NCBI RefSeq assembly: GCF_003946245.1
Contig: NZ_RHNN01000016.1
Location: forward strand, 1-64,000
From: Levilactobacillus cerevisiae
GTDB lineage: Bacteria > Bacillota > Bacilli > Lactobacillales > Lactobacillaceae
Reading direction: 5' to 3'
DNA: 64,000 bases
This document shows, piece after piece, positions 1 through 64,000 of this stretch. The translations under genes and the position numbers were made by a program. Numbering within the stretch: position 1 is the stretch's first letter; every line of letters begins with the position of its first letter. The notes beneath the pieces were generated by a model. That model did no database searches, was not told the DNA's origin, and saw only the letters and a program-made list of their open reading frames with translations.

Positions 1-78
1 CATTCTTTGATTATACAAAAATATCCGTTGCCAGTAATCAAATTCATTTGATTACCAACAACAGATATTTTAGAACCA

Positions 79-120
79 AAAAATCGGTAAGCCCCCTCGG
101 CTCACCGATTTTTCTTTTTT
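79..120. terminator. Intrinsic terminator
   Basis: The sequence AAAAATCGGTGAGCC pairs with GGCTTACCGATTTTT around a short C/G loop and is followed by a T-rich tract on both strands. It can end the MarR gene on the minus strand and any gene entering from the left. The 1-78 stretch to its left is AT-rich and shows no gene. Confidence 0.8.
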
Positions 121-159
121 AGTATGTACCAACCAAACTCTCGCGTTGCCCTCAAGCCA

Positions 160-537
160 CTACCCAATCTGTTGAGTTGTGCCGCGCAATTCCGTTAGCG
201 TCGACTCCAGAACGTTTGGTAATTGCTGGTCAATCAGCCCTAGCTTCTCAAAACCCAATTGCGTCAGTCCTAGATAGCGTCGCCGCCGGTCGTTCGGCGC
301 AACCCGTTGTTTCAGGTAGCCACGTTTACACAAGTCTACCACTAAGTTTGACGTCCGCGTTGCCGAAAAGCCAAGTTTTTCTGCCACCTGTGCGACCGAC
401 AGATGCTCCGCTGCCACGAAACGCATGAGCTGACATTGCGGCAAATTAATCGCCAACCCCGCCACCGGTTGATTATAGCATTGCGTCACGAGACTGTATA
501 TCTGCGTCAACTGTTGCAATTTTTCCTGATCTGCCAT
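160..537 (-). CDS. MarR-family transcriptional regulator
   Basis: A 125-residue winged-helix DNA-binding protein of MarR length. The recognition helix region lies at about residues 43-72 (HLSVAQVAEKLGFSATRTSN), followed by the wing, where NDRRRRYLGLT carries the basic D-x-R-R-R signature typical of MarR proteins. Such regulators usually repress nearby genes and respond to small phenolic ligands, but the ligand cannot be read here. The DUF2252 gene lies upstream on the same strand, 130 bases away. Between them is an extended -10 promoter with a dyad (see 619-642), so autoregulation is plausible. The start ATG at 537 is preceded by a GGAGG-type ribosome site. Confidence 0.85.
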   Translation of the reverse strand: MADQEKLQQLTQIYSLVTQCYNQPVAGLAINLPQCQLMRFVAAEHLSVAQVAEKLGFSATRTSNLVVDLCKRGYLKQRVAPNDRRRRYLGLTQLGFEKLGLIDQQLPNVLESTLTELRGTTQQIG

Positions 538-618
538 CCTGCACGCCTCCCACTAGACTGCTGGTCACCGAGACTCAGTAATCCGCAAAAAATGGTGTTC
601 AAAAGGACCCACTTCTTT

Positions 619-642
619 TGTAATGTATCCGCTTACATTATA
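619..642 (-). promoter_or_regulatory. MarR gene promoter with possible operator dyad
   Basis: On the minus strand TGGTATAAT forms an extended -10 (TATAAT at 637-642). It is overlapped by the dyad TGTAA-n9-TTACA at 619-637, a spacing usual for MarR operators. No good -35 box is visible. Operator function is inferred. Confidence 0.45.
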
Positions 643-670
643 CCACCCACCACAGTTTCGTGGTGATTTA

Positions 671-2032
671 TCAGGCCAGTCGGTAGGAAATAAATGACTG
701 GTAGTCTGCTTGTACCTGTTCCGCGTACGCCCAGGCAAAATTGGCGAGTGCTTCGTCGAGACTCTTGCCACTCCCCAGATACCCACGAATCATGGCTGCC
801 GTTGGACTCTGACAATGGGCGATTGCTAAAGTCCAGGCACAGGTGTTGGCGTACGTTTGAAATTGATCCCAGTCCAATTGGGTTAAATCAATGGATTCCT
901 TCATATCCCGGAACTGGCGCACGTAGAAACTCTGTTCAGTGCCAGCAAAGTAACCAAGAAATGGGTCAGATGCCGATTGTAAAATCTTCTGGCAATCGAC
1001 GATTCGCTGACCTTCCGTTTGTTCCAGCGCTACCGTGATACGGGTGGCTTCTTTGCTCCCCTGGCGCCGCGTTGGCAAGGCTTCCTTCACCTGCAAAACT
1101 AAGTGGGAACCGTCAATACTGGTCAGCAGGAGTAAGTAGCAACGTGAGCCAAAACTCCCCACCCCGACACTGTGACGCACGACATCCGTGATGTGGTATT
1201 GCGACAATAATAAATTCACATCTGGCCGTAGCGTTTGCCGATAAGCCGAGAAGTAGGCCGCAATGTGGCTGGTGAAGTCATCATCCACGTGCGTGGTCCG
1301 CGGCGCGTTCTCCCGAAAACACAGATTGCCGCGGATATCGAGCGTCGTGAACTTCCGAACGACCTGTTCCGAATCCCGCTTATTGGCGCGACCCACAATG
1401 GCCGTTAGCAAATTGGAATTGTCTTCGTCCAACGCACTGTCCTGAACTAATTTTTCCACTTCGTTCGTTGGGTAGAAGCGGTTTAACGTAGTCTGTTCAA
1501 ACATCTTCTTGATGCTCTTGCGATAACTGGCAACCACCGTGGGTAGAAATTGCTTCAGCTTCTTGTCCTTGAAACCATTGGCCTGACCTGCCAGCAGGAC
1601 GCTGACCAATAGGCGTTTCAAATCCCATTCCCAGGGGTTGATGCCCGCTTCATCGAAATCATTCAAGTCGAACAGCAACCGGCGTTCTGGTGAGGCGTAG
1701 AAACCAAAATTACCAATGTGCGCATCCCCACAAGTGAACGTTGAGATGGTCGAATCAGGCTGCGCACCCAAATCAGCTTCCATCAATTCAGCCGTTCCCC
1801 GGAAGAAGGCGAAGGCTGAGGCCCCCATCCGTTGCGTCCGTTCTGGCAAGAGTTCTGGAATCAACAGTTGCCGCACCCGATCCATCATCTGATTGGCATC
1901 CCGGTTCGTGGGTGTGTACGCACCCAGTTGTTCAAACGGCACTTTAAGTCTGGCCGCCTTTCCCAAGTCGCGGAGCTCCGCAATGGTTTTATTCACCTGG
2001 ACCCGTCCGGTACTAAAAGTTGCTGGCGTCAT
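671..2032 (-). CDS. DUF2252 family protein
   Basis: A 453-residue protein of the DUF2252 family, which is predicted to share the fold of aminoglycoside phosphotransferase/protein-kinase-like enzymes. The hallmark CGDAHIGNFG is at residues 101-110, like the catalytic H-G-D-x-x-x-x-N loop of that fold, and FDLNDFDE at 121-128 is the second acidic motif. The C-terminal region contains a helical segment ending in QADYQSF. Length is normal for the family. The start ATG has GGGAGG eight bases upstream. Substrate and role are unknown for the family; a phosphotransfer activity is inference only. It stands alone between the MarR gene and a repeat-filled gap. Confidence 0.8.
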   Translation of the reverse strand: MTPATFSTGRVQVNKTIAELRDLGKAARLKVPFEQLGAYTPTNRDANQMMDRVRQLLIPELLPERTQRMGASAFAFFRGTAELMEADLGAQPDSTISTFTCGDAHIGNFGFYASPERRLLFDLNDFDEAGINPWEWDLKRLLVSVLLAGQANGFKDKKLKQFLPTVVASYRKSIKKMFEQTTLNRFYPTNEVEKLVQDSALDEDNSNLLTAIVGRANKRDSEQVVRKFTTLDIRGNLCFRENAPRTTHVDDDFTSHIAAYFSAYRQTLRPDVNLLLSQYHITDVVRHSVGVGSFGSRCYLLLLTSIDGSHLVLQVKEALPTRRQGSKEATRITVALEQTEGQRIVDCQKILQSASDPFLGYFAGTEQSFYVRQFRDMKESIDLTQLDWDQFQTYANTCAWTLAIAHCQSPTAAMIRGYLGSGKSLDEALANFAWAYAEQVQADYQSFISYRLA

Positions 2033-2139
2033 GACGCCACCTCCCGTTTCTAATTGTTACCATTTTACCGCAATTGCGGGATTTCTGAAATGGTCGCCGT
2101 AAAAGATCGTGACAACTAGCGGGGAGTTACGGATTGTCG

Positions 2140-2617
2140 ATACAAGTCACCTGCGGCTGCCTTTAACCATTAGTCGTTGACCCATGCAACGTGAACTTGA
2201 GTGACGTGAATTTAGGTTTCACCGGGGTATCCATGTGAACTAATTTGACGGTTCAAAGCAAGTTGCACGCCTGCTCCAGTAATATAAAGTTTGGTAATAA
2301 AAAAGGTTGCGACATCCGTCACAGCCTCTGGAAATTTTACACGATATTATATGAACAGCAACCGGATAGTTGCTGGCAATTCTGTTCACCATTACAAAGA
2401 AATTCTGAAAACCACGAACCCATCTATAGCTAAGCCATCCCCCATGCCAACAATTTTGTGATGGCATATATCGTCTGCGTATCAGTTTGCCCACCAACGT
2501 AGGCGTGAGTTCGCCAAATTTAGGCTCAGCCGTGGGATTTGGTTCGGCGATTTTTCATTGCCGAAACGTGTGGCAGCCTAAATTTTACGAACGGTAAGCC
2601 GGCAGGCACAATGTTAC
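2140..2617 (-). repeat. Family A composite repeat, degenerate copy (R1)
   Basis: This gap of about 590 bases holds no convincing gene. At 2500-2617 it carries part of the composite repeat seen at 12453-12849, in reverse: words such as CGCCAAATTTAGGCTCAGCC and ACGGTAAGCCGGCAGG match. At 2143-2158 ACCTGCGGCTGCC matches the other end of the composite. The middle (2160-2490) is diverged and includes a T/A-rich stretch. This is a decayed or deleted copy. Confidence 0.6.
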
Positions 2618-2622
2618 CAAGC

Positions 2623-4107
2623 TCAGTCCTCAATAGAAGGATGGCTATGATTGTTGAAGTCTAACGCAAATAGCGACAGTTCGTGATGCCGTAATTTAAC
2701 AATCAGCCGGTCCAAGTTCTCGCCATAAGCCAATTCCTTTACCCAGTGAAAAGATTCTAGTTGATGTTTTTGGGCAAAGTCTCTGGCAAGCGGGTCAACA
2801 CCGTAAACCACAATGTAATTGGCGCGCTGACTAGCCGCAATTTCCGTTTGATCGGTCAGGAGGCGGAGGTGAACCACCCCGCTCAACAGTCGATTGAAAA
2901 TATCCGTGGTCACCCCAATCATGTCGTAGGTCACCAGAATTTCGACCTTTGCCGCCGTCAGGGTCAGACCGTTGGTATATTTGCTCAAGTAGCGCTGCAC
3001 TAGCCGCAAATCAATCTTGCTGACGCGGTCGGGATACAGCTGGCTCATCCCCTCCGCAATCTCCAACGCCGCCGCTGAAGACGCGGCTGTCGGTTGATAC
3101 AGGGCCGTGATTTCCGGACGCAGCAGTGGATCGACCCGGAAGAGGAGCATGAATTGGCACAATGCAAACAGCCAGTTGGCAAACCAGTTTTCCCCAGTCG
3201 CATAGTCCTGCAGCTCAGCAATCCCCGGTGCCAATTGGTAGCGGCCGTTCTGATGATGCAAGCCGTGATACAGGCGGGACAACGCACTGGGCTGTAACGC
3301 CCGAATAAAGTACGGCGAACTGGTTAAGACGTAATCCAGCGTCGCCAGTTCCGTCAGTGCCTGCTGTGGCGTATCACTCAACTGGGATTGAAATTTCGCC
3401 GCCAACGGCCGCAAATCTGTTAAATGTGCAAGCGGAAAGCGTAGCGCTGCGTACCGATGGCCTTGACTCAGCCGTTGCAACGCAATTGTCATCATTAAAT
3501 CACGCCGCTGTTGCAAGCTGGCAGAATCCTGATAGAGTCGCGGATTCGTATACGTTTTGACTAGCGAATCGTGTAATGGTTTAACTTTCGCTGGTAGTGG
3601 TGGCAACTCCGCCGTCGTGGTTAACGTGGTGGTCAGTAACATAAAATAGAGTAACTGAATCAACGTCTCGTTGCCCGTCAACCGTAGCTGACCCGCAGCC
3701 AATTGTAAATTGTACTGGGCCAACTGGTGTTTCATGGGCCGCAATCGCCGATTCAACGTGGATAGACTGATGTCATAGGCGGCACAAAAATCCGCCGTTT
3801 GTGGGTATTCGCCAGTTAAGGTCGCTAAAATGGCCAGGTACGGAATACTCTGGCGATACAACCAGTGGCGATAGCCATCCATGCTGACGGTCGTTGTCAG
3901 ATAGTCCTTGGTCAGAACAGTCGCCGGATCCAGCTCCTGTAGATCATGACGCAGATTCAACAAAATATGATACACGCGCGAGTAACTCACGTCGGCCGTC
4001 GTTGCAAACTCAGTCAGACTAAATTCACCATCCTGGTCTTGAATGAACGTTAACAGCTGGATTTTTAAAACGTCCCGTTCCGTTAACATGGCAAAATCAA
4101 TTTTCAA
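2623..4107 (-). CDS. Mga-family (PRD-containing) transcriptional regulator
   Basis: About 494 residues from a TTG start. An N-terminal helix-turn-helix of the Mga type (FSLTEFATTADVSYSRVYHI) is followed by a second HTH-like segment (FCAAYDISLSTLNRRLRPMK), a long helical PRD-like middle and a C-terminal EIIB-like part with LVTYDMIGVTT and NYIVVYGVDP. Mga-type proteins are stand-alone regulators linked to sugar metabolism and surface factors. The frame is open further upstream to 4212, but that stretch is repeat sequence. TTG at 4105-4107 has GGGGGAG six to twelve bases upstream, so I chose it over ATG at 4089. The target is unknown; the polysaccharide operon beyond the small gene is a neighbour, not a proven target. 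Confidence 0.75.
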   Translation of the reverse strand: MKIDFAMLTERDVLKIQLLTFIQDQDGEFSLTEFATTADVSYSRVYHILLNLRHDLQELDPATVLTKDYLTTTVSMDGYRHWLYRQSIPYLAILATLTGEYPQTADFCAAYDISLSTLNRRLRPMKHQLAQYNLQLAAGQLRLTGNETLIQLLYFMLLTTTLTTTAELPPLPAKVKPLHDSLVKTYTNPRLYQDSASLQQRRDLMMTIALQRLSQGHRYAALRFPLAHLTDLRPLAAKFQSQLSDTPQQALTELATLDYVLTSSPYFIRALQPSALSRLYHGLHHQNGRYQLAPGIAELQDYATGENWFANWLFALCQFMLLFRVDPLLRPEITALYQPTAASSAAALEIAEGMSQLYPDRVSKIDLRLVQRYLSKYTNGLTLTAAKVEILVTYDMIGVTTDIFNRLLSGVVHLRLLTDQTEIAASQRANYIVVYGVDPLARDFAQKHQLESFHWVKELAYGENLDRLIVKLRHHELSLFALDFNNHSHPSIED

Positions 4108-4140
4108 CTCTCTCTCCCCCGTCGTGCCAGATATTGCGAA

Positions 4141-4262
4141 AGAGTCTGGGACATAAGCCCAGACTCTTTTTGGTTCTCCAACGCCATATTGCTGAAACAG
4201 GGTCTGGGACAAAAACCAGGCTCTTTTCGTTTCTCCAAGTCTATATTGTTGAAACGTGGGAC
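4141..4262 (-). repeat. Family B 3'-element fragment (B1) with two hairpins
   Basis: Two related hairpins, GTCTGGG/CCCAGAC at 4145-4167 and GGTCTGG/CCAGGC at 4202-4226, each followed by a T tract. They are separated by copies of TTCTCCAA...ATATTGTTGAAAC. Read on the minus strand this is the distal end of family B (CACGTTTCaacaatatag then terminator) placed a few bases behind the stop codon of the small gene at 4267. The arm with AGAGTG is missing. Confidence 0.65.
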
Positions 4263-4266
4263 AAAA

Positions 4267-4509
4267 TTAATCAATGCTGGTAATGGTGACACCCTGCTCG
4301 TCAAATTTGGCTAATGTTTCCTTTAATATGATCCGGGGATCGTCGTACCGGACGCCTGGTAACAGGGTACTGACAAAGTTCCCCGTCAATTTGCCCGCCG
4401 CAATCTCTGGTGAGACCCGGACATCCTGACCTTTGTCAGTTGATAACGTGACGCTCTCACCCTCTGTCAAGCGCTCAACTAATGGTAAAATTGGCATCTG
4501 CTGCATCAT
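4267..4509 (-). CDS. Hypothetical small protein
   Basis: About 80 residues, acidic, no membrane segment, no signal peptide and no cysteine. The middle contains TLSTDKGQDVRVSPEIAAGK and the end DEQGVTITSID. I do not recognise a family. A GTG at 4518 is in frame but overlaps the ribosome site; ATG at 4507-4509 has GGAAAGG nine bases upstream and is preferred. It precedes the Mga-like gene on the same strand and is divergent from the polysaccharide operon, with about 220 bases between them. Confidence 0.6.
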   Translation of the reverse strand: MMQQMPILPLVERLTEGESVTLSTDKGQDVRVSPEIAAGKLTGNFVSTLLPGVRYDDPRIILKETLAKFDEQGVTITSID

Positions 4510-4727
4510 TTCGGTCACCCTTTCCGTTTACTATTTCTTCTATAGTTTAACACGGTCTTCCCCGAGAGGCGCTACCACCCGCTCGTTAAATGCCGTTTTC
4601 AAAATTAAATTTATGAAAGTTTATGATTTGGTCATTTTTCATTTTAGCCTTTCCATTCTTTCCCTTGCTGTGGTATGCTGATAGCCGCTAATTAATAAGG
4701 TTAAATTCTGGGGGAGAATAATAAGTT

Positions 4728-5945
4728 ATGTGGTTTAACAATCTAAATACCGCCTTTGTGGTGGGATATCCGATCTTCGTTTCTGTGATTTGGATCACGG
4801 GTTGTCTGTTTTCAGGCCTTTTGCGCCGCCGCCAACCACGGACACTGGTTAGCGATGCAGCAGCACCCTTCGTGTCCATCCTGGTCCCCGCCCATAACGA
4901 GGCGGACACACTAGACGCAGCTGTCCGTTCTTTAGCCGGTCTAAACTATGAACGATACGAACTGGTATTGATCGATGATTATAGTAGTGACAATACTTTA
5001 GCCATCATGGCTGACCTAAAAGCCCAGTGGCCCGCGGTTCCCATGACCATCGTCGCCTTACCCGTTAATCAAGGCAAGGCCAACGCCTTAAACGAAGGAT
5101 TGAAGGCGGCTAAGGGTGATTACATCGTTGGCATCGACGCCGATAGCCTGCTGGCACCGGATGCTGTGACCCAACTCATCACCACGTTGACCTCTCAGCC
5201 AGATTACGGCGCCGTGACGGGGAAACCGGTCGTCCGCAATCGCTCGAACCTCTTAGGTCGACTACAATTACTTGAATACATTGGGGTCATCGACTTAATC
5301 AAGAAGGCTCAAGCCTATCTGACGGGTTCCATCACCACCGTCTCCGGGGTTATCGTGGCGTTTCGGCGCGAGGCACTGGAACAAGTCGGTGGTTGGAATC
5401 CGGCCGTCATGACCGAAGACATCGACATCACCTGGCGGATGTACCGGCACCACTGGCGCGTCGCCTACGAGCCACGGGCCATTTGCTGGATTCTGGTTCC
5501 TGAACGGTTACGGGGCTTGATTAAGCAACGGCAACGCTGGTCTCGTGGGGGTCTGGAAGTCTTGGTCACCAACTGGCGCGGTTTTTACCGCAATCCTTGG
5601 GGCCAACGCTTTCTACTGTTAGAAACAGTCGTCAGCAATATCTGGGCAGTCTCCACGGCCCTCAGCGTCCTGGCTTACAGCCTCAAGTTGGTCTTTCTCC
5701 ACGGGCTCTCACTGGATGGCAACTTACTACTGATTTTGTTGGCACTCAGCGGCATTCAATTTGCCGTGGGCTTCTTCGCCTCACAAATGACCGCCCGTTT
5801 AGCTGGCCCTGAACTACTCCTGGTGCCCATCTACGTGCTCTACTACTGGATGGTCAACTTGGTCAGCTGCCTGTCAGCCATTGCTTCTTACTTCGTCAGT
5901 CCACAACGTAAAGGGACCTGGCGCAGTCCAGATCGGGGGTTATAA
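4728..5945 (+). CDS. pgaC: Poly-beta-1,6-N-acetylglucosamine synthase, GT2 glycosyltransferase (PgaC/IcaA-like)
   Basis: A 405-residue inner-membrane processive glycosyltransferase that would polymerise UDP-GlcNAc and extrude the chain. One N-terminal membrane segment (about 9-31) leads to a GT2 domain: ILVPAHNEAD at 51-60, DD at 83-84, DAD at 137-139, the catalytic TED at 229-231 and QRQRW at 267-271. These are the D, DxD, TED and Q(Q/R)xRW motifs of processive enzymes. Three or four C-terminal membrane helices follow. Length matches IcaA/PgaC. It heads a tight operon with a small membrane protein and a deacetylase, the minimal set for PNAG-type biofilm polysaccharide. The start has GGGGGAG upstream. 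Confidence 0.88.
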   Translation: MWFNNLNTAFVVGYPIFVSVIWITGCLFSGLLRRRQPRTLVSDAAAPFVSILVPAHNEADTLDAAVRSLAGLNYERYELVLIDDYSSDNTLAIMADLKAQWPAVPMTIVALPVNQGKANALNEGLKAAKGDYIVGIDADSLLAPDAVTQLITTLTSQPDYGAVTGKPVVRNRSNLLGRLQLLEYIGVIDLIKKAQAYLTGSITTVSGVIVAFRREALEQVGGWNPAVMTEDIDITWRMYRHHWRVAYEPRAICWILVPERLRGLIKQRQRWSRGGLEVLVTNWRGFYRNPWGQRFLLLETVVSNIWAVSTALSVLAYSLKLVFLHGLSLDGNLLLILLALSGIQFAVGFFASQMTARLAGPELLLVPIYVLYYWMVNLVSCLSAIASYFVSPQRKGTWRSPDRGL

Positions 5946-5947
5946 TC

Positions 5948-6241
5948 TTGAAAATACCAAATTTTGATCCAATCGTGCGGCACCAAACTAGCCGCTTGAG
6001 CCGCGTGATTCGCGCAATCGTCCTGATTGCCCTGTGGCTCTTCGTCGCCTTAGTCGTTTTTGCCAACATCAGTTTCACACTGGGCTGGTACAGCGACGGC
6101 CTGGTGAGTCTCTACCTGTTGCTCAACCTGCAACCACACGCCAACAACAGCATTCTGCTCCTGATTGGCCTGATGCTGCTCATCGTTCCCGTGTACTGCG
6201 GGTGGCGGTGGGTCCACTTGACTAAGGAGGCCCGCTCATGA
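5948..6241 (+). CDS. Small membrane subunit of PNAG synthase (PgaD/IcaD-like position)
   Basis: A 97-residue protein with two hydrophobic helices (about residues 20-45 and 63-85), a basic N-terminus and a short cytoplasmic tail. It begins at TTG three bases after the synthase stop, with GGGGG upstream, and its stop overlaps the next start (ATGA). Size, topology and position match the small activating subunit (IcaD/PgaD) that supports the glycosyltransferase. Sequence similarity cannot be judged by eye, so the assignment rests on context. Confidence 0.65.
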   Translation: MKIPNFDPIVRHQTSRLSRVIRAIVLIALWLFVALVVFANISFTLGWYSDGLVSLYLLLNLQPHANNSILLLIGLMLLIVPVYCGWRWVHLTKEARS

Positions 6242-7122
6242 AACGCCACCTCCGCCAAGGACTCCTGGTAGTCCTGCTTTTGACGCTGGTCTTCACGCTG
6301 GGCTGGACCTACGAAAACCAAGCCAGCAAACAGCAGGACACCGAGGCCAGTTACGCCTTACCTGCGCGTTATCAAAAAATGAAAAACGGCATCATGGTTT
6401 TCTGTTACCACCGCGTTTTGAAAACGTCTATGACCACGGAAATTGCCGAAAAATTATCCAACAATTCCCAACTGCATGAATTTAACGTGCCAGCGAGTGC
6501 CTTTGCCGCACAGATGAAGTTCCTCAAGCAACATCACGTTCGGGTCATCTCGGCGACCACTATGGCACGGATGGTCCAATCGCACCGCCCCATTCAGGGC
6601 AAATACGCGGTGCTCACCTTTGACGACATCGACCGGAGCGTGATCGACAACGCCATTCCGGTGATGCGCCACTACAACTTTCCGTTCACAGCCTTTGTGA
6701 TTACGGGGAATACCGGCGAATATCGGGAAGGTAGTCAAATGGCAACTTGGTCACAAATTAAGCAGGCGCAAGACGACGCCGGTCAATTGATGACGCTGGG
6801 ATTGCACACGCACAACCTGCACCATTTGACCGCAAAGATGGAACCCGTTTTCCTACAGCCCCACTACTTTGGCAAATTCCAACGCGACTTTGCTAAGTCA
6901 GCGGTTGAGCTTAAGGAGCACACAGGTGTCACCGCAACATCGTTCGCCTACCCATATGGTGGTGGCAACGCACAGATCAACAACTTCTTGGCCCAACAGG
7001 ACTTGGATTGGGTGGCAACGCTCGATTCCGGGATTGTGACCAACCAAACCAACCTGAACGAGACGCCACGAATGATCATCAATCAGGAAAGCTGGCCGTC
7101 CATCAGCGCTTGGTTTAAGTAA
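6238..7122 (+). CDS. Polysaccharide deacetylase (IcaB/PgaB-like)
   Basis: A 294-residue extracytoplasmic carbohydrate esterase family 4 (NodB) protein. An N-terminal hydrophobic segment (about 8-24) acts as signal or anchor. The metal site is visible: TFDD at 127-130 (D129/D130), the histidine cluster HTHNLHHL at 190-197, and the YPYGGG strand at 238-243. The FDDIDRSVIDNAIPVM context resembles IcaB. It would remove acetyl groups from PNAG, giving the polymer positive charge for retention at the surface. The start overlaps the previous stop (ATGA) with AAGGAGG upstream, which suggests translational coupling. A strong terminator follows. Confidence 0.85.
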   Translation: MKRHLRQGLLVVLLLTLVFTLGWTYENQASKQQDTEASYALPARYQKMKNGIMVFCYHRVLKTSMTTEIAEKLSNNSQLHEFNVPASAFAAQMKFLKQHHVRVISATTMARMVQSHRPIQGKYAVLTFDDIDRSVIDNAIPVMRHYNFPFTAFVITGNTGEYREGSQMATWSQIKQAQDDAGQLMTLGLHTHNLHHLTAKMEPVFLQPHYFGKFQRDFAKSAVELKEHTGVTATSFAYPYGGGNAQINNFLAQQDLDWVATLDSGIVTNQTNLNETPRMIINQESWPSISAWFK

Positions 7123-7140
7123 CTGCAAGCAGAACAGTTT

Positions 7141-7194
7141 AAAATGGCATCACAGTCGGTCTCTAGGAGGCCTGGCTGTGATGCCATTTTTTGT
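7141..7194 (+). terminator. Terminator of the PNAG operon
   Basis: AAATGGCATCACAG pairs with CTGTGATGCCATTTTTT around a loop of about 20 bases; it lies 20 bases after the deacetylase stop. Confidence 0.85.
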
Positions 7195-7254
7195 TGATTT
7201 TACAAAGCTGAAAGAACCTATAAAGGCCCAGCTAACTGAGATTCCATCCACAAA

Positions 7255-7580
7255 ATCCGTAAAAATTGCCACCTGCGGCTGCCAGAGATTCCGCCTGCTG
7301 TGGGGAGCGCCTGCGGCCTGCGGAGCGGTCCTCCGGCTCGGTTTGAAGCCTGCCAAAATTTGCCAGGCTCCAAACGCGTCCCACGCTGTAAGCTGGTTCC
7401 CAGCTAACACCGTCGACACAGCTGTCTCCATCTCTGTCCTCCTCCGGTTATGGTTGTTGTTCAACAGGACATTGAGGTGTCCATCGCTGGGCTGGCAACG
7501 TTTGGCCACCATAATTGGCCACAGTCTCTGTAAGCGTGAGTGAGCCAAATTTAAACTCAGCCGTGGATTTTTCATACCCA
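7255..7580. repeat. Family A composite repeat (R2)
   Basis: The type 2 unit at about 7265-7450 has outer arms CAGAGAT/ATCTCTG and CTGTG/CACAG. Its centre is a palindrome, GTTTGAAGCCTGCC / GGCAGGCTTCAAAC when read on opposite strands, and AAGCTGG/CCAGCT forms a third hairpin. A partial type 1 unit follows at 7535-7575 (GAGTGAGCCAAATTTAAACT). The whole is the inverse of 28938-29420. No gene is seen in 7195-7680. Confidence 0.75.
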
Positions 7581-7685
7581 ATGCTATCGCAGTGATTTAC
7601 ACCACTACGTCATTGAGACTTTGTCATAACTGAAGACACCAACATCAGAATGCTCAGTAGCTTTCACCAATCGGTTAAATCTCCC

Positions 7686-7738
7686 GCAAAACAAAGCCAC
7701 CCGCCAGCAAAGGACTGACGGGTGGCCGTTTATTTTTT
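7686..7738. terminator. Terminator, NCS1 permease side
   Basis: GCCACCCGCCAG pairs with CTGACGGGTGGC around a seven-base loop. A-rich and T-rich flanks on both sides suggest that it works in both directions. Confidence 0.8.
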
Positions 7739-7822
7739 GTCGCTGATAGGTGTACGCTAATTTCACCATTGCTTGAAAGTGGCTTCAAGTCACCGAATAC
7801 ACTTACCCGTGTGTTTAACAAC

Positions 7823-9226
7823 CTAAGCGTTCACAACTTTGGGTTGGGTCACACGCATGCCGACCCAGTAAATGACCGCCGTGATTGCCATCGCAATGAA
7901 GGTGGCCCCCACCGTGGTGGCAATGACCGGCACCTGTTTCAAGCCCCAGTAGGCGACCACGCCGAGTGCCCAACTGGCCACGGCCACCCAATTGATACCG
8001 TGCGCATACCAGTAGGCGCCGCGCACCTTGGTGAATTCGCCCAACTGGTAGTGCTTGCGTTTCAAGAAGAAATAATCCACCAAGAAAATGGCGATTTCTG
8101 GTCCCAGGAACATACCGATACCGTCCAGGAACGTTTCAAAGACGTCCAGGAAACTTGCCAGGTACACCGGGATAAAGGTGACCAACGTGGCCGCAATCGT
8201 CACGATCCACAGGCTGACGTTCAGCGACAACCGGTGTGTCATGTTGGTCAGCGCGGACCCCGCCGACATCAAGTTGACGGCGTTGGCGGTGGTACTAGTC
8301 AACACAATCACGAGTAGTGCCAGCACGCCCAGCCCTAATTTTGCAGCGACGGTACTAGGATCCGAGTTATTCGGGTCGAAATGGTTCAGGGAAACGGCCG
8401 TGCCAATCGTGGCAAACAGGCCGATGAATGCAAACCAGAACAGGCCGAAATTGGCCCCCAGAAATGACGCCTTAGTCGCCGCGGACTTCTTGGCCGTGAA
8501 GCGGCTAAAGTCGGACGCTGCCGTGACCCACGCTAAGTTGAACGCCGCCAAGGTATCGGCCGCAACCCCAGACGACATCCGCAAGTTAGCCGGCGCCTCC
8601 CAAGCCAAAATTTCGTGGAAGGAGACGGTCCGGAAGACCACCACAGATTCCCACAGGACGAAGACTACCACTAGGATGATGCCGACCCGTTCAATCATGC
8701 GGACCGACTTTTCCCCTAATGAAATACTTAATAAATGCAAGACACTCATGATTAGGATGCCGACAATCAGGCCAAATGCGCCGCCCGGCTTCCCGTACAG
8801 TGGCCAACCGAAGAGCTCGCCAAAGATGTAACTGATTGAGGTTGCAGCGATAAACGTATTCACTGCCGCCCAACCGATAAATTGAATCACGTTGATTGCG
8901 GAGGGAATGAAACTCCCCCGCAAGCCGAATGACGCGCGAGTAAGCGCCATAGCTGGTACCCCGGTGCGGTATCCCATGTAACTGGCCACTGCCAGCAACG
9001 CGTAGGATAACAGCCCGACAATCACCAGGGTCGTTGACGCCGTGACAAAGCCACAGGCCGCGATGACCCCACCGATGTACCACGTTCCGTTATTGGCATT
9101 CGCGCCAATCCATGTTGCAAACATATCCCAATTCGACATCCGCCGGTGGGCCATGGGAATCGACTCTACCCGGCCAAATTCGGGCGTTGCTTTGGTGCTT
9201 GCAGCTGTTTTAACCTCTTGTGCCAT
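7823..9226 (-). CDS. NCS1-family nucleobase permease (cytosine/purine permease type)
   Basis: A 467-residue integral membrane protein with about twelve hydrophobic helices. The N-terminal NWDMFATWIGANANNGTWYI contains the NCS1 signature around helix 1. These are secondary transporters for cytosine, purines, allantoin, hydantoins or thiamine. The exact substrate cannot be read, but the deoxyribosyltransferase upstream on the same strand supports a base or nucleoside salvage role. ATG at 9226 has AAAGGTG upstream. A family A repeat starts less than 20 bases before that ribosome site, so it should lie in the 5' leader or promoter zone. Confidence 0.8.
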   Translation of the reverse strand: MAQEVKTAASTKATPEFGRVESIPMAHRRMSNWDMFATWIGANANNGTWYIGGVIAACGFVTASTTLVIVGLLSYALLAVASYMGYRTGVPAMALTRASFGLRGSFIPSAINVIQFIGWAAVNTFIAATSISYIFGELFGWPLYGKPGGAFGLIVGILIMSVLHLLSISLGEKSVRMIERVGIILVVVFVLWESVVVFRTVSFHEILAWEAPANLRMSSGVAADTLAAFNLAWVTAASDFSRFTAKKSAATKASFLGANFGLFWFAFIGLFATIGTAVSLNHFDPNNSDPSTVAAKLGLGVLALLVIVLTSTTANAVNLMSAGSALTNMTHRLSLNVSLWIVTIAATLVTFIPVYLASFLDVFETFLDGIGMFLGPEIAIFLVDYFFLKRKHYQLGEFTKVRGAYWYAHGINWVAVASWALGVVAYWGLKQVPVIATTVGATFIAMAITAVIYWVGMRVTQPKVVNA

Positions 9227-9243
9227 GGTTTTTTCACCTTTCT

Positions 9244-9465
9244 TTGGTTAAACTTGGCGTTGGCCGGGCCTCCGGGCGGGGGAAAATGAGACCGGACCGC
9301 TGTGGGCGCACGCTCAGAGCCAAAGTACGGTCTCCGAGCTTACTTTGAGCCGCTATCGCGTCTCAAAGATAGCAGTTCCCTAACCGACAAAGCCCGTCGC
9401 TAAGGGAATTCCCACGGCTTGGCTCATTTTCCCCCGCCCTGCGGCCAACACTTGTTTAACCACCA
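9244..9465. repeat. Family A structured repeat (R3)
   Basis: Outer arms TTTGGTTAAAC / GTTTAACCaCCAAA and GGGCGGGGGAAAATGAG / CTCATTTTCCCCCGCCC enclose three hairpins: GAGCC/GGTCTC, CTTTGAG/CTCAAAG, and TTCCCTAACCGAC/GTCGCTAAGGGAA. It sits immediately 5' of the NCS1 permease. Between 9466 and 9699 I see no gene or further structure. Confidence 0.8.
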
Positions 9466-9699
9466 AATCCCTATTCCCTACTCTTGCCATTGCTCATTCC
9501 ACAAAGTGTCACCAATACTTTAGTCAACACGTGTTTAAACCGCCATACAATCATCGTTCAGCTATTTGCTGATTAGAACTATGCTAATTGTGGCCAAAAA
9601 CGACTCGTGATTGGCCACATCCCCCAAAACCAGCTCTTAACGCCTATCACGAAAGCCTTTAGCCAAGACCCAACCAGCACTCCCCCATTCAGCAACGGC

Positions 9700-10140
9700 T
9701 TAAAGAATCTCCCCAACAAATTCGCCCTTGGCCAATTTTCCGAAATCGTACGTCTTGAAGTCTTCAACTTGCTTGGTGTACCAGTGCATGCTTTCCGTAA
9801 TCATGAGGTTCACGGCCTCTTCCTTTTCCTGCAGGGCCAGGATTGGCTTGTTGCTCATCGTGGCGACGCCTAATTCGTACGCCGTGCCCGAGTCTAGGTT
9901 TTTCGCTTCAAAGTCGATGACCGTTACGATGACGTCGGCCGCCGCGATTTGGTCCATGTCACGGTGGTAAATTTCCGTGGCCCATGGCTTCGTGAATTGT
10001 TCGTTGGCCGCGTCCTGATGCAGACGTGGTGAGTAGAAATCGGTCACCGTGGGATTCGCTGCCAGAGCAGCCTCTAGGCGTTCCACCCGGTCGACCTGCT
10101 CGGGACTAAAGAACGGACTTGCTACGTAAATCTGTGCCAT
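9700..10140 (-). CDS. ntd: Nucleoside 2-deoxyribosyltransferase
   Basis: A 146-residue cytosolic enzyme that exchanges the base of 2'-deoxynucleosides, as in lactobacillus class II (NDT) enzymes. Recognisable residues are Tyr5 in IYVASPFFS, Asp63 in DMDQIAAADV, and the DSGTAYELG stretch with Asp83 and the nucleophile Glu89. The spacing of these (20 and 6 residues) matches the known NDT active site. The length is slightly short for the family, but the C-terminus looks complete. A PyrR-binding attenuator precedes it, so pyrimidine nucleotide levels probably control expression. GGAG lies upstream of ATG 10140. Confidence 0.88.
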   Translation of the reverse strand: MAQIYVASPFFSPEQVDRVERLEAALAANPTVTDFYSPRLHQDAANEQFTKPWATEIYHRDMDQIAAADVIVTVIDFEAKNLDSGTAYELGVATMSNKPILALQEKEEAVNLMITESMHWYTKQVEDFKTYDFGKLAKGEFVGEIL

Positions 10141-10184
10141 GAATAAAACTCCTCCAGTGTTTTCATTTCAACCGCCCGGCCATG

Positions 10185-10282
10185 AAAAAAGCGGCCGGAT
10201 CCCGTAAGGAGTCTGGCCGCTAGCTCACAGTTTTGCTTAAAAAAGTGATTTCTACCGGACCTTTCTTAGCCTCACGGGACTA
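10185..10282 (-). promoter_or_regulatory. PyrR-binding transcription attenuator (leader of ntd)
   Basis: On the minus strand the leader carries AGTCCCGTGAGGCT (10268-10281), which matches the PyrR-binding loop consensus ARUCCNGNGAGGYU. It ends in a terminator hairpin AGCGGCC/GGCCGCT with six T residues (10185-10221). The 5' strand of the terminator contains GACTCCTTACGGGA, able to pair with TCCCGTGAG upstream, as required for an alternative antiterminator. PyrR bound to UMP/UTP would favour termination. Confidence 0.85.
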
Positions 10283-10313
10283 AGTTAAAAGGACTATTTG
10301 GTTGTTGTTAACT

Positions 10314-10342
10314 ATTATACGGACTTGAAAATCCGGCGTCAA
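10314..10342 (-). promoter_or_regulatory. Sigma-A promoter of the ntd leader
   Basis: TTGACG (10337-10342), a 17-base spacer and TATAAT (10314-10319) on the minus strand. Transcription should start near 10306, giving a leader of about 165 nt. Confidence 0.85.
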
Positions 10343-10494
10343 TCACCAATTTGCGGCACACCGTTTACGTTAACCGTTTGACGTCCCGTGAAAACTGGTT
10401 GCCACGAGTTTTCAATTATTTTGCCAGTTTGCTTACGAACCGCTTTCATAGAATTTCTTATTGCACGACCATTGGCTCCTTTTCCCCACCACTG

Positions 10495-10523
10495 TTGCCA
10501 ACGCCCCGCAGGCTTGCTACACT
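10495..10523 (+). promoter_or_regulatory. Sigma-A promoter of the PH-domain pair
   Basis: TTGCCA (10495-10500), 17-base spacer, TACACT (10518-10523), followed by GGGAGGAG before ATG 10551. Confidence 0.7.
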
Positions 10524-10550
10524 AGGATTATTACAGGGAGGAGTTTCAAC

Positions 10551-11030
10551 ATGGCACAACCGAAAAATCATCAATTACCCCCGCGCATCAAGCGCATCTG
10601 GGGCTTCAGCGCCTTGGGGAGCCTGGTGGGTTTACTAGTCATCAGCGGCCTGCTTTGGCTGACGTATACCTTCTGGGATTGGTCCGTCTGGGTCCTGGTC
10701 TTCGGCCTGATCCTAACGGTGATCGAGCCCTGCATTGAACTGGGCTTAATCCCCTACCGCTACCGGTTTACCCGCTATCAAATCACAGATTTGGCCGTGG
10801 AAATGCAATCGGGGTTCATTTTTCAAAAGCGGGTCGCGATTCCGATTGCCCGCGTGCAGAACGTTACCTTGAATGCCGGACCGCTCCTGCAGTGGCAAAA
10901 GCTCACCAAGGTGTCCATCGCCACCGCCGCCACCAGCCACGACATTGAAGGGTTAGAGTTACCCGAAGCTGAGCGTCTCCGTGAACAAATCATGCGGTTG
11001 GCGCAGGAGGCCCGCCATGACCAAGCCTAA
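10551..11030 (+). CDS. PH-domain membrane protein, YdbS-like
   Basis: About 159 residues with two close hydrophobic helices near the N-terminus (about 17-40 and 45-65), then a bacterial PH (bPH2) domain with YRYRFTRYQITD and KRVAIPIARVQNV, the typical strand pair of the YdbS family. The ATG at 10551 with AGGGAGGAG is the real start; the frame is open further upstream. YdbS/YdbT pairs are cell-membrane proteins of uncertain function; in Bacillus they have been linked to resistance to certain bacteriocins. The stop lies inside the next gene (14-base overlap), so the two are co-translated. Confidence 0.8.
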   Translation: MAQPKNHQLPPRIKRIWGFSALGSLVGLLVISGLLWLTYTFWDWSVWVLVFGLILTVIEPCIELGLIPYRYRFTRYQITDLAVEMQSGFIFQKRVAIPIARVQNVTLNAGPLLQWQKLTKVSIATAATSHDIEGLELPEAERLREQIMRLAQEARHDQA

Positions 11031-12450
11031 ACGCACCCATCCGCTGGGACTCATCCAACATATTGCGAAATCAATCAAGGATTATTGGTACTTAGTGATC
11101 ATTCTGTTCACCAATCCGGACCACGATTCCATCTGGTTTTGGGCGATTCTCGTGACGCTGATTGGCGCCTTTCTAATCATGCCCCTTGCCAAATGGCTCA
11201 CGTTGACCTACATGATTGATGCCGACGCCATCGTCATCCATTCCGGCATTTTCGTGCGGCACCATGAGCACATCCCCTATTCCCGCATTCAAACGGTGCA
11301 AAGCAAACAGTGGTTTTACCTGAAGCCCTTTAAGCTGGAAGAGGTCTTGATCGAAACGGCTAGCCACGCCGATCACGCACCGGAAGCCCGACTAGCCGCG
11401 GTCCCCATCACGGTCGCCACGAAAATCGAGCGCTACCGCAAAGCGGCCACGACAACACCGGAAGCAACCGTGCCAACTGACGACACCGGCGCCGTCACAG
11501 GTGAGGTCTCAGGCCCCCACTACCAAATCAACACGCGTGACTTGGTGAAGTTTGGCCTAACATCGCTCATCTTTGTGCCGTTTCTGTTGGTGCTCTTAGG
11601 ACTGTACAACAAAATTCCCCGTTCACTGACCGATAACCTGATTGCGGATGCCAGTCACGTGGCGGCCGTCCTGTTAATTGGCGGTGCCATCGTGATCATT
11701 CTAGTAGCTTGGTTGGGCGCATTTCTGTGGACGCTGACCCGCTACTACCACTTTGAATTGACCCGCCAAGCCGATAACCTGGTCACGGCCAAAGGGCTCT
11801 TTCAGCGCAACACCATCACGGCCCCGCTCAACCGCCTGCAAGCCGTGCGCATCAAGCAAAATATTTTGCGGCAATGGCTGCATTTGCAAACGGTTCAGGT
11901 CTTGCTGGCTTCCAAGGCTGCCAGCAGTGACGATGACAACGACCTGGTGATTATGCCCGTAATTTCAGCGCCAGCCACCTACACCACTATGCGTCCGTTC
12001 ATCAACTGGTTGCCGGAAAAACACCCCGACCTTGGTAAGTTACGGGTCCCCCACAGCTGGTATCAAATTCGGAATGCCATGTTGCTGGTCGCTCTGCCCG
12101 TGGCCTTACTGTGGTGGTTGTTGCCTAGTTGGGGCTGGTTGGGGCTCATCTTATTGCCGATTGCCGCCCTCGAAGGCCAGTACGCCGCGCACAATACGGC
12201 GGGTAACTTGGTGACGCCGCGAATGCTCGGACTGCAGACGGGCCATTTCTGGACCCGCGAAGTGTTCTACGTGCCCGTCACTAAGATTCAGTCGATGAGG
12301 CTCAAACGCTCCGTCTGGATGAAACGCACCCAGCTCGCTCACCTCACCGTTAACGTCCGTCGTGGGAACGGCAATCAAGCCATCCATCTACGGTACCTCT
12401 CCGCCACCGCTGCTCACGACATTTACACCTGGTACTTGGAACAGGCGTAA
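11017..12450 (+). CDS. PH-domain membrane protein, YdbT-like
   Basis: About 477 residues, with several bPH2 modules alternating with membrane helix pairs. The first module has EHIPYSRIQTVQSKQ, the second NTITAPLNRLQAVRIKQNIL and the third FYVPVTKIQSMRLKRSVW; these repeated P-(I/L)-x-R/K-(I/L)-Q motifs are diagnostic. ATG 11017 has GCAGGAGG upstream and overlaps the end of the YdbS-like gene. It probably forms a complex with its partner in the cytoplasmic membrane. Function is unknown beyond the family association. Confidence 0.8.
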   Translation: MTKPKRTHPLGLIQHIAKSIKDYWYLVIILFTNPDHDSIWFWAILVTLIGAFLIMPLAKWLTLTYMIDADAIVIHSGIFVRHHEHIPYSRIQTVQSKQWFYLKPFKLEEVLIETASHADHAPEARLAAVPITVATKIERYRKAATTTPEATVPTDDTGAVTGEVSGPHYQINTRDLVKFGLTSLIFVPFLLVLLGLYNKIPRSLTDNLIADASHVAAVLLIGGAIVIILVAWLGAFLWTLTRYYHFELTRQADNLVTAKGLFQRNTITAPLNRLQAVRIKQNILRQWLHLQTVQVLLASKAASSDDDNDLVIMPVISAPATYTTMRPFINWLPEKHPDLGKLRVPHSWYQIRNAMLLVALPVALLWWLLPSWGWLGLILLPIAALEGQYAAHNTAGNLVTPRMLGLQTGHFWTREVFYVPVTKIQSMRLKRSVWMKRTQLAHLTVNVRRGNGNQAIHLRYLSATAAHDIYTWYLEQA

Positions 12451-12452
12451 CG

Positions 12453-12849
12453 CTGGCAACATTGCGTTGAACTGCCGGCTTACCGTTCGCCAAATTTAGG
12501 CCGGAACGCTGTGGGCAGGACGCTACCAGCCTGAGAAGCGGTCTGCCAGCTCGCTTTGAACCGCCAGGACCGCGTTTCAAAGTCGCCATTTTCCAAGTAG
12601 TTCACTTGGAAAATCCCACGGCTGAACCTAAATTTGGCTCACTCACGCCTACACAGATCAGGCTAGTAACCAAACGTTAAAAGCTATCACAACGTCGAAT
12701 TGTACCGGTCTGACTGGTAAAACACAGTCTTAACCGGAGGACCGTTTCTCAGGCCGCAGGCGGTCCCCACAGACGCCGGAATCTCTGGCAGCCGCAGGTG
12801 GCAAATCTTATGCAATTTGGCGAACGGTAAGCCGGCAGGGATACACAAT
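12453..12849. repeat. Family A composite repeat, most complete copy (R4)
   Basis: It begins three bases after the YdbT stop. Far outer arms GCCGGCTTACCGTTCGCC (about 12476-12493) and GGCGAACGGTAAGCCGGC (about 12818-12835) are perfectly complementary. Inside are a type 1 unit (GCCAAATTTAGG/CCTAAATTTGGC with hairpins ending in TTTTCCAAGT/ACTTGGAAAA) and a truncated type 2 unit in inverse orientation (12735-12800). No gene is present. Confidence 0.8.
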
Positions 12850-12872
12850 GTTGCAGTATTCTTTGGACAACG

Positions 12873-12919
12873 AAAAAAATGGGACCCGCACAGCGTTCAC
12901 TGTGTTGATCCCATTTTTA
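12873..12919 (+). terminator. Intrinsic terminator
   Basis: ATGGGA and CACAG pair with CTGTG and TCCCAT, followed by TTTTTA. It is the likely end of transcripts leaving the PH-domain pair through R4. 12920-13034 shows nothing further. Confidence 0.75.
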
Positions 12920-13034
12920 TGTACCGCTACCGTTCCCCAACGCTAGCAGTCTCCCCGTTGGCGCAACCCGCCTTCCCCCGACCGGTTGTGCCCGATGTTA
13001 CCGTTCAAATCCTACTCTGACTCACTCTCTAGCC

Positions 13035-13970
13035 TTAACTTCTGGATCGTCGTTGATGCCATTTTTCCATAATGCTTGGTCGCCACAGCCAGAAATAACC
13101 GAAGCCTACCGATGCGATGAATGCCACCACGGCGGAAGTTCCATCACTCGCATTCCACGCATTTAGCGTTGTCACGTACACGACGAATACGATGTAGACT
13201 GGCACTTTTAGCCCCGGGAAGAGTAGGTACTCCCCGTTGTGTTCCAGTGACAGCCGGCGGTACAGGTAGGCGCCCCAGACGAACAAGATGCAGGCAACCA
13301 GCAGCCAAACGCCGCTAGCCAACCACGTTACTTGTCCCCCGGTCAGCTTCCAACCGCTCATCGTTATTAGTGATTCACCAATGCTGGCCACGCCGGTTAA
13401 TGACAACGTGAAACCCACCAAGGTCACCACCAACGAACCCGTTTGACCAATGATCAGGGCGGCGAACCAGCAAAGGGCGAAGACCCCAATGGAATTTGCT
13501 AAACCACAAACCCACGAGGTAATCAGTCCCGGCCAGGCTAAATGAAAGCCGATGTTGGCCGGGAGACTAATCCAAAAAATACCATACTGAACGATAATCG
13601 TCAAGACAACGATAATGATTGCTGCGGCCAGGCCCATCCCCAGCTTGCTCCAATAAACGCGCCGGCGGGAGAACCCACTGCTAAATAAAAATTGATTGAA
13701 GTTGTCCTTTAAATCAATATTCATGAGTAAAATTCCCAGCATCCAAAATGCTAAGGACAGCCAAAATGGATAGGCCGAGAAATCGCTTTGACTGTAGGTT
13801 TGCCATTTATTAATGTTGCTCCCCACGAGTTCATGGGCGTTGCTGGAATTGCCCAAGCCGTGCAGCACAATCACGTTGTTGGCCAAGGCAATCAACAGTG
13901 ACAGTCCGCCGACGATGCCGAATACCCGCCGGTGACGCCGCCAGATTAACCGATTCAATTGTTTTTGCAA
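13035..13970 (-). CDS. ABC transporter permease
   Basis: A 311-residue membrane protein with about six to seven hydrophobic helices, ABC-2-like. The first helix follows a basic stretch (LIWRRHRRVFGIVGG); others are ALCWFAALIIGQTGS and YIVFVVYVTT. TTG start with GGGGG upstream, 12 bases after the ATPase gene. With the ATPase and the GntR/YtrA-type repressor it forms the usual three-gene ytr-like operon, whose members respond to cell-envelope antibiotics in other Firmicutes; the substrate here is unknown. Confidence 0.8.
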   Translation of the reverse strand: MQKQLNRLIWRRHRRVFGIVGGLSLLIALANNVIVLHGLGNSSNAHELVGSNINKWQTYSQSDFSAYPFWLSLAFWMLGILLMNIDLKDNFNQFLFSSGFSRRRVYWSKLGMGLAAAIIIVVLTIIVQYGIFWISLPANIGFHLAWPGLITSWVCGLANSIGVFALCWFAALIIGQTGSLVVTLVGFTLSLTGVASIGESLITMSGWKLTGGQVTWLASGVWLLVACILFVWGAYLYRRLSLEHNGEYLLFPGLKVPVYIVFVVYVTTLNAWNASDGTSAVVAFIASVGFGYFWLWRPSIMEKWHQRRSRS

Positions 13971-13982
13971 AGTTTCCGCCCC

Positions 13983-14876
13983 CTATTTCAACAGCTGATA
14001 ACCTGTATCGTGGGCCAAGTTCGCCCGGAACAGATCTTCTAACGTTAACGGTAATTCTTCAAATAATACGGGGTCTAACGCCCGCAGTTCCTGGTCGATT
14101 TCTGGCGTATAGTCCGTCACCACGACGACCAACACCCGCCCGGAAACCCGGATGAGCTTGCTGTGATCCTTCAAAACGGCCGGAATTTCCTTGTCGCGCA
14201 GAACCAGTTGAATCTTCTTCGCCGTCGCCCGAATATCTTCCAAATTATAATCGTGCACTAATTTGTTTTCCTTAAGTAACAGGACTCGATCACTCAAGCC
14301 ATCTAACTCATTTAAATCGTGCGACGAAATCAGGAAGCCCTTCTGTTGATCGGCCACCTCGTCAATCACCATCGTCGCAATATTTTCGCGAACGATAACG
14401 TCAAGCCCATCAAATGGTTCGTCCAAGATCAGGTAAGTCGCATTGGAGGTTAACGCCAAAATGACGTTGACCAGCGCGCGCATCCCTTTAGAAATCCGCC
14501 GATATTGGTCCCCGGCATTTAAATTGAAATGCTTCAGGAGGTCATCATAGCGTTGCTGATCAAAGTTTGGGTAGACAATTTTAAAGAAATCTGGCAACTC
14601 TTTCAAACTGTAATTGGTCAAAAAGTTATCTTGGGTGTCCAGGAAAAACACCTCCCGTTGGCGGGATGAAACTTGTTCCATATCCTGGTCATCCAGTAAC
14701 ACTTGCCCTTTATCCGGGATGTAGTGATTCATCATGGTCCGAAATAGCGTGGTTTTCCCCACACCGTTACGGCCGACCAAGCCAATGATCTCGCCCGGTG
14801 CCCATTTGAAACTAATGTCTGTAATAATGGTATGCCCATTAATCTGTTTGCTTAAATTTTTAACTTGTAAGGTCAC
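13983..14876 (-). CDS. ABC transporter ATP-binding protein
   Basis: A 297-residue ATPase. Walker A GRNGVGKTT at 35-43, a Q-loop in the LDTQDNF region, signature RISKGMRAL (a degenerate LSGGQ with Lys, as is common in ytr-type ATPases), Walker B LILDEPFDGLD and the H-loop SSHDLNEL are all present. A C-terminal extension of about 80 residues follows the nucleotide-binding domain. GTG start overlaps the GntR stop (GTGA), so translation is coupled. It drives the permease encoded next. Confidence 0.87.
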   Translation of the reverse strand: MTLQVKNLSKQINGHTIITDISFKWAPGEIIGLVGRNGVGKTTLFRTMMNHYIPDKGQVLLDDQDMEQVSSRQREVFFLDTQDNFLTNYSLKELPDFFKIVYPNFDQQRYDDLLKHFNLNAGDQYRRISKGMRALVNVILALTSNATYLILDEPFDGLDVIVRENIATMVIDEVADQQKGFLISSHDLNELDGLSDRVLLLKENKLVHDYNLEDIRATAKKIQLVLRDKEIPAVLKDHSKLIRVSGRVLVVVVTDYTPEIDQELRALDPVLFEELPLTLEDLFRANLAHDTGYQLLK

Positions 14877-15244
14877 TTCTTTGCCCCCTCATATGCCGTC
14901 TTGATCCAACTCACAACTTCATCGAGTGGCACCCCTAAGTACCGGATTTCCGTGAGTAACGTCATCAACTGCTTCTTGCTGGCCACAACCTGGGCCGAAT
15001 CACCCGGTGCCGCGGTCGTCTCGCGGACATACGTACCCTTGCCATGAACCGTGGTAATGACCTGCTGACTTTCCAACTGTTTGTACGCCTTACTGACCGT
15101 ATTCGGGTTCAGTTGTTCTTGGCGCGCCATGTCCCGCACGGATGGCAACCGGTCACCCGGCTGAAGAATCCCCTGGACAATCTGCTGTTTGACCCGCAAA
15201 ACTAGCTGTTCGTAGTAGGGCAGGCTTGAATCGCTTATTTGCAT
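14873..15244 (-). CDS. GntR-family regulator (YtrA subfamily)
   Basis: A 123-residue protein with an N-terminal winged helix (PYYEQLVLRVKQQIVQGILQ; LPSVRDMARQEQLNPNTVSK) and a short C-terminal helical tail. This small size is typical of the YtrA subgroup, which represses its own ABC operon. It is the first gene of the operon, and a perfect dyad overlaps its promoter (15283-15305). ATG at 15244 has AAGGGGTG upstream. Confidence 0.87.
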   Translation of the reverse strand: MQISDSSLPYYEQLVLRVKQQIVQGILQPGDRLPSVRDMARQEQLNPNTVSKAYKQLESQQVITTVHGKGTYVRETTAAPGDSAQVVASKKQLMTLLTEIRYLGVPLDEVVSWIKTAYEGAKK

Positions 15245-15282
15245 GTTTGTTTCACCCCTTGGTGTGTGGCTACGTGTCCCAT

Positions 15283-15317
15283 GTGTACTATTATACCTAG
15301 TACACTCGATTTAGCAA
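15283..15317 (-). promoter_or_regulatory. Promoter and operator of the GntR-ABC operon
   Basis: On the minus strand TTGCTA (15312-15317), 16-base spacer and TATAAT (15290-15295). The perfect inverted repeat GTGTACTA-n7-TAGTACAC (15283-15305) covers the -10 box, so repressor binding would block polymerase. The dyad is of the YtrA-operator type. Confidence 0.8.
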
Positions 15318-15344
15318 GACTTTTTTGGATTTGGGCTGTATATT

Positions 15345-16045
15345 GCGTTCCGCCTGCGGCTGACAGACACGGGTACCCTGTGAGGAACGCCTCCAGCCTG
15401 GGGAGCGGTCTTCCGGCTCGCCTTTAAGCCGGTAACCCACCGTCTCAAAGGTCGTCCCGTGCTGTAAGGCCGGAAAAAATCATCCGGTCTAACAACACCG
15501 ACACAGGGATACCCGTATCTGTCCTCCTCCGGCTCCACTCATATCGGCCCCCACCAAAAAAATGCTAAATCGGTGACGGTCTTGGTCCTGTTTGGTTAGT
15601 TTTATGATTTTCTTTCCAGACTGAGAAGCGGTCTTCCAGCTCGCCCTTAAGCCGGCAACCCACCGTCTCAAAGGGCGTCCCGTGCTGTAAGGCCGGAAAA
15701 AGTCATCCGGTCTAACACCACAGACACAGGGATACCCGTGTCTGTCCTCCTCCGGCTCCACTCATATCGGCCCCACCAAAAAAATGCGAAATCGGTGACG
15801 GTCTTGGTCTTGTTTGATTGGTTTTATGATTTTCTTTCCAAACTGAGAAGCGGTCTTCCGGCTTGCCTTTAAGCCGGTAACCCACCGTCTCAAAGGTCGT
15901 CCCGCTGTAAGGCCGGAAAAAATCATCCGGTCTAACACCACCGACACAGGGATACCCGTATCTGTCCTCCTCCGGCTCCACTTATATCGGCCCCACCAAA
16001 AAAATGCGAAATCGGTGACGGTCTTCGTCCTGGTTTTTTATGACT
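15345..16045. repeat. Family A tandem array of three units (R5)
   Basis: Three copies of a unit of about 220-223 bases (the word GGAGGAGGACAG on the minus strand recurs near 15530, 15753 and 15973). Each unit has CTTTAAGCCGG/CCGTCTCAAAG, GGCCGGA/TCCGGTC and the right arm CACAGGGATACCCGT. The matching left arm ACGGGTACCCTGTG occurs only once (about 15369-15382). Open frames here are repeat shadows. 16046-16140 holds nothing recognisable. Confidence 0.85.
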
Positions 16046-16146
16046 TTTCAACTCGAGTGGTAATCACACATGGATCTTCTTGTCAAAGCCTCATCAACCA
16101 AGAAAATGATTTGCTTGCTCTTCATCAATCACATTTGTCTTGCCAC

Positions 16147-16174
16147 AAAAAAGGCATCTCCGAAGAGACACCTA
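16147..16174 (-). terminator. Terminator of the HicB gene
   Basis: On the minus strand AGGTGTCTC pairs with GAGATGCCT across TTCG, followed by TTTTTTG; it lies seven bases after the stop. Confidence 0.8.
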
Positions 16175-16181
16175 ATTTTAA

Positions 16182-16565
16182 CTATACTTCTAACTTTGCT
16201 CTTAAGGCTTCCGTTAATACCTGGGAGACATTAATTTTTCGCTCTTTAGCAATCACATTTAGATACTCAGGAATGGTCACATTCTTGCGAACAGTTCGTG
16301 AATACTTCAGTCGAAATTCTGCTAAATCCACGGAAATGTAAACTAAAGATTCACCATCCTCTAGCTTAATATCTTCCGGATTTGATGGCTTAGGATATTC
16401 TGATTGGTCCTCTAGCAAATTACCAATCAAATCTTCAGCCATAGTCACGGCGTCCAAGGTATCGTTTCCTTGTGTAAACCCGCCTTGTAGGTCGGGGACT
16501 CGAATAAAAGAATAATCCCCATCTTTACTAAACGCGGCAGGGTAAAGTACTCTATCTTTTTTCAC
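16182..16565 (-). CDS. HicB-like antitoxin without an adjacent HicA
   Basis: A 127-residue protein. The N-terminal half is the partly degraded RNase-H-like HicB fold (DYSFIRVPDLQGGFTQGNDT, with DAVTMAEDLIG as the following helix). The C-terminal part carries a ribbon-helix-helix or HTH-like segment (TIPEYLNVIAKERKINVSQV). HicB neutralises the mRNA interferase HicA and represses the pair. No HicA-sized gene is visible upstream (repeat DNA) or downstream (terminator at once), so this is an orphan, either a relic or a free regulator. Flanking DNA is more AT-rich than its surroundings. Confidence 0.75.
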   Translation of the reverse strand: MKKDRVLYPAAFSKDGDYSFIRVPDLQGGFTQGNDTLDAVTMAEDLIGNLLEDQSEYPKPSNPEDIKLEDGESLVYISVDLAEFRLKYSRTVRKNVTIPEYLNVIAKERKINVSQVLTEALRAKLEV

Positions 16566-16664
16566 AGAGTCGACCTCCTCTTACGTTCTGCATCAATCCT
16601 GTACTATTTTTCAGATCACAAGTTGTAAAACCAGGAGATGTCAGTCGTAATCGTGAATCACCAT

Positions 16665-16900
16665 GTCAATTGTCTTCGCTACCATCAGCGACTAGAGGCG
16701 GGTCAATGTGACCAACTGTGTCGATGGACTAATTTCTCAGTTTAGTCCATGGGACGACCTTGGAAACTCGCGTTGTTTGTGAGCTTTCAAGTCGAGGTGA
16801 AAGACCGCCCCTCAGGCTGGAGCCGGCCCCACAGCAGGGCACCTTGAACCCGCCGCCGGGAGCGGAAATCTTAGCCCAACAGTCGCCCCCTGCATATTCT
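16665..16900 (-). repeat. Family A type 2 repeat (R6)
   Basis: Read on the minus strand it aligns with the unit at 47785-48003: CTGCTGTGGGG, GCGGTCTT, GGTCGTCCCATGG and CATCGACACAG are shared. Its third hairpin is ATGGACTAA/TTAGTCCAT, where the other copy has ATGGTCTAAG/AGGCCAT, so both strands changed together. Confidence 0.65.
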
Positions 16901-16974
16901 CTAAGAACATTCACGACCATCGCCATCACCACGCACCCCGAACGCCGATGTGGCACTTACGCACAGTCTCTGCC

Positions 16975-17151
16975 GCAGGGCTGGTGAAAATGGGCCAAGC
17001 CGTGGGAATTCCCTTGGTGGCGCTTAGCCACTTAGGGAATTGATACCTTTGAGACGGTTTGCCGGCTCAAAGTAAGCTTGGAGACCGTCCTTTGGCTCCG
17101 GGCGTTCGCCCACAGCGATCCGGTCCCATTTTCACCAGCCCGGAGGCCCTG
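16975..17151 (-). repeat. Family A type 1 repeat (R7)
   Basis: Outer arms CAGGGCTGGTGAAAATGGG / CCCATTTTCACCAGCCC; internal hairpins AATTCCCT/AGGGAAT, CTTTGAG/GCTCAAAG and GAGACCG/GGCTCC-type. It is a close relative of R10 in the opposite orientation. With R6 it fills the whole gap between the hicB-like gene and the DUF975 gene. Confidence 0.75.
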
Positions 17152-17180
17152 ACAACGACCAATTATTCCCTTGTCTCAGC

Positions 17181-17894
17181 TTAAATCTGCGTGGTCGTTG
17201 CGCCGGGTTCGTCTTGTTGGCGAACGACGAGCTGGTTGTAGAACTTAGCCCGCGCCAAATCGTAGTACGGGTAAACGAACAGCCCAGCAATGTTAAACGT
17301 GATGGTCACCAGCATGAACCAGAGAATGAAGCTCAAATCCATGATGAACAAGAACGACTTGTTGCCATCCATCAGCCGGCGTGAAGCCGTAATCGCCTGG
17401 AGCGCCGACATTTGTTCGCCGCGGTCATACGCGTCTCTGTAAATGTAGAACGCTTGGGAATACGAATACGCCTTGATGATGCCGGGGAATACCAGCAGCA
17501 GTGACCACAGGGAAATGAAGATGGCGGACAGGATGCTGATGAAAATCCAGCCTAAGAAATATTGGCCCTTGTCAAACAGGGCAAAGCTGCGTTGAATGGG
17601 ATTGTCGAGGGTTGCCTTGCCCCGATCCAAATCGATCATGGTCAAGCGGGTCCCCATCCGCAACATTGCCGCAACGAAGAAGAATAACCCCGCGAAGGAA
17701 AAGAACCCACTGACGTTGAAATTGGCGCTGTTCTCGTTGATCCGTTCCGCCCAGTTAAGGTCTCGGGCGTCCATCGTCCCGCCAATCCACTGAAGCGCTA
17801 ACCATAAAATTGATAATAACAAATAAAATTTAAAATGGGTGGATATCTGTTCCTTGGCCCCTAATTTAAAGTTGACGCGATCTTGCTTGTCCAT
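17181..17894 (-). CDS. DUF975 family membrane protein
   Basis: About 237 residues with five or six hydrophobic segments: about 25-40, 70-90, 110-140 (LGWIFISILSAIFISLWSLL), then FPGIIKAYSYSQAFYI, the diagnostic DUF975 stretch, and a last pair ending FVYPYYDLARAKFYNQLV. The frame extends to 17954, but ATG at 17894 has GGAGGAG six bases upstream. The function of DUF975 proteins is not known. It is monocistronic between repeats and the divergent sulfotransferase gene. Confidence 0.8.
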   Translation of the reverse strand: MDKQDRVNFKLGAKEQISTHFKFYLLLSILWLALQWIGGTMDARDLNWAERINENSANFNVSGFFSFAGLFFFVAAMLRMGTRLTMIDLDRGKATLDNPIQRSFALFDKGQYFLGWIFISILSAIFISLWSLLLVFPGIIKAYSYSQAFYIYRDAYDRGEQMSALQAITASRRLMDGNKSFLFIMDLSFILWFMLVTITFNIAGLFVYPYYDLARAKFYNQLVVRQQDEPGATTTQI

Positions 17895-18047
17895 TGCTTT
17901 CTCCTCCCGACGAGTGCGCAAGCCCCGTCCAAACCTTGTATTGTCAGTATACAAGATTTTGGTGATTTACCCTAGCGCAAATAGCCTTAACCAACTGATT
18001 TATTAACAGTCGCAACTTTTAGAAAACGCCGTCATACCGGGAACCGG

Positions 18048-18076
18048 TTGTATTTCAGCGAATTAATTGCTAAAAT
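18048..18076 (+). promoter_or_regulatory. Promoter of the sulfotransferase gene
   Basis: TTGTAT (18048-18053), 17-base spacer, TAAAAT (18071-18076), followed by GAGGAG at 18116-18121. Confidence 0.7.
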
Positions 18077-18134
18077 GGCATGAGCACGCGTTCACCTTTC
18101 ACACTGGAATTTATTGAGGAGTTTTACATATATT

Positions 18135-19859
18135 ATGAAGAAGATTTGGAAAATTAGTCTCGGCGTCGTCCTCGCCTTGATCGTCATTGGTGGCGCCGCG
18201 GCCTATCATGAACGCCACAATGTGCGCCGACTGTTGCTGGTTCACCAGCATTATCAGAAGAAAAACGTCCTGTCGACCAATCAGATCAAGCTTAATTTAC
18301 GACCGGCTTTGTCGACCAAGAACACCACAGCCACCAACAAGATTACCGCGGGCTATCGTCAAGAATTGGCTCAGCTAACGACTGGTATCGATCACGCCAA
18401 GGTAATCGTTAACCCGTACGAGACCTCACCCCTGTCCGGCCTGATTTTAGTCAAAACACAGGCGGCGACCAAGGTGACCCTCACCGTCCACGGGGACACG
18501 CCCAAGACCACGCTGACCAAGCACCTCGCCGGCTATCACACCACCCACTCTGTCGGGGTCCTCGGGCTCTACGCCAACCGGACCAATCGCGTCACGCTGA
18601 CGTTTACCAAGAAAAATGGGCAGAAATCCTACGCCACTTACACCATGAAGACGGGCAAGGCGCCTAAGGAAATCGGTAAGAACACGCTGAAGACCAGCCA
18701 TCCCCAGAAAATGGCGTTGGGTAAGGGCAACACCCGGCTGACATTTGCCGTCTCCAGTCAGGGCACCACTTACGGCCTGGACGCGCAGGGTAAGGTACGC
18801 TGGTACAGTACGGCGCCCATTTCCCACGTTTTCAAGCGGCTGACCAATAACCACCTCTTGATTCTTACTAAGATTTCGGCTAGCGCGCACAAATATAACG
18901 CGCTGCGTGAAACCGATTTTTACGGTCGCGTTTATCGGCAATATAATTTTCAAGGCGAATTTCCGACCCGTAAAGATGCTAGCAAATTAGCAACCAACAC
19001 CGTGATTCACCACGATGCGATTGAACTGCCCAACCACAACCTCTTGCTCACGGTTGACGACGGGAGTTCTAAGTACGTGGAAGACACGATGATTGAAATC
19101 AACTACAAGACGGCGAAAATCGTTAAAGTCATCGACCTCAAACGGATCCTCCCCCGTTCGGCGTACACCCACTACACGGGGACGCACCGTTCCGACGGCA
19201 AGATTGACTGGTTCCACCAGAACTCAATGATCTACGATCCGCAACGTGACGAGCTGATTGTCTCCGGGCGAAATCAGGATATGATTTTTGCCATCAACTA
19301 CAAGACGACCAAGCTGCAGTGGATTTTGGCAGCGCCGGAAAAACTCCCGCAACGTTACCAATCCTACCTCTTGACGCCGACCACCAAGAACTACCGTTAC
19401 AACGGTGGCCAACACGCCGTCAACATCATCCACACGCGTAAGAACAAGGGCGAATCCATCGCGCTCGAATTTTACGACAACAACGTTCCCGTTACCCGGG
19501 GGAAGACCAAGCAATCCAAGAAATGGTCGGCCGGCGAAATTGTTTCCATCGACCAACTGAAGTACACGGTCACTAAGAGCTGGAGCTTCGGTAAGTCGCT
19601 GGGGCAACGCAACTTCACGAACATCGTCGGCAGCAGCTATGCCGTCGGGCGCCACAACACGTTGATTGGCTTCGGTTATGCCAGCAACGGGAAACGGAGC
19701 GAATTCGTGGAGGTCAATCGCAAGACCAAGCAGATTGTCTTTGACGTCAACCGCACGCATTTCAAACACGGCGATTGGAGCTACCGCGCACAGCGGATGG
19801 CCCTGTATCCGGGCAGTGCGAACGTTCAGCTGTCACAGATTAAGTCAACCACTAAGTAA
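18135..19859 (+). CDS. Membrane-anchored aryl-sulfate sulfotransferase (AssT family)
   Basis: About 574 residues with an N-terminal signal anchor (about 4-22) and a large extracytoplasmic domain. PAPS-independent arylsulfotransferases move sulfate between phenols through a sulfohistidine on a beta-propeller. The active-site set is visible: His in TVIHHDAIELPNHN (about 293), His in KIDWFHQNSMIYD (about 361), Arg in IVSGRNQD (about 379) and His in GGQHAVN (about 427). The 18-residue distance between the second His and Arg is as in Escherichia coli AssT. An N-terminal beta-rich domain (residues about 60-180) precedes the propeller. ATG 18135 is preferred over TTG 18114, which lies in the ribosome site. 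No sulfatase or DsbA/DsbB-like partner is adjacent, and the protein has no disulfide cysteines. Confidence 0.8.
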   Translation: MKKIWKISLGVVLALIVIGGAAAYHERHNVRRLLLVHQHYQKKNVLSTNQIKLNLRPALSTKNTTATNKITAGYRQELAQLTTGIDHAKVIVNPYETSPLSGLILVKTQAATKVTLTVHGDTPKTTLTKHLAGYHTTHSVGVLGLYANRTNRVTLTFTKKNGQKSYATYTMKTGKAPKEIGKNTLKTSHPQKMALGKGNTRLTFAVSSQGTTYGLDAQGKVRWYSTAPISHVFKRLTNNHLLILTKISASAHKYNALRETDFYGRVYRQYNFQGEFPTRKDASKLATNTVIHHDAIELPNHNLLLTVDDGSSKYVEDTMIEINYKTAKIVKVIDLKRILPRSAYTHYTGTHRSDGKIDWFHQNSMIYDPQRDELIVSGRNQDMIFAINYKTTKLQWILAAPEKLPQRYQSYLLTPTTKNYRYNGGQHAVNIIHTRKNKGESIALEFYDNNVPVTRGKTKQSKKWSAGEIVSIDQLKYTVTKSWSFGKSLGQRNFTNIVGSSYAVGRHNTLIGFGYASNGKRSEFVEVNRKTKQIVFDVNRTHFKHGDWSYRAQRMALYPGSANVQLSQIKSTTK

Positions 19860-19863
19860 ATGA

Positions 19864-19902
19864 AAATCACCCCCGGCAAACGCTGCTGGAGGTGATTTTT
19901 TT
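19864..19902. terminator. Shared terminator of convergent genes
   Basis: ATCACCCCCGGCA pairs with TGCTGGAGGTGAT, then TTTTTTT on the plus strand. It lies between the convergent sulfotransferase gene and the secreted-protein gene and overlaps the latter's last codon. Confidence 0.75.
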
Positions 19903-20617
19903 AGACTTTGATATTTTCCATTTGCCGAATACGCAGTTGACTTGCGCGATAGATTTTCGTCTCCTGCTTGGTATGCGTTTTAGCTTTCCGGTAATCGGCC
20001 ATAAACTGCTTTACCCGAATGATTTTCTTGGACCAGCTTGGCTGCAGGACAACCAAGTCTTTACCCACTCGCGTCGCATGCTTTTCTTGCTTAATCAGAC
20101 TTTTACTGGCAAATACGCGATTGGCTCGTGCCGCCGCATGCCCCGCGACAATCGTATTCTCACTAAGCTTCTGCATTGCCTTTTCTGGAAAAATCCGTTC
20201 CGCCCAAACCTTCGTATTCGACGCCATCACATACGCATTATCCAACAGATCATCCATGACTAAGTCTTTGGCAAATTGTCCCGTTTGATACTGCCACAAG
20301 GTTCGGCTATGGGCAACTAGCTTTTTATTCTGGTACGCTTTCATTTCCAAACCGACACCATCCAGCTCTGGATTGATCTGTGCCAAAAAATGATATTGCT
20401 TCCCGGGTTCTCGTTGAACAAATGACACGACACAGATTCCCGATGTCTTCTTCACCAGAGTTTGAAACTGATACCCCTGTGCTCGGAATAGTTTACCGAT
20501 TGGGGCACTATCCTGTGTATCAATCACGTTGCGGGTCTTGGCCTGCGCCGTGATGGTTCCCGTAACTCCTATTAGGACTAACAAACTCGTAATCAAAAAT
20601 TTTTCACTAACTCTCAC
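19901..20617 (-). CDS. Secreted hypothetical protein
   Basis: About 238 residues with a Sec signal peptide (VSEKFLITSLLVLIGVTGTI) and likely cleavage after AQA. The mature part is basic, with one cysteine (SGICVVSF) and a C-terminal Lys/Arg-rich helical region (YRKAKTHTKQETKIY). GTG at 20617 has GGGGAG six bases upstream and is preferred over GTG 20626. No family was recognised. It is convergent with the sulfotransferase gene; a functional link is not shown. Confidence 0.65.
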   Translation of the reverse strand: MRVSEKFLITSLLVLIGVTGTITAQAKTRNVIDTQDSAPIGKLFRAQGYQFQTLVKKTSGICVVSFVQREPGKQYHFLAQINPELDGVGLEMKAYQNKKLVAHSRTLWQYQTGQFAKDLVMDDLLDNAYVMASNTKVWAERIFPEKAMQKLSENTIVAGHAAARANRVFASKSLIKQEKHATRVGKDLVVLQPSWSKKIIRVKQFMADYRKAKTHTKQETKIYRASQLRIRQMENIKV

Positions 20618-20706
20618 ACTAAACACTCCCCTAAACTATCTCTCGGTTAACCCGCTTGTCGGATTAATTAACATTTTAATAATCCGCTAATCGGGAGGAG
20701 CTGTCA

Positions 20707-20826
20707 ATGTGTGGATTGGACTTTCTGGGCTGGTATCACTGGATTTCCGCGCTTAAAAAGCCAAAGAACTCCTGCTCGGCGCTGCCGGGTTGGGTTCTTT
20801 GGCTTTTAGCTATCTTGAATCGTTAG
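20707..20826 (+). CDS. Possible short peptide gene running into repeat DNA
   Basis: ATG at 20707 has a strong GGGAGGAG site six to seven bases upstream, and a promoter-like TTGTCG-n16-AATAAT ends at about 20682. The frame gives 39 residues, but from residue 17 on it is family B repeat sequence (a terminator hairpin). It is either a chance start or the front of a gene cut by the repeat. Low confidence. Confidence 0.2.
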   Translation: MCGLDFLGWYHWISALKKPKNSCSALPGWVLWLLAILNR

Positions 20827-21420
20827 GTCGGCTCTCGCCTAAACATCCTAATCCTGGCGGCCTTTGAAACGTGCTACGCGAGCCAGGTCCCTGCGCTTAA
20901 CTCCGGTTCAAGTCTTTGCTGGTTCAGGGCGGGACTGGCCTTTAACATTAGGCTGTTTTAAGTCGTTTGACTTGTTCTCCACGGTTATATTCGGAAACCA
21001 GCGGCCTCTGAAACGCGCTACACAGGGCAGGTCCCTGCGCTTAAAAAGCCAAAGAACTCCTGCTCGGCGCTGCCGGGGTTGGGTTCTTTGGCTTTTAGCT
21101 ATCTTGAATCGTTAGGTCGGCTCTCGCCTAAACATCCTAATCCTAGCGGCCTTTGAAACGTGCTACGCGAGCCAGGTCCCTGCGCTTAAAAAGCCAAAGA
21201 ACTCCTGCTCGGCGCTGCCGGGTTGGGTTCTTTGGCTTTTAGCTATCTTGAATCGTTAGATTGTCTCTCGCCTAAACATCCTAATCCTGGCGGCCTCTGA
21301 AACGTGCTACGCGAGCCAGGTCCCTGCGCTTAACCCAGCTAAGAAAATACCCCAGGATCAGGGGTATTCCCTTAGCTACGTTAATGCTCAGGACCTAAGC
21401 GGCTCGCTCCGCACTCTAAT
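20750..21420 (-). repeat. Family B array (B2)
   Basis: Three partly complete units of about 146 bases. Each contains a strong hairpin AAAAAGCCAAAGAAC/GTTCTTTGGCTTTT and the arm GAAACGTGCTACGCGAGCC. Only the last is followed by the inner hairpin CAGCTAAG..ATACCCC / GGGGTAT..CTTAGCT and the opposite arm GGACCTAAGCGGCTCGC (21391-21407). The end CACTCT (AGAGTG on the minus strand) is eight bases from the stop of the 81-codon gene. No protein gene is supported inside. Confidence 0.85.
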
Positions 21421-21425
21421 ATTCG

Positions 21426-21644
21426 TTAATTACTACTACTGCTACTCTGTCCCGGCATCCCACTAGGCTTTCCTGATGGTCTGTTTTTCATGCCTGAGGG
21501 GGCGTTTTTCATTTGGGTTGTTTGGGCGGACTTTGCCTGTTGTTGGCCTAGCATGTAACCCGTTCCGCCACCACCCACGAAGAGCACAACGCCCGCGGCT
21601 AGTAGTGCTAGCCAGTTTTTTGGTCCTTTACGGACTGGTTTCAT
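21426..21644 (-). CDS. Small single-pass membrane protein with Met/Gly/Ser-rich tail
   Basis: About 72 residues from ATG 21644 (AAAGGA ten bases upstream; the in-frame GTG at 21671 overlaps no ribosome site). Basic N-terminus MKPVRKGPKN, one membrane helix with a glycine run (VVLFVGGGGTGYML), then a hydrophilic tail ending in Pro/Gly/Ser/Met-rich sequence and serines. The topology suggests the tail lies outside the membrane. No family recognised. The family B array follows its stop directly. Confidence 0.55.
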   Translation of the reverse strand: MKPVRKGPKNWLALLAAGVVLFVGGGGTGYMLGQQQAKSAQTTQMKNAPSGMKNRPSGKPSGMPGQSSSSSN

Positions 21645-21742
21645 TCCGTACGCATCCTTTCGGTTAACCACTCGTTCGTTAACATGTTTATCAGTATACG
21701 GGAACTTCCTTAACGTTGGCTAAATTACTTTTTTAACGGCAC

Positions 21743-21771
21743 TTGCATTCTCACTATGGATTCGTTAAAAT
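21743..21771 (+). promoter_or_regulatory. Promoter of the nucleoside hydrolase gene
   Basis: TTGCAT (21743-21748), 17-base spacer, TAAAAT (21766-21771), 58 bases before the start codon. Confidence 0.7.
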
Positions 21772-21829
21772 ATGAACTATCGAGCGGATTATATTATATA
21801 AAGTTCGTAATAAGAGGAGAGATCAGCCC

Positions 21830-22771
21830 ATGCGTAATGTTTATTTCAATCATGACGGTAGTGTCGACGATTTAGTTTCCTTATTGTTACTGCTTCAGAT
21901 GCCAGACGTGCACCTAACTGGTGTCGGCGTTGTCGGCGCCGATTCCTATTTGGAACCCGCCCTCGCCGCCAGTCGCAAAATTATCGACCGGTTTGGCCAT
22001 GGCGCACAACTAGCTGTCGCCGCTTCTGATTCGCGCGGTGTACATCCCTTTCCCAAAGAGTGGCGGCTCGACGCCTTTAGCCTCGATGCTCTGCCCATTC
22101 TGAACGAGACGGGGACTGTCAACACGCCCGTCGCCGCCCAACCGGCACACTTGGACCTGGTCGACAAAATCAACCAGACAGACGGCCAGACTACGTTGGT
22201 CATGACCGGTCCGCTGACTGATTTGGCCCGTGCAATCGCGGTAGACCCCAGCATCACTCAGAAAATCGACAAGCTCTATTGGATGGGTGGAACCTTTGAC
22301 GGCCATGGCAACGTTGCCGAGCCCGAACAAGATGGCACCACCGAATGGAATGCCTTCTGGGATCCCGAAGCCGTCAAGACCGTTTGGGACAGCGACATTG
22401 CCATTCAGATGGTGGGCCTGGAAAGTACTCGCCAAGTTCCCTTAACGCCAGCCATTCGCCAACACTGGGCAACTCTTCGCCAGCACCCGGCCATTGACTT
22501 CATCGGTCAAGGTTACGCTTTAGTACCGGCACTCCAGCATTTTGAAACGAACTCGACCTACTTCCTCTGGGATGTGTTAACGACGGTGGCCAGTGAAGCC
22601 CCCGCCGTCGTGACGACCAAGCAGGTCACTAGTGACGTGCTCACCACTGGTCCTGGCCGCGGCCGTACTTTTGAAACACCTGCTGGCCGCCCCGTCACCT
22701 TGGTTACAACGGTCGATCATGACGCATTCTTTAAGCGAATCGATGAACTGGCGATTTTGGCCGACAAATAA
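21830..22771 (+). CDS. Inosine/uridine-preferring nucleoside hydrolase family protein
   Basis: A 313-residue enzyme that would cleave ribonucleosides to base and ribose. The N-terminal calcium-site loop is NHDGSVDDLVSL, a variant of the usual DTDPGIDDA with Asp at three of the expected places (first Asp replaced by Asn-His). VMTGPLTDLARAI is the conserved TGPLTNLA-type loop, and EWNAFWDPEA resembles the EFN-x-x-x-DPEA motif near the active site. Length fits the family. GAGGAG precedes ATG 21830. It is followed by a YdcZ-type transporter 128 bases on, perhaps co-transcribed. Confidence 0.82.
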   Translation: MRNVYFNHDGSVDDLVSLLLLLQMPDVHLTGVGVVGADSYLEPALAASRKIIDRFGHGAQLAVAASDSRGVHPFPKEWRLDAFSLDALPILNETGTVNTPVAAQPAHLDLVDKINQTDGQTTLVMTGPLTDLARAIAVDPSITQKIDKLYWMGGTFDGHGNVAEPEQDGTTEWNAFWDPEAVKTVWDSDIAIQMVGLESTRQVPLTPAIRQHWATLRQHPAIDFIGQGYALVPALQHFETNSTYFLWDVLTTVASEAPAVVTTKQVTSDVLTTGPGRGRTFETPAGRPVTLVTTVDHDAFFKRIDELAILADK

Positions 22772-22899
22772 GCTATACTAAGGGAGTGGCGAACAACCAC
22801 TCTCTTTTTTCTGAAAATTTATCGCGGATAGCACCGCCAAATTTTACATATGATTTATCATTCTCAATCAAACACACGCACCAACAAGGAGGAAAAAGC

Positions 22900-23844
22900 A
22901 TGCTGCCCATCACCATCGGCATTGTCATCGGACTCATTTTGTCACTTCAAACCGCCGTCAATTCACGACTTCGCGGATTCATCGGCTCCCCGTATCAGGC
23001 TTCATTCGTGTCATTTACCGTGGGCACTCTGTTCTTGGCCATCGTCATGCTCGCCAGCCATGAATCATTAGGCGTTTCCGGGCAAATGTTTGCCACGCAA
23101 CCCTGGTGGATTTGGATTGGCGGACTGCTCGGTGTCATCTTCTTAACCACCAACATTCTACTCTTCCCCCACATCGGCGGGGTCCAAACGGCGATTATGC
23201 CCATCTTGGGCCAAGTTCTAATGGGTTCCATCATTGATAATTTTGGCTGGTTTAACTCCACGCAGCAACCATTGACCCTGGTCCGCGTCACCGGCCTATT
23301 GTTGGCCCTGATAGGAATCGTGATTACCGTGGCGTTGCCGGACATCCTCCTGCGTCGTGCGAGTGGTCAGCTTAAAACGACCGCGACCGTGGGCAACCCC
23401 TGGCCCTGGCGTTTACTGGGGATTTTCACTGGGGCCCTCGGTGCGACCCAAACCACGATCAATGGTCGATTAGGTCTCGCTCTCAACTCTGCCCTGCACG
23501 CCGCCTTCATTTCATTTCTGGTCGGCGCCCTGTGCCTCTTCTTTATCGTCATCATTGTGAATCACGGGTTCCGCGAAATTGCCCGCGCGACTGGTCACGG
23601 GAAACCGTGGTGGATTTGGATTGGCGGGGCCATGGGTGGCGTCTTCGTGCTGGGAAACGCCTACCTGGCGCCCATCATCGGCACTGGTCAAACCGTGGTT
23701 TTCGCACTCTTGGGCCAAATCGCCGGTGGACTGTTAGTCGATCAATTCGGCTTACTCGGTGCGCAACGTAAACCCGTTGTGCCCGTTCAGCTGTTGGGTT
23801 TGTTGATCTTAATTGGTGGGGTCGTTTTGATTCGTTTGTTTTAA
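22900..23844 (+). CDS. DMT-superfamily transporter, YdcZ/DUF606 type
   Basis: About 314 residues with ten hydrophobic helices arranged as two homologous halves. Each half starts with a NSRLRG / NGRLGL-type motif after the first helix and contains a PWWIWIGG segment (both about 60 residues into the half), the usual DUF606 duplication. Start ATG 22900 with AAGGAGG six bases upstream; the open frame from 22786 is not used. Substrate unknown. Position after the nucleoside hydrolase hints at nucleoside, ribose or base transport, which is inference. Confidence 0.78.
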   Translation: MLPITIGIVIGLILSLQTAVNSRLRGFIGSPYQASFVSFTVGTLFLAIVMLASHESLGVSGQMFATQPWWIWIGGLLGVIFLTTNILLFPHIGGVQTAIMPILGQVLMGSIIDNFGWFNSTQQPLTLVRVTGLLLALIGIVITVALPDILLRRASGQLKTTATVGNPWPWRLLGIFTGALGATQTTINGRLGLALNSALHAAFISFLVGALCLFFIVIIVNHGFREIARATGHGKPWWIWIGGAMGGVFVLGNAYLAPIIGTGQTVVFALLGQIAGGLLVDQFGLLGAQRKPVVPVQLLGLLILIGGVVLIRLF

Positions 23845-23872
23845 ACATTTTTCTAAATGGTTAACCCTAAAT

Positions 23873-23909
23873 AACAGGTACTGTCCAGCTTGTGACAGTA
23901 CCTGTTTTT
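23873..23909 (+). terminator. Terminator after the DUF606 gene
   Basis: AACAGGTACTGTC pairs with GACAGTACCTGTT, then TTTTG. Confidence 0.85.
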
Positions 23910-23929
23910 GGTCTGCTTGGTTTAGTGCT

Positions 23930-24177
23930 CACTCCGATTTTCTGTTGCCGAAACGTGGAGCCAAAGGCAGTCAGTTCCGCTTAACACTATTAAGCGAACG
24001 TTCCCAAGCCCGGGGAACCTTCACTTAATACCCGCTCCAATTCTCTGTTGTCGAAACGTGCACTGACAGGCAGCGGGTTCCGCTTAACACCACTAAGTGC
24101 ACGTTCCCAAGCCCCGGGAACGTCCCCTTAGTGCCGTTAATGCTCGCCAGCTAACCGCCTGTCAGTGCACTCTTTTT
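23930..24177 (-). repeat. Family B repeat (B3)
   Basis: The arms GTGCACTGACAGGC (24059-24072) and GCCTGTCAGTGCAC (24157-24170) are perfectly complementary and enclose an inner hairpin (CACTAAG/CTTAGTG with GGG/CCC near the tip). A diverged half copy lies at 23935-24030. The AGAGTG end (minus strand) is four bases from the DinJ stop codon. Confidence 0.85.
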
Positions 24178-24459
24178 TCATTGCTCCTTCCAATCCTGCC
24201 ACAGCGCCTCGACCGCTGCTAATGACTCCGTGTCGCCGCTTGCTTTTTCTCTGGCTAGCTCTGCTTGGAGTTGTTCCTTGCTGAGTTCGAGGTCAAAGGG
24301 TAAGTCGTGATCGGTTACGGATTGCTGAAGAAATAAATGGATTGCCGTCGTTAAACTCATGCCGTATTGTTGATAAACCGCCGTGGCATCCTGCTTCAAT
24401 TGTTGGTCCAAAACCAAGTCAAGGTGTTCTGGTTGTGCCGGTTCATTTAATTTTGTCAT
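24178..24459 (-). CDS. RelB/DinJ-family antitoxin, no adjacent toxin
   Basis: A 93-residue protein. The ribbon-helix-helix region is LDLVLDQQLKQDATAVYQQY followed by GMSLTTAIHLFLQQSV and the hallmark DLPFDLELS, as in DinJ antitoxins. The C-terminal toxin-binding tail is acidic (SLAAVEALWQDWKEQ). A YafQ/RelE toxin usually follows; here the stop is followed at once by repeat B3 and then the convergent DUF606 terminator, so no toxin is present. ATG at 24459 has GGAG upstream. Confidence 0.78.
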   Translation of the reverse strand: MTKLNEPAQPEHLDLVLDQQLKQDATAVYQQYGMSLTTAIHLFLQQSVTDHDLPFDLELSKEQLQAELAREKASGDTESLAAVEALWQDWKEQ

Positions 24460-24699
24460 GATTACGCTCCTTCAATGTTGTGCCTAACCGTCATCTACAA
24501 CCCCAAGTTAACATGCACCTATAGGGTCACACAACCCTTATCGTATTAGGCATTCACGCCATTAAGTTGCTAAATGATTAGCCACCAAAATGGCCCCAGA
24601 GTTGGGACAATCCTTTACATCTTTTTAACCGAATCGACATCCCGCCTTTGCATCCGTTTTCTATAATGATTATGGTTGCCACTCGTCACGGCCGACCAA

Positions 24700-24764
24700 C
24701 AAAAAGGACGACTGCCCGTCAGCTCCCCAAGTCACCTTGGTTTGCTAACAAACAGTCGTCCTTA
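24700..24764 (-). terminator. Terminator of the ABC-F gene
   Basis: AAGGACGACTG pairs with CAGTCGTCCTT around a loop of about 40 bases that has its own small stem (CCAAGGTGACTTGG); T run on the minus strand. The rest of 24460-24700 shows no gene. Confidence 0.75.
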
Positions 24765-24775
24765 TTTAAGTGTTA

Positions 24776-26407
24776 TTATTCAGCGTCGTACAACTTGGCA
24801 ACTTGTTCTTGCACCTGTTGGTGGCCCAAGAATTCGTCGTAAGTCGTGTCTGCGCGGTCCACGATTCCCTTTGGACTCACTTCAATGATCCGGTTGGCAA
24901 TCGTTTGAATGAACTCGTGGTCATGGGACGTGAACAGAATGCTGCCCGTGAAGCCCACCAGGCTGTCGTTCAGCGCCGTGATTGATTCCAAATCCAAATG
25001 GTTGGTTGGATCGTCCAGCAATAGCACGTTGGCCTTGCTCAACATCATCTTGGATAACATGGCCCGGACCTTTTCGCCCCCGGACATCACGTCGACTTCG
25101 CGGTTAACGTCATCCCCAGAGAAGAGCATCTTCCCTAAGAATCCCCGCAGGAAGGTGTTGTCGCTCTCTTCCTTGGAGGCAAATTGGCGTAACCAGTCGA
25201 TAACCGTCATCTGGTTTTCCGCAAAGTAATCGTTCACGTTCTTAGGCAGGTAGGTCGTGCTGGTCGTTTGGCCCCAGACCACGTTGCCGCTGTCGGGTTC
25301 AACCTCACCGGCAATGATTTGCATCAAAGTCGTGGTGGTCACGTCATTCCGGCTGATAAAGGCAGTCTTTTCGCCTGGACGTAACGTGAAACTCACGTCA
25401 TCTAAAATCGTCACGCCTTCAATGGTCTTGGACACGTGTTCCAACCGGACTAAATCGTTTCCCAGTTCACGTTCCGGCGTGAATTTGATAAATGGGTACT
25501 TTCGGGATGAGGGCTTGATGTCATCTAAGGTGATTTTTTCAAGCTGTTTCTTCCGGGACGTGGCTTGCTTGGATTTCGAGGCGTTGGCACTAAACCGGGC
25601 CACGAACTCTTGCAGCTGCTTGATTTGATCAGCCTTTTTGGCGTTAGCGTTGGCCTTTAATTGCGCAGCTAACTCGCTAGATTCCATCCAGAAATCGTAG
25701 TTCCCAACGAACAGCGTGATCTTACCAAAATCCACGTCACACATGTGCGTACAAACTTGGTTCAAGAAATGCCGGTCATGGGAAACGACGATGACGGTAT
25801 TTTCGTAGCCCGCCAAGAAGTTTTCCAGCCAACTAATGGATTGGACATCCAACCCGTTGGTCGGTTCGTCCAAGAGTAAGACGTCGGGATGACCGAACAA
25901 AGCCTGACCCAATAAGACCTTCACCTTTTGGGGTTCAGTCAGTTCGCTCATTGGCACTTGGTGCAGGGATTCATCAATGCCCAAAGCTTGCAGCATTTGG
26001 CTAGCTTCGGCCTCGGCTTCCCAACCGCCCATTTCGCCAAATTCGCCTTCCAGCTCAGCGGCCCGAATCCCATCGGCGTCGCTAAAATCGGGCTTCATGT
26101 AAATGGCGTTCTTTTCAGTCATGATATCGTAAAGCTTCTTGTGACCCTGAATGACCGTATCCATCACTAAGTTATCTTCAAAGGCAAAGTGATCTTGGTT
26201 CAAGCTTGACATCCGCTCGTTGGGACCCATCGAAACGTTCCCGGACGTGGGCTTTAATTTGCCCTCAATGATTTTCAGGAAGGTAGACTTCCCAGCGCCG
26301 TTAGCGCCAATGACCCCGTAGCAGTTACCTGGGGTGAACTTAAGATTAACATCGTCGTAGAGCTTCCGATCGGAGAACTGCATACTGACATTATTGACGG
26401 TTAACAT
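24776..26407 (-). CDS. ABC-F ATPase, YkpA/YbiT type, with atypical second ATP site
   Basis: A 543-residue soluble protein with two ABC domains and a linker rich in Lys/Ala (about 240-290), as in ABC-F translation factors and ribosome-protection proteins. Site 1: Walker A GANGAGKST at 34-42, signature SELTEPQKVK (degenerate), Walker B LLLDEPTNGLD. Site 2: the Walker A region reads SRNDVTTTTL in place of a G-x-x-G-x-G-K-(S/T) loop, so Gly and the key Lys are missing; signature VMSGGEKVRA is normal; Walker B is LLLDDPTNHLD, with Asp at the catalytic Glu position. I read the codons directly and saw no frameshift. A hairpin leader precedes it. Drug-resistance or housekeeping role cannot be decided. 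Confidence 0.85.
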   Translation of the reverse strand: MLTVNNVSMQFSDRKLYDDVNLKFTPGNCYGVIGANGAGKSTFLKIIEGKLKPTSGNVSMGPNERMSSLNQDHFAFEDNLVMDTVIQGHKKLYDIMTEKNAIYMKPDFSDADGIRAAELEGEFGEMGGWEAEAEASQMLQALGIDESLHQVPMSELTEPQKVKVLLGQALFGHPDVLLLDEPTNGLDVQSISWLENFLAGYENTVIVVSHDRHFLNQVCTHMCDVDFGKITLFVGNYDFWMESSELAAQLKANANAKKADQIKQLQEFVARFSANASKSKQATSRKKQLEKITLDDIKPSSRKYPFIKFTPERELGNDLVRLEHVSKTIEGVTILDDVSFTLRPGEKTAFISRNDVTTTTLMQIIAGEVEPDSGNVVWGQTTSTTYLPKNVNDYFAENQMTVIDWLRQFASKEESDNTFLRGFLGKMLFSGDDVNREVDVMSGGEKVRAMLSKMMLSKANVLLLDDPTNHLDLESITALNDSLVGFTGSILFTSHDHEFIQTIANRIIEVSPKGIVDRADTTYDEFLGHQQVQEQVAKLYDAE

Positions 26408-26434
26408 GAACGATACCTCCTGTATTTTGCGTGT

Positions 26435-26470
26435 AAAAAACCAACGTGTCAGGTTAACGGCGACGTTGGC
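26435..26470 (-). promoter_or_regulatory. Attenuator-like hairpin in the ABC-F leader
   Basis: On the minus strand CCAACGT (26461-26470 region) pairs with ACGTTGG, followed by TTTTTT, about 28 bases before the ABC-F start codon. This is a terminator shape inside the 5' leader, as found upstream of several ABC-F genes controlled by ribosome-mediated attenuation. Two start-stop minigenes (ATG-codon-stop) lie between the promoter and the hairpin. Confidence 0.6.
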
Positions 26471-26509
26471 TTCAACTCATATTCGTTATGACATGTTAGG
26501 GTAGTTTAC

Positions 26510-26540
26510 CATAAATCCCACCGACAAGCAACGTTAACGC
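26510..26540 (-). promoter_or_regulatory. Probable promoter of the ABC-F gene
   Basis: On the minus strand TTGCTT, a 17-base spacer and TAAACT. Transcription would start roughly 100 bases before the coding region. Coordinates are approximate to a few bases. Confidence 0.5.
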
Positions 26541-26564
26541 GGCCTAAGCCCGCGCCACATCGCC

Positions 26565-26930
26565 TTGCCGGGCGGAAAAAATGAGACTGGAACGCTGGCG
26601 GAAGGACGCTGAAAGCCTGGGAAGCGGTCTTCCAGCTTGCCTTTAAGCCGCCCAAGTCGCGTCTCAAAGACGCCTTGCCAGTCGGAAAATTGGTGCGAAC
26701 TGGCCCGTTCCCGGCGGCGGGTTCAAGGATTCCTGCTGTGGGGAACGCTTCCAGACTAAAAACCAGTCTTCCAACTCGCCTTTAAGCCTGGCAAAAACCA
26801 CCAGTCTCAAAGGTCGTCCCATGGTCTAAGCTGAGAAAAATCACTCAGCTAAGGCCATCGACACAGCTGGAATCCTTGTCCCGCCTCTGGTCACTCACAC
26901 TTGTGCCCCAATTTTTCGCTGGCAAGCATC
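26565..26930 (+). repeat. Family A pair: type 1-like and type 2 units (R8)
   Basis: First unit at about 26570-26700 (AAGCGGTCTTCCAGCTTGCC, CGCGTCTCAAAGACGCC; outer arms GGCGGAAAA/TCGGAAAA weak). Second unit at about 26705-26900 with arms GGATTCCTGCTGTG/CACAGCTGGAATCC and a third hairpin built on AGCTGAG/CTCAGCT. The second unit is about 85 percent like 47785-48003 by eye. Confidence 0.75.
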
Positions 26931-27005
26931 TGATCACTTCGGTTTTAGGCTGATGGTCAAATTTACCTGAAATTAATGATGTTATACCTACCCAATTGCC
27001 ACTGT

Positions 27006-27866
27006 CTAAGACCAAGACTGTTCCGCCGCGTACTTCTCGCGGTAGGTCTTTGGTGTCATTTGGTAATGTTGTTTGAAGGTCACAAAAAAATTTTTCTCCG
27101 TCCGAAAGCCCGTTCGCATGGCGATGCTTTGGATGGATTCTTGCGAGGTCATTAACAACTGGGTCGCCCGTTCCAAACGAATCTGGCCCAGGTAGGCCTT
27201 GGGTGAAATACCCATGTACTCCTTGAAGTACCGGGAAAAGTAGACGCTCGAATAGTTCAGTTTTTCGGCTAGGTCGGCAATTGAGACCGCCTGGCCGAAG
27301 TTTTCTTGAATCTCGGAGACGGCTTGACGCAACGGGTCCGGTAACGGCAACTGATCACTGGTGACCTGGCCATTGACCGTTAAGTGTTTCAACAGTTGTC
27401 CCACCAACTGATACTCCGCACCTAGACTCGCCAAGTAATCTGCCCGGGCCTCGGGCTCCGTCACCGCGTTGGTTGCCAATGTGCGGACGGATCGGCCCAA
27501 TTCCTGATACGGTTCCGCCGTTAAATCCAAGTCTAACGGTCCCCAAATCGGTAGTTGCTTATCTGCAACCACCTGACGCAACCAGGCCTGTGGCATTAAA
27601 AGTGTGACCACCTGATTGTTTTCATCTAAAAATGTCTCATAGCTATGAACGACCTCGGAATTGACGACGTACAAATGCTCCTCCGCCATTTCATAGGTTG
27701 AGCTCCCAATGTGAACCGTGCCCGGATGCCCGCGATAGGCATAGGCCAATTCAACGGCTTGGTGCCAATGTGGCAACACCATCTTAGGTCCACAAGTCCC
27801 ATGCGAGATGACCCGCAACGGTAAGACTGTCTTAAAGTTTAAACGTTCATGATACGGCCGTGGCAT
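27006..27866 (-). CDS. AraC-family transcriptional regulator
   Basis: About 286 residues. The N-terminal half is a cupin-like sensing domain (LPHWHQAVELAYAYRG, with His/Glu positions typical of sugar-sensing AraC proteins). The C-terminal 100 residues carry both HTH motifs: VSIADLAEKLNYSSVYFSRY and IQSIAMRTGFRTEKNFFVTF, followed by the MTPKTYRE signature. ATG at 27866 has GGGGG eight bases upstream; the in-frame TTG 27881 is less likely. No sugar gene is adjacent, so its target is unknown; the region upstream contains a possible non-coding RNA on the other strand. Confidence 0.85.
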   Translation of the reverse strand: MPRPYHERLNFKTVLPLRVISHGTCGPKMVLPHWHQAVELAYAYRGHPGTVHIGSSTYEMAEEHLYVVNSEVVHSYETFLDENNQVVTLLMPQAWLRQVVADKQLPIWGPLDLDLTAEPYQELGRSVRTLATNAVTEPEARADYLASLGAEYQLVGQLLKHLTVNGQVTSDQLPLPDPLRQAVSEIQENFGQAVSIADLAEKLNYSSVYFSRYFKEYMGISPKAYLGQIRLERATQLLMTSQESIQSIAMRTGFRTEKNFFVTFKQHYQMTPKTYREKYAAEQSWS

Positions 27867-28016
27867 ACCAGCTACCCCCAATTCTGTTAGTTCCGGCTGA
27901 GATAGACCAATTTATCTAATTCTTCATTTAATAGCATACCACGTCTAGTGAATTTAGGGTTAAATTTAGTAATGTAATCATTAGATTATTGGATTACCGA
28001 TTCAGGATATCCTCGA

Positions 28017-28365
28017 TATAATGGACTTGTAACATACGGATGGGCGTTGAAAAGTCGCGGACCTGACCATTGATCGGATTCTACGATTGTGGGGCAATCA
28101 CTTAAGGGGAAGTGCCTGTTCCACCGCTCAACTGTTTTGAATGATTTGGGCCGTAACCAGATCATTCTTTTCAAAAAAATCAGACCGCAAAGTTTCGTCG
28201 TTGTGGGGGCAACGGCCAAACCATTGACACTTCCAACGTGCAAGTCTGATTTTTCCGGTCATTTCGGGGGGAGTGACCGGAAGAATCACCAGCAGGATAG
28301 GTATTGGCCATCGGAGTCTTTGGGGGATAAAGTAAAAGTCACGCTTTGGGGGCGTGACTTTTTTC
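28017..28365 (+). ncRNA. Candidate structured RNA ending in a terminator
   Basis: A 550-base gap without a credible gene. TATAAT at 28017-28022 could start a transcript of about 330 nt (the -35 is poor). Within it are hairpins AATGATTTGG/CCAGATCATT (about 28138-28167), a long-range stem AAAATCAGAC/GTCTGATTTT (about 28176-28254) closing a loop with GTTG/CAAC, CCGGTCA/TGACCGG (about 28256-28281), and the terminator AAAAGTCACGC/GCGTGACTTTTTT (28333-28365). It matches no riboswitch or 6S/SRP/RNase P signature that I know. It could also be a decayed gene with two terminators. Confidence 0.35.
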
Positions 28366-28424
28366 GTGATCAGAAATTGTGGGTGGCCATCGCTACCAAA
28401 TATGTTAGGCAACTGGCGGCAACG

Positions 28425-28859
28425 CTAAGGAATAACCAGCATGTTTTGTTCGTCGAATTCCCAGTCCGGGCCGTACGCCGCTTCCCAGTAATAGCCGTCG
28501 AGGTCCTGGAAGTAACCACTGTAGCCGCCCCAATCAGTCATAGCTGGTTCTTTAGCAATGGCGCCACCATTCTGTTTGACCAATCTAAACACGTTGTCCA
28601 CCGCAGCCTTGTCTTTAAAGTTACAAGCCAACGTGATTCCGGGGAAACTCTGTCCAGCCCGTTCCGGGGGATTAGCGGCATTGATATCTTTGGCCAAATC
28701 CGCCAGCGGAAACAGTTCTAGCTTAGAGCCCTCGTTGTCAAAGAACACGATGGGTGGCTGGGCCTCGCGCTCCATGGTCTGAAAGCCAATACTCCGGTAA
28801 AACGACAACGATGACGCCATGTCACGCACGCCTAAACAAATCAGATTAATCCGGTTCAT
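28425..28859 (-). CDS. VOC (glyoxalase/bleomycin-resistance) family protein
   Basis: About 144 residues with the paired beta-alpha-beta-beta-beta modules of the vicinal oxygen chelate fold: MASSLSFYRSIGFQTM opens module 1, NVFRLVKQNGGAIAKEPAM and GGYSGYFQDLDGYYWEAAYGP end module 2. Metal ligands are only partly obvious (Glu in YYWEAAY). ATG 28859 with AGGAGGG is the start; the frame open to 28919 is not used. Substrate unknown. It is monocistronic between a structured gap and repeat R9. Confidence 0.8.
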   Translation of the reverse strand: MNRINLICLGVRDMASSLSFYRSIGFQTMEREAQPPIVFFDNEGSKLELFPLADLAKDINAANPPERAGQSFPGITLACNFKDKAAVDNVFRLVKQNGGAIAKEPAMTDWGGYSGYFQDLDGYYWEAAYGPDWEFDEQNMLVIP

Positions 28860-28937
28860 CAAAATCCCTCCTGGAAACGTTTCCTTCATTATCCCTGAAT
28901 GCTCACCGCAGTGCAACAATCTGCTTCGCTAAGACAT

Positions 28938-29420
28938 CGGCAACATTGTCTAAACCTGCCGGCTTACCGTTCGCCAAATTTAGGCCGGAACGCTGTGGGA
29001 AGGACGCGGGTAGCCTGAGAAACGGTCTACCTGCTCGCTTTGAACCGCCGAACCCGCGTTTCAAAGTCGCCATTTTCAAAGAAGACCACATGGAAAATCC
29101 CACGGCTGAGCCTAAATTTGGCTCACTCACGCCTACATAGACAGTACCCAACAACCGTAGACAAACGTTGCCAATCCAGCGTTGTTCACATCAATGTCAT
29201 ATTGAAAAAACAATCATAACCGGAGGAGGACAGAGATGGAGGCAGCTGTGTCGACGACGTTAGCTGAGCGATCTTCTCAGGTTACGTCGTGGGACGCGTT
29301 TGGAGACTGTCGGTTTTGGACAGGCTTCAAACCGAGCCGGAGGACCGTTTCCCAGGCCGCAGGCGCTCCCCATAGCAGCCGGAATCTCTGGCAGCCGCAG
29401 GTGACAATTTTAGGCTAGCA
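28938..29420. repeat. Family A composite repeat (R9)
   Basis: Type 1 unit (28960-29140; arms GCCAAATTTAGG/CCTAAATTTGGC) preceded by the composite's outer arm TGCCGGCTTACCGTTCGCC. After a spacer comes a full type 2 unit in inverse orientation (29219-29410; GGACAGAGATGGAGGCAGCT). It is the same order as 12453-12849 and the inverse of 7255-7580. The far right arm is absent here. Confidence 0.8.
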
Positions 29421-29422
29421 CT

Positions 29423-29458
29423 TAAAAAGCCAACCCAAATTTTTCTGGATTGGCTTTG
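29423..29458 (-). terminator. Terminator of the MFS gene
   Basis: On the minus strand AAAGCCAATCC pairs with GGGTTGGCTTTTT. It lies about 45 bases behind the stop. Confidence 0.8.
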
Positions 29459-29502
29459 ATTAATTTTACAGATAATCCATCAGTGACGACCGCTTCCCAA
29501 CG

Positions 29503-30702
29503 TTACTCCGTGGACTGCTTGGAACGCAAACTCTCTGGTCGTTTCAGCAGGAACGCCATCAGGTAGGACACAATCAGGAACCCGGAGACGACCAGGTATG
29601 GTGAATGCGTGTTCCAATCAAGCAACATCCCCGACATGATGGGGCCGACGATGTTCCCGATGCTGGTCAGCGACATGTTTAGTCCGTTGATCAGCCCCTG
29701 GTCAGATTCACTGGCCTTCGTCAACAGGGTCGTAATCGCTGGCCGCAACAGGTCGAACGCCGAGAAAATAACTAGCGTGGCAATCATGACTTCAATCTTG
29801 GTGTGCGCCTGCGTAATCCAAATCGTGCAGATGGCCGCCAGGAAGAAACACATCCGGATGACCCGCCGCTCGCCGAATTTGCTAACCAGCGTATCGAACA
29901 TCGCGACCTGTAGGAACAGGGAAATCAGCCCGTTCAACGTCAAGACCAACGCAATGTTGCTCAGACTAAAGTTGAAGACCTCATTAACGTAGATACTGTA
30001 GATACTTTCAAACCCTTGCAGGCCAAAGGAAGACACCAGAATCATGGTAAATAAAATGATGATGGGTACGGTCCAAAACGCCCGGGTCATCGGGTGTGCA
30101 GACGGTTCCGCGTTTTCATCGCGTGCTTCAACCACGCGACCCGTTTCCACGTCATTTGGCAACAGGCTGATTAGCACGATTGCACTGATCAGGCCCAGGG
30201 CACCAGCCACCCAGAAAGGCGTCTTATAGCTGATTCCAGCCAGGATACCACCGATACCAGGTCCCAAGATGAGGCCCCCACTAAATGCCGCAGACAGCCA
30301 ACCAATGACTTTGGCTCGCTGGCGTTTCGTGGTGATGTCGGACGCTAACGCCATGGCAGTTGGCACCACCATCGCGGCGGACAACCCACCAATTAGCCGC
30401 GAAATATCGAAGACCCACAAGTAATTGGTCAACGCAAAAAGGACTTCGGAGACCATGAACAGGAATAACCCCGCTGTCAGGACGGGTTTCCGCCCAATTT
30501 TGTCGGACAGTCGCCCAATCAGGGGTGACGCCACGAACTGGGCGAAGGCAAATAGGGCGTTCATCACACCCATATCGGTTGCGGATAAATGCAGTTCCGT
30601 CTTCAAGAATGGCATGACCGGTATGATCAAACTGATTCCTAAACACACTAAAAATTCACTAAAGATTAAGATAAAAATGGCCCGTTTCGTTTTTTTCGTC
30701 AC
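29503..30702 (-). CDS. MFS drug-efflux type transporter (DHA1)
   Basis: A 399-residue protein with twelve hydrophobic helices. Motif A GRLSDKIGRKPVLT lies in loop 2-3, and the motif C-like GLILGPGIGGILAG in helix 5 is typical of drug/H+ antiporters of the TetA/NorA type. GTG start with AAGGGG nine bases upstream. The tail ends after a basic loop (LLKRPESLRSKQ). The promoter (30739-30767) is strong and overlaps AATATTGTT direct repeats, so a regulator may act there, but none is adjacent on either side. Confidence 0.85.
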   Translation of the reverse strand: MTKKTKRAIFILIFSEFLVCLGISLIIPVMPFLKTELHLSATDMGVMNALFAFAQFVASPLIGRLSDKIGRKPVLTAGLFLFMVSEVLFALTNYLWVFDISRLIGGLSAAMVVPTAMALASDITTKRQRAKVIGWLSAAFSGGLILGPGIGGILAGISYKTPFWVAGALGLISAIVLISLLPNDVETGRVVEARDENAEPSAHPMTRAFWTVPIIILFTMILVSSFGLQGFESIYSIYVNEVFNFSLSNIALVLTLNGLISLFLQVAMFDTLVSKFGERRVIRMCFFLAAICTIWITQAHTKIEVMIATLVIFSAFDLLRPAITTLLTKASESDQGLINGLNMSLTSIGNIVGPIMSGMLLDWNTHSPYLVVSGFLIVSYLMAFLLKRPESLRSKQSTE

Positions 30703-30738
30703 GGTGGCTCACCCCTTCTCTGAGATTTTGACAACAAT

Positions 30739-30767
30739 ATTATAATAATAACAATATTTGATGACAG
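30739..30767 (-). promoter_or_regulatory. Promoter of the MFS gene with direct repeats
   Basis: On the minus strand CTGTCA (30762-30767), 17-base spacer, TATAAT (30739-30744). AATATTGTT occurs twice on the minus strand, once in the spacer and once over the -10 box, a possible operator. Confidence 0.6.
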
Positions 30768-30835
30768 TTGTCTAATCTTACGCTCAAAGAATCATAGGCG
30801 CAACCTTTATTTTCTTTTGGGTTAAATTGTGTGTT

Positions 30836-31022
30836 TGCTGCGCCTCCGGGCTGGTGAAAATTGGGGTGGAACGCTGTGGGCGGACGCCCGGAGCCAAAGG
30901 GCGGTCTCCGGGCTTACTTTGAGCCGCTTAGAGGCGCGTCTCAAAGATACCAATTGCCTAAGCGGCTGGCGCCACTAAGGCAATTCCCACGGCTTAGCCC
31001 ATTTTCACCAACCCTCCGGCTT
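30836..31022 (+). repeat. Family A type 1 repeat (R10)
   Basis: Outer arms GGCTGGTGAAAAT / ATTTTCACCAACC; hairpins GCCCGGAG/CTCCGGGC, CTTTGAG/CTCAAAG and AATTGCCTAAG/CTAAGGCAATT. It has the same plan as R3 and R14 with different arm sequences. 31023-31280 shows no gene. Confidence 0.8.
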
Positions 31023-31282
31023 ACACGGATTTAGCCCGGAAAACACGGTGCACCTAATCGTTTCCACATGGTTATCTTCAATTAAAATTCTATCGAGGTA
31101 GCATGAGAACACTAATTTCTGTACGCCAGCATAAGGATTAGGTCTTTGGTTTCAACCTAATCTGCCTACACCATCCTCACGAGTTGAGCTAATTTCAACC
31201 AAAAATCCTGCTAAAACCTCACCAACCGCTGCCATAGCTAGCCGAATTAGCGCTCAGAACGCGGGCTAAACGTGTCTAAGCC

Positions 31283-31446
31283 GTGAGGGCGGTGCAAATG
31301 AGCCAAGCCGTGGGATTTGCTGGGCGGCAGCGCATTATATGGCGTCTTTGAGACTCGAATTTTGAGGCTCAAAGCAAGTCTGAAGACCGCCCTTCGGCTT
31401 CAGACGTCCGCCCCCAGCGTTCCGGATTGTTTTCGCCGCCCGGTAA
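31283..31446 (-). repeat. Family A type 1 repeat (R11)
   Basis: Arms GGGCGGTGCAAATGAGCC / GGATTGTTTTCGCCGCCC with several G-T pairs; hairpins CTTTGAG/CTCAAAG and GTCTGAAG/CTTCAGAC. It ends about 18 bases from the LysR stop. Confidence 0.75.
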
Positions 31447-31463
31447 GGCGCAATCAAACACGT

Positions 31464-32345
31464 TTACCCCCGACCCAGTGCGTTGGCCCAATGCTGGTAG
31501 TTGCCGGCGAAGACGCTGTCACGGGCGTACACTACATCCAAATCGTGCAACAGGTGCCCGGCCGGTAAGGGCAAGACCTTCAATTTTCCACTAGCCAACT
31601 CGTCCGCCACCACCGAGCGGTACACGAAGCTGATGCCCGCGCCCCGCAACAACAATTGACGAATCGCCGCGGGATTATTGACGGTGATGAGCTGCCTGAA
31701 TTCATCCAGGGTCACGTTGGCCGCTTGCGCCAGGCTCACCAAGATTTCCCGACTGCCGGACCCCGCCTCGCGCACCAACAACGGGTACGGCGTCAAATCA
31801 CGCCAACTCACCGTGGATTGCTGGGCAACCGGCTGATCAGCGGCAATCACCCCAACGAAGGGTTCCTCCCGCACAATTTGGTAATCGTAGCGCGTTTTGT
31901 CAAAGTTACCTTCGATCAAGGCAAAGTCACTCCTGCCATCGTCAATCGCCGCCAAGGCCGCCTGGGTGTTGGTCACCTGACAGGTCACGCTGCGATAATC
32001 CGCTTGCTCTTGGAGGAGCCGAATCAGCTGGGGCGCGAGAAACTCACTCAGCGACAGCGTGGTGCTAAACGTGAGTTGCCGTTGAATCTGCGGGTGTTGC
32101 AAGCTGGTGACGACCTTGTCCGCCTGGACCTGAACGCGCTGGACGAACGCCGCCAACGTGTGCCCGGCCGGTGTGATGGTCAAGTGGGGCCGTTCGTAGT
32201 GGACCAATTCCACGTTTAGCTCCGTCTCCAAGCTCTTAATCTGTTGGGAAACGGCCGGTTGGGTGATGAACAGTTGCCGCGCCGTTTGGGTATACGACTT
32301 GGTTTGGACCAGGACTAACAGTGTTTGATACCGATTGTCTAACAT
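31464..32345 (-). CDS. LysR-family regulator (YeiE/CysB-like position)
   Basis: A 293-residue LysR protein. The N-terminal winged HTH is SYTQTARQLFITQPAVSQQI, followed by the linker helix and a two-lobed effector domain beginning near LTFSTTLSLSEF. Its gene is divergent from a YeiH-type transporter, the classic YeiE-YeiH pairing, so it likely activates that gene. A dyad TGGGAT-n8-ATCCCA lies between them (32385-32404). ATG at 32345 with AGAGG upstream. Confidence 0.87.
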   Translation of the reverse strand: MLDNRYQTLLVLVQTKSYTQTARQLFITQPAVSQQIKSLETELNVELVHYERPHLTITPAGHTLAAFVQRVQVQADKVVTSLQHPQIQRQLTFSTTLSLSEFLAPQLIRLLQEQADYRSVTCQVTNTQAALAAIDDGRSDFALIEGNFDKTRYDYQIVREEPFVGVIAADQPVAQQSTVSWRDLTPYPLLVREAGSGSREILVSLAQAANVTLDEFRQLITVNNPAAIRQLLLRGAGISFVYRSVVADELASGKLKVLPLPAGHLLHDLDVVYARDSVFAGNYQHWANALGRG

Positions 32346-32384
32346 GCTTAAGTACCTCTTTACTTTTATTATAAGCTAAATTTA

Positions 32385-32404
32385 TGGGATTATTAAATAT
32401 CCCA
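32385..32404. promoter_or_regulatory. LysR-type binding dyad between the divergent genes
   Basis: TGGGAT-n8-ATCCCA within an AT-rich spacer; TATAAT of the LysR promoter (minus strand) lies 12 bases to its left at about 32368-32373. The placement fits autoregulation plus activation of the transporter. Confidence 0.6.
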
Positions 32405-32536
32405 ATTTTATCTTATAACGAGTTTCCAGTAAACTAATACTTGCTTGAGAGATTACGAAAGTGCGTTAGGCGTGGAGAGCCATTTCCCCCCGACACGCAG
32501 CTTAAATCAGAAAGATGTTTTGAGGAGGAGATTCAA

Positions 32537-33568
32537 TTGGATATTCGAACAACCATGGCCACGCGTAGCTTTTGGGGCGCGGCTGGCCTGACCCTCGTGT
32601 GCGCGGTGGCCGGCAGCGAGCTGGCACAACTGCCCTACTTGAACTTAGTGGGTGCGCTCGTCATCGCCCTGTTGCTGGGGATGGCCTTACAACTGGCGCC
32701 CCGTGCCGTCAACGCCAACCGTGAAGGTATCGGCTTCATCAGCAATAAGTTTTTACGCTTAGGTATTATTCTTTTAGGCTTCAAATTAAACCTCGTGCAA
32801 CTCGCCCAAGCCGGCGTCAAAACCATTACACTCGCTGCTGTGGTCGTCACTGGCATGATTCTTCTGACCTATAACCTCAGCCGCAAGCTGGGCGTCGACC
32901 GCGAGCTCGCCATTTTGACCGCCACCGGGACCAGTATCTGTGGCGCCGCGGCCGTCATGGGTGTCTCCCCACAGATCAAAGTCAGCCCCGAAAAGGCCGA
33001 ACGCCAACGCGAAAACGAAGTCTTGGCCGTCGCCATCGTGGCCATCTTGGGGACCGTCTTCACCTTGATTGAAATTGGCTTGAAACCGTTGCTGCACCTG
33101 ACCGCCGTGCAATTTGGCGTCATGACGGGGGGATCGCTCCACGAAATTGCCCACGCCGTTGCCGCCGGGAGTGCTGGTGGCCCGGTCAGTTTGGACACGG
33201 CCATCATTACCAAATTATCCCGGGTCCTCCTACTGGCCCCCGCGGCACTGATCATCGGCTGGTGGTACCAAAAGCAAACGGCCGGTTCAACCACCAACGA
33301 CGGTCCGACAAAGTTGCCGATTCCCTGGTTCATGGCTGGTTTTCTGTTGACCAGTATCATCGGTACCTGGATTCCGCTCGGCACCGCTGCGCTAGCCGCA
33401 CTGTTCAAGCTGGCCTACATCTTCTTGGGGATGGCCATGGCAGCGCTGGGGATGAGCGTCAACTTCCGCGTGATTTTCCAGCGGGGGGGTAACGCCTTTC
33501 TCGCCGCCACCCTGTCTTCGGTCGTCCTCCTGACCGGGGTCACCATCGCTAGTAAACTCTTTTTCTAA
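32537..33568 (+). CDS. YeiH/UPF0324-family putative sulfate/anion exporter
   Basis: About 343 residues with ten or so hydrophobic helices. Family landmarks include GIILLGFKLNLVQLAQAG, ILTATGTSICGAAAVMGVSP and GGSLHEIAHAVAAG, which are strongly conserved in UPF0324 proteins. TTG at 32537 has AGGAGGAG six bases upstream and is the likely start; ATG 32555 is an alternative. The family is annotated as putative sulfate exporters, and Escherichia YeiH is regulated by YeiE in sulfite stress. The transport direction and substrate are not proven. Confidence 0.85.
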   Translation: MDIRTTMATRSFWGAAGLTLVCAVAGSELAQLPYLNLVGALVIALLLGMALQLAPRAVNANREGIGFISNKFLRLGIILLGFKLNLVQLAQAGVKTITLAAVVVTGMILLTYNLSRKLGVDRELAILTATGTSICGAAAVMGVSPQIKVSPEKAERQRENEVLAVAIVAILGTVFTLIEIGLKPLLHLTAVQFGVMTGGSLHEIAHAVAAGSAGGPVSLDTAIITKLSRVLLLAPAALIIGWWYQKQTAGSTTNDGPTKLPIPWFMAGFLLTSIIGTWIPLGTAALAALFKLAYIFLGMAMAALGMSVNFRVIFQRGGNAFLAATLSSVVLLTGVTIASKLFF

Positions 33569-33573
33569 AACGC

Positions 33574-33617
33574 AAAACGCCGTGGCCACCCCATTTGCAG
33601 GTGGTCACGGCGTTTTT
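33574..33617. terminator. Terminator between YeiH-like and CadD genes
   Basis: AAAACGCCGTGGCCACC pairs with GGTGGTCACGGCGTTTTT; works for both convergent genes. Confidence 0.85.
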
Positions 33618-33637
33618 GATTGCCAATTTATTGAAAC

Positions 33638-34240
33638 TCACATAAAGCTTAGTAAATGCTGGAACGTACTGCTGTCCCACATGATGTACAATCCAATCAA
33701 GATGTAGACGGCAATCGTGATGTACCGCCCCTGCTTTTCCAGGACCTCCGCCACTTTAGGCAGGCAGGCCAACCGGTAACCGATTTCCCAGAAAATCACG
33801 ACCATCACAGCAAACGTTAAGAGAATCAGCGGAATTTCACTCGGCGCAACGGTCGTGAAGATGGGCACGTAGATTCCCACGTTGTCCGCCCCACAAGTGG
33901 CCATTGTGATTAACGCGACACTCCAAATCAACCGTTTAGGATCGGCCACCTTCGCCGCAATGTCATCGGTATCGTCGTCATCCCCGGCGACCCACAGCTT
34001 GATCCCTAAGTAGATGGGAATCAGCCCCAGAAAACCGAGTAGCCACGGTGCTGGGACAAATCCCAGGAAAAATGAAATCGCTAAGGAACTCCCGACTAAA
34101 ATAATTGTGCCCAAAAAATCACCAATCAGGACCAACCAGCGGTCTTGATGCTTTACGCGGCCGAAGATTACCATTAGAATAATTAAGTAGTCTAATCCGG
34201 TCGAAATGTAGGCCGTCACACCAGTTAAAATTGTTTTCAT
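33638..34240 (-). CDS. cadD: CadD-family cadmium resistance transporter
   Basis: About 200 residues with five or six membrane helices. The N-terminal [20 protein letters not shown] and the middle [20 protein letters not shown] are conserved CadD features; a cytoplasmic acidic loop (GDDDDTDD) lies between them. The real start is ATG 34240 (GGGGAG nine bases upstream). It is divergent from an ArsR-family sensor, and the two share a 70-base promoter region with a dyad. CadD proteins confer cadmium and sometimes zinc tolerance by an unknown mechanism. Confidence 0.85.
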
Positions 34241-34270
34241 ATAACCCATCTCCCCATACATGTTATCTAC

Positions 34271-34280
34271 AACATATGTT
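34271..34280. promoter_or_regulatory. Operator-like palindrome of the metal regulon
   Basis: AACATATGTT is a perfect palindrome midway between the divergent starts, with half-site-like ATGTTATC and ATCATGTTC on either side, similar in style to ArsR/SmtB operators. Confidence 0.55.
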
Positions 34281-34311
34281 ATCATGTTCATATGAAAGGA
34301 GCAAGCTTTTT

Positions 34312-34650
34312 ATGTTGGATTCCGCAAAAACTGTAAAATTAATCGCCGCCCCCGCATTGGGCGCGTCGCAAGATATTTTCAAACTGTTAAGTAATACCAC
34401 CCGCCTGCAAATTCTCTACCTGCTGGAACAAAAAGAGTTGAACGTCAGTGAGCTCAGTGCCCTGTTGACGGTGGAACAGTCCGTGGTGTCCCATCAATTG
34501 GCCCTATTGAAGAAGGAACAATTGGTCTCCTCCCGGCGTGTGGGCAAGCAGAGTTTTTATCAATTGGATGATCCCCATATCTTAGATATCGTGAATGAAA
34601 CCCTGGCGCACGTGGATCACGTGTTGCGCGGGAAGAAACATGGACAATAA
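34312..34650 (+). CDS. ArsR/SmtB-family metal sensor with a complete alpha5 site
   Basis: A 112-residue winged-helix repressor from ATG 34312 (AAAGGAG ten bases upstream). [23 protein letters not shown]; wing: [12 protein letters not shown]. The C-terminal helix contains Asp87, His89, His100 and His103. The spacing D-x-H-n10-H-n2-H is that of the zinc/cobalt alpha5 site of CzrA and SmtB. There are no cysteines, so the CadC-type alpha3N cadmium site is absent. It probably represses cadD and itself and releases DNA on binding zinc or cobalt. That makes zinc/cobalt, not only cadmium, a likely physiological signal. Confidence 0.87.
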
Positions 34651-34686
34651 AACCGTTTGGAATGATTGGATTCCGAACGGTTTTTG
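34649..34686. terminator. Terminator of the ArsR-family gene
   Basis: AAACCGTTTGGAAT pairs with ATTCCGAACGGTTT, then TTTG. Confidence 0.82.
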
Positions 34687-34694
34687 TTTTGTGG

Positions 34695-35225
34695 TTATGG
34701 ATTTTTACGTTCACCTTTAAAGTAATGATTGCTGTATTTCTTAGCAAGGTGCTTACTGTGGTACCCATGCCCACCAGTCCAGAAACCAGCGCCACTAGCC
34801 ATTTGTAAGATAGCGTGTTTCTGACCACCAATTTTGTGTGTGACCCGCCGATAGGAGATGCCATCACCAGCAGTTTGGTACCACCCCATCACGTTAACCC
34901 AACGCTCGTGGTTGCTAAGCGTGAATATTCCCGCTGTCACCCAAGTTGGATGGGTCATTTTAACATTATTTTTTATGGTATATGTCACGCTTCGCGAATG
35001 TAGTCGATTGACAAAATCTGATCCAACAATCTTTTTTGCGGTGATTTTGTACCGATACATTTTGTGGAACTGATAACTGTACCAGGTTCCCCGAATGCTC
35101 TTAGGAAACTTCTTCATCGTTGTTTGTGTTTTGGCATACGCCACTTGATTTGATGTTGTTACCGCCAGTCCTAAGCCAACCATCACTGACAAAGCCAACA
35201 CCAATACAAAACTACGTTGCTTCAA
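34695..35225 (-). CDS. Secreted basic hypothetical protein
   Basis: About 176 residues from TTG 35225 (GGAGGAG nine bases upstream). Signal peptide with hydrophobic core FVLVLALSVMVGLGLAV and probable cleavage after AYA. The mature part is rich in Lys, His, Tyr and Gly, with IRGTWYSYQFHKMYRYKITA and a C-terminal GGHGYHSKHL stretch. This style (a beta-rich 'RGTW' start) recurs in small exported lactobacillus proteins of unknown role. No cysteine, no anchor. Function unknown. Confidence 0.65.
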   Translation of the reverse strand: MKQRSFVLVLALSVMVGLGLAVTTSNQVAYAKTQTTMKKFPKSIRGTWYSYQFHKMYRYKITAKKIVGSDFVNRLHSRSVTYTIKNNVKMTHPTWVTAGIFTLSNHERWVNVMGWYQTAGDGISYRRVTHKIGGQKHAILQMASGAGFWTGGHGYHSKHLAKKYSNHYFKGERKNP

Positions 35226-35359
35226 ATTTATAGAATCTCCTCCACCTGACAATTTTTCTTACAAACAATATTATCCCCCAAATATTGTTTCTGTTCAATA
35301 TTATTTCTACTGATAATTATTATGTTCTTTCCTGAGTCTCTCGTAGAATCACAAATGGC

Positions 35360-36032
35360 TTTAAGTGGTATTCCTCACGTCCTACGCGGGGCAGGTCCCT
35401 GCGCTTAGAAAGCCCAAGAACTCCTGTCCGACTTTGATACCTCAATTTATACTGACTTAGTGCGTTTGACTTGCTCTCGCCATTCTATCCCGATACTGGC
35501 GGCTTTTGAAACGTGCTACGCGAGCCAGACTCCTGCGCTTAAAAAGCCCAAGAACTCCTGTCCGACTTTGATATTTCAAGCCATACTGACTTAGGGCGTT
35601 TGACTTGCTCTCGCCATTCTATCCCGATACTGGCGGCTTTTGAAACGTGCTACGTGAGCCAGACTCTTCCGCTTAGAAAAATACGGCGTCCCTGTCCGGC
35701 ATAGATGTTTCAACCTATACTGACTTAGTACGTTTGACTTGCTCTCGCCATTCTATCCCAATACTGGCTGCTTTCGAAACGTGCTACGCGAGCCAGACTC
35801 CTGCGCTTAAAAAGCCCAAGAACTCCTGTCCGACTTTGATATTTCACGTCATACTGACTTAGGGCGTTTGACTTGCTCTCGCCACTCGATCCCGATACTG
35901 GCAGCTTTTGAAACGTGCTACGCGAGCCAGACTCTTCCGCTTAGAAAAATACGGCGTCCCTGTCCGGCATAGCCGAACAGAAACGTCGTATTCCTCTAAT
36001 GCTCAGAGTCTAATCGGATCGCTCCGCACTCT
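35360..36032 (-). repeat. Family B array (B4)
   Basis: Four to five tandem units of about 147 bases with GAAACGTGCTACGCGAGCC, CTTGCTCTCGCCATTC and AAAAAGCCCAAGAACTCC, alternating with AAAATACGGCGTCCCTGTCC variants. The opposite arm AGAGTCTAATCGGATCGCTCC occurs once, at the right end, and the last CACTCT touches the stop codon of the multicopper oxidase (36033-36035). Arms: CGAGCCAGACTC against GAGTCTAATCGGATCG. Confidence 0.85.
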
Positions 36033-37568
36033 CTACATCTTCATTCCCATCTTCTCATAAGAACTCATCCCGGCCAGCTTCAGGTCTTTAACGTCAATGC
36101 CGCGCTCTTCTGCGACCGCCTTCATTAACGTATCCATATCCATCAGCTTATAGGTCTTCGGGTGGTCTGGGTCGTAGGCCTCAATTTGCGCCATCATGCC
36201 ACCGTCTTCGTGCTCAATGATGTGGCAGTGGTACATGTAGACACCGGTATGCTCGAACCAGACTTTGATGCGCACCGTTTCGCCAGGGTTCACACCGACC
36301 GTGTCCTTCAAGCCGTGCTCGTTGGCGTAAGGCTCATGGCCATTTCGCGATAACACTAGGAATTGAGTGCCGTGCATGTGGAACGGGTGAACCATCCCAC
36401 TCGCCATATCGTTCGTGTTGGAAATGTCCCAGAGTTCAACGTTGCCAACTTTTTGGCGGGCGTCGATCCGTTGCATTTCAAATTTCTTACCGTCGATCAT
36501 GACCGCTTCGTCCATCCCAGACATGACCACCTTCCGGACTGGTGTATCCGGCGTCACGTCAGGGTTGGGAATATCTACCAAATGGTCAGGCAACTGCGTG
36601 TCGTCCGCCACAAAATCGTGAACGCGGAAACGCACCAGCGGTACATCGTCGCTGTACAGGGTGACCGTCTTCCCCGGTGTTACCTTGCCAAAGTCCACAA
36701 TGATTTCAGCCCGTTCAGCACAGGTCAACATCAAATGGGTGAAGTCAACGGGTTCCGGTAGCACGCCGCCGTCAGAGGCAATCTGCGTAAATGGCAGGTC
36801 GTCGCTAAAATGTAACCGCCATTCACGCCGGTTGGCACCATCTAAGATCCGCAACCGTAGTCGCTGCGTAGAAACATCAAAGTACGGGTTGATGGTTCCG
36901 TTAATCATCGCGGTTGGGCCTTGAACGCCGTCCGGATCATAATCAGCTTCATAATCCCACTGATTGTCTTCATGGAAACGCCGGTCCTGCAAGACCAACG
37001 GAATATCATCAATACCATAATCGTGTGGGAATGGCAATTTGGCTTCCGTTTCATCGGTCACTAATGCCAAGCCTGCTAGACCACGCCAAACTTGTTCGGC
37101 CGTTGATGGGCACGGATGGGCGTGGAGCCACAGCGTTGCGGCGGGTTGATCCACTTTGAAATCAATGTGCCGCGTCTTCCCCGGGTAAACGGGAGCGTGA
37201 CAACCGCCGTCAGTGTAGGGACCGGGAACGTTTAACCCGTGCCAGTGGAACGTCGTCAGTTCTGGCAACTCATTTTTCAAATCAATATGCATGGTTTTAC
37301 CCTTGGCAAAGACAACTGTTTGCCCCAACAATGAGCCGTTGTAGCCCCAGGTCTTCGTCTTCTTACCGGGTAACAGCTGGGTCTCGCCAGCCTGGGCAAT
37401 AACGGTATAGTAAGTATCCGTTGCCGTTTCTTTATCTGGCTTCAAGAGTGGCGGAATCCGTAAAGGCTGTTCCGGAATCTTGGCCTCCTCCAGTGGAACA
37501 TAACCCCCGTCATGCGTGTTATATGCCGCTTTATCAAAGAAATAATCAGTGTTAAGTGATCTTGTCAT
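36033..37568 (-). CDS. Multicopper oxidase (CotA/SufI-like laccase)
   Basis: A 511-residue protein with three cupredoxin domains. All four copper-ligand motifs are present: TFHWHGLNVPG, LWLHAHPCP, VHPFHMHGTQF and YHCHIIEHEDGGMM, the last giving the type 1 Cys and an axial Met. No signal peptide is visible, so it is probably cytoplasmic. A C-terminal Met-rich tail (MGMKM) follows. Related lactobacillus enzymes oxidise phenols and biogenic amines and can act as cuprous oxidases. A metal P-type ATPase gene lies upstream on the same strand, separated by repeat R12, so a copper- or metal-stress link is possible. Confidence 0.9.
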   Translation of the reverse strand: MTRSLNTDYFFDKAAYNTHDGGYVPLEEAKIPEQPLRIPPLLKPDKETATDTYYTVIAQAGETQLLPGKKTKTWGYNGSLLGQTVVFAKGKTMHIDLKNELPELTTFHWHGLNVPGPYTDGGCHAPVYPGKTRHIDFKVDQPAATLWLHAHPCPSTAEQVWRGLAGLALVTDETEAKLPFPHDYGIDDIPLVLQDRRFHEDNQWDYEADYDPDGVQGPTAMINGTINPYFDVSTQRLRLRILDGANRREWRLHFSDDLPFTQIASDGGVLPEPVDFTHLMLTCAERAEIIVDFGKVTPGKTVTLYSDDVPLVRFRVHDFVADDTQLPDHLVDIPNPDVTPDTPVRKVVMSGMDEAVMIDGKKFEMQRIDARQKVGNVELWDISNTNDMASGMVHPFHMHGTQFLVLSRNGHEPYANEHGLKDTVGVNPGETVRIKVWFEHTGVYMYHCHIIEHEDGGMMAQIEAYDPDHPKTYKLMDMDTLMKAVAEERGIDVKDLKLAGMSSYEKMGMKM

Positions 37569-37737
37569 GTCCTCAGACTCCTCTTCGATTATTTAAGCAA
37601 ATATCTCCACATCAATGATACCGCATTCACTAGTAGAGGAAAAGTATCCGCCCAAGGTTCAAGGGGACGAGCCGAAATAAAAAGGACCAACAAATTTGTG
37701 TCAGCCCTTCCATAAAAGTTCAGATTAAATGAACCGC

Positions 37738-38361
37738 TTCACAATAACAGGAGTAACCACACTGAACGGTAGTGTTAGCCGGAGGTGATTAGCAGGCTTA
37801 CCCGTGTAAATGGCGTTAGGTCGAGTTTACTCGGCCTGACACCATGGACGTCCTCGAGACTCACGATTTTGTGAGGCTTGAGGGCGAGGCCGAAGACCGC
37901 ACTTTGGCTTCGGCCGTTCCCCACATCTCCCGCACATGAAACAATAGGAGTAACCACACTGAGCGGTAGTGTTAGCCGGAGGTGGACAGGGACTGAAGCC
38001 CGTGTCGACGCTGTTGGTCGGTGATTTCCCGGCCTTACAGCGTGGGACGCCTTTGAAACTGCGCATTTCGCAGGTTCAAAGCGAGGTTAAAGACCGCTCT
38101 TCAGGCTTTAACCGGTCCCCACATCTCCCACCCATTTGATAACTGGAGTAATCACACTGAACGGTAGTGTTAGCCGGAGGTGATTAAGCAGGCTCGCCCG
38201 TGAAAATGGCGTTAGGTCGAGTTTACTCGGCCTTACACCATGGACGTCCTCGAGACTCACGATTTTGTGAGGCTTGAGGGCGAGGCCGAAGACCGCCTTT
38301 TGGCTTCGGCCGTTCCCCACGGGTTAGCATGCTTAAATCACCGCAGGCGAAGGTAACACTA
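37738..38361 (-). repeat. Family A tandem array of three units (R12)
   Basis: Units start at about 37745, 37938 and 38146, each with GGTAGTGTTAGCCGGAGGTG, GGCCGAAG/CTTCGGCC, CCTCAAGC-type/CTCGAGG and GGCCGAGT/ACTCGACC hairpins (minus-strand reading). The inverse arm GGTAACACTACCGATCAG occurs only at the right end, where it contains the stop codon of the P-type ATPase (38359-38361). Most of the gap 37569-38358 is therefore repeat. Confidence 0.85.
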
Positions 38362-40152
38362 CCGATCAGTACGGGCGCGGAGGGCGTAGAGGATGGTGAC
38401 CGTATCCACCACCTCCTGGAACACGGCCCCGATAATCGCCGGAATCACGCCAAAGCTGGCAATCAGCATCAACACCGTACAGATGATGATCCCAATCATC
38501 ACGGCTTGGCGGGCGATTCGCATGGTATCGTGGGCAATGCCACGAGCCGCGCTGACCCGGGTCAAATCATCCTTCAACACGACGGCATCGGCCGATTCGC
38601 TGGCCGCGGTGGCACCGTGCGCACCCATGGCGATACCCACATCAGCGGTGGCCAGCGATGGCGCGTCGTTGATGCCATCCCCGACCATGGCAACTGGCCG
38701 TTCTGGCGTCGGCAATTGCGCCAGCACCTTAATTTTATCTGCCGGTAAACATTCCGCGTGGACCTGATCAATCCCGACTTCACTGGCAATTTGTTTGGCG
38801 ATTGGTTCCCGGTCACCGGAAATCATCAACAGGTTTTTCACGCCTAACCGGTGCAAATCGGTCATCGTGGCCGCAGCTTCTGGCCGCACGCGGTCGCTAA
38901 AGCTGACGTAGCCTTGATAAATGCCGGCAGCCGATACGTAGACCGCCGTTTGATCCGGCTTTTCTACGGGTTGGTCGGTCACGAACTCGGCCTTCCCCGC
39001 GCGCACAACCTGGCCGTTGATGGTCGCTTGGACGCCTTGGGCAGTGGTTTCGTTGACCTCAGTCGCCGTTAACAGGGGCGCGTCATTGGCCGCCACTAAC
39101 GACTGCGCCAACACGTGGCCGGAGTGCTGTTCAGCGCTGGCCGCCAATTGGAGCAACGTTTCCTTAGGCACGGCGGAAAGGGGGACAACCTGGTCGACCA
39201 CTAATTTTCCTTGGGTAATCGTCCCGGTTTTATCAAACGCAAACGTCTTGACCTGCGCTAATTTTTCCAGCGTGGTCCCAGTCTTCACGATAATTCCGTT
39301 TCGACTGGCCCGGCTCATCCCCGAAATCAGCGCAATCGGCGCCGCTAAAATTAAGGGACACGGTGACGCCACGACCAGGACTTCCGCCAGCCGGACCGGG
39401 TCGCCCGACAAGTACCAGGCAATCCCGGCAATGACGTAGGCCAACAGGGTAAAGGGTACGGCGTAGCGGTCGGCCATCCGCACAAATTTAGCGGGTTGCG
39501 ATTCGGCCTGCTTCACCAGCCGCACAATGTTTTGATACTGACTGTTATCAGCCGTCTGGTCGGCAAGCAGGTAGACAGACGCTTCACCGTTGACACTCCC
39601 GGACATGACGGTGTCGCCGGCCTGCTTCTCAATCGGCCGCGCTTCACCGGTCAGTGACGCTTCGTTGACCGTCGTCGGTCCGGTCTGGAGCGTGCCATCG
39701 ACTGGCATGACTTCACCCGGCTTGACTAACAGTCGGTCCCCCACATCAACGGTGTGAATGGCAACGTCGGTAATCGTGTCGCCGTCCGCCTTATGCGCCG
39801 ACTGTGGTGAGTTGTTGAGCAATTCTTGGAGTTCACTGTTGGCCCGCTGTGCGGCAAAGTCTTCCAGCGCATCACCCCCGGTCAGCATCAGTAAGACAAT
39901 CAACGCTGCCCAGTATTCCCCCACGGCCAGCGTCGCCACCACCGCGGTGATTGCGAGTAAATCCACCCCGAATTTACCGGAGCGCAAGGTCTTCACCATC
40001 TCGACAAACATCAACAGGGCCAGTAGCACGCCCAGTCCGGTGATGAGGATTTGGGCGTAACCCGCCTGGTGACTCACAAATTGAAGCCACAAGGCAATTG
40101 CCCCTAAAATAATCACAAACCAAAACTGTTTGTATTGACGTAGTTGTTGCAT
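38359..40152 (-). CDS. Heavy-metal P1B-type ATPase with SPC motif
   Basis: About 597 residues from ATG 40152 (GGGGAGGGG upstream). Landmarks: actuator TGEA at about 168-171, membrane metal-site SPC at about 263-265 (VASPCPLILAAPIA), phosphorylation DKTGT at about 307-311, and the hinge GDGINDAPSLA. No N-terminal metal-binding domain is present. The usual HP dipeptide of P1B pumps is replaced: the region reads EQHSGHVLAQS. SPC pumps commonly export Co, Zn, Cd or Fe rather than Cu. The last codons and the stop lie inside a repeat arm. It is the gene before the multicopper oxidase. Confidence 0.85.
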   Translation of the reverse strand: MQQLRQYKQFWFVIILGAIALWLQFVSHQAGYAQILITGLGVLLALLMFVEMVKTLRSGKFGVDLLAITAVVATLAVGEYWAALIVLLMLTGGDALEDFAAQRANSELQELLNNSPQSAHKADGDTITDVAIHTVDVGDRLLVKPGEVMPVDGTLQTGPTTVNEASLTGEARPIEKQAGDTVMSGSVNGEASVYLLADQTADNSQYQNIVRLVKQAESQPAKFVRMADRYAVPFTLLAYVIAGIAWYLSGDPVRLAEVLVVASPCPLILAAPIALISGMSRASRNGIIVKTGTTLEKLAQVKTFAFDKTGTITQGKLVVDQVVPLSAVPKETLLQLAASAEQHSGHVLAQSLVAANDAPLLTATEVNETTAQGVQATINGQVVRAGKAEFVTDQPVEKPDQTAVYVSAAGIYQGYVSFSDRVRPEAAATMTDLHRLGVKNLLMISGDREPIAKQIASEVGIDQVHAECLPADKIKVLAQLPTPERPVAMVGDGINDAPSLATADVGIAMGAHGATAASESADAVVLKDDLTRVSAARGIAHDTMRIARQAVMIGIIICTVLMLIASFGVIPAIIGAVFQEVVDTVTILYALRARTDR

Positions 40153-40257
40153 GAAATCCCCTCCCCATGAAACTATTTTGGTGGTAACTTGAGTATAGCA
40201 GAGCTTGTGATTTTTACCACACCTCCCGTTTACCAAATATAACCGGGTGGCAGGTGC

Positions 40258-40434
40258 CTGCAGTCTGGGACATAACCCCCGACTCGTGTTGTCTCTTCAA
40301 AGCTATATTGTTGAAACGTGCGACCAAAGGCAGCGGGCTCCGCTTAAAAGGGATAGCCAAATAATCCAAACCCGGGATTATCCGGCTATCAGCCTTAATG
40401 CTCACCAGCTAACCGCCTTTTGTCACACTCTCTG
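40258..40434 (-). repeat. Family B repeat (B5)
   Basis: Arms GTGCGACCAAAGGC (40318-40331) and GCCTTTTGTCACAC (40415-40428) pair with two mismatches. The inner hairpin is GGGATAGCC/GGCTATC with GGATT/AATCC. On the minus strand it ends with a CACGTTTCaacaatatag run and a GGGTTATGTCCC hairpin. It lies 64 bases behind the adhesin stop codon, in the standard orientation. Confidence 0.82.
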
Positions 40435-40495
40435 CTAAAAAGGCGCCCCCATCATCTGCAAGATAATGGACACGCCCACCTAACATGATTGAATT

Positions 40496-41833
40496 TTAGA
40501 AACGTCGGCGAATCACCGCGCCGCCTAAGGTTGCCAGGAAGACCGTCACACCCAGCACACTAGCGGATTGGCCGTTAGCTTCTTGGGTTTGGGGCAACTT
40601 GGTATTCTTAGCCGTGGTTGTGGTGCCGGGCGTTTGTGTGGCCGTGGCTGCTGCGGCTTTCTTGGCCTTGGCAGCTGTGGCTTTAGCTGCGGCAGCTTTC
40701 TTCGCTGCGGCCTTTTTCGCTTTGGCAGCCTTCTTAGCAGCCGTTTCTTTTTCGGTAGCCGCCTGTTCCTTCTCTTCACGAGCAGCTTCTTCGGCATCGG
40801 TTTCGGTACCGCCGTCGACATCAATGGTCCCGGTGTCTTCGTCGTCTTCCTCTTCGTTGGTCTCGTTCACGTCACCGCTCCCGGAACCACTGTTGCCCTT
40901 AGAGGAGGAAACCTTCCCGTTAGCCTCTTCGGAATGCTTGCCACCTGTGCTCCCGCCACCCCAGGTCATCACGGCATTATTTCTAAATTTATAGCCGGAG
41001 TCGATCAAGGATGGGTCGGTCACCTTAGTGTAGTAGTCAATGGTGACCAGATTGCTGACAGTATTAGCAAACGAGAGGTCAAAGCCATTGTCGTTGTATG
41101 TAACGTTGTAATCAGTGCCCTCAGTCATCGCCGGTTTTTCCCGGGTGTAACTGGTACTGCTGTTCCAGTGGGCATTGCTGACGGTCACCCCGTGGATCAG
41201 TTCCTGGTTGGCGCCAATCGTATCGATGATATCTAAGTTTTTCATGTCGATCTCTTGCCGGTTAACCAGGATGGTCCACTTGATGGTCCCGTTGTCCTGA
41301 ATAACCCCCTTCTTGGAAAGGTTGGCCTGATTGGACACGATGTTAATTTGTGAGGTACTGCTGCCGTTATTCTCCAATGGGAAAACAACATCCTGCTCAC
41401 CCGTGTCGTCGTAGCGGTACTTGGTGGCCAGGTTCAGCGTTAATTTGTCGTTGGTCTTGCCTTCGAGCGCGCTGTTCATGGTGATGACCACCCCCGTGTC
41501 GGAAACAACGGCGGTCCCAATGACGGTGCCATCGTGGTCGGTCACGTTAAACGTATCGCCGGGCGTCTTGCCCTTTAGATTCGCTGGAAAGTCGAGCGTA
41601 ATGGTATCGCCATTGTTAATGGGCGTACTTCCAAAGCTCAGGTTGTACTGAATATCAATCGTGTCGGCATGCTTGAAGTCCGGCCCGTTGGTGACGCTGG
41701 CCGAGGTCGTGAAATCGGCCCCGTTGTGGTTGGTCGCCGCTTGTGCGGGTGTCGCAACTTGGCTGACGACTAACACAAAGACTAAACTAAACAATCCGAT
41801 GAGTAGTCGCCAAACTTTACTATTCTTGTTCAA
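40496..41833 (-). CDS. Sortase-anchored adhesin with Cna-type N-terminal domains
   Basis: About 445 residues from TTG 41833 (GGGAGGGG upstream). Signal peptide with core LLIGLFSLVFVLVVSQV, cut near AQA. Residues about 40-285 look like the paired Ig-like domains of collagen-binding MSCRAMMs (WTILVNRQEIDMKNLDI; TVSNLVTIDYYTKVTD). An acidic linker (NEEEDDEDTGTIDVD) leads to a Lys/Ala-rich repetitive stalk, then LPQTQE, a hydrophobic helix and RRRF. LPQTxE is the lactobacillus sortase site. It is expected to bind host or plant matrix; the ligand is unknown. Promoter TTGCCA-n18-TATACT lies at 41867-41896 on the minus strand. Confidence 0.83.
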   Translation of the reverse strand: MNKNSKVWRLLIGLFSLVFVLVVSQVATPAQAATNHNGADFTTSASVTNGPDFKHADTIDIQYNLSFGSTPINNGDTITLDFPANLKGKTPGDTFNVTDHDGTVIGTAVVSDTGVVITMNSALEGKTNDKLTLNLATKYRYDDTGEQDVVFPLENNGSSTSQINIVSNQANLSKKGVIQDNGTIKWTILVNRQEIDMKNLDIIDTIGANQELIHGVTVSNAHWNSSTSYTREKPAMTEGTDYNVTYNDNGFDLSFANTVSNLVTIDYYTKVTDPSLIDSGYKFRNNAVMTWGGGSTGGKHSEEANGKVSSSKGNSGSGSGDVNETNEEEDDEDTGTIDVDGGTETDAEEAAREEKEQAATEKETAAKKAAKAKKAAAKKAAAAKATAAKAKKAAAATATQTPGTTTTAKNTKLPQTQEANGQSASVLGVTVFLATLGGAVIRRRF

Positions 41834-41866
41834 AAAAATCCCCTCCCGTAACATTTACGTAATATG

Positions 41867-41896
41867 AGTATACGCGCCTCACGGGAGGGTTGGCAA
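41867..41896 (-). promoter_or_regulatory. Promoter of the adhesin gene
   Basis: On the minus strand TTGCCA (41891-41896), 18-base spacer, TATACT (41867-41872). A 7-base inverted repeat CCTCCCG/CGGGAGG spans the transcription start and ribosome site and could mask it. Confidence 0.6.
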
Positions 41897-42001
41897 CAGT
41901 TGCTAGACAGGTCTTGTAAATTGGGGGAAGCGTTTTGGCGTTTCTCCTAGATACCGGTAAGTCACGCAAAAACCAGGCAGGCAACGGACTCCCTAGCAAT
42001 C

Positions 42002-42272
42002 TCAGTCGTCTTCACCTAACCACTGTTGAACCTCCTGGGCATTCTTAAATTCGTGAACGGGCGCACTTGCCGTCTCCTCAAAAAGACTGCGTTGCCCGTT
42101 GCGCTGGCGATAATTCTCGGTCAAATGGCATCCCACCCTCGGCAACAACTTTTTCAAAAAAGGCGGTCACGGCAGTCGTTTGCGTTAAGCCCAACTCGGA
42201 AAATACCGCCATCGCTTGATTAACCAATGCTTTGTCCAGATCAACTTGAATCAGCTTCTTGTCACTACACAT
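42002..42272 (-). pseudogene. RelB/DinJ-type antitoxin gene, probably frameshifted
   Basis: ATG 42272 has AGGAGG upstream. The first frame encodes about 64 residues ending at 42078: a ribbon-helix-helix (QVDLDKALVNQAMAVFSELG), TTAVTAFFEKVV and the DinJ hallmark GGMPFDREL. The frame then stops early. In the +1 frame from about 42125 the sequence continues with NYRQRNGQRSLFEETASAP and HEFKNAQEVQQWLGEDD, ending TGA at 42002; this acidic amphipathic tail looks like a real antitoxin C-terminus. A one-base indel after MPFD would join them. No toxin gene follows. An intact short version is possible. Confidence 0.55.
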
Positions 42273-42351
42273 CTTTTCGCGCCTCCTTAGGAACTTCACT
42301 TCATACCTAAGTTATACCCGTTCAAGCGGGTGTCCCCTAACAATTGGCTCA

Positions 42352-42385
42352 AAAAGACTCGCCGAGTAGTCACCTCAGCGAGTCC
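42352..42385 (-). terminator. Terminator of the HesB-like gene
   Basis: On the minus strand GACTCGCTGAG pairs with CTCGGCGAGTC, then TTTTTG. Confidence 0.82.
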
Positions 42386-42394
42386 CACGAATAT

Positions 42395-42799
42395 CTAGCA
42401 GATACGCGTTCCCAGCGTCTGCATTTCTTTCTTCAAATCCAAGTCAGATTTTTCTTCGGCGGTGTAGGTGATCATCCCCACGGCGCTGTCCAAGATACCG
42501 GTATCATCGCGCAGGGACAATTGATTGAACACGCGATCCAAAATCAGGCCATTGTTCAAATACAGTTCCGTGTCAGCGTTGGTCCACAGGTTCAAGCCAG
42601 CGTCGTTGTCCACGGCGATCCCATACTTGGGGTCCGCCTGGGTCAAGGCAACGAATTGGAACTTGTCCCCAATCGCACAACTCCCACCCAACGTGGAGTA
42701 CTGATTCGACCCATCATCCAGCGTCAACAACAGGACCGTGTCCGGTTGAACGTTGGCTGCCAAGTACGCCTTAGCGGCTGCTTTAATTGTGATTTTCAT
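42395..42799 (-). CDS. Iron-sulfur biosynthesis-like (HesB/YadR) family protein
   Basis: A 134-residue protein of the small HesB-like family found in lactobacilli. It begins MKITIKAAAKAYLAAN, has LLLTLDDGSNQYSTLGGSC in the middle and GIAVDNDAGLNLWTNADTEL after it. Only one cysteine of the A-type three-cysteine set is in the usual central area; a second is the last residue (TRIC). So scaffold function is doubtful. Monocistronic with its own terminator. ATG 42799 has AAGGA upstream. Confidence 0.7.
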   Translation of the reverse strand: MKITIKAAAKAYLAANVQPDTVLLLTLDDGSNQYSTLGGSCAIGDKFQFVALTQADPKYGIAVDNDAGLNLWTNADTELYLNNGLILDRVFNQLSLRDDTGILDSAVGMITYTAEEKSDLDLKKEMQTLGTRIC

Positions 42800-42962
42800 G
42801 CTCTAATCCTTCTTTCTCAGCGCGGTACTGAAAAAATCTGTGACCTGCTTAGCCGTCGTCCAACGGCACAAGTCTATTGTACACAATTATTTATACAACT
42901 TCTGCCGCCGAAAGTAAACCATTTTGCTTACAATAAAGAAGCTGCTTTCTGCAAGCCCACGA

Positions 42963-43003
42963 AAAAAGGTGATTCGCTCACAACACAAGCGAATCACCTT
43001 CTA
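42963..43003 (-). terminator. Terminator of the GntR-ABC operon
   Basis: AAGGTGATTCGCTT pairs with AGCGAATCACCTT, T run on the minus strand. Confidence 0.85.
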
Positions 43004-43040
43004 CTGACGCCCTAGTCGCTATGGACACGGCACCAGGTTC

Positions 43041-43409
43041 CTAACTTTCATAACTCTGCTTCACCAAAGCAATCAGCTCGTCTTCCGACAAGTTGAGCTT
43101 CTTGGCCTCGCTGGTAAAGCCCACCACGTAGCGTTGGGAGAACTCTGATCGGCGTTTTTCCCGAATCATGCTCTCGGCTGCCGGCGTGACAAACATTCCC
43201 AGCCCCCGGCGTTTCTCAATCATCCCCGCCGTGACCAGCCGGTTCATGCCCTTCAAGGCCGTCGCCGGGTTAATATGAAATTCTTTGGACATTTCAGTCG
43301 TCGACGGCACCTGTTCACCCGCCAGATAAATCCCGGTAAAGATGGCATCTTCCATCTGTTCGGCCACCTGCAGGTAAATCGGTTCCGGACTATCAAAGTT
43401 AAAATTCAT
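43041..43409 (-). CDS. GntR-family regulator (YtrA subfamily)
   Basis: A 122-residue regulator with winged HTH (PIYLQVAEQMEDAIFTGIYL; VPSTTEMSKEFHINPATALK) and the short YtrA-type tail (LNLSEDELIALVKQSYES). It is the last gene of an operon whose first two genes encode an ABC exporter, 37 bases downstream of the permease gene. Placement at the operon end differs from the other GntR-ABC operon in this window. It probably represses this operon. ATG 43409 is preferred to the in-frame GTG at 43421. Confidence 0.83.
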   Translation of the reverse strand: MNFNFDSPEPIYLQVAEQMEDAIFTGIYLAGEQVPSTTEMSKEFHINPATALKGMNRLVTAGMIEKRRGLGMFVTPAAESMIREKRRSEFSQRYVVGFTSEAKKLNLSEDELIALVKQSYES

Positions 43410-43445
43410 ACAATTTCCCACATTCTTTTGGCGTGCATTTCGCAG

Positions 43446-45260
43446 CTAGTCGTTCGGTGCCTGGGGCAACACAATGCGCCAATACAGCGCCAGCGTGATG
43501 AGGTAGTAAATGGCGTACAGCCCAATAAAAATCAGGAAGGTGCTGCCAATCCCCAGGTAGGGGCTCATCGGCGCGGCCATCAGCGGTTTAAACATCTGGA
43601 GCCCGAACAAAACATCGATTACTCCCATGATACCAGGAATTAGGAATAAAATCCCAATTTCTTTTGCAATTCCGTGTCGCATCAGGCTCTGGCGTACCCC
43701 CACCTTGTACAGCATGCGGTAATGGCGTTTGTCGCCAGGCGCCCCGGAAAGAATCTTGAACATCAGGCAAGATGCTAACATGGCGAGGAAGGCGATTCCC
43801 AGGAAGTAGCCGATGAATTCCAACCCACCGAAGAAGGCCAGCATCATCTCATAATTCTGGTAATTGCCGACCGTCATACTCCCCGGTTGGCTGTAGCGCG
43901 CCGTTTCCAGCTGATTCAACTTCTTCAGGGGGACAAGATCTTGTTGGAGATTCTTGACCCGAATCGTGGTCACCGTCACAACTTTTCCAGATTGTTGGGT
44001 GAACTGCTTAGCCGACAAAATTTTTGGTGTGTAGGCCCCGACCTTGCCCAGTGCTAGGCTGAGAAAATCCAGGTCGTTGGTGCCGGATTTTTTGAATTTC
44101 TGCAGCGATTCCGTGTACAATTTCTGATCATTCAGGTTACCCGAGTTCGTATAGGACCGCAGTTCAACCGGCTGCTTCTGCAATTCGGCAGCGTTGTAAT
44201 AGACGGTCTTCCCCTGACGCTTCTGGGTGTAGGTTGCCTGGTAGGCCACGTGCAGCTGGCCGATCAGCTTGTGCTGACGCGCCGTTGGATTGTGGACGGC
44301 CACCGTGTAGGTTCCCACCTTTTGCGCCATCATCGGCAACTGGCGGTGATACCCGGAACCAACCGTAATGGCGCCCAGAGCCATGGCAAAGAGCAATGAC
44401 ACAATCGTCAACACCCGCGTGTAATTGTGCACCCGGAAGTTTAATTGGCCTAATAGGAAGCCGTTCAAATGTTTCTTGGCCCAACTCGTGTGACGTAACG
44501 CCCGAATCACCATTAAAATAGTTGCCCGGAACAACAGGTACGTCCCAATCGTAATGGTCACCAACGCTACCGGAATGGCCAGCAACTGCAAGGCCTTGAT
44601 TGCAGCCAACGCCCAGTAACCGATGCCGAGAAAGACAATTCCCAGGATACCTTGGACCAGTTGGCGGAAGGGCTTTACTTTGGGCTGATTGGCCAGTTCA
44701 TCGCTATGCAACAATTTCAGCACCGTCGTCCGGGTCAGCTTGACCAGGTTGAACAGTGAGGCCAGGATAAACAGGCCCACGTAGAGGACGGCCGTTGCGA
44801 TGATTGCGGGGAGATAAAACGCCGTTAAGTGGCTGAGGTGCAGGCCCAGCATGTTTAACAGAAAACCGACTAAGAACTTACTCATCAATAGGCCCAGCGC
44901 AATCCCAATTGCTGTGGCTACGGTCCCTAAGATCAGCGTTTCCAAGAAGACCAGTTCCCCGACCCGTTTCCGCGTGGCGCCGAGCATCATGAACAGGCCG
45001 TAATCGTGTTGGCGCATGCTCAGGAGAAAACTGTTGGCGTACATGATATACACCACGGTGATCAAGATCAACAACACGGCCCCGAAACCAAAGATAACGT
45101 TGGCGGACGAAACCGCCGCGTTGGCTTTCAGAAAGGCCTGATTTGTCGCCAGGTTGGCGAACATGTAAAAGATGGCGGCCGACATGGTCAGTCCCGCCAG
45201 CAAGACCAAGTAGTCTCGCCGCCGGTTCTTAATCCCGGCTAAGGCTAATTTTCCTAACAT
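43446..45260 (-). CDS. FtsX-like ABC permease (BceB/YxdM type)
   Basis: A 604-residue membrane protein with ten predicted helices: a first group of four to five with LRQHDYGLFMMLGATRKRVG (the FtsX cytoplasmic loop), an extracellular domain of about 170 residues between helices 7 and 8 (from about 300 to 480) and a last group with RHYRMLYKVGVRQ. This plan is that of BceB-type permeases that sense and remove peptide antibiotics from the membrane. The large extracellular domain supports this. GGGGGAG precedes ATG 45260. No histidine kinase is adjacent, unlike most Bce modules. Confidence 0.85.
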   Translation of the reverse strand: MLGKLALAGIKNRRRDYLVLLAGLTMSAAIFYMFANLATNQAFLKANAAVSSANVIFGFGAVLLILITVVYIMYANSFLLSMRQHDYGLFMMLGATRKRVGELVFLETLILGTVATAIGIALGLLMSKFLVGFLLNMLGLHLSHLTAFYLPAIIATAVLYVGLFILASLFNLVKLTRTTVLKLLHSDELANQPKVKPFRQLVQGILGIVFLGIGYWALAAIKALQLLAIPVALVTITIGTYLLFRATILMVIRALRHTSWAKKHLNGFLLGQLNFRVHNYTRVLTIVSLLFAMALGAITVGSGYHRQLPMMAQKVGTYTVAVHNPTARQHKLIGQLHVAYQATYTQKRQGKTVYYNAAELQKQPVELRSYTNSGNLNDQKLYTESLQKFKKSGTNDLDFLSLALGKVGAYTPKILSAKQFTQQSGKVVTVTTIRVKNLQQDLVPLKKLNQLETARYSQPGSMTVGNYQNYEMMLAFFGGLEFIGYFLGIAFLAMLASCLMFKILSGAPGDKRHYRMLYKVGVRQSLMRHGIAKEIGILFLIPGIMGVIDVLFGLQMFKPLMAAPMSPYLGIGSTFLIFIGLYAIYYLITLALYWRIVLPQAPND

Positions 45261-45271
45261 GACTACTCCCC

Positions 45272-46030
45272 CTACTCGTTAAACGTGCCCAGTTCGTTCA
45301 GAATCCCTTGATAAAAAGCACTCCGATCCTGCGACCCCCGCCGTAGTTCTGACCCAATTTGCCCGTCCTTGATGAATAAAATCCGTTGACAGAAGCTCGC
45401 GGAGAAGGGATCGTGGGTGACCAGCAAGACGGACATTTGTTGTTGCGTGTTGATGGTCGTCAGCAGATCCAAGAGTTCCCGTGCGCTCGTCGAATCCAAC
45501 GCTCCAGTGGGTTCATCCCCCATTAAAATGGCTGGGTGGTGGACAATGGCCCGTGCCGCGGCGACCCGTTGCTGCTGGCCCCCAGACAATTCAGCCGGAT
45601 ACTTCTGCAACAAGTCCGCAATCGACAGCGTTTCCGCAACTTCGTGAATTGCTTGGTCCATGACCTTAGACGGTGTCCCCTTCAACGCCAGTGGCAGGCC
45701 GATATTTTCTTCGGCCGTCAGGCTCTCTAACAGGTTAAAGTCTTGGAAAATGAAGCCGACTTCTTGCGCCCGAAAATCAGCCAGCTGGTTACCCCGCATC
45801 TTGGTCACGTCATGACCGTTGACCACTACGTCGCCCTTGGTGGGCGTGTCGAGGGTGGAGAGCATGTTCAACAAGGTGGTCTTCCCCGAACCAGATGCCC
45901 CCATGATGCCGACGAATTCTCCGGCGTCGACCGTAAAATCCAAGCCCTTCAAGGCCGTGTACTGCCGTTCATTGGCTTTACCGTAAGTTTTTTCAAGGCC
46001 ACTGACGCTGACCACTGTATTGGTTGTCAT
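45272..46030 (-). CDS. ABC transporter ATP-binding protein (BceA/MacB type)
   Basis: A 252-residue ATPase of the LolD/MacB/BceA class. Walker A GASGSGKTT, Q-loop in FIFQDFNLL, signature LSGGQQQRVAAARA, Walker B ILMGDEPTGALD and H-loop VTHDP are all intact. First gene of the operon, 11 bases before the permease gene. It powers the FtsX-like permease for peptide-antibiotic resistance or a related envelope task. GGGGG upstream of ATG 46030. Confidence 0.9.
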   Translation of the reverse strand: MTTNTVVSVSGLEKTYGKANERQYTALKGLDFTVDAGEFVGIMGASGSGKTTLLNMLSTLDTPTKGDVVVNGHDVTKMRGNQLADFRAQEVGFIFQDFNLLESLTAEENIGLPLALKGTPSKVMDQAIHEVAETLSIADLLQKYPAELSGGQQQRVAAARAIVHHPAILMGDEPTGALDSTSARELLDLLTTINTQQQMSVLLVTHDPFSASFCQRILFIKDGQIGSELRRGSQDRSAFYQGILNELGTFNE

Positions 46031-46258
46031 GATAAAATCCCCCAGATGTAAGTTTGTTGGTTAGTTACTTGTGTAATTAACTATAACGGTTCTTCGAAAA
46101 TTGTCAACACTTTTTGCAAGGCCATTATCCCCAACCGTGGTTTCAGTGGGTTCAAAACCGTGTGAACCCAACCGAAGGCTCTCACGCGAATTTTCACAAC
46201 AAGTCGTGTACACTGGAGTTTGTAACCATTAATTCTGTCATGCAAAGGAGTTTTTCTG

Positions 46259-47209
46259 ATGAAACAACTGCAATTAGGCGGGACCGACTGGCAAGCGTCA
46301 GCCGTTGCCCTGGGGATCATGCGTATGTCAACGTTGTCCGTGGACGACGCGGTTAAAGCCTTACAAGCCGCTCATGAAGCCGGCATTACTTATATTGACT
46401 CAGCCGACATTTACGGTGATGGTCAATCTGAGCGGACATTCAAGGAAGCCTTTGCCAAATCAGGGCTGTCGCGTGATGACTTTTACATTCAGTCCAAGGG
46501 TGGCATCATTTTAGATCAAAGCCGGAGCCACGACGGCTTAGTCTTTGGCCAACGCTACGACTTTTCTAAGCAGCACCTGTTGGATTCCGTTGACGGCATT
46601 CTGGAACGGACGGGCCTCGATTACTTAGACGCCTTCCTGTTACACCGGCCTGATCCACTGATGGAACCAGCTGAGATTGCGGATGCCTTTAACACCCTGC
46701 AACGGTCTGGCAAAGTTCGTCACTTTGGGGTTTCTAACTTCAACGTGCAACAATACCTGCTGGTTCAAGAAGCCGTCGACCAGAAGTTAATGTTTAACCA
46801 ATTACAATTCGGTGCCGCGCACACCCAAATGATTACCGAAGGCTTGCGCGTCAATATGGACGACGCCCCAGCCGTAACGGACGGCGGACTGCTAGAATTT
46901 TCTCGCCGGCAGCACGTTACCATTCAAGCCTGGTCGCCATTCCAGTACGGCCTGTTTGAAGGGATGTTCATCAACGATCCGAAGTATCCTGAACTGAACC
47001 AGAAACTACAGGAACTCGCTGACAAGTACGGCGTCTCCAAGAACGGGATTGCCACGGCCTGGATTCTCCGTCATCCGGCGAACATCCAAGTTCTGTTGGG
47101 TACCATGAACCCGGCTCACATCAAGGATAGCGCGGCTGGTGCCGACGTGACCTTGACCAAGCAGGAGTGGTACGACATCTACTTCGCTGCTGGCAATTAC
47201 CTGCCATAA
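46259..47209 (+). CDS. Aldo/keto reductase (YdhF-like)
   Basis: A 316-residue NADPH-dependent (beta/alpha)8 oxidoreductase. The catalytic tetrad is visible: Asp in YIDSADIYGDG (about 46), Tyr in the same IYG (about 51), Lys in IQSKGG (about 81) and His in LLHRPDP (about 122). The nucleotide-binding GTMNPAHIKDS is near the end. It is an NADPH-type reductase of the YdhF/AKR11-12 style with unknown substrate. AAAGGAG precedes ATG 46259. Monocistronic. Confidence 0.87.
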   Translation: MKQLQLGGTDWQASAVALGIMRMSTLSVDDAVKALQAAHEAGITYIDSADIYGDGQSERTFKEAFAKSGLSRDDFYIQSKGGIILDQSRSHDGLVFGQRYDFSKQHLLDSVDGILERTGLDYLDAFLLHRPDPLMEPAEIADAFNTLQRSGKVRHFGVSNFNVQQYLLVQEAVDQKLMFNQLQFGAAHTQMITEGLRVNMDDAPAVTDGGLLEFSRRQHVTIQAWSPFQYGLFEGMFINDPKYPELNQKLQELADKYGVSKNGIATAWILRHPANIQVLLGTMNPAHIKDSAAGADVTLTKQEWYDIYFAAGNYLP

Positions 47210-47249
47210 ACCAGCTCATTAAAAAATCGAAAATTTAATTTCAACTGTT

Positions 47250-47298
47250 AAAGACGACGCAATGCCTGGTAAACCTGGGGACTCAGCGTCGCCTTTTT
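47250..47298 (+). terminator. Terminator of the aldo/keto reductase gene
   Basis: GACGACGC pairs with GCGTCGCC, followed by TTTTT. Confidence 0.7.
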
Positions 47299-47326
47299 CA
47301 TTGCGCAAATTTTTTCGGAAAAAGGG

Positions 47327-47392
47327 TTGTCATTTTCTATTTTGGTGGTAAACTGAAGTTGTTCTTGAGGGCGAGTAAGTACTCGCTCGAAG
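47327..47392 (+). promoter_or_regulatory. Promoter and leader hairpin of the 89-codon gene
   Basis: TTGTCA (47327-47332), 16-base spacer, TAAACT (47349-47354). The leader contains CTTGAGGGCGAGT/ACTCGCTCGAAG, a strong stem with the loop AAGT, ending 22 bases before the start codon. Confidence 0.6.
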
Positions 47393-47414
47393 ACTTGGAA
47401 GGGAGATTATAATC

Positions 47415-47684
47415 ATGTTTACCACTATTTTTTGGATTCTTGCTGCTTGGTTAGTTATTAACGGAGTTTGGACTTGTTTTGCGACTGACAACCGCGAGTT
47501 GATGAAATGGTTTGGTTGGATCAACGTGGTTGCAATCATCTTAGGCTTCTGGGTATTCTACGGCGCTGCAAGTGTGGCCGTTCTGGCCGGCTGGTTCACC
47601 GCAGTTAACTGGGTCAATGTGGTCCTAGCCATCATCCAGTTCTACCTGGCTTACCGCAAAGTTGGGGCTACCCACAATGCCTAA
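47415..47684 (+). CDS. Small three-helix membrane protein
   Basis: An 89-residue protein that is almost entirely hydrophobic: helices at about 3-20, 33-52 and 56-80, separated by short polar turns (DNRELMKW; AYRKVG at the end). GAAGGGAG precedes ATG 47415. Tryptophan-rich. No family recognised. It has its own promoter and terminator. Confidence 0.6.
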   Translation: MFTTIFWILAAWLVINGVWTCFATDNRELMKWFGWINVVAIILGFWVFYGAASVAVLAGWFTAVNWVNVVLAIIQFYLAYRKVGATHNA

Positions 47685-47711
47685 ACATTTTGTTTCATCC
47701 CCTGACTATCT

Positions 47712-47752
47712 AAAAAGCCGGACTGTCCTGGACACAGACAGACCGGTTTTTT
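47712..47752 (+). terminator. Terminator of the small membrane protein gene
   Basis: AAAAGCCGGACTGTC pairs with GACAGACCGGTTTT, then TT. Confidence 0.8.
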
Positions 47753-47784
47753 AGTCTAGTATTCCACTGCCGTGCGGGTTAAAC

Positions 47785-48003
47785 TGGTTGTATCAGCGCC
47801 TCCGTTCCCGGCGGCAGGTTCAAGGATTCCTGCTGTGGGGAACGCTTCCAGCCTGAAAAGCGGTCTTCCAGCTCGCCTTTGAGCCTGGTAAAATACACCA
47901 GTCTCAAAGGTCGTCCCATGGTCTAAGTTGCAAAATCACGCAACTAAGGCCATCGACACAGCTGGAATCCTTGACCTGCCTCTGGTCACTCACACGCTGA
48001 CAC
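47785..48003 (+). repeat. Family A type 2 repeat (R13)
   Basis: Outer arms GGATTCCTGCTGTG / CACAGCTGGAATCC; hairpins AGCC/GGTCT region, CCTTTGAG/CTCAAAGG and ATGGTCTAAGTTG/CAACTAAGGCCAT. It lies upstream of the TetR gene. Confidence 0.82.
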
Positions 48004-48149
48004 AAATTTACCCCGCATTCTATTCATCAACAATGTTCCATTCCTGCGTCGCAAATGATTTGCCCCGCTTCTTTCTTCACCCAACGCAGCATTCCAATGA
48101 TAATTCACTTAAACAAAAAATTGATTTAACCAAAAAAGGTGGTAGTCTC

Positions 48150-48800
48150 ATGCCAAATAAAAAGATTTTGGATGAATTCCCTGAGGTTGTTCAGGCCAAT
48201 GAGGACCTGACGCAAAAACAAAAAGACGTGCTGATTACCAGCATTCGTCTTTTTGCGGAACAAGGTTATGCGAATACCAGTACGCGCCAGATTGCTGAGG
48301 CTGCGCACCAGTCTGAAGGCACCATGTTTAAGCATTTCAAATCTAAAGCGAACATTCTGCGGACGGCGCTCGATCCGATCATTCATCAGATTCTGCCCGA
48401 CGTTGAGCAGGAGTTCAAGAAGGAAACGCTGAATCATCCCGCCGCCAATCTCCACGACTTTCTGGATTTCTTTGTCCGCAATCGCATGGCTTTTGCGGCG
48501 AATAATCAGGACGCCATCAAGGTCTTCTTTAGCGAACTGCTGTACAACGAAACGTTGCGCCAAGAATTCATTGAAACCGCCCGGGAGGAACTGATAGCGG
48601 CATTTAAGGACACCATCGTTCTCTTGCAAAAAAACAAGATCATCATTGACTGGCCCTTTAACGAAATCTTCCGTTACATGATTGCCGTTATTGTTGGTTA
48701 CGTCCTCGACCGCTACATTCTTTTTCCTAACCGGAATTGGGATGACGATGTCGAGGCAAGCTATTTGGTTGCCGAACTGGAAAAAGTTTTACAGCCCTAG
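48150..48800 (+). CDS. TetR-family regulator
   Basis: About 216 residues from ATG 48150 (AAAGGTGG upstream); the longer frame runs into R13. N-terminal TetR HTH: LFAEQGYANTSTRQIAEAAH and EGTMFKHFKSK. The C-terminal ligand domain has YLVAELEKVL at the end and a helix with an MIAVIVGYVL core. No divergent efflux gene is adjacent; the next gene (WxL protein) is convergent. Target unknown. Confidence 0.85.
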   Translation: MPNKKILDEFPEVVQANEDLTQKQKDVLITSIRLFAEQGYANTSTRQIAEAAHQSEGTMFKHFKSKANILRTALDPIIHQILPDVEQEFKKETLNHPAANLHDFLDFFVRNRMAFAANNQDAIKVFFSELLYNETLRQEFIETAREELIAAFKDTIVLLQKNKIIIDWPFNEIFRYMIAVIVGYVLDRYILFPNRNWDDDVEASYLVAELEKVLQP

Positions 48801-48818
48801 TCATTGGGGTATTTTTAT

Positions 48819-48849
48819 GGGATCCGCCATTCGTGGGGGATCCCTTTTT
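48819..48849. terminator. Terminator of the TetR gene
   Basis: GGGATCC pairs with GGATCCC, then TTTTT. Confidence 0.8.
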
Positions 48850-48905
48850 CTGTCCGCATATTCTCTCAAAATCAGTAGCCAATTATCAATCTGATTCTTC
48901 TCATC

Positions 48906-51092
48906 CTATTGGACCGAATTCACCAGACTCCATGTGACCGTGCCACGGTAGTTCCCCACCATAGCGCCACTACCTACTCTTAAAAAGAGCCCCCGTCGGC
49001 CATGCCAATTTTGGGAAACGTTCGTCACACCACCGGCATCGTCATGCACTAATTCCTCGGTCCCTTGACTCAAATTAGCCGTCTTCTCGCCATCTTGGTA
49101 GATAAGATTGGCAGGTAACGCCATGCCCGTCCCGTCAGCGCCAGTTGTAAATTTGGAGGCCGCTGCCTGTAGCGTCCAATTGATGCCAGATCCCAGACTA
49201 TTGGTCACGTTGACGTCCCAGCTATCAGGACTAGTCAGTTCTTGTTGGGCCCCCGTCAAAGTCCCGGTAAACGCCACCCGACTGGCCACAGTTAATTTCA
49301 GTGAGCCCAACGTAATGACATACTGCACATCATTACGGCTGGTATTGCCATTTTTGTCTGACGCATATAGCGTTAATCGGTTCGGACCATCAAGTAAAGC
49401 TGTACTGGGAACGGTATACGTGAAAACGCCTTGCTGATCTGAATTGCTGAGCGCCGTCACTGGCAACGTTCGCCCGTTCAAATTGCCGTGTAGCTTGATG
49501 TTCGCATTGCTGTCGGGATATCCCCTATCGTAGGTTACCTTCCCCGTCAGTGAGACAGATTTACCAGCACTAACACTCGTTTCACCGTTGATGCTATTCC
49601 CCGTCAACGCGATGCTCATGTAAGAAACCGTGCCCCTCACTTTAAACCCATTTAATGGGGCCGCGGTCACCGCGTTGTCTCCAATGAAATTACTCGTCGT
49701 GGCGGCCACAGCAACCGACGTGCCATTTGAAGAGGTGGACGTGGCTTTGCCTTGCAACGACAACGTAGCTGTGGCATTGTTCTCCGAAAGGTTCTGACCC
49801 AAAGTGGTCTTGAGGTCTTGACCATCGAGCTGTGTCAGATCAATCGTCTCTTGCTTGCCGTTCTGATAGGTCACGGTTCCCGAGGTAAAGGTCACATTCT
49901 TAGGGAGTTTCAGATTAGCCACAATGTTATTCCAGCTCTTCTGCCCGCCTAAATAGCGCAAATCATAATCGAGTTGCAAGCGATCACCAGCATTAACACT
50001 GTCGTTACTAGTCACTTTTTTGCCAGTAGTTGTGTTCGTTAATTGCGCCGTGGATTCAGCGTTAACGATTCCTGGTACTTTTTCAAAAACAACTAAGTTC
50101 GTCTCATAGCTTGCACCGGTTGAACCGGTGAATCCCCATCGAATTTTACCAGTTTTTTTAGGATCAAGTTCATCCAGGTCCAGTTGCGCCGTGTATGACT
50201 TGAGTTCTTTATCGGTGGACTGCCCCGTTGTCGAAACAGGTGGTTTATCATTAAAAGTATACGTCATCGTCTTTTTTGTATGATTCCAGTCTAATGTGAC
50301 GTGGTGCCAAGCCGCATCAGTCAGTGTCCAATACGTGTAATAATCACTGGTCAATACACCATTATGATTCATTTTTGCATAATGTCGGCCAGTTGTCCCA
50401 ACATACTTGATGTCGTAGGTATCTGGCTTCCCAGGATAGGCTGAGGCTATATGCGGCGCAGTTTTAAAAAAATCATAATCAAAAAAGGTGGGTAAACCTT
50501 TGTCAATGACGTTTACCATATCCTGTTGGCTGTCACTGGGAAAAATATTAACATAGGTATCAAACTCCAATGCCCAACTATTTTGGACGGCCGACTTGGC
50601 TAAGGCAACATTATCGGTATATCCATTATTCGTGTCGTCCCCCCATACACCAAGTGTTTCACCGTGACTCGGATTACCGCTCGTATCTACCGAAGTGGCC
50701 TCAGTTCCCCTGTTATCGTTTTGCATCACAAAGGCCATGCCATCTCCCGTGTCTCCCGCAAAATTCCCACCGTTACCAAAATACATCCACATCGACGCAG
50801 TCTCATCCTTATTTAGACTCATCTTCGACGCGTCGCTGGTCCAAATCGTTCCCAACTGATTTCTATCACTAGTCAATTGAACCGCTTGTTTCTCCCCGTA
50901 ATCGGTCGCCGCCAAGCTGGCCGAGTTCCCAGCAAAACTACCAAATTTGAAATACTCATCAATTTTAACTCCCCGTGGTGCTTTACGTAGAGCCAGTGAC
51001 AGTTCAGACTCAGCATGGCCGACCGCCCCCCAACTTAGACTGATTCCTATGATGACGATGATCATGCCCAATAATATCTTTTTAACCTTCAA
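48906..51092 (-). CDS. Cell-surface L-type lectin-like protein with WxL domain
   Basis: A 728-residue exported protein. Signal peptide (IILLGMIIVIIGISLSWGA-like core) cut near GHA. Residues about 40-335 form a legume-lectin-like domain: WMYFGNGGNFAGDTGDGMAF, the DTYVN strand and the DWNHTKKTMTYTF strand. One to two bacterial Ig-like domains follow (about 340-600). The C-terminus is a WxL domain with both motifs, INWTLQA and TVTWSLVN. WxL domains bind peptidoglycan without sortase. Such proteins usually sit in csc clusters with DUF916/DUF3324 genes; none is adjacent here. TTG start with GGGCGGGGG upstream. A role in binding glycans is inferred. Confidence 0.85.
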   Translation of the reverse strand: MKVKKILLGMIIVIIGISLSWGAVGHAESELSLALRKAPRGVKIDEYFKFGSFAGNSASLAATDYGEKQAVQLTSDRNQLGTIWTSDASKMSLNKDETASMWMYFGNGGNFAGDTGDGMAFVMQNDNRGTEATSVDTSGNPSHGETLGVWGDDTNNGYTDNVALAKSAVQNSWALEFDTYVNIFPSDSQQDMVNVIDKGLPTFFDYDFFKTAPHIASAYPGKPDTYDIKYVGTTGRHYAKMNHNGVLTSDYYTYWTLTDAAWHHVTLDWNHTKKTMTYTFNDKPPVSTTGQSTDKELKSYTAQLDLDELDPKKTGKIRWGFTGSTGASYETNLVVFEKVPGIVNAESTAQLTNTTTGKKVTSNDSVNAGDRLQLDYDLRYLGGQKSWNNIVANLKLPKNVTFTSGTVTYQNGKQETIDLTQLDGQDLKTTLGQNLSENNATATLSLQGKATSTSSNGTSVAVAATTSNFIGDNAVTAAPLNGFKVRGTVSYMSIALTGNSINGETSVSAGKSVSLTGKVTYDRGYPDSNANIKLHGNLNGRTLPVTALSNSDQQGVFTYTVPSTALLDGPNRLTLYASDKNGNTSRNDVQYVITLGSLKLTVASRVAFTGTLTGAQQELTSPDSWDVNVTNSLGSGINWTLQAAASKFTTGADGTGMALPANLIYQDGEKTANLSQGTEELVHDDAGGVTNVSQNWHGRRGLFLRVGSGAMVGNYRGTVTWSLVNSVQ

Positions 51093-51389
51093 GCCCCCGC
51101 CCTCCTTTTGGTCATCAGTTCGTCGTCATCCCGCATTTGGCTGCCCTAGTCGTTGTTTGACCAAATTAACTGACACGATCACCTTTATCTGATGATTCAA
51201 CTACCTTTGAATCGAGTCATTCTCCATTTGATTTAGCATACTTCGGATTATACACGGCAATAAAGTTCATAGCGAATGAAATTAACGTTTATAATTATTT
51301 AAATATTATATTAATTATAAAAAACGGTACCTCACTGCCGCTCGGCCTATTAGCAATCTCCTAAACCCTCGTCACACAGCGATTCCACG

Positions 51390-51435
51390 CAAAAAACACC
51401 GCGAATCACTTTTGGAAGGATTCGCGGTGCTTTTT
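51390..51435 (-). terminator. Terminator of the second MFS gene
   Basis: AACACCGCGAATCA pairs with ATTCGCGGTGCTT; A run on the left gives T on the minus strand. 51093-51390 is AT-rich upstream DNA of the lectin gene with no other feature. Confidence 0.82.
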
Positions 51436-51459
51436 GACCGCCAAACGATCGGCGGCAAT

Positions 51460-52665
51460 TTAATATTGATTGAATTTGTGAACCAGTCGCTTCACTGGCC
51501 GGGCCAACCGGATCAGCAGCAACGTCAACCCAATGCTCAAGGCAACCATGCCAGCACCGAACAGTGGCGTCCAGCCCAAACCAAATTGACTGGTTACCTG
51601 ACCACCGATTCCCGAGCCCATGGCGATCCCGACGTTAAATGCCGAGATGTTGAGCGCTGAGGCCATCGTGATGTCCTTTGGCGTATTCTTTTCGGCTAAT
51701 TGGACAATGTACAACTGCAGGCCTGGCACGTTCATGAAGGCGAAGAACCCCATGACCAACACCGTCAGCAGGCCCAACCACTGACTGTTGGCGGTAAACG
51801 TCAACACTAATAGCGTCGCGAAGAGGCCGGTGAACATTTTCAACAGTGCGGCGAGTGGCTTGGCATTGGCCCAACGACCACCCAGCGTGTTGCCCATCGC
51901 GACCATCAAGCCGTAGACGACCAGGATGACAACCACGGTACTGGCTGACCAGCCCATTTTTTGTTCCAATAATGGTGAGAGGTACGTGTAAGCCACGAAG
52001 GTGCCGCCGTAACCCAACGCCGTGACCAGTAAGGCCACTAGGAGTTGCGGATTGCCCAGTACCCGGAGAATCCCGCGGGCAGTCGCCTTACTTGGCAGTG
52101 GCAGGTTCCGTGGAACCAGAATGTAATCCGCAAGCAACCCAATCACACCAATCAAACTAATGAAGATAAATGACCAACGCCAGCCACCCAGTTGTCCGAT
52201 CATGGTTCCCAGCGGCACACCCGTCACCGTTGCGACCGTCAGTCCGGTAAACATCACGGCAATCGCCGACGCCCGTTTGGAAGGTGCCACCACGTCCGCC
52301 GCAATCACGGAGGCCACCGTCATGAAGATACCGTGTGCTAATGCGGCAATCACCCGCCCCGCCAATAGGACGATGAAGGTTGGGGCAAAGGCGGCGACCA
52401 GATTCCCTAAAATAAAGAGCAACATAATAATCACCATCAACGTGTGGCGATTAATCTGACCCGTCAAGAGCGTCATTAACGGCGCCCCCACCATGATTCC
52501 CATGGCGTAGACGGACACCGTTAACCCCGCCTGTGCCAAGCTAATGTGGAAACTTTGAATCAATAGGGGCATCAACCCCACGCTGATAAATTCAGTTGAA
52601 CCAATGGCGAACGCGCTGACGGCCAGCGCCAGTAGCGTCATTGCCGGTGAAATTTTCTTAGTCAT
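51460..52665 (-). CDS. MFS transporter (AraJ/YdhP-like efflux family)
   Basis: A 401-residue, twelve-helix transporter. The N-terminal FAIGSTEFISVGLMPLLIQ is the hallmark of the arabinose-efflux-permease (AraJ) family, followed by VSVYAMGIMVGAPLM in helix 2 and RVIAALAHGIF in loop 3-4. Start ATG 52665 with AGGAGG. It is divergent from an HxlR regulator and shares its control region; this pairing often means response to electrophiles or drugs. Substrate unknown. Confidence 0.86.
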   Translation of the reverse strand: MTKKISPAMTLLALAVSAFAIGSTEFISVGLMPLLIQSFHISLAQAGLTVSVYAMGIMVGAPLMTLLTGQINRHTLMVIIMLLFILGNLVAAFAPTFIVLLAGRVIAALAHGIFMTVASVIAADVVAPSKRASAIAVMFTGLTVATVTGVPLGTMIGQLGGWRWSFIFISLIGVIGLLADYILVPRNLPLPSKATARGILRVLGNPQLLVALLVTALGYGGTFVAYTYLSPLLEQKMGWSASTVVVILVVYGLMVAMGNTLGGRWANAKPLAALLKMFTGLFATLLVLTFTANSQWLGLLTVLVMGFFAFMNVPGLQLYIVQLAEKNTPKDITMASALNISAFNVGIAMGSGIGGQVTSQFGLGWTPLFGAGMVALSIGLTLLLIRLARPVKRLVHKFNQY

Positions 52666-52707
52666 AATGACCTCCTCATTTTTCGTTTGCTAACGTAATA
52701 AATAATG

Positions 52708-52735
52708 ATTATACTGGTTACCAACCGAAGAACAA
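52708..52735 (-). promoter_or_regulatory. Promoter of the MFS gene with operator in the spacer
   Basis: On the minus strand TTGTTC (52730-52735), 16-base spacer, TATAAT (52708-52713). The dyad GGTTaccAACC (52716-52726) fills the spacer, and AAGGTAAC recurs at about 52765, so the HxlR protein could repress by covering the promoter. Confidence 0.65.
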
Positions 52736-52794
52736 GAACCGACTTTAAAGTGCCCTACCCACCAAAAGGTAACTATTAGACAGGAGGCCGTTTC

Positions 52795-53157
52795 ATGCCC
52801 ACAAAAACGTATCACATTGGTGTCGAAGCCACGATGGAAATCATTGGTGGCAAATGGAAGTCCATTATTCTCTGCCATCTGCGCCACCAAACCATGCGCA
52901 CGGGAGAGCTTGCCCGCGCCATTCCTCAGATTTCACAGAAGATGCTTACCCAACAGCTCCGCGAGCTAGAGGCGGCAAACATTGTCGCTCGCCACGTTTA
53001 CAAGCAGGTGCCGCCGAAGGTTGAGTATGCGTTGACCGATTACGGCGAGTCACTGTCGGGGATTTTGCATGAGCTTTGCGTTTGGGGCGAGGACAATATC
53101 GACCGGCGCGAGGCGGCTGGCGAAGAGATCACCCTCCTCAGCCGCGACGACGTTTAG
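52795..53157 (+). CDS. HxlR-family regulator
   Basis: A 120-residue winged-helix protein. Family features are clear: GKWKSIILCHLRHQTMRTGE and ISQKMLTQQLRELEAANIVA, then VPPKVEYALTDYGESL. Cysteine 27 (ILCHL) lies in helix 1/2 near where redox-sensing HxlR proteins carry their sensor Cys; another is at about 101 (ELCVW). Start ATG 52795 with AGGAGG. Its stop codon coincides with the tip of repeat R14. It probably represses the divergent MFS gene. Confidence 0.87.
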   Translation: MPTKTYHIGVEATMEIIGGKWKSIILCHLRHQTMRTGELARAIPQISQKMLTQQLRELEAANIVARHVYKQVPPKVEYALTDYGESLSGILHELCVWGEDNIDRREAAGEEITLLSRDDV

Positions 53158-53379
53158 CATGGTTCGTACCAGTCGCCTTACCGGGCAGGGAAAATAGACT
53201 GGAACGCTGTGGGCGGACGTCCGAAGCCACAGGGCGGTCTTCGGGCTCGCTTTGAGCCTCAAAAACCGAGTCTCAAAGACGCCAATTCTCTAAACGACTC
53301 AACCCGTCGTTAAGAGAATTCCCACGGCTGAGTCTATTTTCCCTGCCCTCTCGGCTGATACTGGTGCGAACCATGCTAA
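53155..53379 (+). repeat. Family A type 1 repeat, best-preserved arms (R14)
   Basis: Outer arms TTAGCATGGTTCGTACCAGT / ACTGGTGCGAACCATGCTAA and GGGCAGGGAAAATAGACT / AGTCTATTTTCCCTGCCC. Hairpin 1 GTCCGAAG/CTTCGGGC (53219-53246), hairpin 2 CTTTGAG..CTC/GAG..CTCAAAG (53250-53278), hairpin 3 AATTCTCTAAACGAC/GTCGTTAAGAGAATT (53284-53320). Its first bases are the HxlR stop codon. Confidence 0.85.
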
Positions 53380-53469
53380 CGCCTTGCTCAGAAGTATGGT
53401 GTTTTTCAACTTTTCTTGAATGATTACTTAAGTTCAAGTCTGTTCCAATCAGCTGTACACATTACAAAT

Positions 53470-53523
53470 CAAAAAAATCCCACAATTTTGCCAATAATAC
53501 CCGGCATTCTTGTGGGATTTTTC
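53470..53523. terminator. Terminator-like hairpin
   Basis: AAAAATCCCACAA pairs with TTGTGGGATTTTT around a loop with GCC/GGC. It would end transcripts of the HxlR gene that pass through R14. No gene lies between it and 53701. Confidence 0.75.
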
Positions 53524-53700
53524 AGACCGACAAACACCGCCACATCAGCAATCGCACCCATTTCTCAACGCTTTCTAAACCCAACCTAAGAAATTCACAG
53601 TTTAAGTTTAGCTAACCCTCAAGATGATGATGGCCCTCACATGGTATAACTAATACATCGAAAGCGATACGACAAACAAACAACTTGAGGAGTGGTTATA

Positions 53701-53997
53701 ATGAATAAACTTAAATCAATGATGACTAAAGTAATGTTGGGTGCCATGACCGTCACAACCCTGATGGCAACTTCTGCTGGGGCTTCTGCCGCCACCACGA
53801 CCGTTTCAACGCCCGCCCCCGCTGTCACTGAAACTTCTATTACCTTGAAGCAACAGGCACAACCCGAAATTCACCCAACAACCATCAAGCTTCACAAACA
53901 CGTCTCCACTAGCCAGATTTCTAGCCAAGTACAGACGGCCGTGGATGCCAGCGCGTTGAACCTGGACCAACAACACCACGACAGCCAATTGAAATAG
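53701..53997 (+). CDS. Small secreted hypothetical protein
   Basis: 98 residues from ATG 53701 (TTGAGGAG upstream). Signal peptide with cut after ASA; the mature part is about 68 residues, rich in Thr, Gln, His and Pro, with no cysteine (TIKLHKHVSTSQISSQVQ and a QQHHDSQ tail). No anchor and no family recognised. A TATAAC box lies at about 53644. The gap to the next gene (53998-54212) is C-rich and shows nothing. Confidence 0.6.
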   Translation: MNKLKSMMTKVMLGAMTVTTLMATSAGASAATTTVSTPAPAVTETSITLKQQAQPEIHPTTIKLHKHVSTSQISSQVQTAVDASALNLDQQHHDSQLK

Positions 53998-54212
53998 CCC
54001 TAACTGCTTAGTCCGCTGACGGCGCAGCCTCCTCCAAACACTGCCCGCTTCATGACTACTCCCATTTCCGATTTCAAATGCTAGACTCCCCCTTAATCTA
54101 GTACCAACGTTTCCCCCTGACTCTCCCCCTCAGAGTCAACTCCCAGTATCATCCCCCTCATGATCCACCGAATCGTGCCCTTAACCACGGTTCATCCCCC
54201 AACAGAATAGAC

Positions 54213-54249
54213 AAAAATCCGACTGGTAGATTGCGCCAGTCGGATTTTA
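54213..54249. terminator. Terminator of the Rrf2 gene
   Basis: AAAATCCGACTGG pairs with CCAGTCGGATTTT; usable in both directions. Confidence 0.82.
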
Positions 54250-54254
54250 TGTTT

Positions 54255-54689
54255 TCATTTATTTTTCGCTTGTTCTCGTGCCAAAATATCGCCAATCAAT
54301 CGGGCCAGCGTAATCTGTTTCATCTGGTCTTCCGCAGCCGCCTGAACTTCCGCGTACGCCTCGCGCAACGTGTCTTGGATGTTCCCACCCACGACACAGT
54401 TGGGATTGGTCTTATCATCAACGTGTAACAGGTTGCCGTCATCTTCGACTGCTTGGTAAATGGCCAACAGGGTAATCGCCGCGGGCTCCCGTGAAAGCTT
54501 GGGGGTGGCCGATCCTTGTTGGGTGGCCAAAAGCCCTCCACGACGCAGGGCACCCATCAACCGCCGCACCAGTGCCGGATTTGATTCCACACTCGCCGCA
54601 ATAGTTGCACTGGATAAATCACCGTCTTGGCAAATAGAAATGTACGCCAAAATGTGTACGGCATCACTTAATTTATGCGAATAGCGCAC
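54255..54689 (-). CDS. Rrf2-family regulator (YwnA-like)
   Basis: About 144 residues. The N-terminal winged helix MRYSHKLSDAVHILAYISIC is followed by ATIAASVESNPALVRRLMGAL and the wing. The central CVVGGN contains a single cysteine, not the three-cysteine iron-sulfur cluster site of IscR/NsrR, so it belongs with the YwnA group of small-molecule or redox sensors. GTG 54689 has GGGGG seven bases upstream; GTG 54695 overlaps it. It lies downstream of an NmrA-like oxidoreductase gene on the same strand, a common pairing. Confidence 0.83.
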   Translation of the reverse strand: MRYSHKLSDAVHILAYISICQDGDLSSATIAASVESNPALVRRLMGALRRGGLLATQQGSATPKLSREPAAITLLAIYQAVEDDGNLLHVDDKTNPNCVVGGNIQDTLREAYAEVQAAAEDQMKQITLARLIGDILAREQAKNK

Positions 54690-54767
54690 GAACACGCCCC
54701 CTTCTGGGTTGAAACGGCCATCGTCACAAAACTTCGGTCCGCTTCACTCAACGAACATTATACCCGT

Positions 54768-55634
54768 CTAGCTTTTACCTGCAAGGTTGGCCGCTAAGAA
54801 ATCTGGTAAGGCTTGTGCAGGCCGACCCATAATTTTCTGATAATCGTCCGTGACGGTTGCCAGGAGGCCCTTGGCACCACCGGCGTACATCGACGCCAGC
54901 ATGTGGCCTTCGTTCCCGGCGTTGTACATTTGGGCAAACGTACTGAGCGTCACTGGGGCGTATCCAATGGACTTGCCAGACACGTCACTCAAGACGCGGG
55001 CCAACGCGGGCATCGTGTAGGACCGTTGCTGGGTCAATGTGTACATCGGTTGCGTCCACAAACTGGAGGTGACCGCGACTTGAGCGAAGGCCGCCGCACT
55101 CTCTGCCAAACTAATGAAGCTCAACGACGCGTCGCCCAGCGGATAGATTACGTTGTGACGTTCGATCAGTTCTGGCAAATACGGCACCAAGGGGTCAGCG
55201 TACAAAGCGTTCCGTAAAATGGTATAGGACAAATTGGATGCCGCCAACCGCCGTGGTACGTAGCCGTAAAAGGCAGACAGGTCAAACGGATTATCCACTT
55301 GGTCCGCGATAAATCCCATGACAATCAGGTGTTGGACCTGGGCCGTTTCGGCCGCCGCAATCACGTTTTCAAACTCGGTCACCCGACTGAAACTGTCGTG
55401 ACTCTTGCTCGGAACATAGATGGCCACGTCGGCGTTTTGCAAGCTGGCCACAATGCTAGTCTGTTCCCGGTAATCCAGGGGCAAGACGGTCATCCCCTGC
55501 TGGGCAAATGCCGCGGCCTTCGCCGGAGTGTGGACGCCCAAGGTGATGCTGGTGGCAGCCACCCGTTGTGCCAGCTGCGAGACAATTTGGCTACCTAAAT
55601 GACCCGTGGCACCCGTAATCACATATTTTGTCAT
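54768..55634 (-). CDS. NmrA-like/QOR2-type NAD(P)H-binding oxidoreductase
   Basis: A 288-residue atypical short-chain dehydrogenase. N-terminal Rossmann motif YVITGATGHLGSQIV (GxxGxxG), then VIYPLGDASLSFI and the C-terminal helical cap. No YxxxK catalytic pair is evident, as expected for NmrA/QOR2 proteins, which reduce quinones or sense NADP. ATG 55634 with AAGGAG upstream. Next to an Rrf2 regulator, so likely stress-induced. Confidence 0.82.
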   Translation of the reverse strand: MTKYVITGATGHLGSQIVSQLAQRVAATSITLGVHTPAKAAAFAQQGMTVLPLDYREQTSIVASLQNADVAIYVPSKSHDSFSRVTEFENVIAAAETAQVQHLIVMGFIADQVDNPFDLSAFYGYVPRRLAASNLSYTILRNALYADPLVPYLPELIERHNVIYPLGDASLSFISLAESAAAFAQVAVTSSLWTQPMYTLTQQRSYTMPALARVLSDVSGKSIGYAPVTLSTFAQMYNAGNEGHMLASMYAGGAKGLLATVTDDYQKIMGRPAQALPDFLAANLAGKS

Positions 55635-55804
55635 GAGAAAATCTCCTTGCTATTCGATGTTACTTTAATTGTTACATGAATCCCTGAAAACGTCAAACAT
55701 TTTGTTTCAGTCTGTCGCATATTAAGCGCTTTCCAACATGAAAGAGACTATAATGGGGGTTAGGAATTAATCCTAAAAATCAATCACAATAAGGAGTGAG
55801 TAAC

Positions 55805-56569
55805 GTGGTTCAACAATTAGCAGGTAAGGTTGCAATCATCACGGGTGCTGGATCCGGCATGGGCAAGTCCATGGCCGAATTATTTGCCAACGAAGGCGCC
55901 AGAGTGGTCGCCGCTGACATCAATGAAGACCGGTTAAACGAGGTCGTGAAAGAAATTAAGGATGCCGGCAATGACGCGGTCGCTGCCGTGACCAATGTCA
56001 CTAAGGAAGCCGACGTGGTTGCCATGGTGCAAACCGCAGTCGACAGTTTCGGACGCTTGGATATTTTGGTTAACAACGCCGGAATCATGGACAACATGGC
56101 CCCCGTTGGAACGTTGACCAACGAATTGTGGGACCGCGTTATGACGGTCAACACAACCAGCGTGATGCTGGCAACGCGTGAGGCCCTCAAGCTCTTTACC
56201 AAACAAAAATCCGGTGTCATTTTAAACATCGCCTCTGTGGGTGGTATTGGTGGCGGCCGTGCCGGTGCAGCGTACACAGCGTCCAAGCATGCCGTGGTGG
56301 GCTTGACCAAGAACACCGCCTACATGTACGAAAACATGGGCATCAGAACCAACGCGATTGCCCCCGGTGGCATCAAGACCAACATTGCCGAATCCATGAA
56401 GGGTATCGACAAGGAAGGCATGCAACGGCAAAGTGTCGGCATGCCACTCTCACCAGAACCAGGAACGGGCGACGAGATTGCCCAAACGGCGCTGTTCTTA
56501 TGTTCAGACGCCTCCAGTTACGTCAACGGGACGGTCGTACCCGTGGACGGCGGGTGGACTAGTTATTAG
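55805..56569 (+). CDS. Classical short-chain dehydrogenase/reductase
   Basis: A 254-residue SDR from GTG 55805 (AAGGAG eight bases upstream; GTG 55796 overlaps it). Cofactor motif TGAGSGMG, structural NNAG in ILVNNAGIMDN, catalytic Ser in NIASVGGIGG and Tyr-Lys in AAYTASKHAVVG are complete. AADINEDR after strand 2 favours NAD(H). Substrate unknown. The stop TAG shares two bases with the AGAGTG end of repeat B6. Confidence 0.88.
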   Translation: MVQQLAGKVAIITGAGSGMGKSMAELFANEGARVVAADINEDRLNEVVKEIKDAGNDAVAAVTNVTKEADVVAMVQTAVDSFGRLDILVNNAGIMDNMAPVGTLTNELWDRVMTVNTTSVMLATREALKLFTKQKSGVILNIASVGGIGGGRAGAAYTASKHAVVGLTKNTAYMYENMGIRTNAIAPGGIKTNIAESMKGIDKEGMQRQSVGMPLSPEPGTGDEIAQTALFLCSDASSYVNGTVVPVDGGWTSY

Positions 56570-56935
56570 AGTGCGGAACGAGCCGTTTAGACTCTGAGCA
56601 TTAGCGAAGATAGGGCTTCTGGTCGACAAAGTCGGCCAGGAGTCCTATCTTTTGCTAAGCGGAAGAGTCTGGCTCGTGTAGCACGTTTCAGAGGCTGCCA
56701 GTTTCCGGATAGGGCCGTGGAGAACCAGTCAAACGATTTAAAGCAATCTACCACCAATGGCCAAGTCCGCTCCAAACCAACATCATTGCTGAACCGGGGT
56801 TAAGCGCAGGGACCTGCCTTATGTAGCACGTTTCAGAGGCCGCCAGCTTCCGGATAGAGCCATGGAGAACCAGTCAACGGCCTAAAGCAATCTACCACCA
56901 AAGACCAGTCCTGCTCCAAACCAACTTCATCACTG
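56568..56935 (+). repeat. Family B array (B6)
   Basis: AGAGTGCGGAACGAGCC at the SDR stop codon; arm pairs ACGAGCCGTTTAGACTC with GAGTCTGGCTCGTGTAG. Inner hairpin GATAGGGCTTCTGG/CCAGGAGTCCTATC. A second half-unit about 180 bases on repeats TAGCACGTTTCAGAGGCCGCC and GGTTAAGCGCAGGGACCTGCC. No gene inside; 56936-56966 shows nothing. Confidence 0.85.
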
Positions 56936-56966
56936 AACTAAAACCAAGCGTAAACAACCAAGCCAA

Positions 56967-57026
56967 CAAAAAAATAAAGATCTCCGCTCCAATCAAAATC
57001 CATGATGAGCAGAGATCTTTATTTTG
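56967..57026 (-). terminator. Terminator of the second SDR gene
   Basis: AAATAAAGATCTCCGCTC pairs with GAGCAGAGATCTTTATTT across a 25-base loop; T run on the minus strand. Confidence 0.82.
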
Positions 57027-57042
57027 TACAGCAGTCTAAACC

Positions 57043-57774
57043 CTAGCCCTTAACCCCCAAGTCCACGCCCCCATCGACGTGCAACACTTGGCCGGTCACA
57101 AAATCATTTTGCATCAAGTACAGGTAAGCCGAAGCCACTTCATCCTTCGTGGCGACCCGCTGTAACGGTACGCCCTGGGCAAAGCTTTGGGCCTGTTCGG
57201 CGACCTGTTGCTGGGTCATTCCCCGCCACAGGCCGGTCGGCGTCCACGTGGGTGCCACCGCGTTGACCCAGTAATCCGGTGCCATTTCAACTGCTAGGCC
57301 CGCCACCATGGTATTGATGGCTTGATTGCCCACAATGGCGCCCGACGCGTCGTACGGATGGCCGCCCGCACCGGATGTGAAAATCAGCGACCCATGGGCA
57401 TTCAAATGGCTAGCTGCTACTTTTGCCAATTGGAGATTTGCGAAAAATTTATCCTCAATCGCCTGGCGAATCGTTGCGACGTCGTTGTCCAGGAAGCCAC
57501 CGCCCATTGCCCCGCCAAGGAACGACAGCACGTGGTCGAACTTGGGCTGACTCGAGAAGAAAACGGCCAGTTGATGGGCATCCTGGGCGTCTAAGGCTGT
57601 CCCACTAATGGTCGCGCCACTCGCTCGTAACCGCGCAATCGCGGCATCCACGTGTGTCTGGCTGTGTCCGATCACGTGAACGATGGTATCTTTGCTTAGC
57701 GCCTGACTGGCGACGGTCTCGCCAAAACCGGACGTCCCGCCCACAATTAAGAGTCGTTGTTGTGCTAATTTCAT
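57043..57774 (-). CDS. SDR-fold protein lacking the catalytic Tyr-Lys
   Basis: A 243-residue protein from ATG 57774 (GGAAAGG upstream). The cofactor loop is IVGGTSGFGETVA, and LSFLGGAMGGG takes the NNAG position. At the active site, SGAGGHPYDAS supplies Ser, but where YxxxK is expected the sequence is AIVGNQAIN: Tyr is replaced by Ile and Lys by Gln. The C-terminal VDGGVDLG is normal SDR. It is therefore a dinucleotide-binding SDR homologue of doubtful classical activity. Monocistronic, divergent from the TauE gene. Confidence 0.82.
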   Translation of the reverse strand: MKLAQQRLLIVGGTSGFGETVASQALSKDTIVHVIGHSQTHVDAAIARLRASGATISGTALDAQDAHQLAVFFSSQPKFDHVLSFLGGAMGGGFLDNDVATIRQAIEDKFFANLQLAKVAASHLNAHGSLIFTSGAGGHPYDASGAIVGNQAINTMVAGLAVEMAPDYWVNAVAPTWTPTGLWRGMTQQQVAEQAQSFAQGVPLQRVATKDEVASAYLYLMQNDFVTGQVLHVDGGVDLGVKG

Positions 57775-57928
57775 TGGAATTTCCTTTCCGTTGCTGACCA
57801 TTGCTTTAATTTTTACTCTCTAAAATTATCATACAGCAAGATGCCGGATTCCCCCAGCAAATTGACGTGTTAGCCCTTAACCGGTAAACTAGTCAACATA
57901 ATTAGTCGGTAAGGAGACGATTGGGTAA

Positions 57929-58672
57929 ATGATGTGGCTAGTTTTTCTAATAATTGGGTTCTTAGTTGGCCTACTGGTGATTTCCACCGGGGGTGGCGGC
58001 GCGGCCATCTACCTTGGCCTCTTGACCAGCGTCTTTGGTTTAGCGCCAGCCGTTGCGGCCTCCACGTCGCTGTTCACGGCGTTTCCCTCGTTAGTCGTGG
58101 GCGCATACGGTCACTACCGCACCGGCCAAATTCATTTCAAAGTCGGGAACCAAATGTTACTGACGGCGATTCCAGCGACGGTGGTGGGTGCACTGCTGGC
58201 CCCCTACATCCCCAACGACGTCTACACCTGGATTGTCGCCCTCATTTTGACGGGACTGGGCATTCAGGTCCTGGTCAAACGGTTCCTCAGCCACAGCAAT
58301 AAACCGGTGCGCCACCAGGGTATTCAGGCCGCCATCTACGGCATGTTGAGTGGTGTCATGGTGGGTGTCGCTGGCCTCAGTGGCGGCGGCCCCATCATCG
58401 CGGGACTGTTGGTGCTCGGACTGGACATGTTGCCAGCCGCGGCCACCTCATCCTACGTCCTGGTGGGCACCTCACTTGTTGGCCTGCTCTTTCACCTGTC
58501 CGCCAACAACATCGACTGGAACGTCGGCATTGGTCTGATGATTGGTGCCGTCCTTGGTGCTCTGTGTGCGCCGCGCCTATTGATGCACGTGGATCCGGCC
58601 AAACTCAACTATTACATCAAACCTTTCATGGGAATTCTGTTGCTCTTTATGGGCCTTCGGATGATTCTCTAA
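57929..58672 (+). CDS. TauE/SafE-family sulfite/organosulfonate exporter
   Basis: A 247-residue membrane protein with seven to eight helices in two halves. Conserved features: ISTGGGGAAIYLGLL (first GGG motif), ASTSLFTAFPSLVVG, and GVAGLSGGGPIIAGLLV in the second half (second GGG motif), each half with the same order. AAGGAG precedes ATG 57929; a second ATG follows directly. Substrate (sulfite, sulfoacetate or similar) not determined. The family B repeat B7 starts six bases after its stop. Confidence 0.87.
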   Translation: MMWLVFLIIGFLVGLLVISTGGGGAAIYLGLLTSVFGLAPAVAASTSLFTAFPSLVVGAYGHYRTGQIHFKVGNQMLLTAIPATVVGALLAPYIPNDVYTWIVALILTGLGIQVLVKRFLSHSNKPVRHQGIQAAIYGMLSGVMVGVAGLSGGGPIIAGLLVLGLDMLPAAATSSYVLVGTSLVGLLFHLSANNIDWNVGIGLMIGAVLGALCAPRLLMHVDPAKLNYYIKPFMGILLLFMGLRMIL

Positions 58673-58676
58673 GTGA

Positions 58677-58815
58677 AAAGAGTGGGACGAAGGGCGGTTA
58701 GCTGGCGAGCATTAACGGTGCTAAGGGAATAACCCCGGGCTTGGGTTATTTTCTTAGCAGTGTTAAGCGGAACCAGTTGCCCGGTAGTCCCACGTTTCAG
58801 CAACATAGATTAAGA
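58677..58815 (+). repeat. Family B repeat (B7)
   Basis: Arms GTGGGACGAAGGGC (58682-58695) and GCCCGGTAGTCCCAC (58779-58793); inner hairpin TAAGGGAATAACCC/GGGTTATTTTCTTA. It ends with CACGTTTCAGCAACATAG and is followed directly by the terminator. Confidence 0.83.
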
Positions 58816-58818
58816 ACC

Positions 58819-58859
58819 AAAACAGGCGTCCGGGACAAAATCCCAGATGCCTGTTTTTT
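58819..58859 (+). terminator. Terminator after B7
   Basis: AACAGGCGTCCGGGA pairs with TCCCAGATGCCTGTT, then TTTT. It matches the GGGACAAAATCCC style of the hairpins in B1 and B5. Confidence 0.85.
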
Positions 58860-58894
58860 AATTGCATATTTATAACAACGCGTCAGTCATCAAT

Positions 58895-60973
58895 TTAGTA
58901 CCGGCGCTTGCGGTCGACAGCCACTCCGGTAGCGAGTAAGGTGCCCGCCAACACGAAGCCCACTGCGCTCAACCAATTTTCATTGGCCTCACCCGTCTGT
59001 GGCAAGCCATCGGACAAGCCGAGTGCCCGTAAAATGTTGCTCCGAACAGATTCGAGCTGAGCAAGTAACGTTGTGTCACCCTTGGCCCGCGCAGCAGCGA
59101 TTGCCGCGTCCACCTTGTTCAACAAGGCCTCTTCAGCGTCCGTATTGCCTTCAGCTTCAAAGTCGATTAAATCGTTCTCAAAGTCCTCAGCTGCTTCCTC
59201 GGTGTATTCTGGCCGTTCATGTTCATAGGTAACGTCCTCTTCGCCACCAGGTTCTTCGGTCCCCGGCGTTTCCGTTCCGGGTTCTTCAGTCCCAGGTTTC
59301 TCCGTGTTGGGTTCCTCGGTACCTGGATTTTCTGTGTTAGGAATCTCTGGTAAATTGACGTCAATCCCGGGGTGAACGGGCACTTCAAAGTCTTCCTCTT
59401 CACCGGAGTTGTCTTGCAGATCCCAACGATGGGTTTCCGCGTTGACAATCACCTTGTCAGCGATGATGTTCCCATCAATGTTGGCGCTGGCAACCACCGT
59501 GACGGATGGTGCCAAGATACTGCCTTGGAATGGTCGTTGAAAGTCAATCGTCCCGGTGTACTGCTTGTCGCTGGCACTACTGTTGTAGAAGTTCCAGAGT
59601 AAATGGTTATCCCCAAAGTCTTCCGTTTCGTGATTGTCCCGGTCGGACCCATCACTGTAAACGATCTTGATTTGCGACGTCACATTGTAATCGGCATCAC
59701 TACCAGTGTCCACGTTAATGATGACCGTGGTTCCTTCAGCGTCAGGCGACAGGCCAGAAATGGTCAGTGGTGTATTGCTGGTCAAAACGTCTGGCGTGAG
59801 GTTGATCACAATTTGGCCGTTAGCGTTTGGCGTCATGTTACTGATATCAATGACCCGGTTGTTCTGATCCTCAAAGTCACTGTTAGAATAATTCGCTTCA
59901 CTCGACTGGTTAGCCAATGATTCGTTAAGGGCCTTCAGTTTTGCAAATTCGGCATCAAAGTCGATGTACGTTTGGCCATTTTGGTCCTGGTAAACTTCGC
60001 TGGCTAGCAAATGATCAATGTACTCGCCATTAACCATTGGCCGGTTCGGATTGCTGATATCAATGGTGATACCGTCACCGAAGACCACCTTGTTCTCGCG
60101 GGTATCCCCAGCGGAAACGAAGGAGCTGTTGGCAATGTTGGTAAAGTTCTGTATGTAAGAAATATCCTTGTCTAACAGTTCTTCAATGATGTTGGTCCCA
60201 AAGTTAACGTTCCCCGTCAGGTTTTGCACGGCAATGTTCCCGTTGGTGTGGGCGTTCAGTTCAGCGTCCCGTGCAAAGATGTGGAACATGGAGGAAACCC
60301 CGAGAATGTTGTCCAAATCGGGATAGTCATCGTAAACGCTCCCGCCGGATTGAATACCACTGTCGGCGTAGGGCTCCAGGGACGTGGCTTTGTTCCCCGC
60401 CATCTTCTGCAGCAAACTGGTAATCGTGTTGGCCGCAGCGGTCGCCTTGTTAGCGGCGGCTAGTTTGGCAGCGGCGGCTTTAGCAGCAGCGACACTCGTG
60501 TGGGCGTAGGTCACCGTCTTGGTCGTCGTTGCGTTCTTAACCGTTTGCTTGATCGACTTCTTGACGGCTTTATTGGCCTTCACCGTCTTGTTAACAACGC
60601 CTGACTTAACGGTCGCGCCGGCTGGCAAGCTAGTCGTCTTCTTAGCTGAGGACGAGACCACTTGGCTGCTGGACGAATCGCTGGCGACTGAACTACTGCT
60701 GGTGGCAGTCGAGCTGCTTTGCGATGTCGTTGAGCTGGAATTAGTGGTTGCGGCGTTACTGCCACTGGTAGCCTGGCTCCCACTTTGCGCCGAAGTTGCG
60801 TTTGAACTCGAAGACTCGCTAACCTCAGCCGTGGCACCGGCATTAGACGTGTCCGTGGCGGCGTTGGCAGTTACCGTGGCGCCGGTTCCCAATGCCATCA
60901 GCATGACTGCGCAAACAAAGACCCAGCGACGGCCACTTTTGTACATTTTAAAATGCGTCCGTTTTGTTTCCAT
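58895..60973 (-). CDS. Serine-rich KxYKxGKxW surface protein with choice-of-anchor A domain, LPQTGE
   Basis: A 692-residue sortase-anchored protein. The long signal peptide has the KxYKxGKxW-type motif (FKMYKSGRRWVF). A Ser/Thr/Ala-rich region (about 40-115), typical of glycosylated stalks, is followed by a Lys/Ala segment and then the choice-of-anchor A domain (about 200-540): HIFARDAELNAHTNGNIAV, then DNHLLWNFYNSS and FQGSILAPSVTVVAS. A Pro/Glu/Thr repeat (NTEKPGTEEPGTETPGTEEP) leads to LPQTGE, a hydrophobic helix and RKRRY. The motif suggests export by the accessory Sec (SecA2/SecY2) route. Likely an adhesin or wall structural protein. Start ATG 60973. Confidence 0.87.
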   Translation of the reverse strand: METKRTHFKMYKSGRRWVFVCAVMLMALGTGATVTANAATDTSNAGATAEVSESSSSNATSAQSGSQATSGSNAATTNSSSTTSQSSSTATSSSSVASDSSSSQVVSSSAKKTTSLPAGATVKSGVVNKTVKANKAVKKSIKQTVKNATTTKTVTYAHTSVAAAKAAAAKLAAANKATAAANTITSLLQKMAGNKATSLEPYADSGIQSGGSVYDDYPDLDNILGVSSMFHIFARDAELNAHTNGNIAVQNLTGNVNFGTNIIEELLDKDISYIQNFTNIANSSFVSAGDTRENKVVFGDGITIDISNPNRPMVNGEYIDHLLASEVYQDQNGQTYIDFDAEFAKLKALNESLANQSSEANYSNSDFEDQNNRVIDISNMTPNANGQIVINLTPDVLTSNTPLTISGLSPDAEGTTVIINVDTGSDADYNVTSQIKIVYSDGSDRDNHETEDFGDNHLLWNFYNSSASDKQYTGTIDFQRPFQGSILAPSVTVVASANIDGNIIADKVIVNAETHRWDLQDNSGEEEDFEVPVHPGIDVNLPEIPNTENPGTEEPNTEKPGTEEPGTETPGTEEPGGEEDVTYEHERPEYTEEAAEDFENDLIDFEAEGNTDAEEALLNKVDAAIAAARAKGDTTLLAQLESVRSNILRALGLSDGLPQTGEANENWLSAVGFVLAGTLLATGVAVDRKRRY

Positions 60974-61128
60974 ATTGATTAAATCCCTACCTTTCCCAAT
61001 TAGATTCCACCTTTATTTTCGTACTACTTTGGGAAACAATCAATATGATTACGCAAATTATTTTGAACAAAAACTACTTAATCGTATGGTAGTTTACCAC
61101 AATGATGAAATTGGCTAAAAGAGCGTGA

Positions 61129-61160
61129 AAAAAGAGCCCGCAAAGTCTGCGTGCTCTTCG
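61129..61160 (-). terminator. Terminator of the LRR surface protein gene
   Basis: On the minus strand GAAGAGCACGC pairs with GCGGGCTCTTTTTTC. It lies 18 bases behind the stop. Confidence 0.8.
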
Positions 61161-61177
61161 AAAATGATGTGTTTCCT

Positions 61178-63304
61178 TTATTCGTGACGCTTGGCATGAA
61201 TGCCCAACCCTAAGATACCAACAGCTAAGGCAATTCCTGCCGCAACCAGGCTGGCGCTGCTGCGTTCACTGGTTTGGGGCAACGTGGTCTTGGCTGTATT
61301 GACCATACTGTTCTTGGCCGTAACCTGCTGGTGACGCACATTGGCCAATGCCTTAGGAGCGACAACATTCACAGCCTGACCCTTAGACTTGGTAACTGAT
61401 TTGGTCGCAGGACTAGCCTGTCCCACCGTGGCTTTGAGAACCCCAACCTTCTGACCAGCCTTTTTCGTGGACGTTGGTTTTTGCGTTGTAATTTGGGCAC
61501 CGTCCCCACCCGTAATTGGCTGGGCAGACTTGCCGGTCACAACCTGATCAGCCCCGCCGTCATTAATCACCGTCGTCTCCGGTGTGCTAGGCGTCCCGGT
61601 CGGCGTCTCAGGAGTCGTGGTCGTAGTCGTCCCGGTACCAGAACCGGTGGCGGGCACGACTGCATCCTTACCGTTAGTCACGGTGAAGGTCAGCGAAACG
61701 TTGTAGGCGTGGGTCTTTGTATTCCAAATACCCAGCGTGTAAGTGCCATCCGGCGTATCGTCGGCGGCCACAATCTTAAAGCCAACTGGATTGTCTGGAT
61801 CCGGTGCAACCGTAAAGTACAAATCACCGGGCGTCCCCAGGTCGTAAGCAACCATGGGATCGGTCAAATCAATCTGACCATCGGCACCAATGACCCCAGA
61901 AATGACGTCGGTAATGGGATCAAACGAACGAACCGTGGGCGTGATGGTATAGTTTTTACCAGTAACCGTTTGGTACAGAATATTTCCAGATACACCTCGA
62001 TTTTGCAGGCCAACCGTCAGATTATTGTTGTCAACATCGGCGTATCCCGTGTAGCTCGCCATATCTGCTGGCAGGCTGGTCAGTTGATTATGGTCAACTT
62101 GTAAAAAGGTGAGGCTCGGCAGCGTGGCCATGCTTGGCAAGACGCCCGTCAGTTGGTTATCATTTAATTCCAGCGACGTGACATTAGGCAAAGTCCCCAG
62201 GTTGGCGAGGTCACCCGTCAATTGGTTGCTCTGCAACTGTAACCATTTCAGGTCCGCGTATTGCGAAAAGTTTGGCACCCCGCCCGTCAGGCCGTACCCC
62301 GACACCGTGATGTATTGCAAAGCGTGGTTATTGGCAAAATTGCTAAAGAAATCATCGATATTCTCGCCTTCAGTAGGGACACCCTGCCGATTTTTAAGAT
62401 TCAAGGTCGTTAAGTTTGGGGCAAAGGAAAAATCGATCATTGCGGAGGCTGGCAGATAACGATAATAATCGAAATTCGTCAGTTTGGTGAAGTATTGTAG
62501 GCCCTCGAGACTTTGGATGGGACCAGCATAAGTGGCGGTTGGATGGCCAATCGTGTAGCCATAGCCATCATACAACGTTGTTAGGCTCCCAGCGTAGTCG
62601 GCCAAGTTCGCGTCAGTCACCGTCTTTCCCGAATTATTCAGATAGCCTTCGATCCAACTTCGTAAATTGGCATCGGGCATCCAAACTGAAGCATCGACAC
62701 CAGCGATACTAGGTGTTCCTGAACGAAGTAGCGATGCGGCCGGTGCAAACTGCGGTTTGACTTTGAGCGTAGTTGCCTGTTCGCCATCAGACTTGTCATC
62801 CCCGGTCGGTGGGGTAACTGGGTTCGCTACTACTTGACCCTGTTGTTCAGTGCCATCCGGCTTTTCAGCAGCGGGTGCTGGCTTGCCCGCTGGCTTTTCA
62901 TCCCCGCTATTTGTAGGGGCCGGCGTGTCCGCTTGCGGTGCTGGCTGACTCACTTTGTCGTCCGACTGCACACCATTCCCCGAATCAGCAGCGTTGTTGC
63001 CAGCTGAGGTATCGCTTGAAGACTCATCTTTCACATCATTTCCGGAATTGTCGCCAGATTTCTGGTTACTGCCGTCTTGACTAGCGGCCGGTGTATCTGG
63101 TTGTGCCGCTAACGTCTTCTTAGGTGTCACCACCGTGGATACCTGCTGTGCATCGCTAGTCCCCGTTGCGTCAGCCTGCGCCGTTGTGGTTGCTCCAGCC
63201 ATGCCTAGCCCGAGTCCCAATACCGTGATACAAGCGAAAACCCAGTGTTTGCCTGCCTTATAGCTCTTATAGTGTTCCTTAGACTCTACCGTAACGTTTC
63301 GCAT
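61178..63304 (-). CDS. Leucine-rich-repeat surface protein with KxYKxGKxW signal and LPQTSE anchor
   Basis: A 708-residue sortase-anchored protein. The N-terminus carries the KxYKxGKxW motif (HYKSYKAGKHWVF), cleavage near AQA, then a 150-residue low-complexity Asp/Asn/Ser/Pro stalk. The middle (about 290-450) has leucine-rich repeats such as LKWLQLQSNQLTGDLANLG, VTSLELNDNQLTGVLPSMA and FLQVDHNQLTSLPADMA. A MucBP-like or Ig-like domain (about 450-550) and a Thr/Pro linker follow, then LPQTSE, a hydrophobic helix and KRHE. Neighbour and same strand as the choice-of-anchor A protein. Probable adhesin; ligand unknown. Confidence 0.87.
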   Translation of the reverse strand: MRNVTVESKEHYKSYKAGKHWVFACITVLGLGLGMAGATTTAQADATGTSDAQQVSTVVTPKKTLAAQPDTPAASQDGSNQKSGDNSGNDVKDESSSDTSAGNNAADSGNGVQSDDKVSQPAPQADTPAPTNSGDEKPAGKPAPAAEKPDGTEQQGQVVANPVTPPTGDDKSDGEQATTLKVKPQFAPAASLLRSGTPSIAGVDASVWMPDANLRSWIEGYLNNSGKTVTDANLADYAGSLTTLYDGYGYTIGHPTATYAGPIQSLEGLQYFTKLTNFDYYRYLPASAMIDFSFAPNLTTLNLKNRQGVPTEGENIDDFFSNFANNHALQYITVSGYGLTGGVPNFSQYADLKWLQLQSNQLTGDLANLGTLPNVTSLELNDNQLTGVLPSMATLPSLTFLQVDHNQLTSLPADMASYTGYADVDNNNLTVGLQNRGVSGNILYQTVTGKNYTITPTVRSFDPITDVISGVIGADGQIDLTDPMVAYDLGTPGDLYFTVAPDPDNPVGFKIVAADDTPDGTYTLGIWNTKTHAYNVSLTFTVTNGKDAVVPATGSGTGTTTTTTPETPTGTPSTPETTVINDGGADQVVTGKSAQPITGGDGAQITTQKPTSTKKAGQKVGVLKATVGQASPATKSVTKSKGQAVNVVAPKALANVRHQQVTAKNSMVNTAKTTLPQTSERSSASLVAAGIALAVGILGLGIHAKRHE

Positions 63305-63402
63305 GATGGCTTCCTCCTCGTGAAAGTGTGTACTGCATTCGCCCTAGTCCGTGTTTGTTTTCGTTACACATTATTAAATCTGGATAACTTTTCTACACCT
63401 AC

Positions 63403-63430
63403 ATTGTAGTCTGATTAACAAGAAAAGCAA
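63403..63430 (-). promoter_or_regulatory. Promoter of the LRR surface protein gene
   Basis: On the minus strand TTGCTT (63425-63430), 16-base spacer, TACAAT (63403-63408), giving a leader of about 95 bases. The rest of 63305-63660 is AT-rich and shows no gene. Confidence 0.6.
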
Positions 63431-63662
63431 CCATGATTGTTAATCGTAAAAACCAATTATCCTAGCCGTACGTTTTCATTACATTTTTTTATTTTGAATG
63501 CCGTAGTTCCTATTTCGTCAACGGTTTTACTTAAGCTGAGGCAAATCTGTTTTGACTTAAAACTTGCGTTTATTAAACCAAATCTGGGCAAATGTCTGTT
63601 TAACGTTGCGACAGTCAACGGTCGAGAGATAAGACCCCCTATGTGCTATTTTCCCATACAGT

Positions 63663-63695
63663 AAAAACGCCCCTACAAAGATTCTAGGAGCGTTC
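63663..63695 (-). terminator. Terminator of the gene cut by the window end
   Basis: On the minus strand AACGCTCCTA pairs with TAGGGGCGTT, then TTTAC. Confidence 0.8.
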
Positions 63696-63703
63696 CATTA
63701 GTT

Positions 63704-64000
63704 TTAATGATTCCGCTGACGGCGCCACCAAACAATTGGCCAGCCCAACAGGCTCACAATACCCGTCACCAGCATCACAACTAACCAATCCTCTGTGACC
63801 CGTGAAGCACGTGGCCGATTGGGCTTGGACCCAGGGGCTACTGCCTGTGCATTGGCCCGGCCCACAGTAGTCGAACTCTCTGCGGCTTCCAAGCGAACTG
63901 GTGCTGGCTTGATATTCTGATTAACTTTCTGGGTACGATCGCTAGTCGTGGCAACCCGTCCTTGGATAGAATAACCCGTGTGCACCGGACGGCCTGCTGT
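63704..64000 (-). CDS. C-terminal part of a membrane-anchored exported protein (cut by window end)
   Basis: The frame is open through 64000, so only the last 98 codons are visible. They encode a hydrophilic Thr/Ala/Pro/Arg-rich segment, then a single membrane helix (WLVVMLVTGIVSLLGWPIV) and a short basic tail (WWRRQRNH). There is no LPxTG motif before the helix, so it is a type I membrane anchor rather than a sortase substrate. This tail style occurs in DUF916/DUF3324-like wall proteins and in pilus accessory proteins; the family cannot be named from this part. Confidence 0.6.
   Translation of the reverse strand, partial: TAGRPVHTGYSIQGRVATTSDRTQKVNQNIKPAPVRLEAAESSTTVGRANAQAVAPGSKPNRPRASRVTEDWLVVMLVTGIVSLLGWPIVWWRRQRNH

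Follow-up and report, generated by a model that had tools for sequence, protein, structure and literature searches.

We found that a 64,000-nucleotide stretch of DNA from Levilactobacillus cerevisiae (hereafter the window) encodes what is, judging by homology, probably a cell-surface, membrane-anchored, PAPS-independent arylsulfate sulfotransferase (ASST). The open reading frame begins with ATG, occupies 18135..19859 of the forward strand and encodes 574 amino acids (ORF list and Pfam). Its product matches the Pfam families Arylsulfotrans (PF05935, E = 4.8e-84, 283 bits against a cut-off of 24.2) and Arylsulfotran_N (PF17425, E = 7.9e-22), which confirms it as a member of the PAPS-independent arylsulfate sulfotransferase family PF05935 and, together with an AssT-like predicted fold, bears out the class assigned in the preliminary description. 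A search of NCBIfam returned no match above cut-off. The enzyme type is already known, and the window protein adds a member from food bacteria. ASST genes are carried by many easily grown food lactobacilli. What bacterial ASTs do for the cell is a general question, and a locus that joins PAPS genes to ASST in Lactiplantibacillus and Pediococcus makes this question testable.

To locate the active site we aligned the protein with AssT of E. coli (sequence from PDB 3elq), the only ASST of tested activity knowingly included in our sequence alignments. The corresponding residues in the window protein are H293 (19011..19013; E. coli H252), H361 and N363 (19215..19223; H356 and N358), R379 (19269..19271; R374) and H427 (19413..19415; H436), all on the forward strand. 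None of the five varies among the 100 aligned rows (87 from Lactobacillales/Listeria and 13 clostridial, some being the same gene from two collections). The three histidines and one arginine reported earlier are thus all in place. In E. coli AssT, H436 is the residue that becomes sulfated during catalysis. Its position was ambiguous by phmmer and profile alignment because of the E. coli cysteine loop; the wider MAFFT alignment including clostridial rows paired it with H427. Most likely the enzyme would follow a ping-pong mechanism like that of E. coli AssT, in which an aryl sulfate outside the cell would sulfate H427 and depart as the free phenol, and an outside acceptor, a phenol or another hydroxyl, would then take the sulfuryl group, the sulfate being held by H293, H361, N363 and R379. 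The available portion of a 2026 review also lists T501 in the E. coli active site (PMC13426309). This threonine aligns with V498 of the window protein, and isoleucine or valine is found in 98 of 98 rows with a residue at that position, clostridial ones included. The residue following the catalytic arginine is asparagine in 75 of the 87 Lactobacillales/Listeria rows, whereas the remaining 12 and all 13 clostridial rows have histidine; asparagine instead of histidine at this position might alter specificity.

An AlphaFold2 model built from 36 sequences (mean pLDDT 87.8, pTM 0.87) begins with a helix at residues 3-36, which some 50 residues separate from two domains. The fold, as predicted by this model rather than solved, is an Ig-like domain followed by a beta-propeller, which correspond in Pfam to PF17425 (residues 90-174, 18402..18656, forward strand) and the catalytic PF05935 (residues 190-551, 18702..19787, forward strand). 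Residues 3-36 (18141..18242, forward strand) form, by predicted secondary structure and sequence, a single-helix membrane anchor with no lipobox, so that the protein is most likely signal-anchored at the cell surface, consistent with the earlier placement outside the membrane. Foldseek ranked nine AssT chains first and Cpz4 of Streptomyces (PDB 9kf4/9kf6) tenth. With VIA-align, AssT entries gave Z scores of 28.1-28.3 over 433-440 residues at an rmsd of 2.9-3.2 (28.3 to 3ets/3elq), Cpz4 entries gave 26.3 and 25.9, and other proteins followed at 19.8 or less. E. coli CFT073 AssT (PDB 3elq, 3ets, 3ett, 4p04-4p07) shares the Ig-like and beta-propeller layout and the five matched residues, yet is only 22-23% identical over the structural alignment. 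The window protein further differs from it in being signal-anchored, in its Gram-positive host, in the valine at the T501 position and in lacking the Cys418-Cys424 loop. Indeed, it contains no cysteine, the E. coli C418/C424 pair lying within that missing loop, and DsbA (PF01323), the sole thiol-oxidase family covered, is not matched anywhere in the genome. In both respects it departs from the enterobacterial (Cluster I) AssT type, and the earlier statement that disulfide machinery is missing agrees with this search. The missing cysteine pair was likewise correctly noted, but it is hardly odd: in the text available of the 2026 review, a disulfide has apparently been confirmed for just one published enzyme, that of E. 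coli (PMC13426309).

The preliminary description had singled out such an enzyme in a lactic acid bacterium; the distribution of the family shows that it is not unusual there. PF05935 is present in 31 of 35 Levilactobacillus genomes, 30 of which have two or three matches, and in 89 of 301 sampled Lactobacillaceae genomes (77 with at least 180 bits and 12 with a weak match only, E 1e-10 to 1e-21; three matches listed for this sample contain a stop codon). At the level of the phylum, 30 of 398 sampled genomes carry it. The family and order samples were evenly drawn, incomplete and overlapping. Given this prevalence in genus and family, we rejected a rare acquisition. A plasmid- or phage-borne origin was rejected too, since tblastn hits to 13 plasmid and 9 phage-collection records were all below 60% identity and the locus, with its DUF975 neighbour, is conserved across the genus. 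The genome of the window itself encodes a second ASST (G000:C2:132772-133878), 41% identical to the first over 507 aligned positions and carrying a lipobox, and therefore holds both a signal-anchored and a lipoprotein form. At six Levilactobacillus loci (L013, L014, L017, L019, L020, L011) the window-type gene is preceded by a further, lipoprotein-type ASST in tandem. Elsewhere (L098:46-3744; G636:C2:168551-171349) an apparently double ASST is encoded, with PF05935 matched twice in one long open frame.

Named loci at 68-88% identity to the window protein belong nearly all to Levilactobacillus, and the Levilactobacillus rows of its type have 72-88% identity and an intact active site. The ASSTs of Pediococcus parvulus and Secundilactobacillus malefermentans are 68% and 65% identical to it, respectively. 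The tree, a quick, midpoint-rooted reconstruction that carried warnings for long branches and letter make-up, comprised 120 rows after removal of 12 of 132 as identical. It excluded ORFs shorter than 400 aa and the operon-associated ASST of one genome (G130), and included 5 of the 13 clostridial rows and 8 lipoprotein-type loci of the genus. Lactobacillales/Listeria rows grouped apart from clostridial rows with support of 100. Within the tree the window protein fell in a group of 30 rows from Levilactobacillus, Pediococcus and Secundilactobacillus (support 100), separated from all remaining rows by a branch of 1.31 changes per column; it may therefore act on substrates unlike those of the enzymes tested so far. 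Signal anchors are not confined to this clade, one example being the operon ASST of a Lactiplantibacillus (locus L142). The Cluster II clostridial enzyme DhAST of Desulfitobacterium hafniense belongs to the same family and likewise to Bacillota; its sequence was not knowingly among the aligned clostridial rows. It sulfates phenols and alcohols, according to the available part of the review (PMC13426309). The long branch would also suit an ASST descendant that has lost catalysis or serves only in binding, as would the literature searched, which left subscription papers largely outside and in which we found no assay of an ASST from a lactic acid bacterium. In the accessible text of two reports (PMC11576661, PMC11468790) the enzymes tested came from other bacteria and the word Lactobacillus is absent. 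Nevertheless, we regard loss of activity as decidedly improbable, since the four catalytic residues and N363 are identical in every row. For the same reason the protein is not placed in a non-catalytic branch, an outcome that the preliminary description had named as one refutation.

If the window protein is an active transferase, it requires a sulfate donor. ATP sulfurylase (PF01747, a profile blind to the CysDN type, E. coli giving no match) was detected in none of 35 Levilactobacillus genomes including that of the window, and APS kinase (PF01583) in none of the 15 Levilactobacillus genomes listed, among them that of the window, for which 12 of 50 first-look candidates were scored. PF01507, which covers PAPS reductase or CysD, also gave no match in the window genome, so that a CysD-type sulfurylase is disfavored as well. 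As no sulfate-activating enzyme was found there, the donor would, if the enzyme works like its family, most likely come from outside, as a ready-made sulfate ester from plant material, a host or other microbes. The Levilactobacillus enzyme thus probably depends on scavenged aryl sulfates made elsewhere.

The preliminary description had also remarked that no sulfatase accompanies the gene, and a search with PF00884 agrees. Two matches above cut-off were found in the genome, both long membrane proteins without the C-x-P/A-x-R motif, which we take to be LtaS-like; a third, below cut-off, is presumably phosphopentomutase-like. An arylsulfatase was rejected on this reading of the PF00884 matches, the only family searched. 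Since no clear arylsulfatase of this family is encoded, the ASST could itself be the route from phenol sulfates to free phenols, mainly desulfating or detoxifying them, with water or small acceptors taking the group from the sulfo-enzyme. We consider this improbable, as we saw no sign of altered discharge residues and as known family members transfer the group to acceptors, in the portion of the review available (PMC13426309). The same portion states that the natural acceptors of most bacterial ASTs are unidentified (PMC13426309).

In order to place the locus among its relatives, we compared the neighbors of 121 ASST matches at 110 loci, grouping them by BLAST, a clustering by which distant homologues may have been split. 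The neighborhood work took in 60 ASST places outside the genus and one further. Two arrangements recur across genera. In the first, found in Lactiplantibacillus and Pediococcus, a sulfotransferase-like gene, ATP sulfurylase, APS kinase and a DHH/NrnA-like (PAP-phosphatase-like) gene run into ASST (L142:1027-7350; also L135, L136, L139, L141, L144, L146, L147, L150, L154, L161 and L178). Gaps among the first four genes range from -38 to +34 nt, with 5 to 221 nt before ASST, and a CitMHS/DASS-type transporter gene lies after the operon in Lactiplantibacillus and before it in Pediococcus. The sulfurylase and kinase matches are clear (E = 5.5e-96 and 2.3e-70), and the DHH/NrnA-like protein, at 198 bits, falls short of the 350 required for NrnA. 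All 10 sulfotransferases scanned match Sulfotransfer_3 at E<=0.01, with that of L142 below the Pfam cut-off (23.1 vs 27 bits), and searching the PDB with a profile of the operon sulfotransferase gave no match at E<=0.1. Its conserved LGSGRSGTS and RNPxDVVxSN are presumably PAPS-binding motifs.

APS kinase and this operon coincide. Among 301 Lactobacillaceae, APS kinase with E<1e-60 occurs in 12 genomes (9 Lactiplantibacillus and 3 Pediococcus), other listed matches being at 3.3e-5 or weaker, and all 12 clear kinases sit at an ASST operon locus, the twelfth being that of G130. In the wider order, 4 of 395 genomes have APS kinase at E<=1e-30, all among the 12. Eleven operon ASSTs form one group with support of 100, a clade separate from that of the window protein (39% identity for the ASST of L142), which points to one or a few evolutionary events and not 12 independent ones. 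A comparable set is on record in L. plantarum: lp_1378-lp_1381 and lp_1385 encode sulfate-converting enzymes and an extracellular arylsulfate sulfotransferase, and their expression rises 5.3-16.9 fold in pineapple juice, according to the available text of the study, whose authors call the cluster unique to L. plantarum (PMC4895336). In our sample this gene set is present in 12 genomes, nine of them Lactiplantibacillus and the other three Pediococcus. From its gene content we infer that lp_1381 belongs to the operon ASST clade; like the window, the cluster has an ASST, and it adds the sulfate-activation genes that were not found in the window genome.

The authors of that study speculate, in the text available, that lp_1378-lp_1385 allow the bacterium to exploit sulfate from sulfated polysaccharides of plants (PMC4895336), from which one could propose that ASST helps to gather sulfur. 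This appears highly improbable to us. An ASST moves sulfate instead of freeing it, no PF01747 sulfurylase was detected in the genus of the window, and neither the 12 genomes with APS kinase nor that of the window yielded a clear PAPS reductase in the PF01507 search. Across these 13 genomes the search gave three weak matches, two of them above cut-off; of the three ORFs, we take two to be TilS-like and one MurC-like.

The operon instead resembles, in gene content, a sulfate relay described in Streptomyces, where PAPS-dependent Cpz8 sulfates a triketide pyrone that is then the donor for Cpz4, as given in the accessible parts of two reports (PMC6731281, PMC4257720). Cpz4, the closest structural match to the window protein after AssT, is PAPS-independent and uses a phenolic sulfate donor. 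It is fed by a PAPS-dependent enzyme, whereas the window genome is without detected ATP sulfurylase or APS kinase. By analogy, Lactiplantibacillus and Pediococcus would make PAPS, the cytosolic sulfotransferase of the operon would load a phenolic carrier and the surface ASST would pass the sulfate on. In the literature searched, with subscription papers largely outside it, we found no such relay proposed for lactic acid bacteria. Levilactobacillus, apparently making no PAPS, would use its signal-anchored ASST on the phenolic sulfates of such neighbors in plant fermentations. That lactic acid bacteria activate sulfate only for an outside-cell relay of this kind, with sulfuryl groups as goods shared between species, is a bold extrapolation that we offer as rather unlikely.

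In the second arrangement, ASST is accompanied by a permease of the FtsX type, an ABC ATPase and a response regulator at five Enterococcus loci (L030:375-6467, L031, L032, L049 and L051) and in Companilactobacillus sp. RD055328 (L033:2857-8793), with a different gene order in the two genera. A histidine kinase is present as well in the Companilactobacillus and, by clustering, at four of the five Enterococcus loci; the Pfam names are from L030. Sets of two-component genes with an FtsX-type permease and ABC ATPase are often tied to the cell envelope. This company is consistent with the same chemistry being directed at the bacterium's envelope (wall or lipoteichoic acid, exopolysaccharide or a surface peptide) and not at a free phenol, as are the anchoring of the enzyme outside the membrane, its presence in most of the genus and the preference of Cpz4 for a sugar hydroxyl as acceptor, the latter as stated in the available part of the review (PMC13426309). 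On the other hand, the two-component/ABC link was not seen at Levilactobacillus loci, and no wall-polymer gene was recognized by eye among the flanking ORFs, of which a minority was compared with family profiles. An envelope acceptor is, in our judgment, unlikely. Transfer from outside aryl sulfates to a phenol or other hydroxyl is the reading that we prefer for the window protein. The enzyme may act on phenolics of plants or a host, as the preliminary description suggested.

The ASST gene looks like a single-gene transcription unit. Its promoter (18048..18076, forward strand) consists of a -35 element TTGTAT (18048-18053), a 17-nt spacer and a -10 element TAAAAT (18071-18076) with an extended TG. 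The TTG of the -35 element and most of TTGCTAAAAT are kept in 20 aligned upstream regions (the window and 19 Levilactobacillus) that are mostly unconserved around them; a simple consensus promoter scan did not list this promoter. Direct reading identified a ribosome binding site, GAGGAG (18116..18121, forward strand), and an in-frame TTG lies upstream of the ATG at 18114. Downstream, an intrinsic terminator between convergent genes (19863..19905, forward strand; stem-loop 19873-19889 with a T-rich tail), whose stem-loop is extended by AAAATCACC/GGTGATTTT on direct reading, is common to ASST and the convergent gene.

Upstream, a divergent gene (17181..17894, reverse strand) encodes a DUF975 membrane protein (PF06161, E = 2.9e-23) that is the constant neighbor of ASST within the genus. 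Homologues were found at 31 of 81 fetched loci, some genomes being present twice, and the 30 listed all accompany a window-type ASST. Several further flanking genes are syntenic in the genus, among which no sulfur or phenolic gene was recognized by eye. The convergent gene (19901..20617, reverse strand; ORF list) encodes a secreted-looking protein that is not part of the enzyme. It had been left without a function earlier, and it matched nothing in Pfam or NCBIfam. Homologues with 32-34% identity occur beside ASST in Levilactobacillus at 4 of the 81 fetched loci beyond the window's own. Finally, a unit of about 220 bp is present in three tandem copies at 15392-16040, upstream of a gene whose product looks like a regulator of the GntR type; over a 170-nt core, identity to the first copy is 92% and 64% for the other two.
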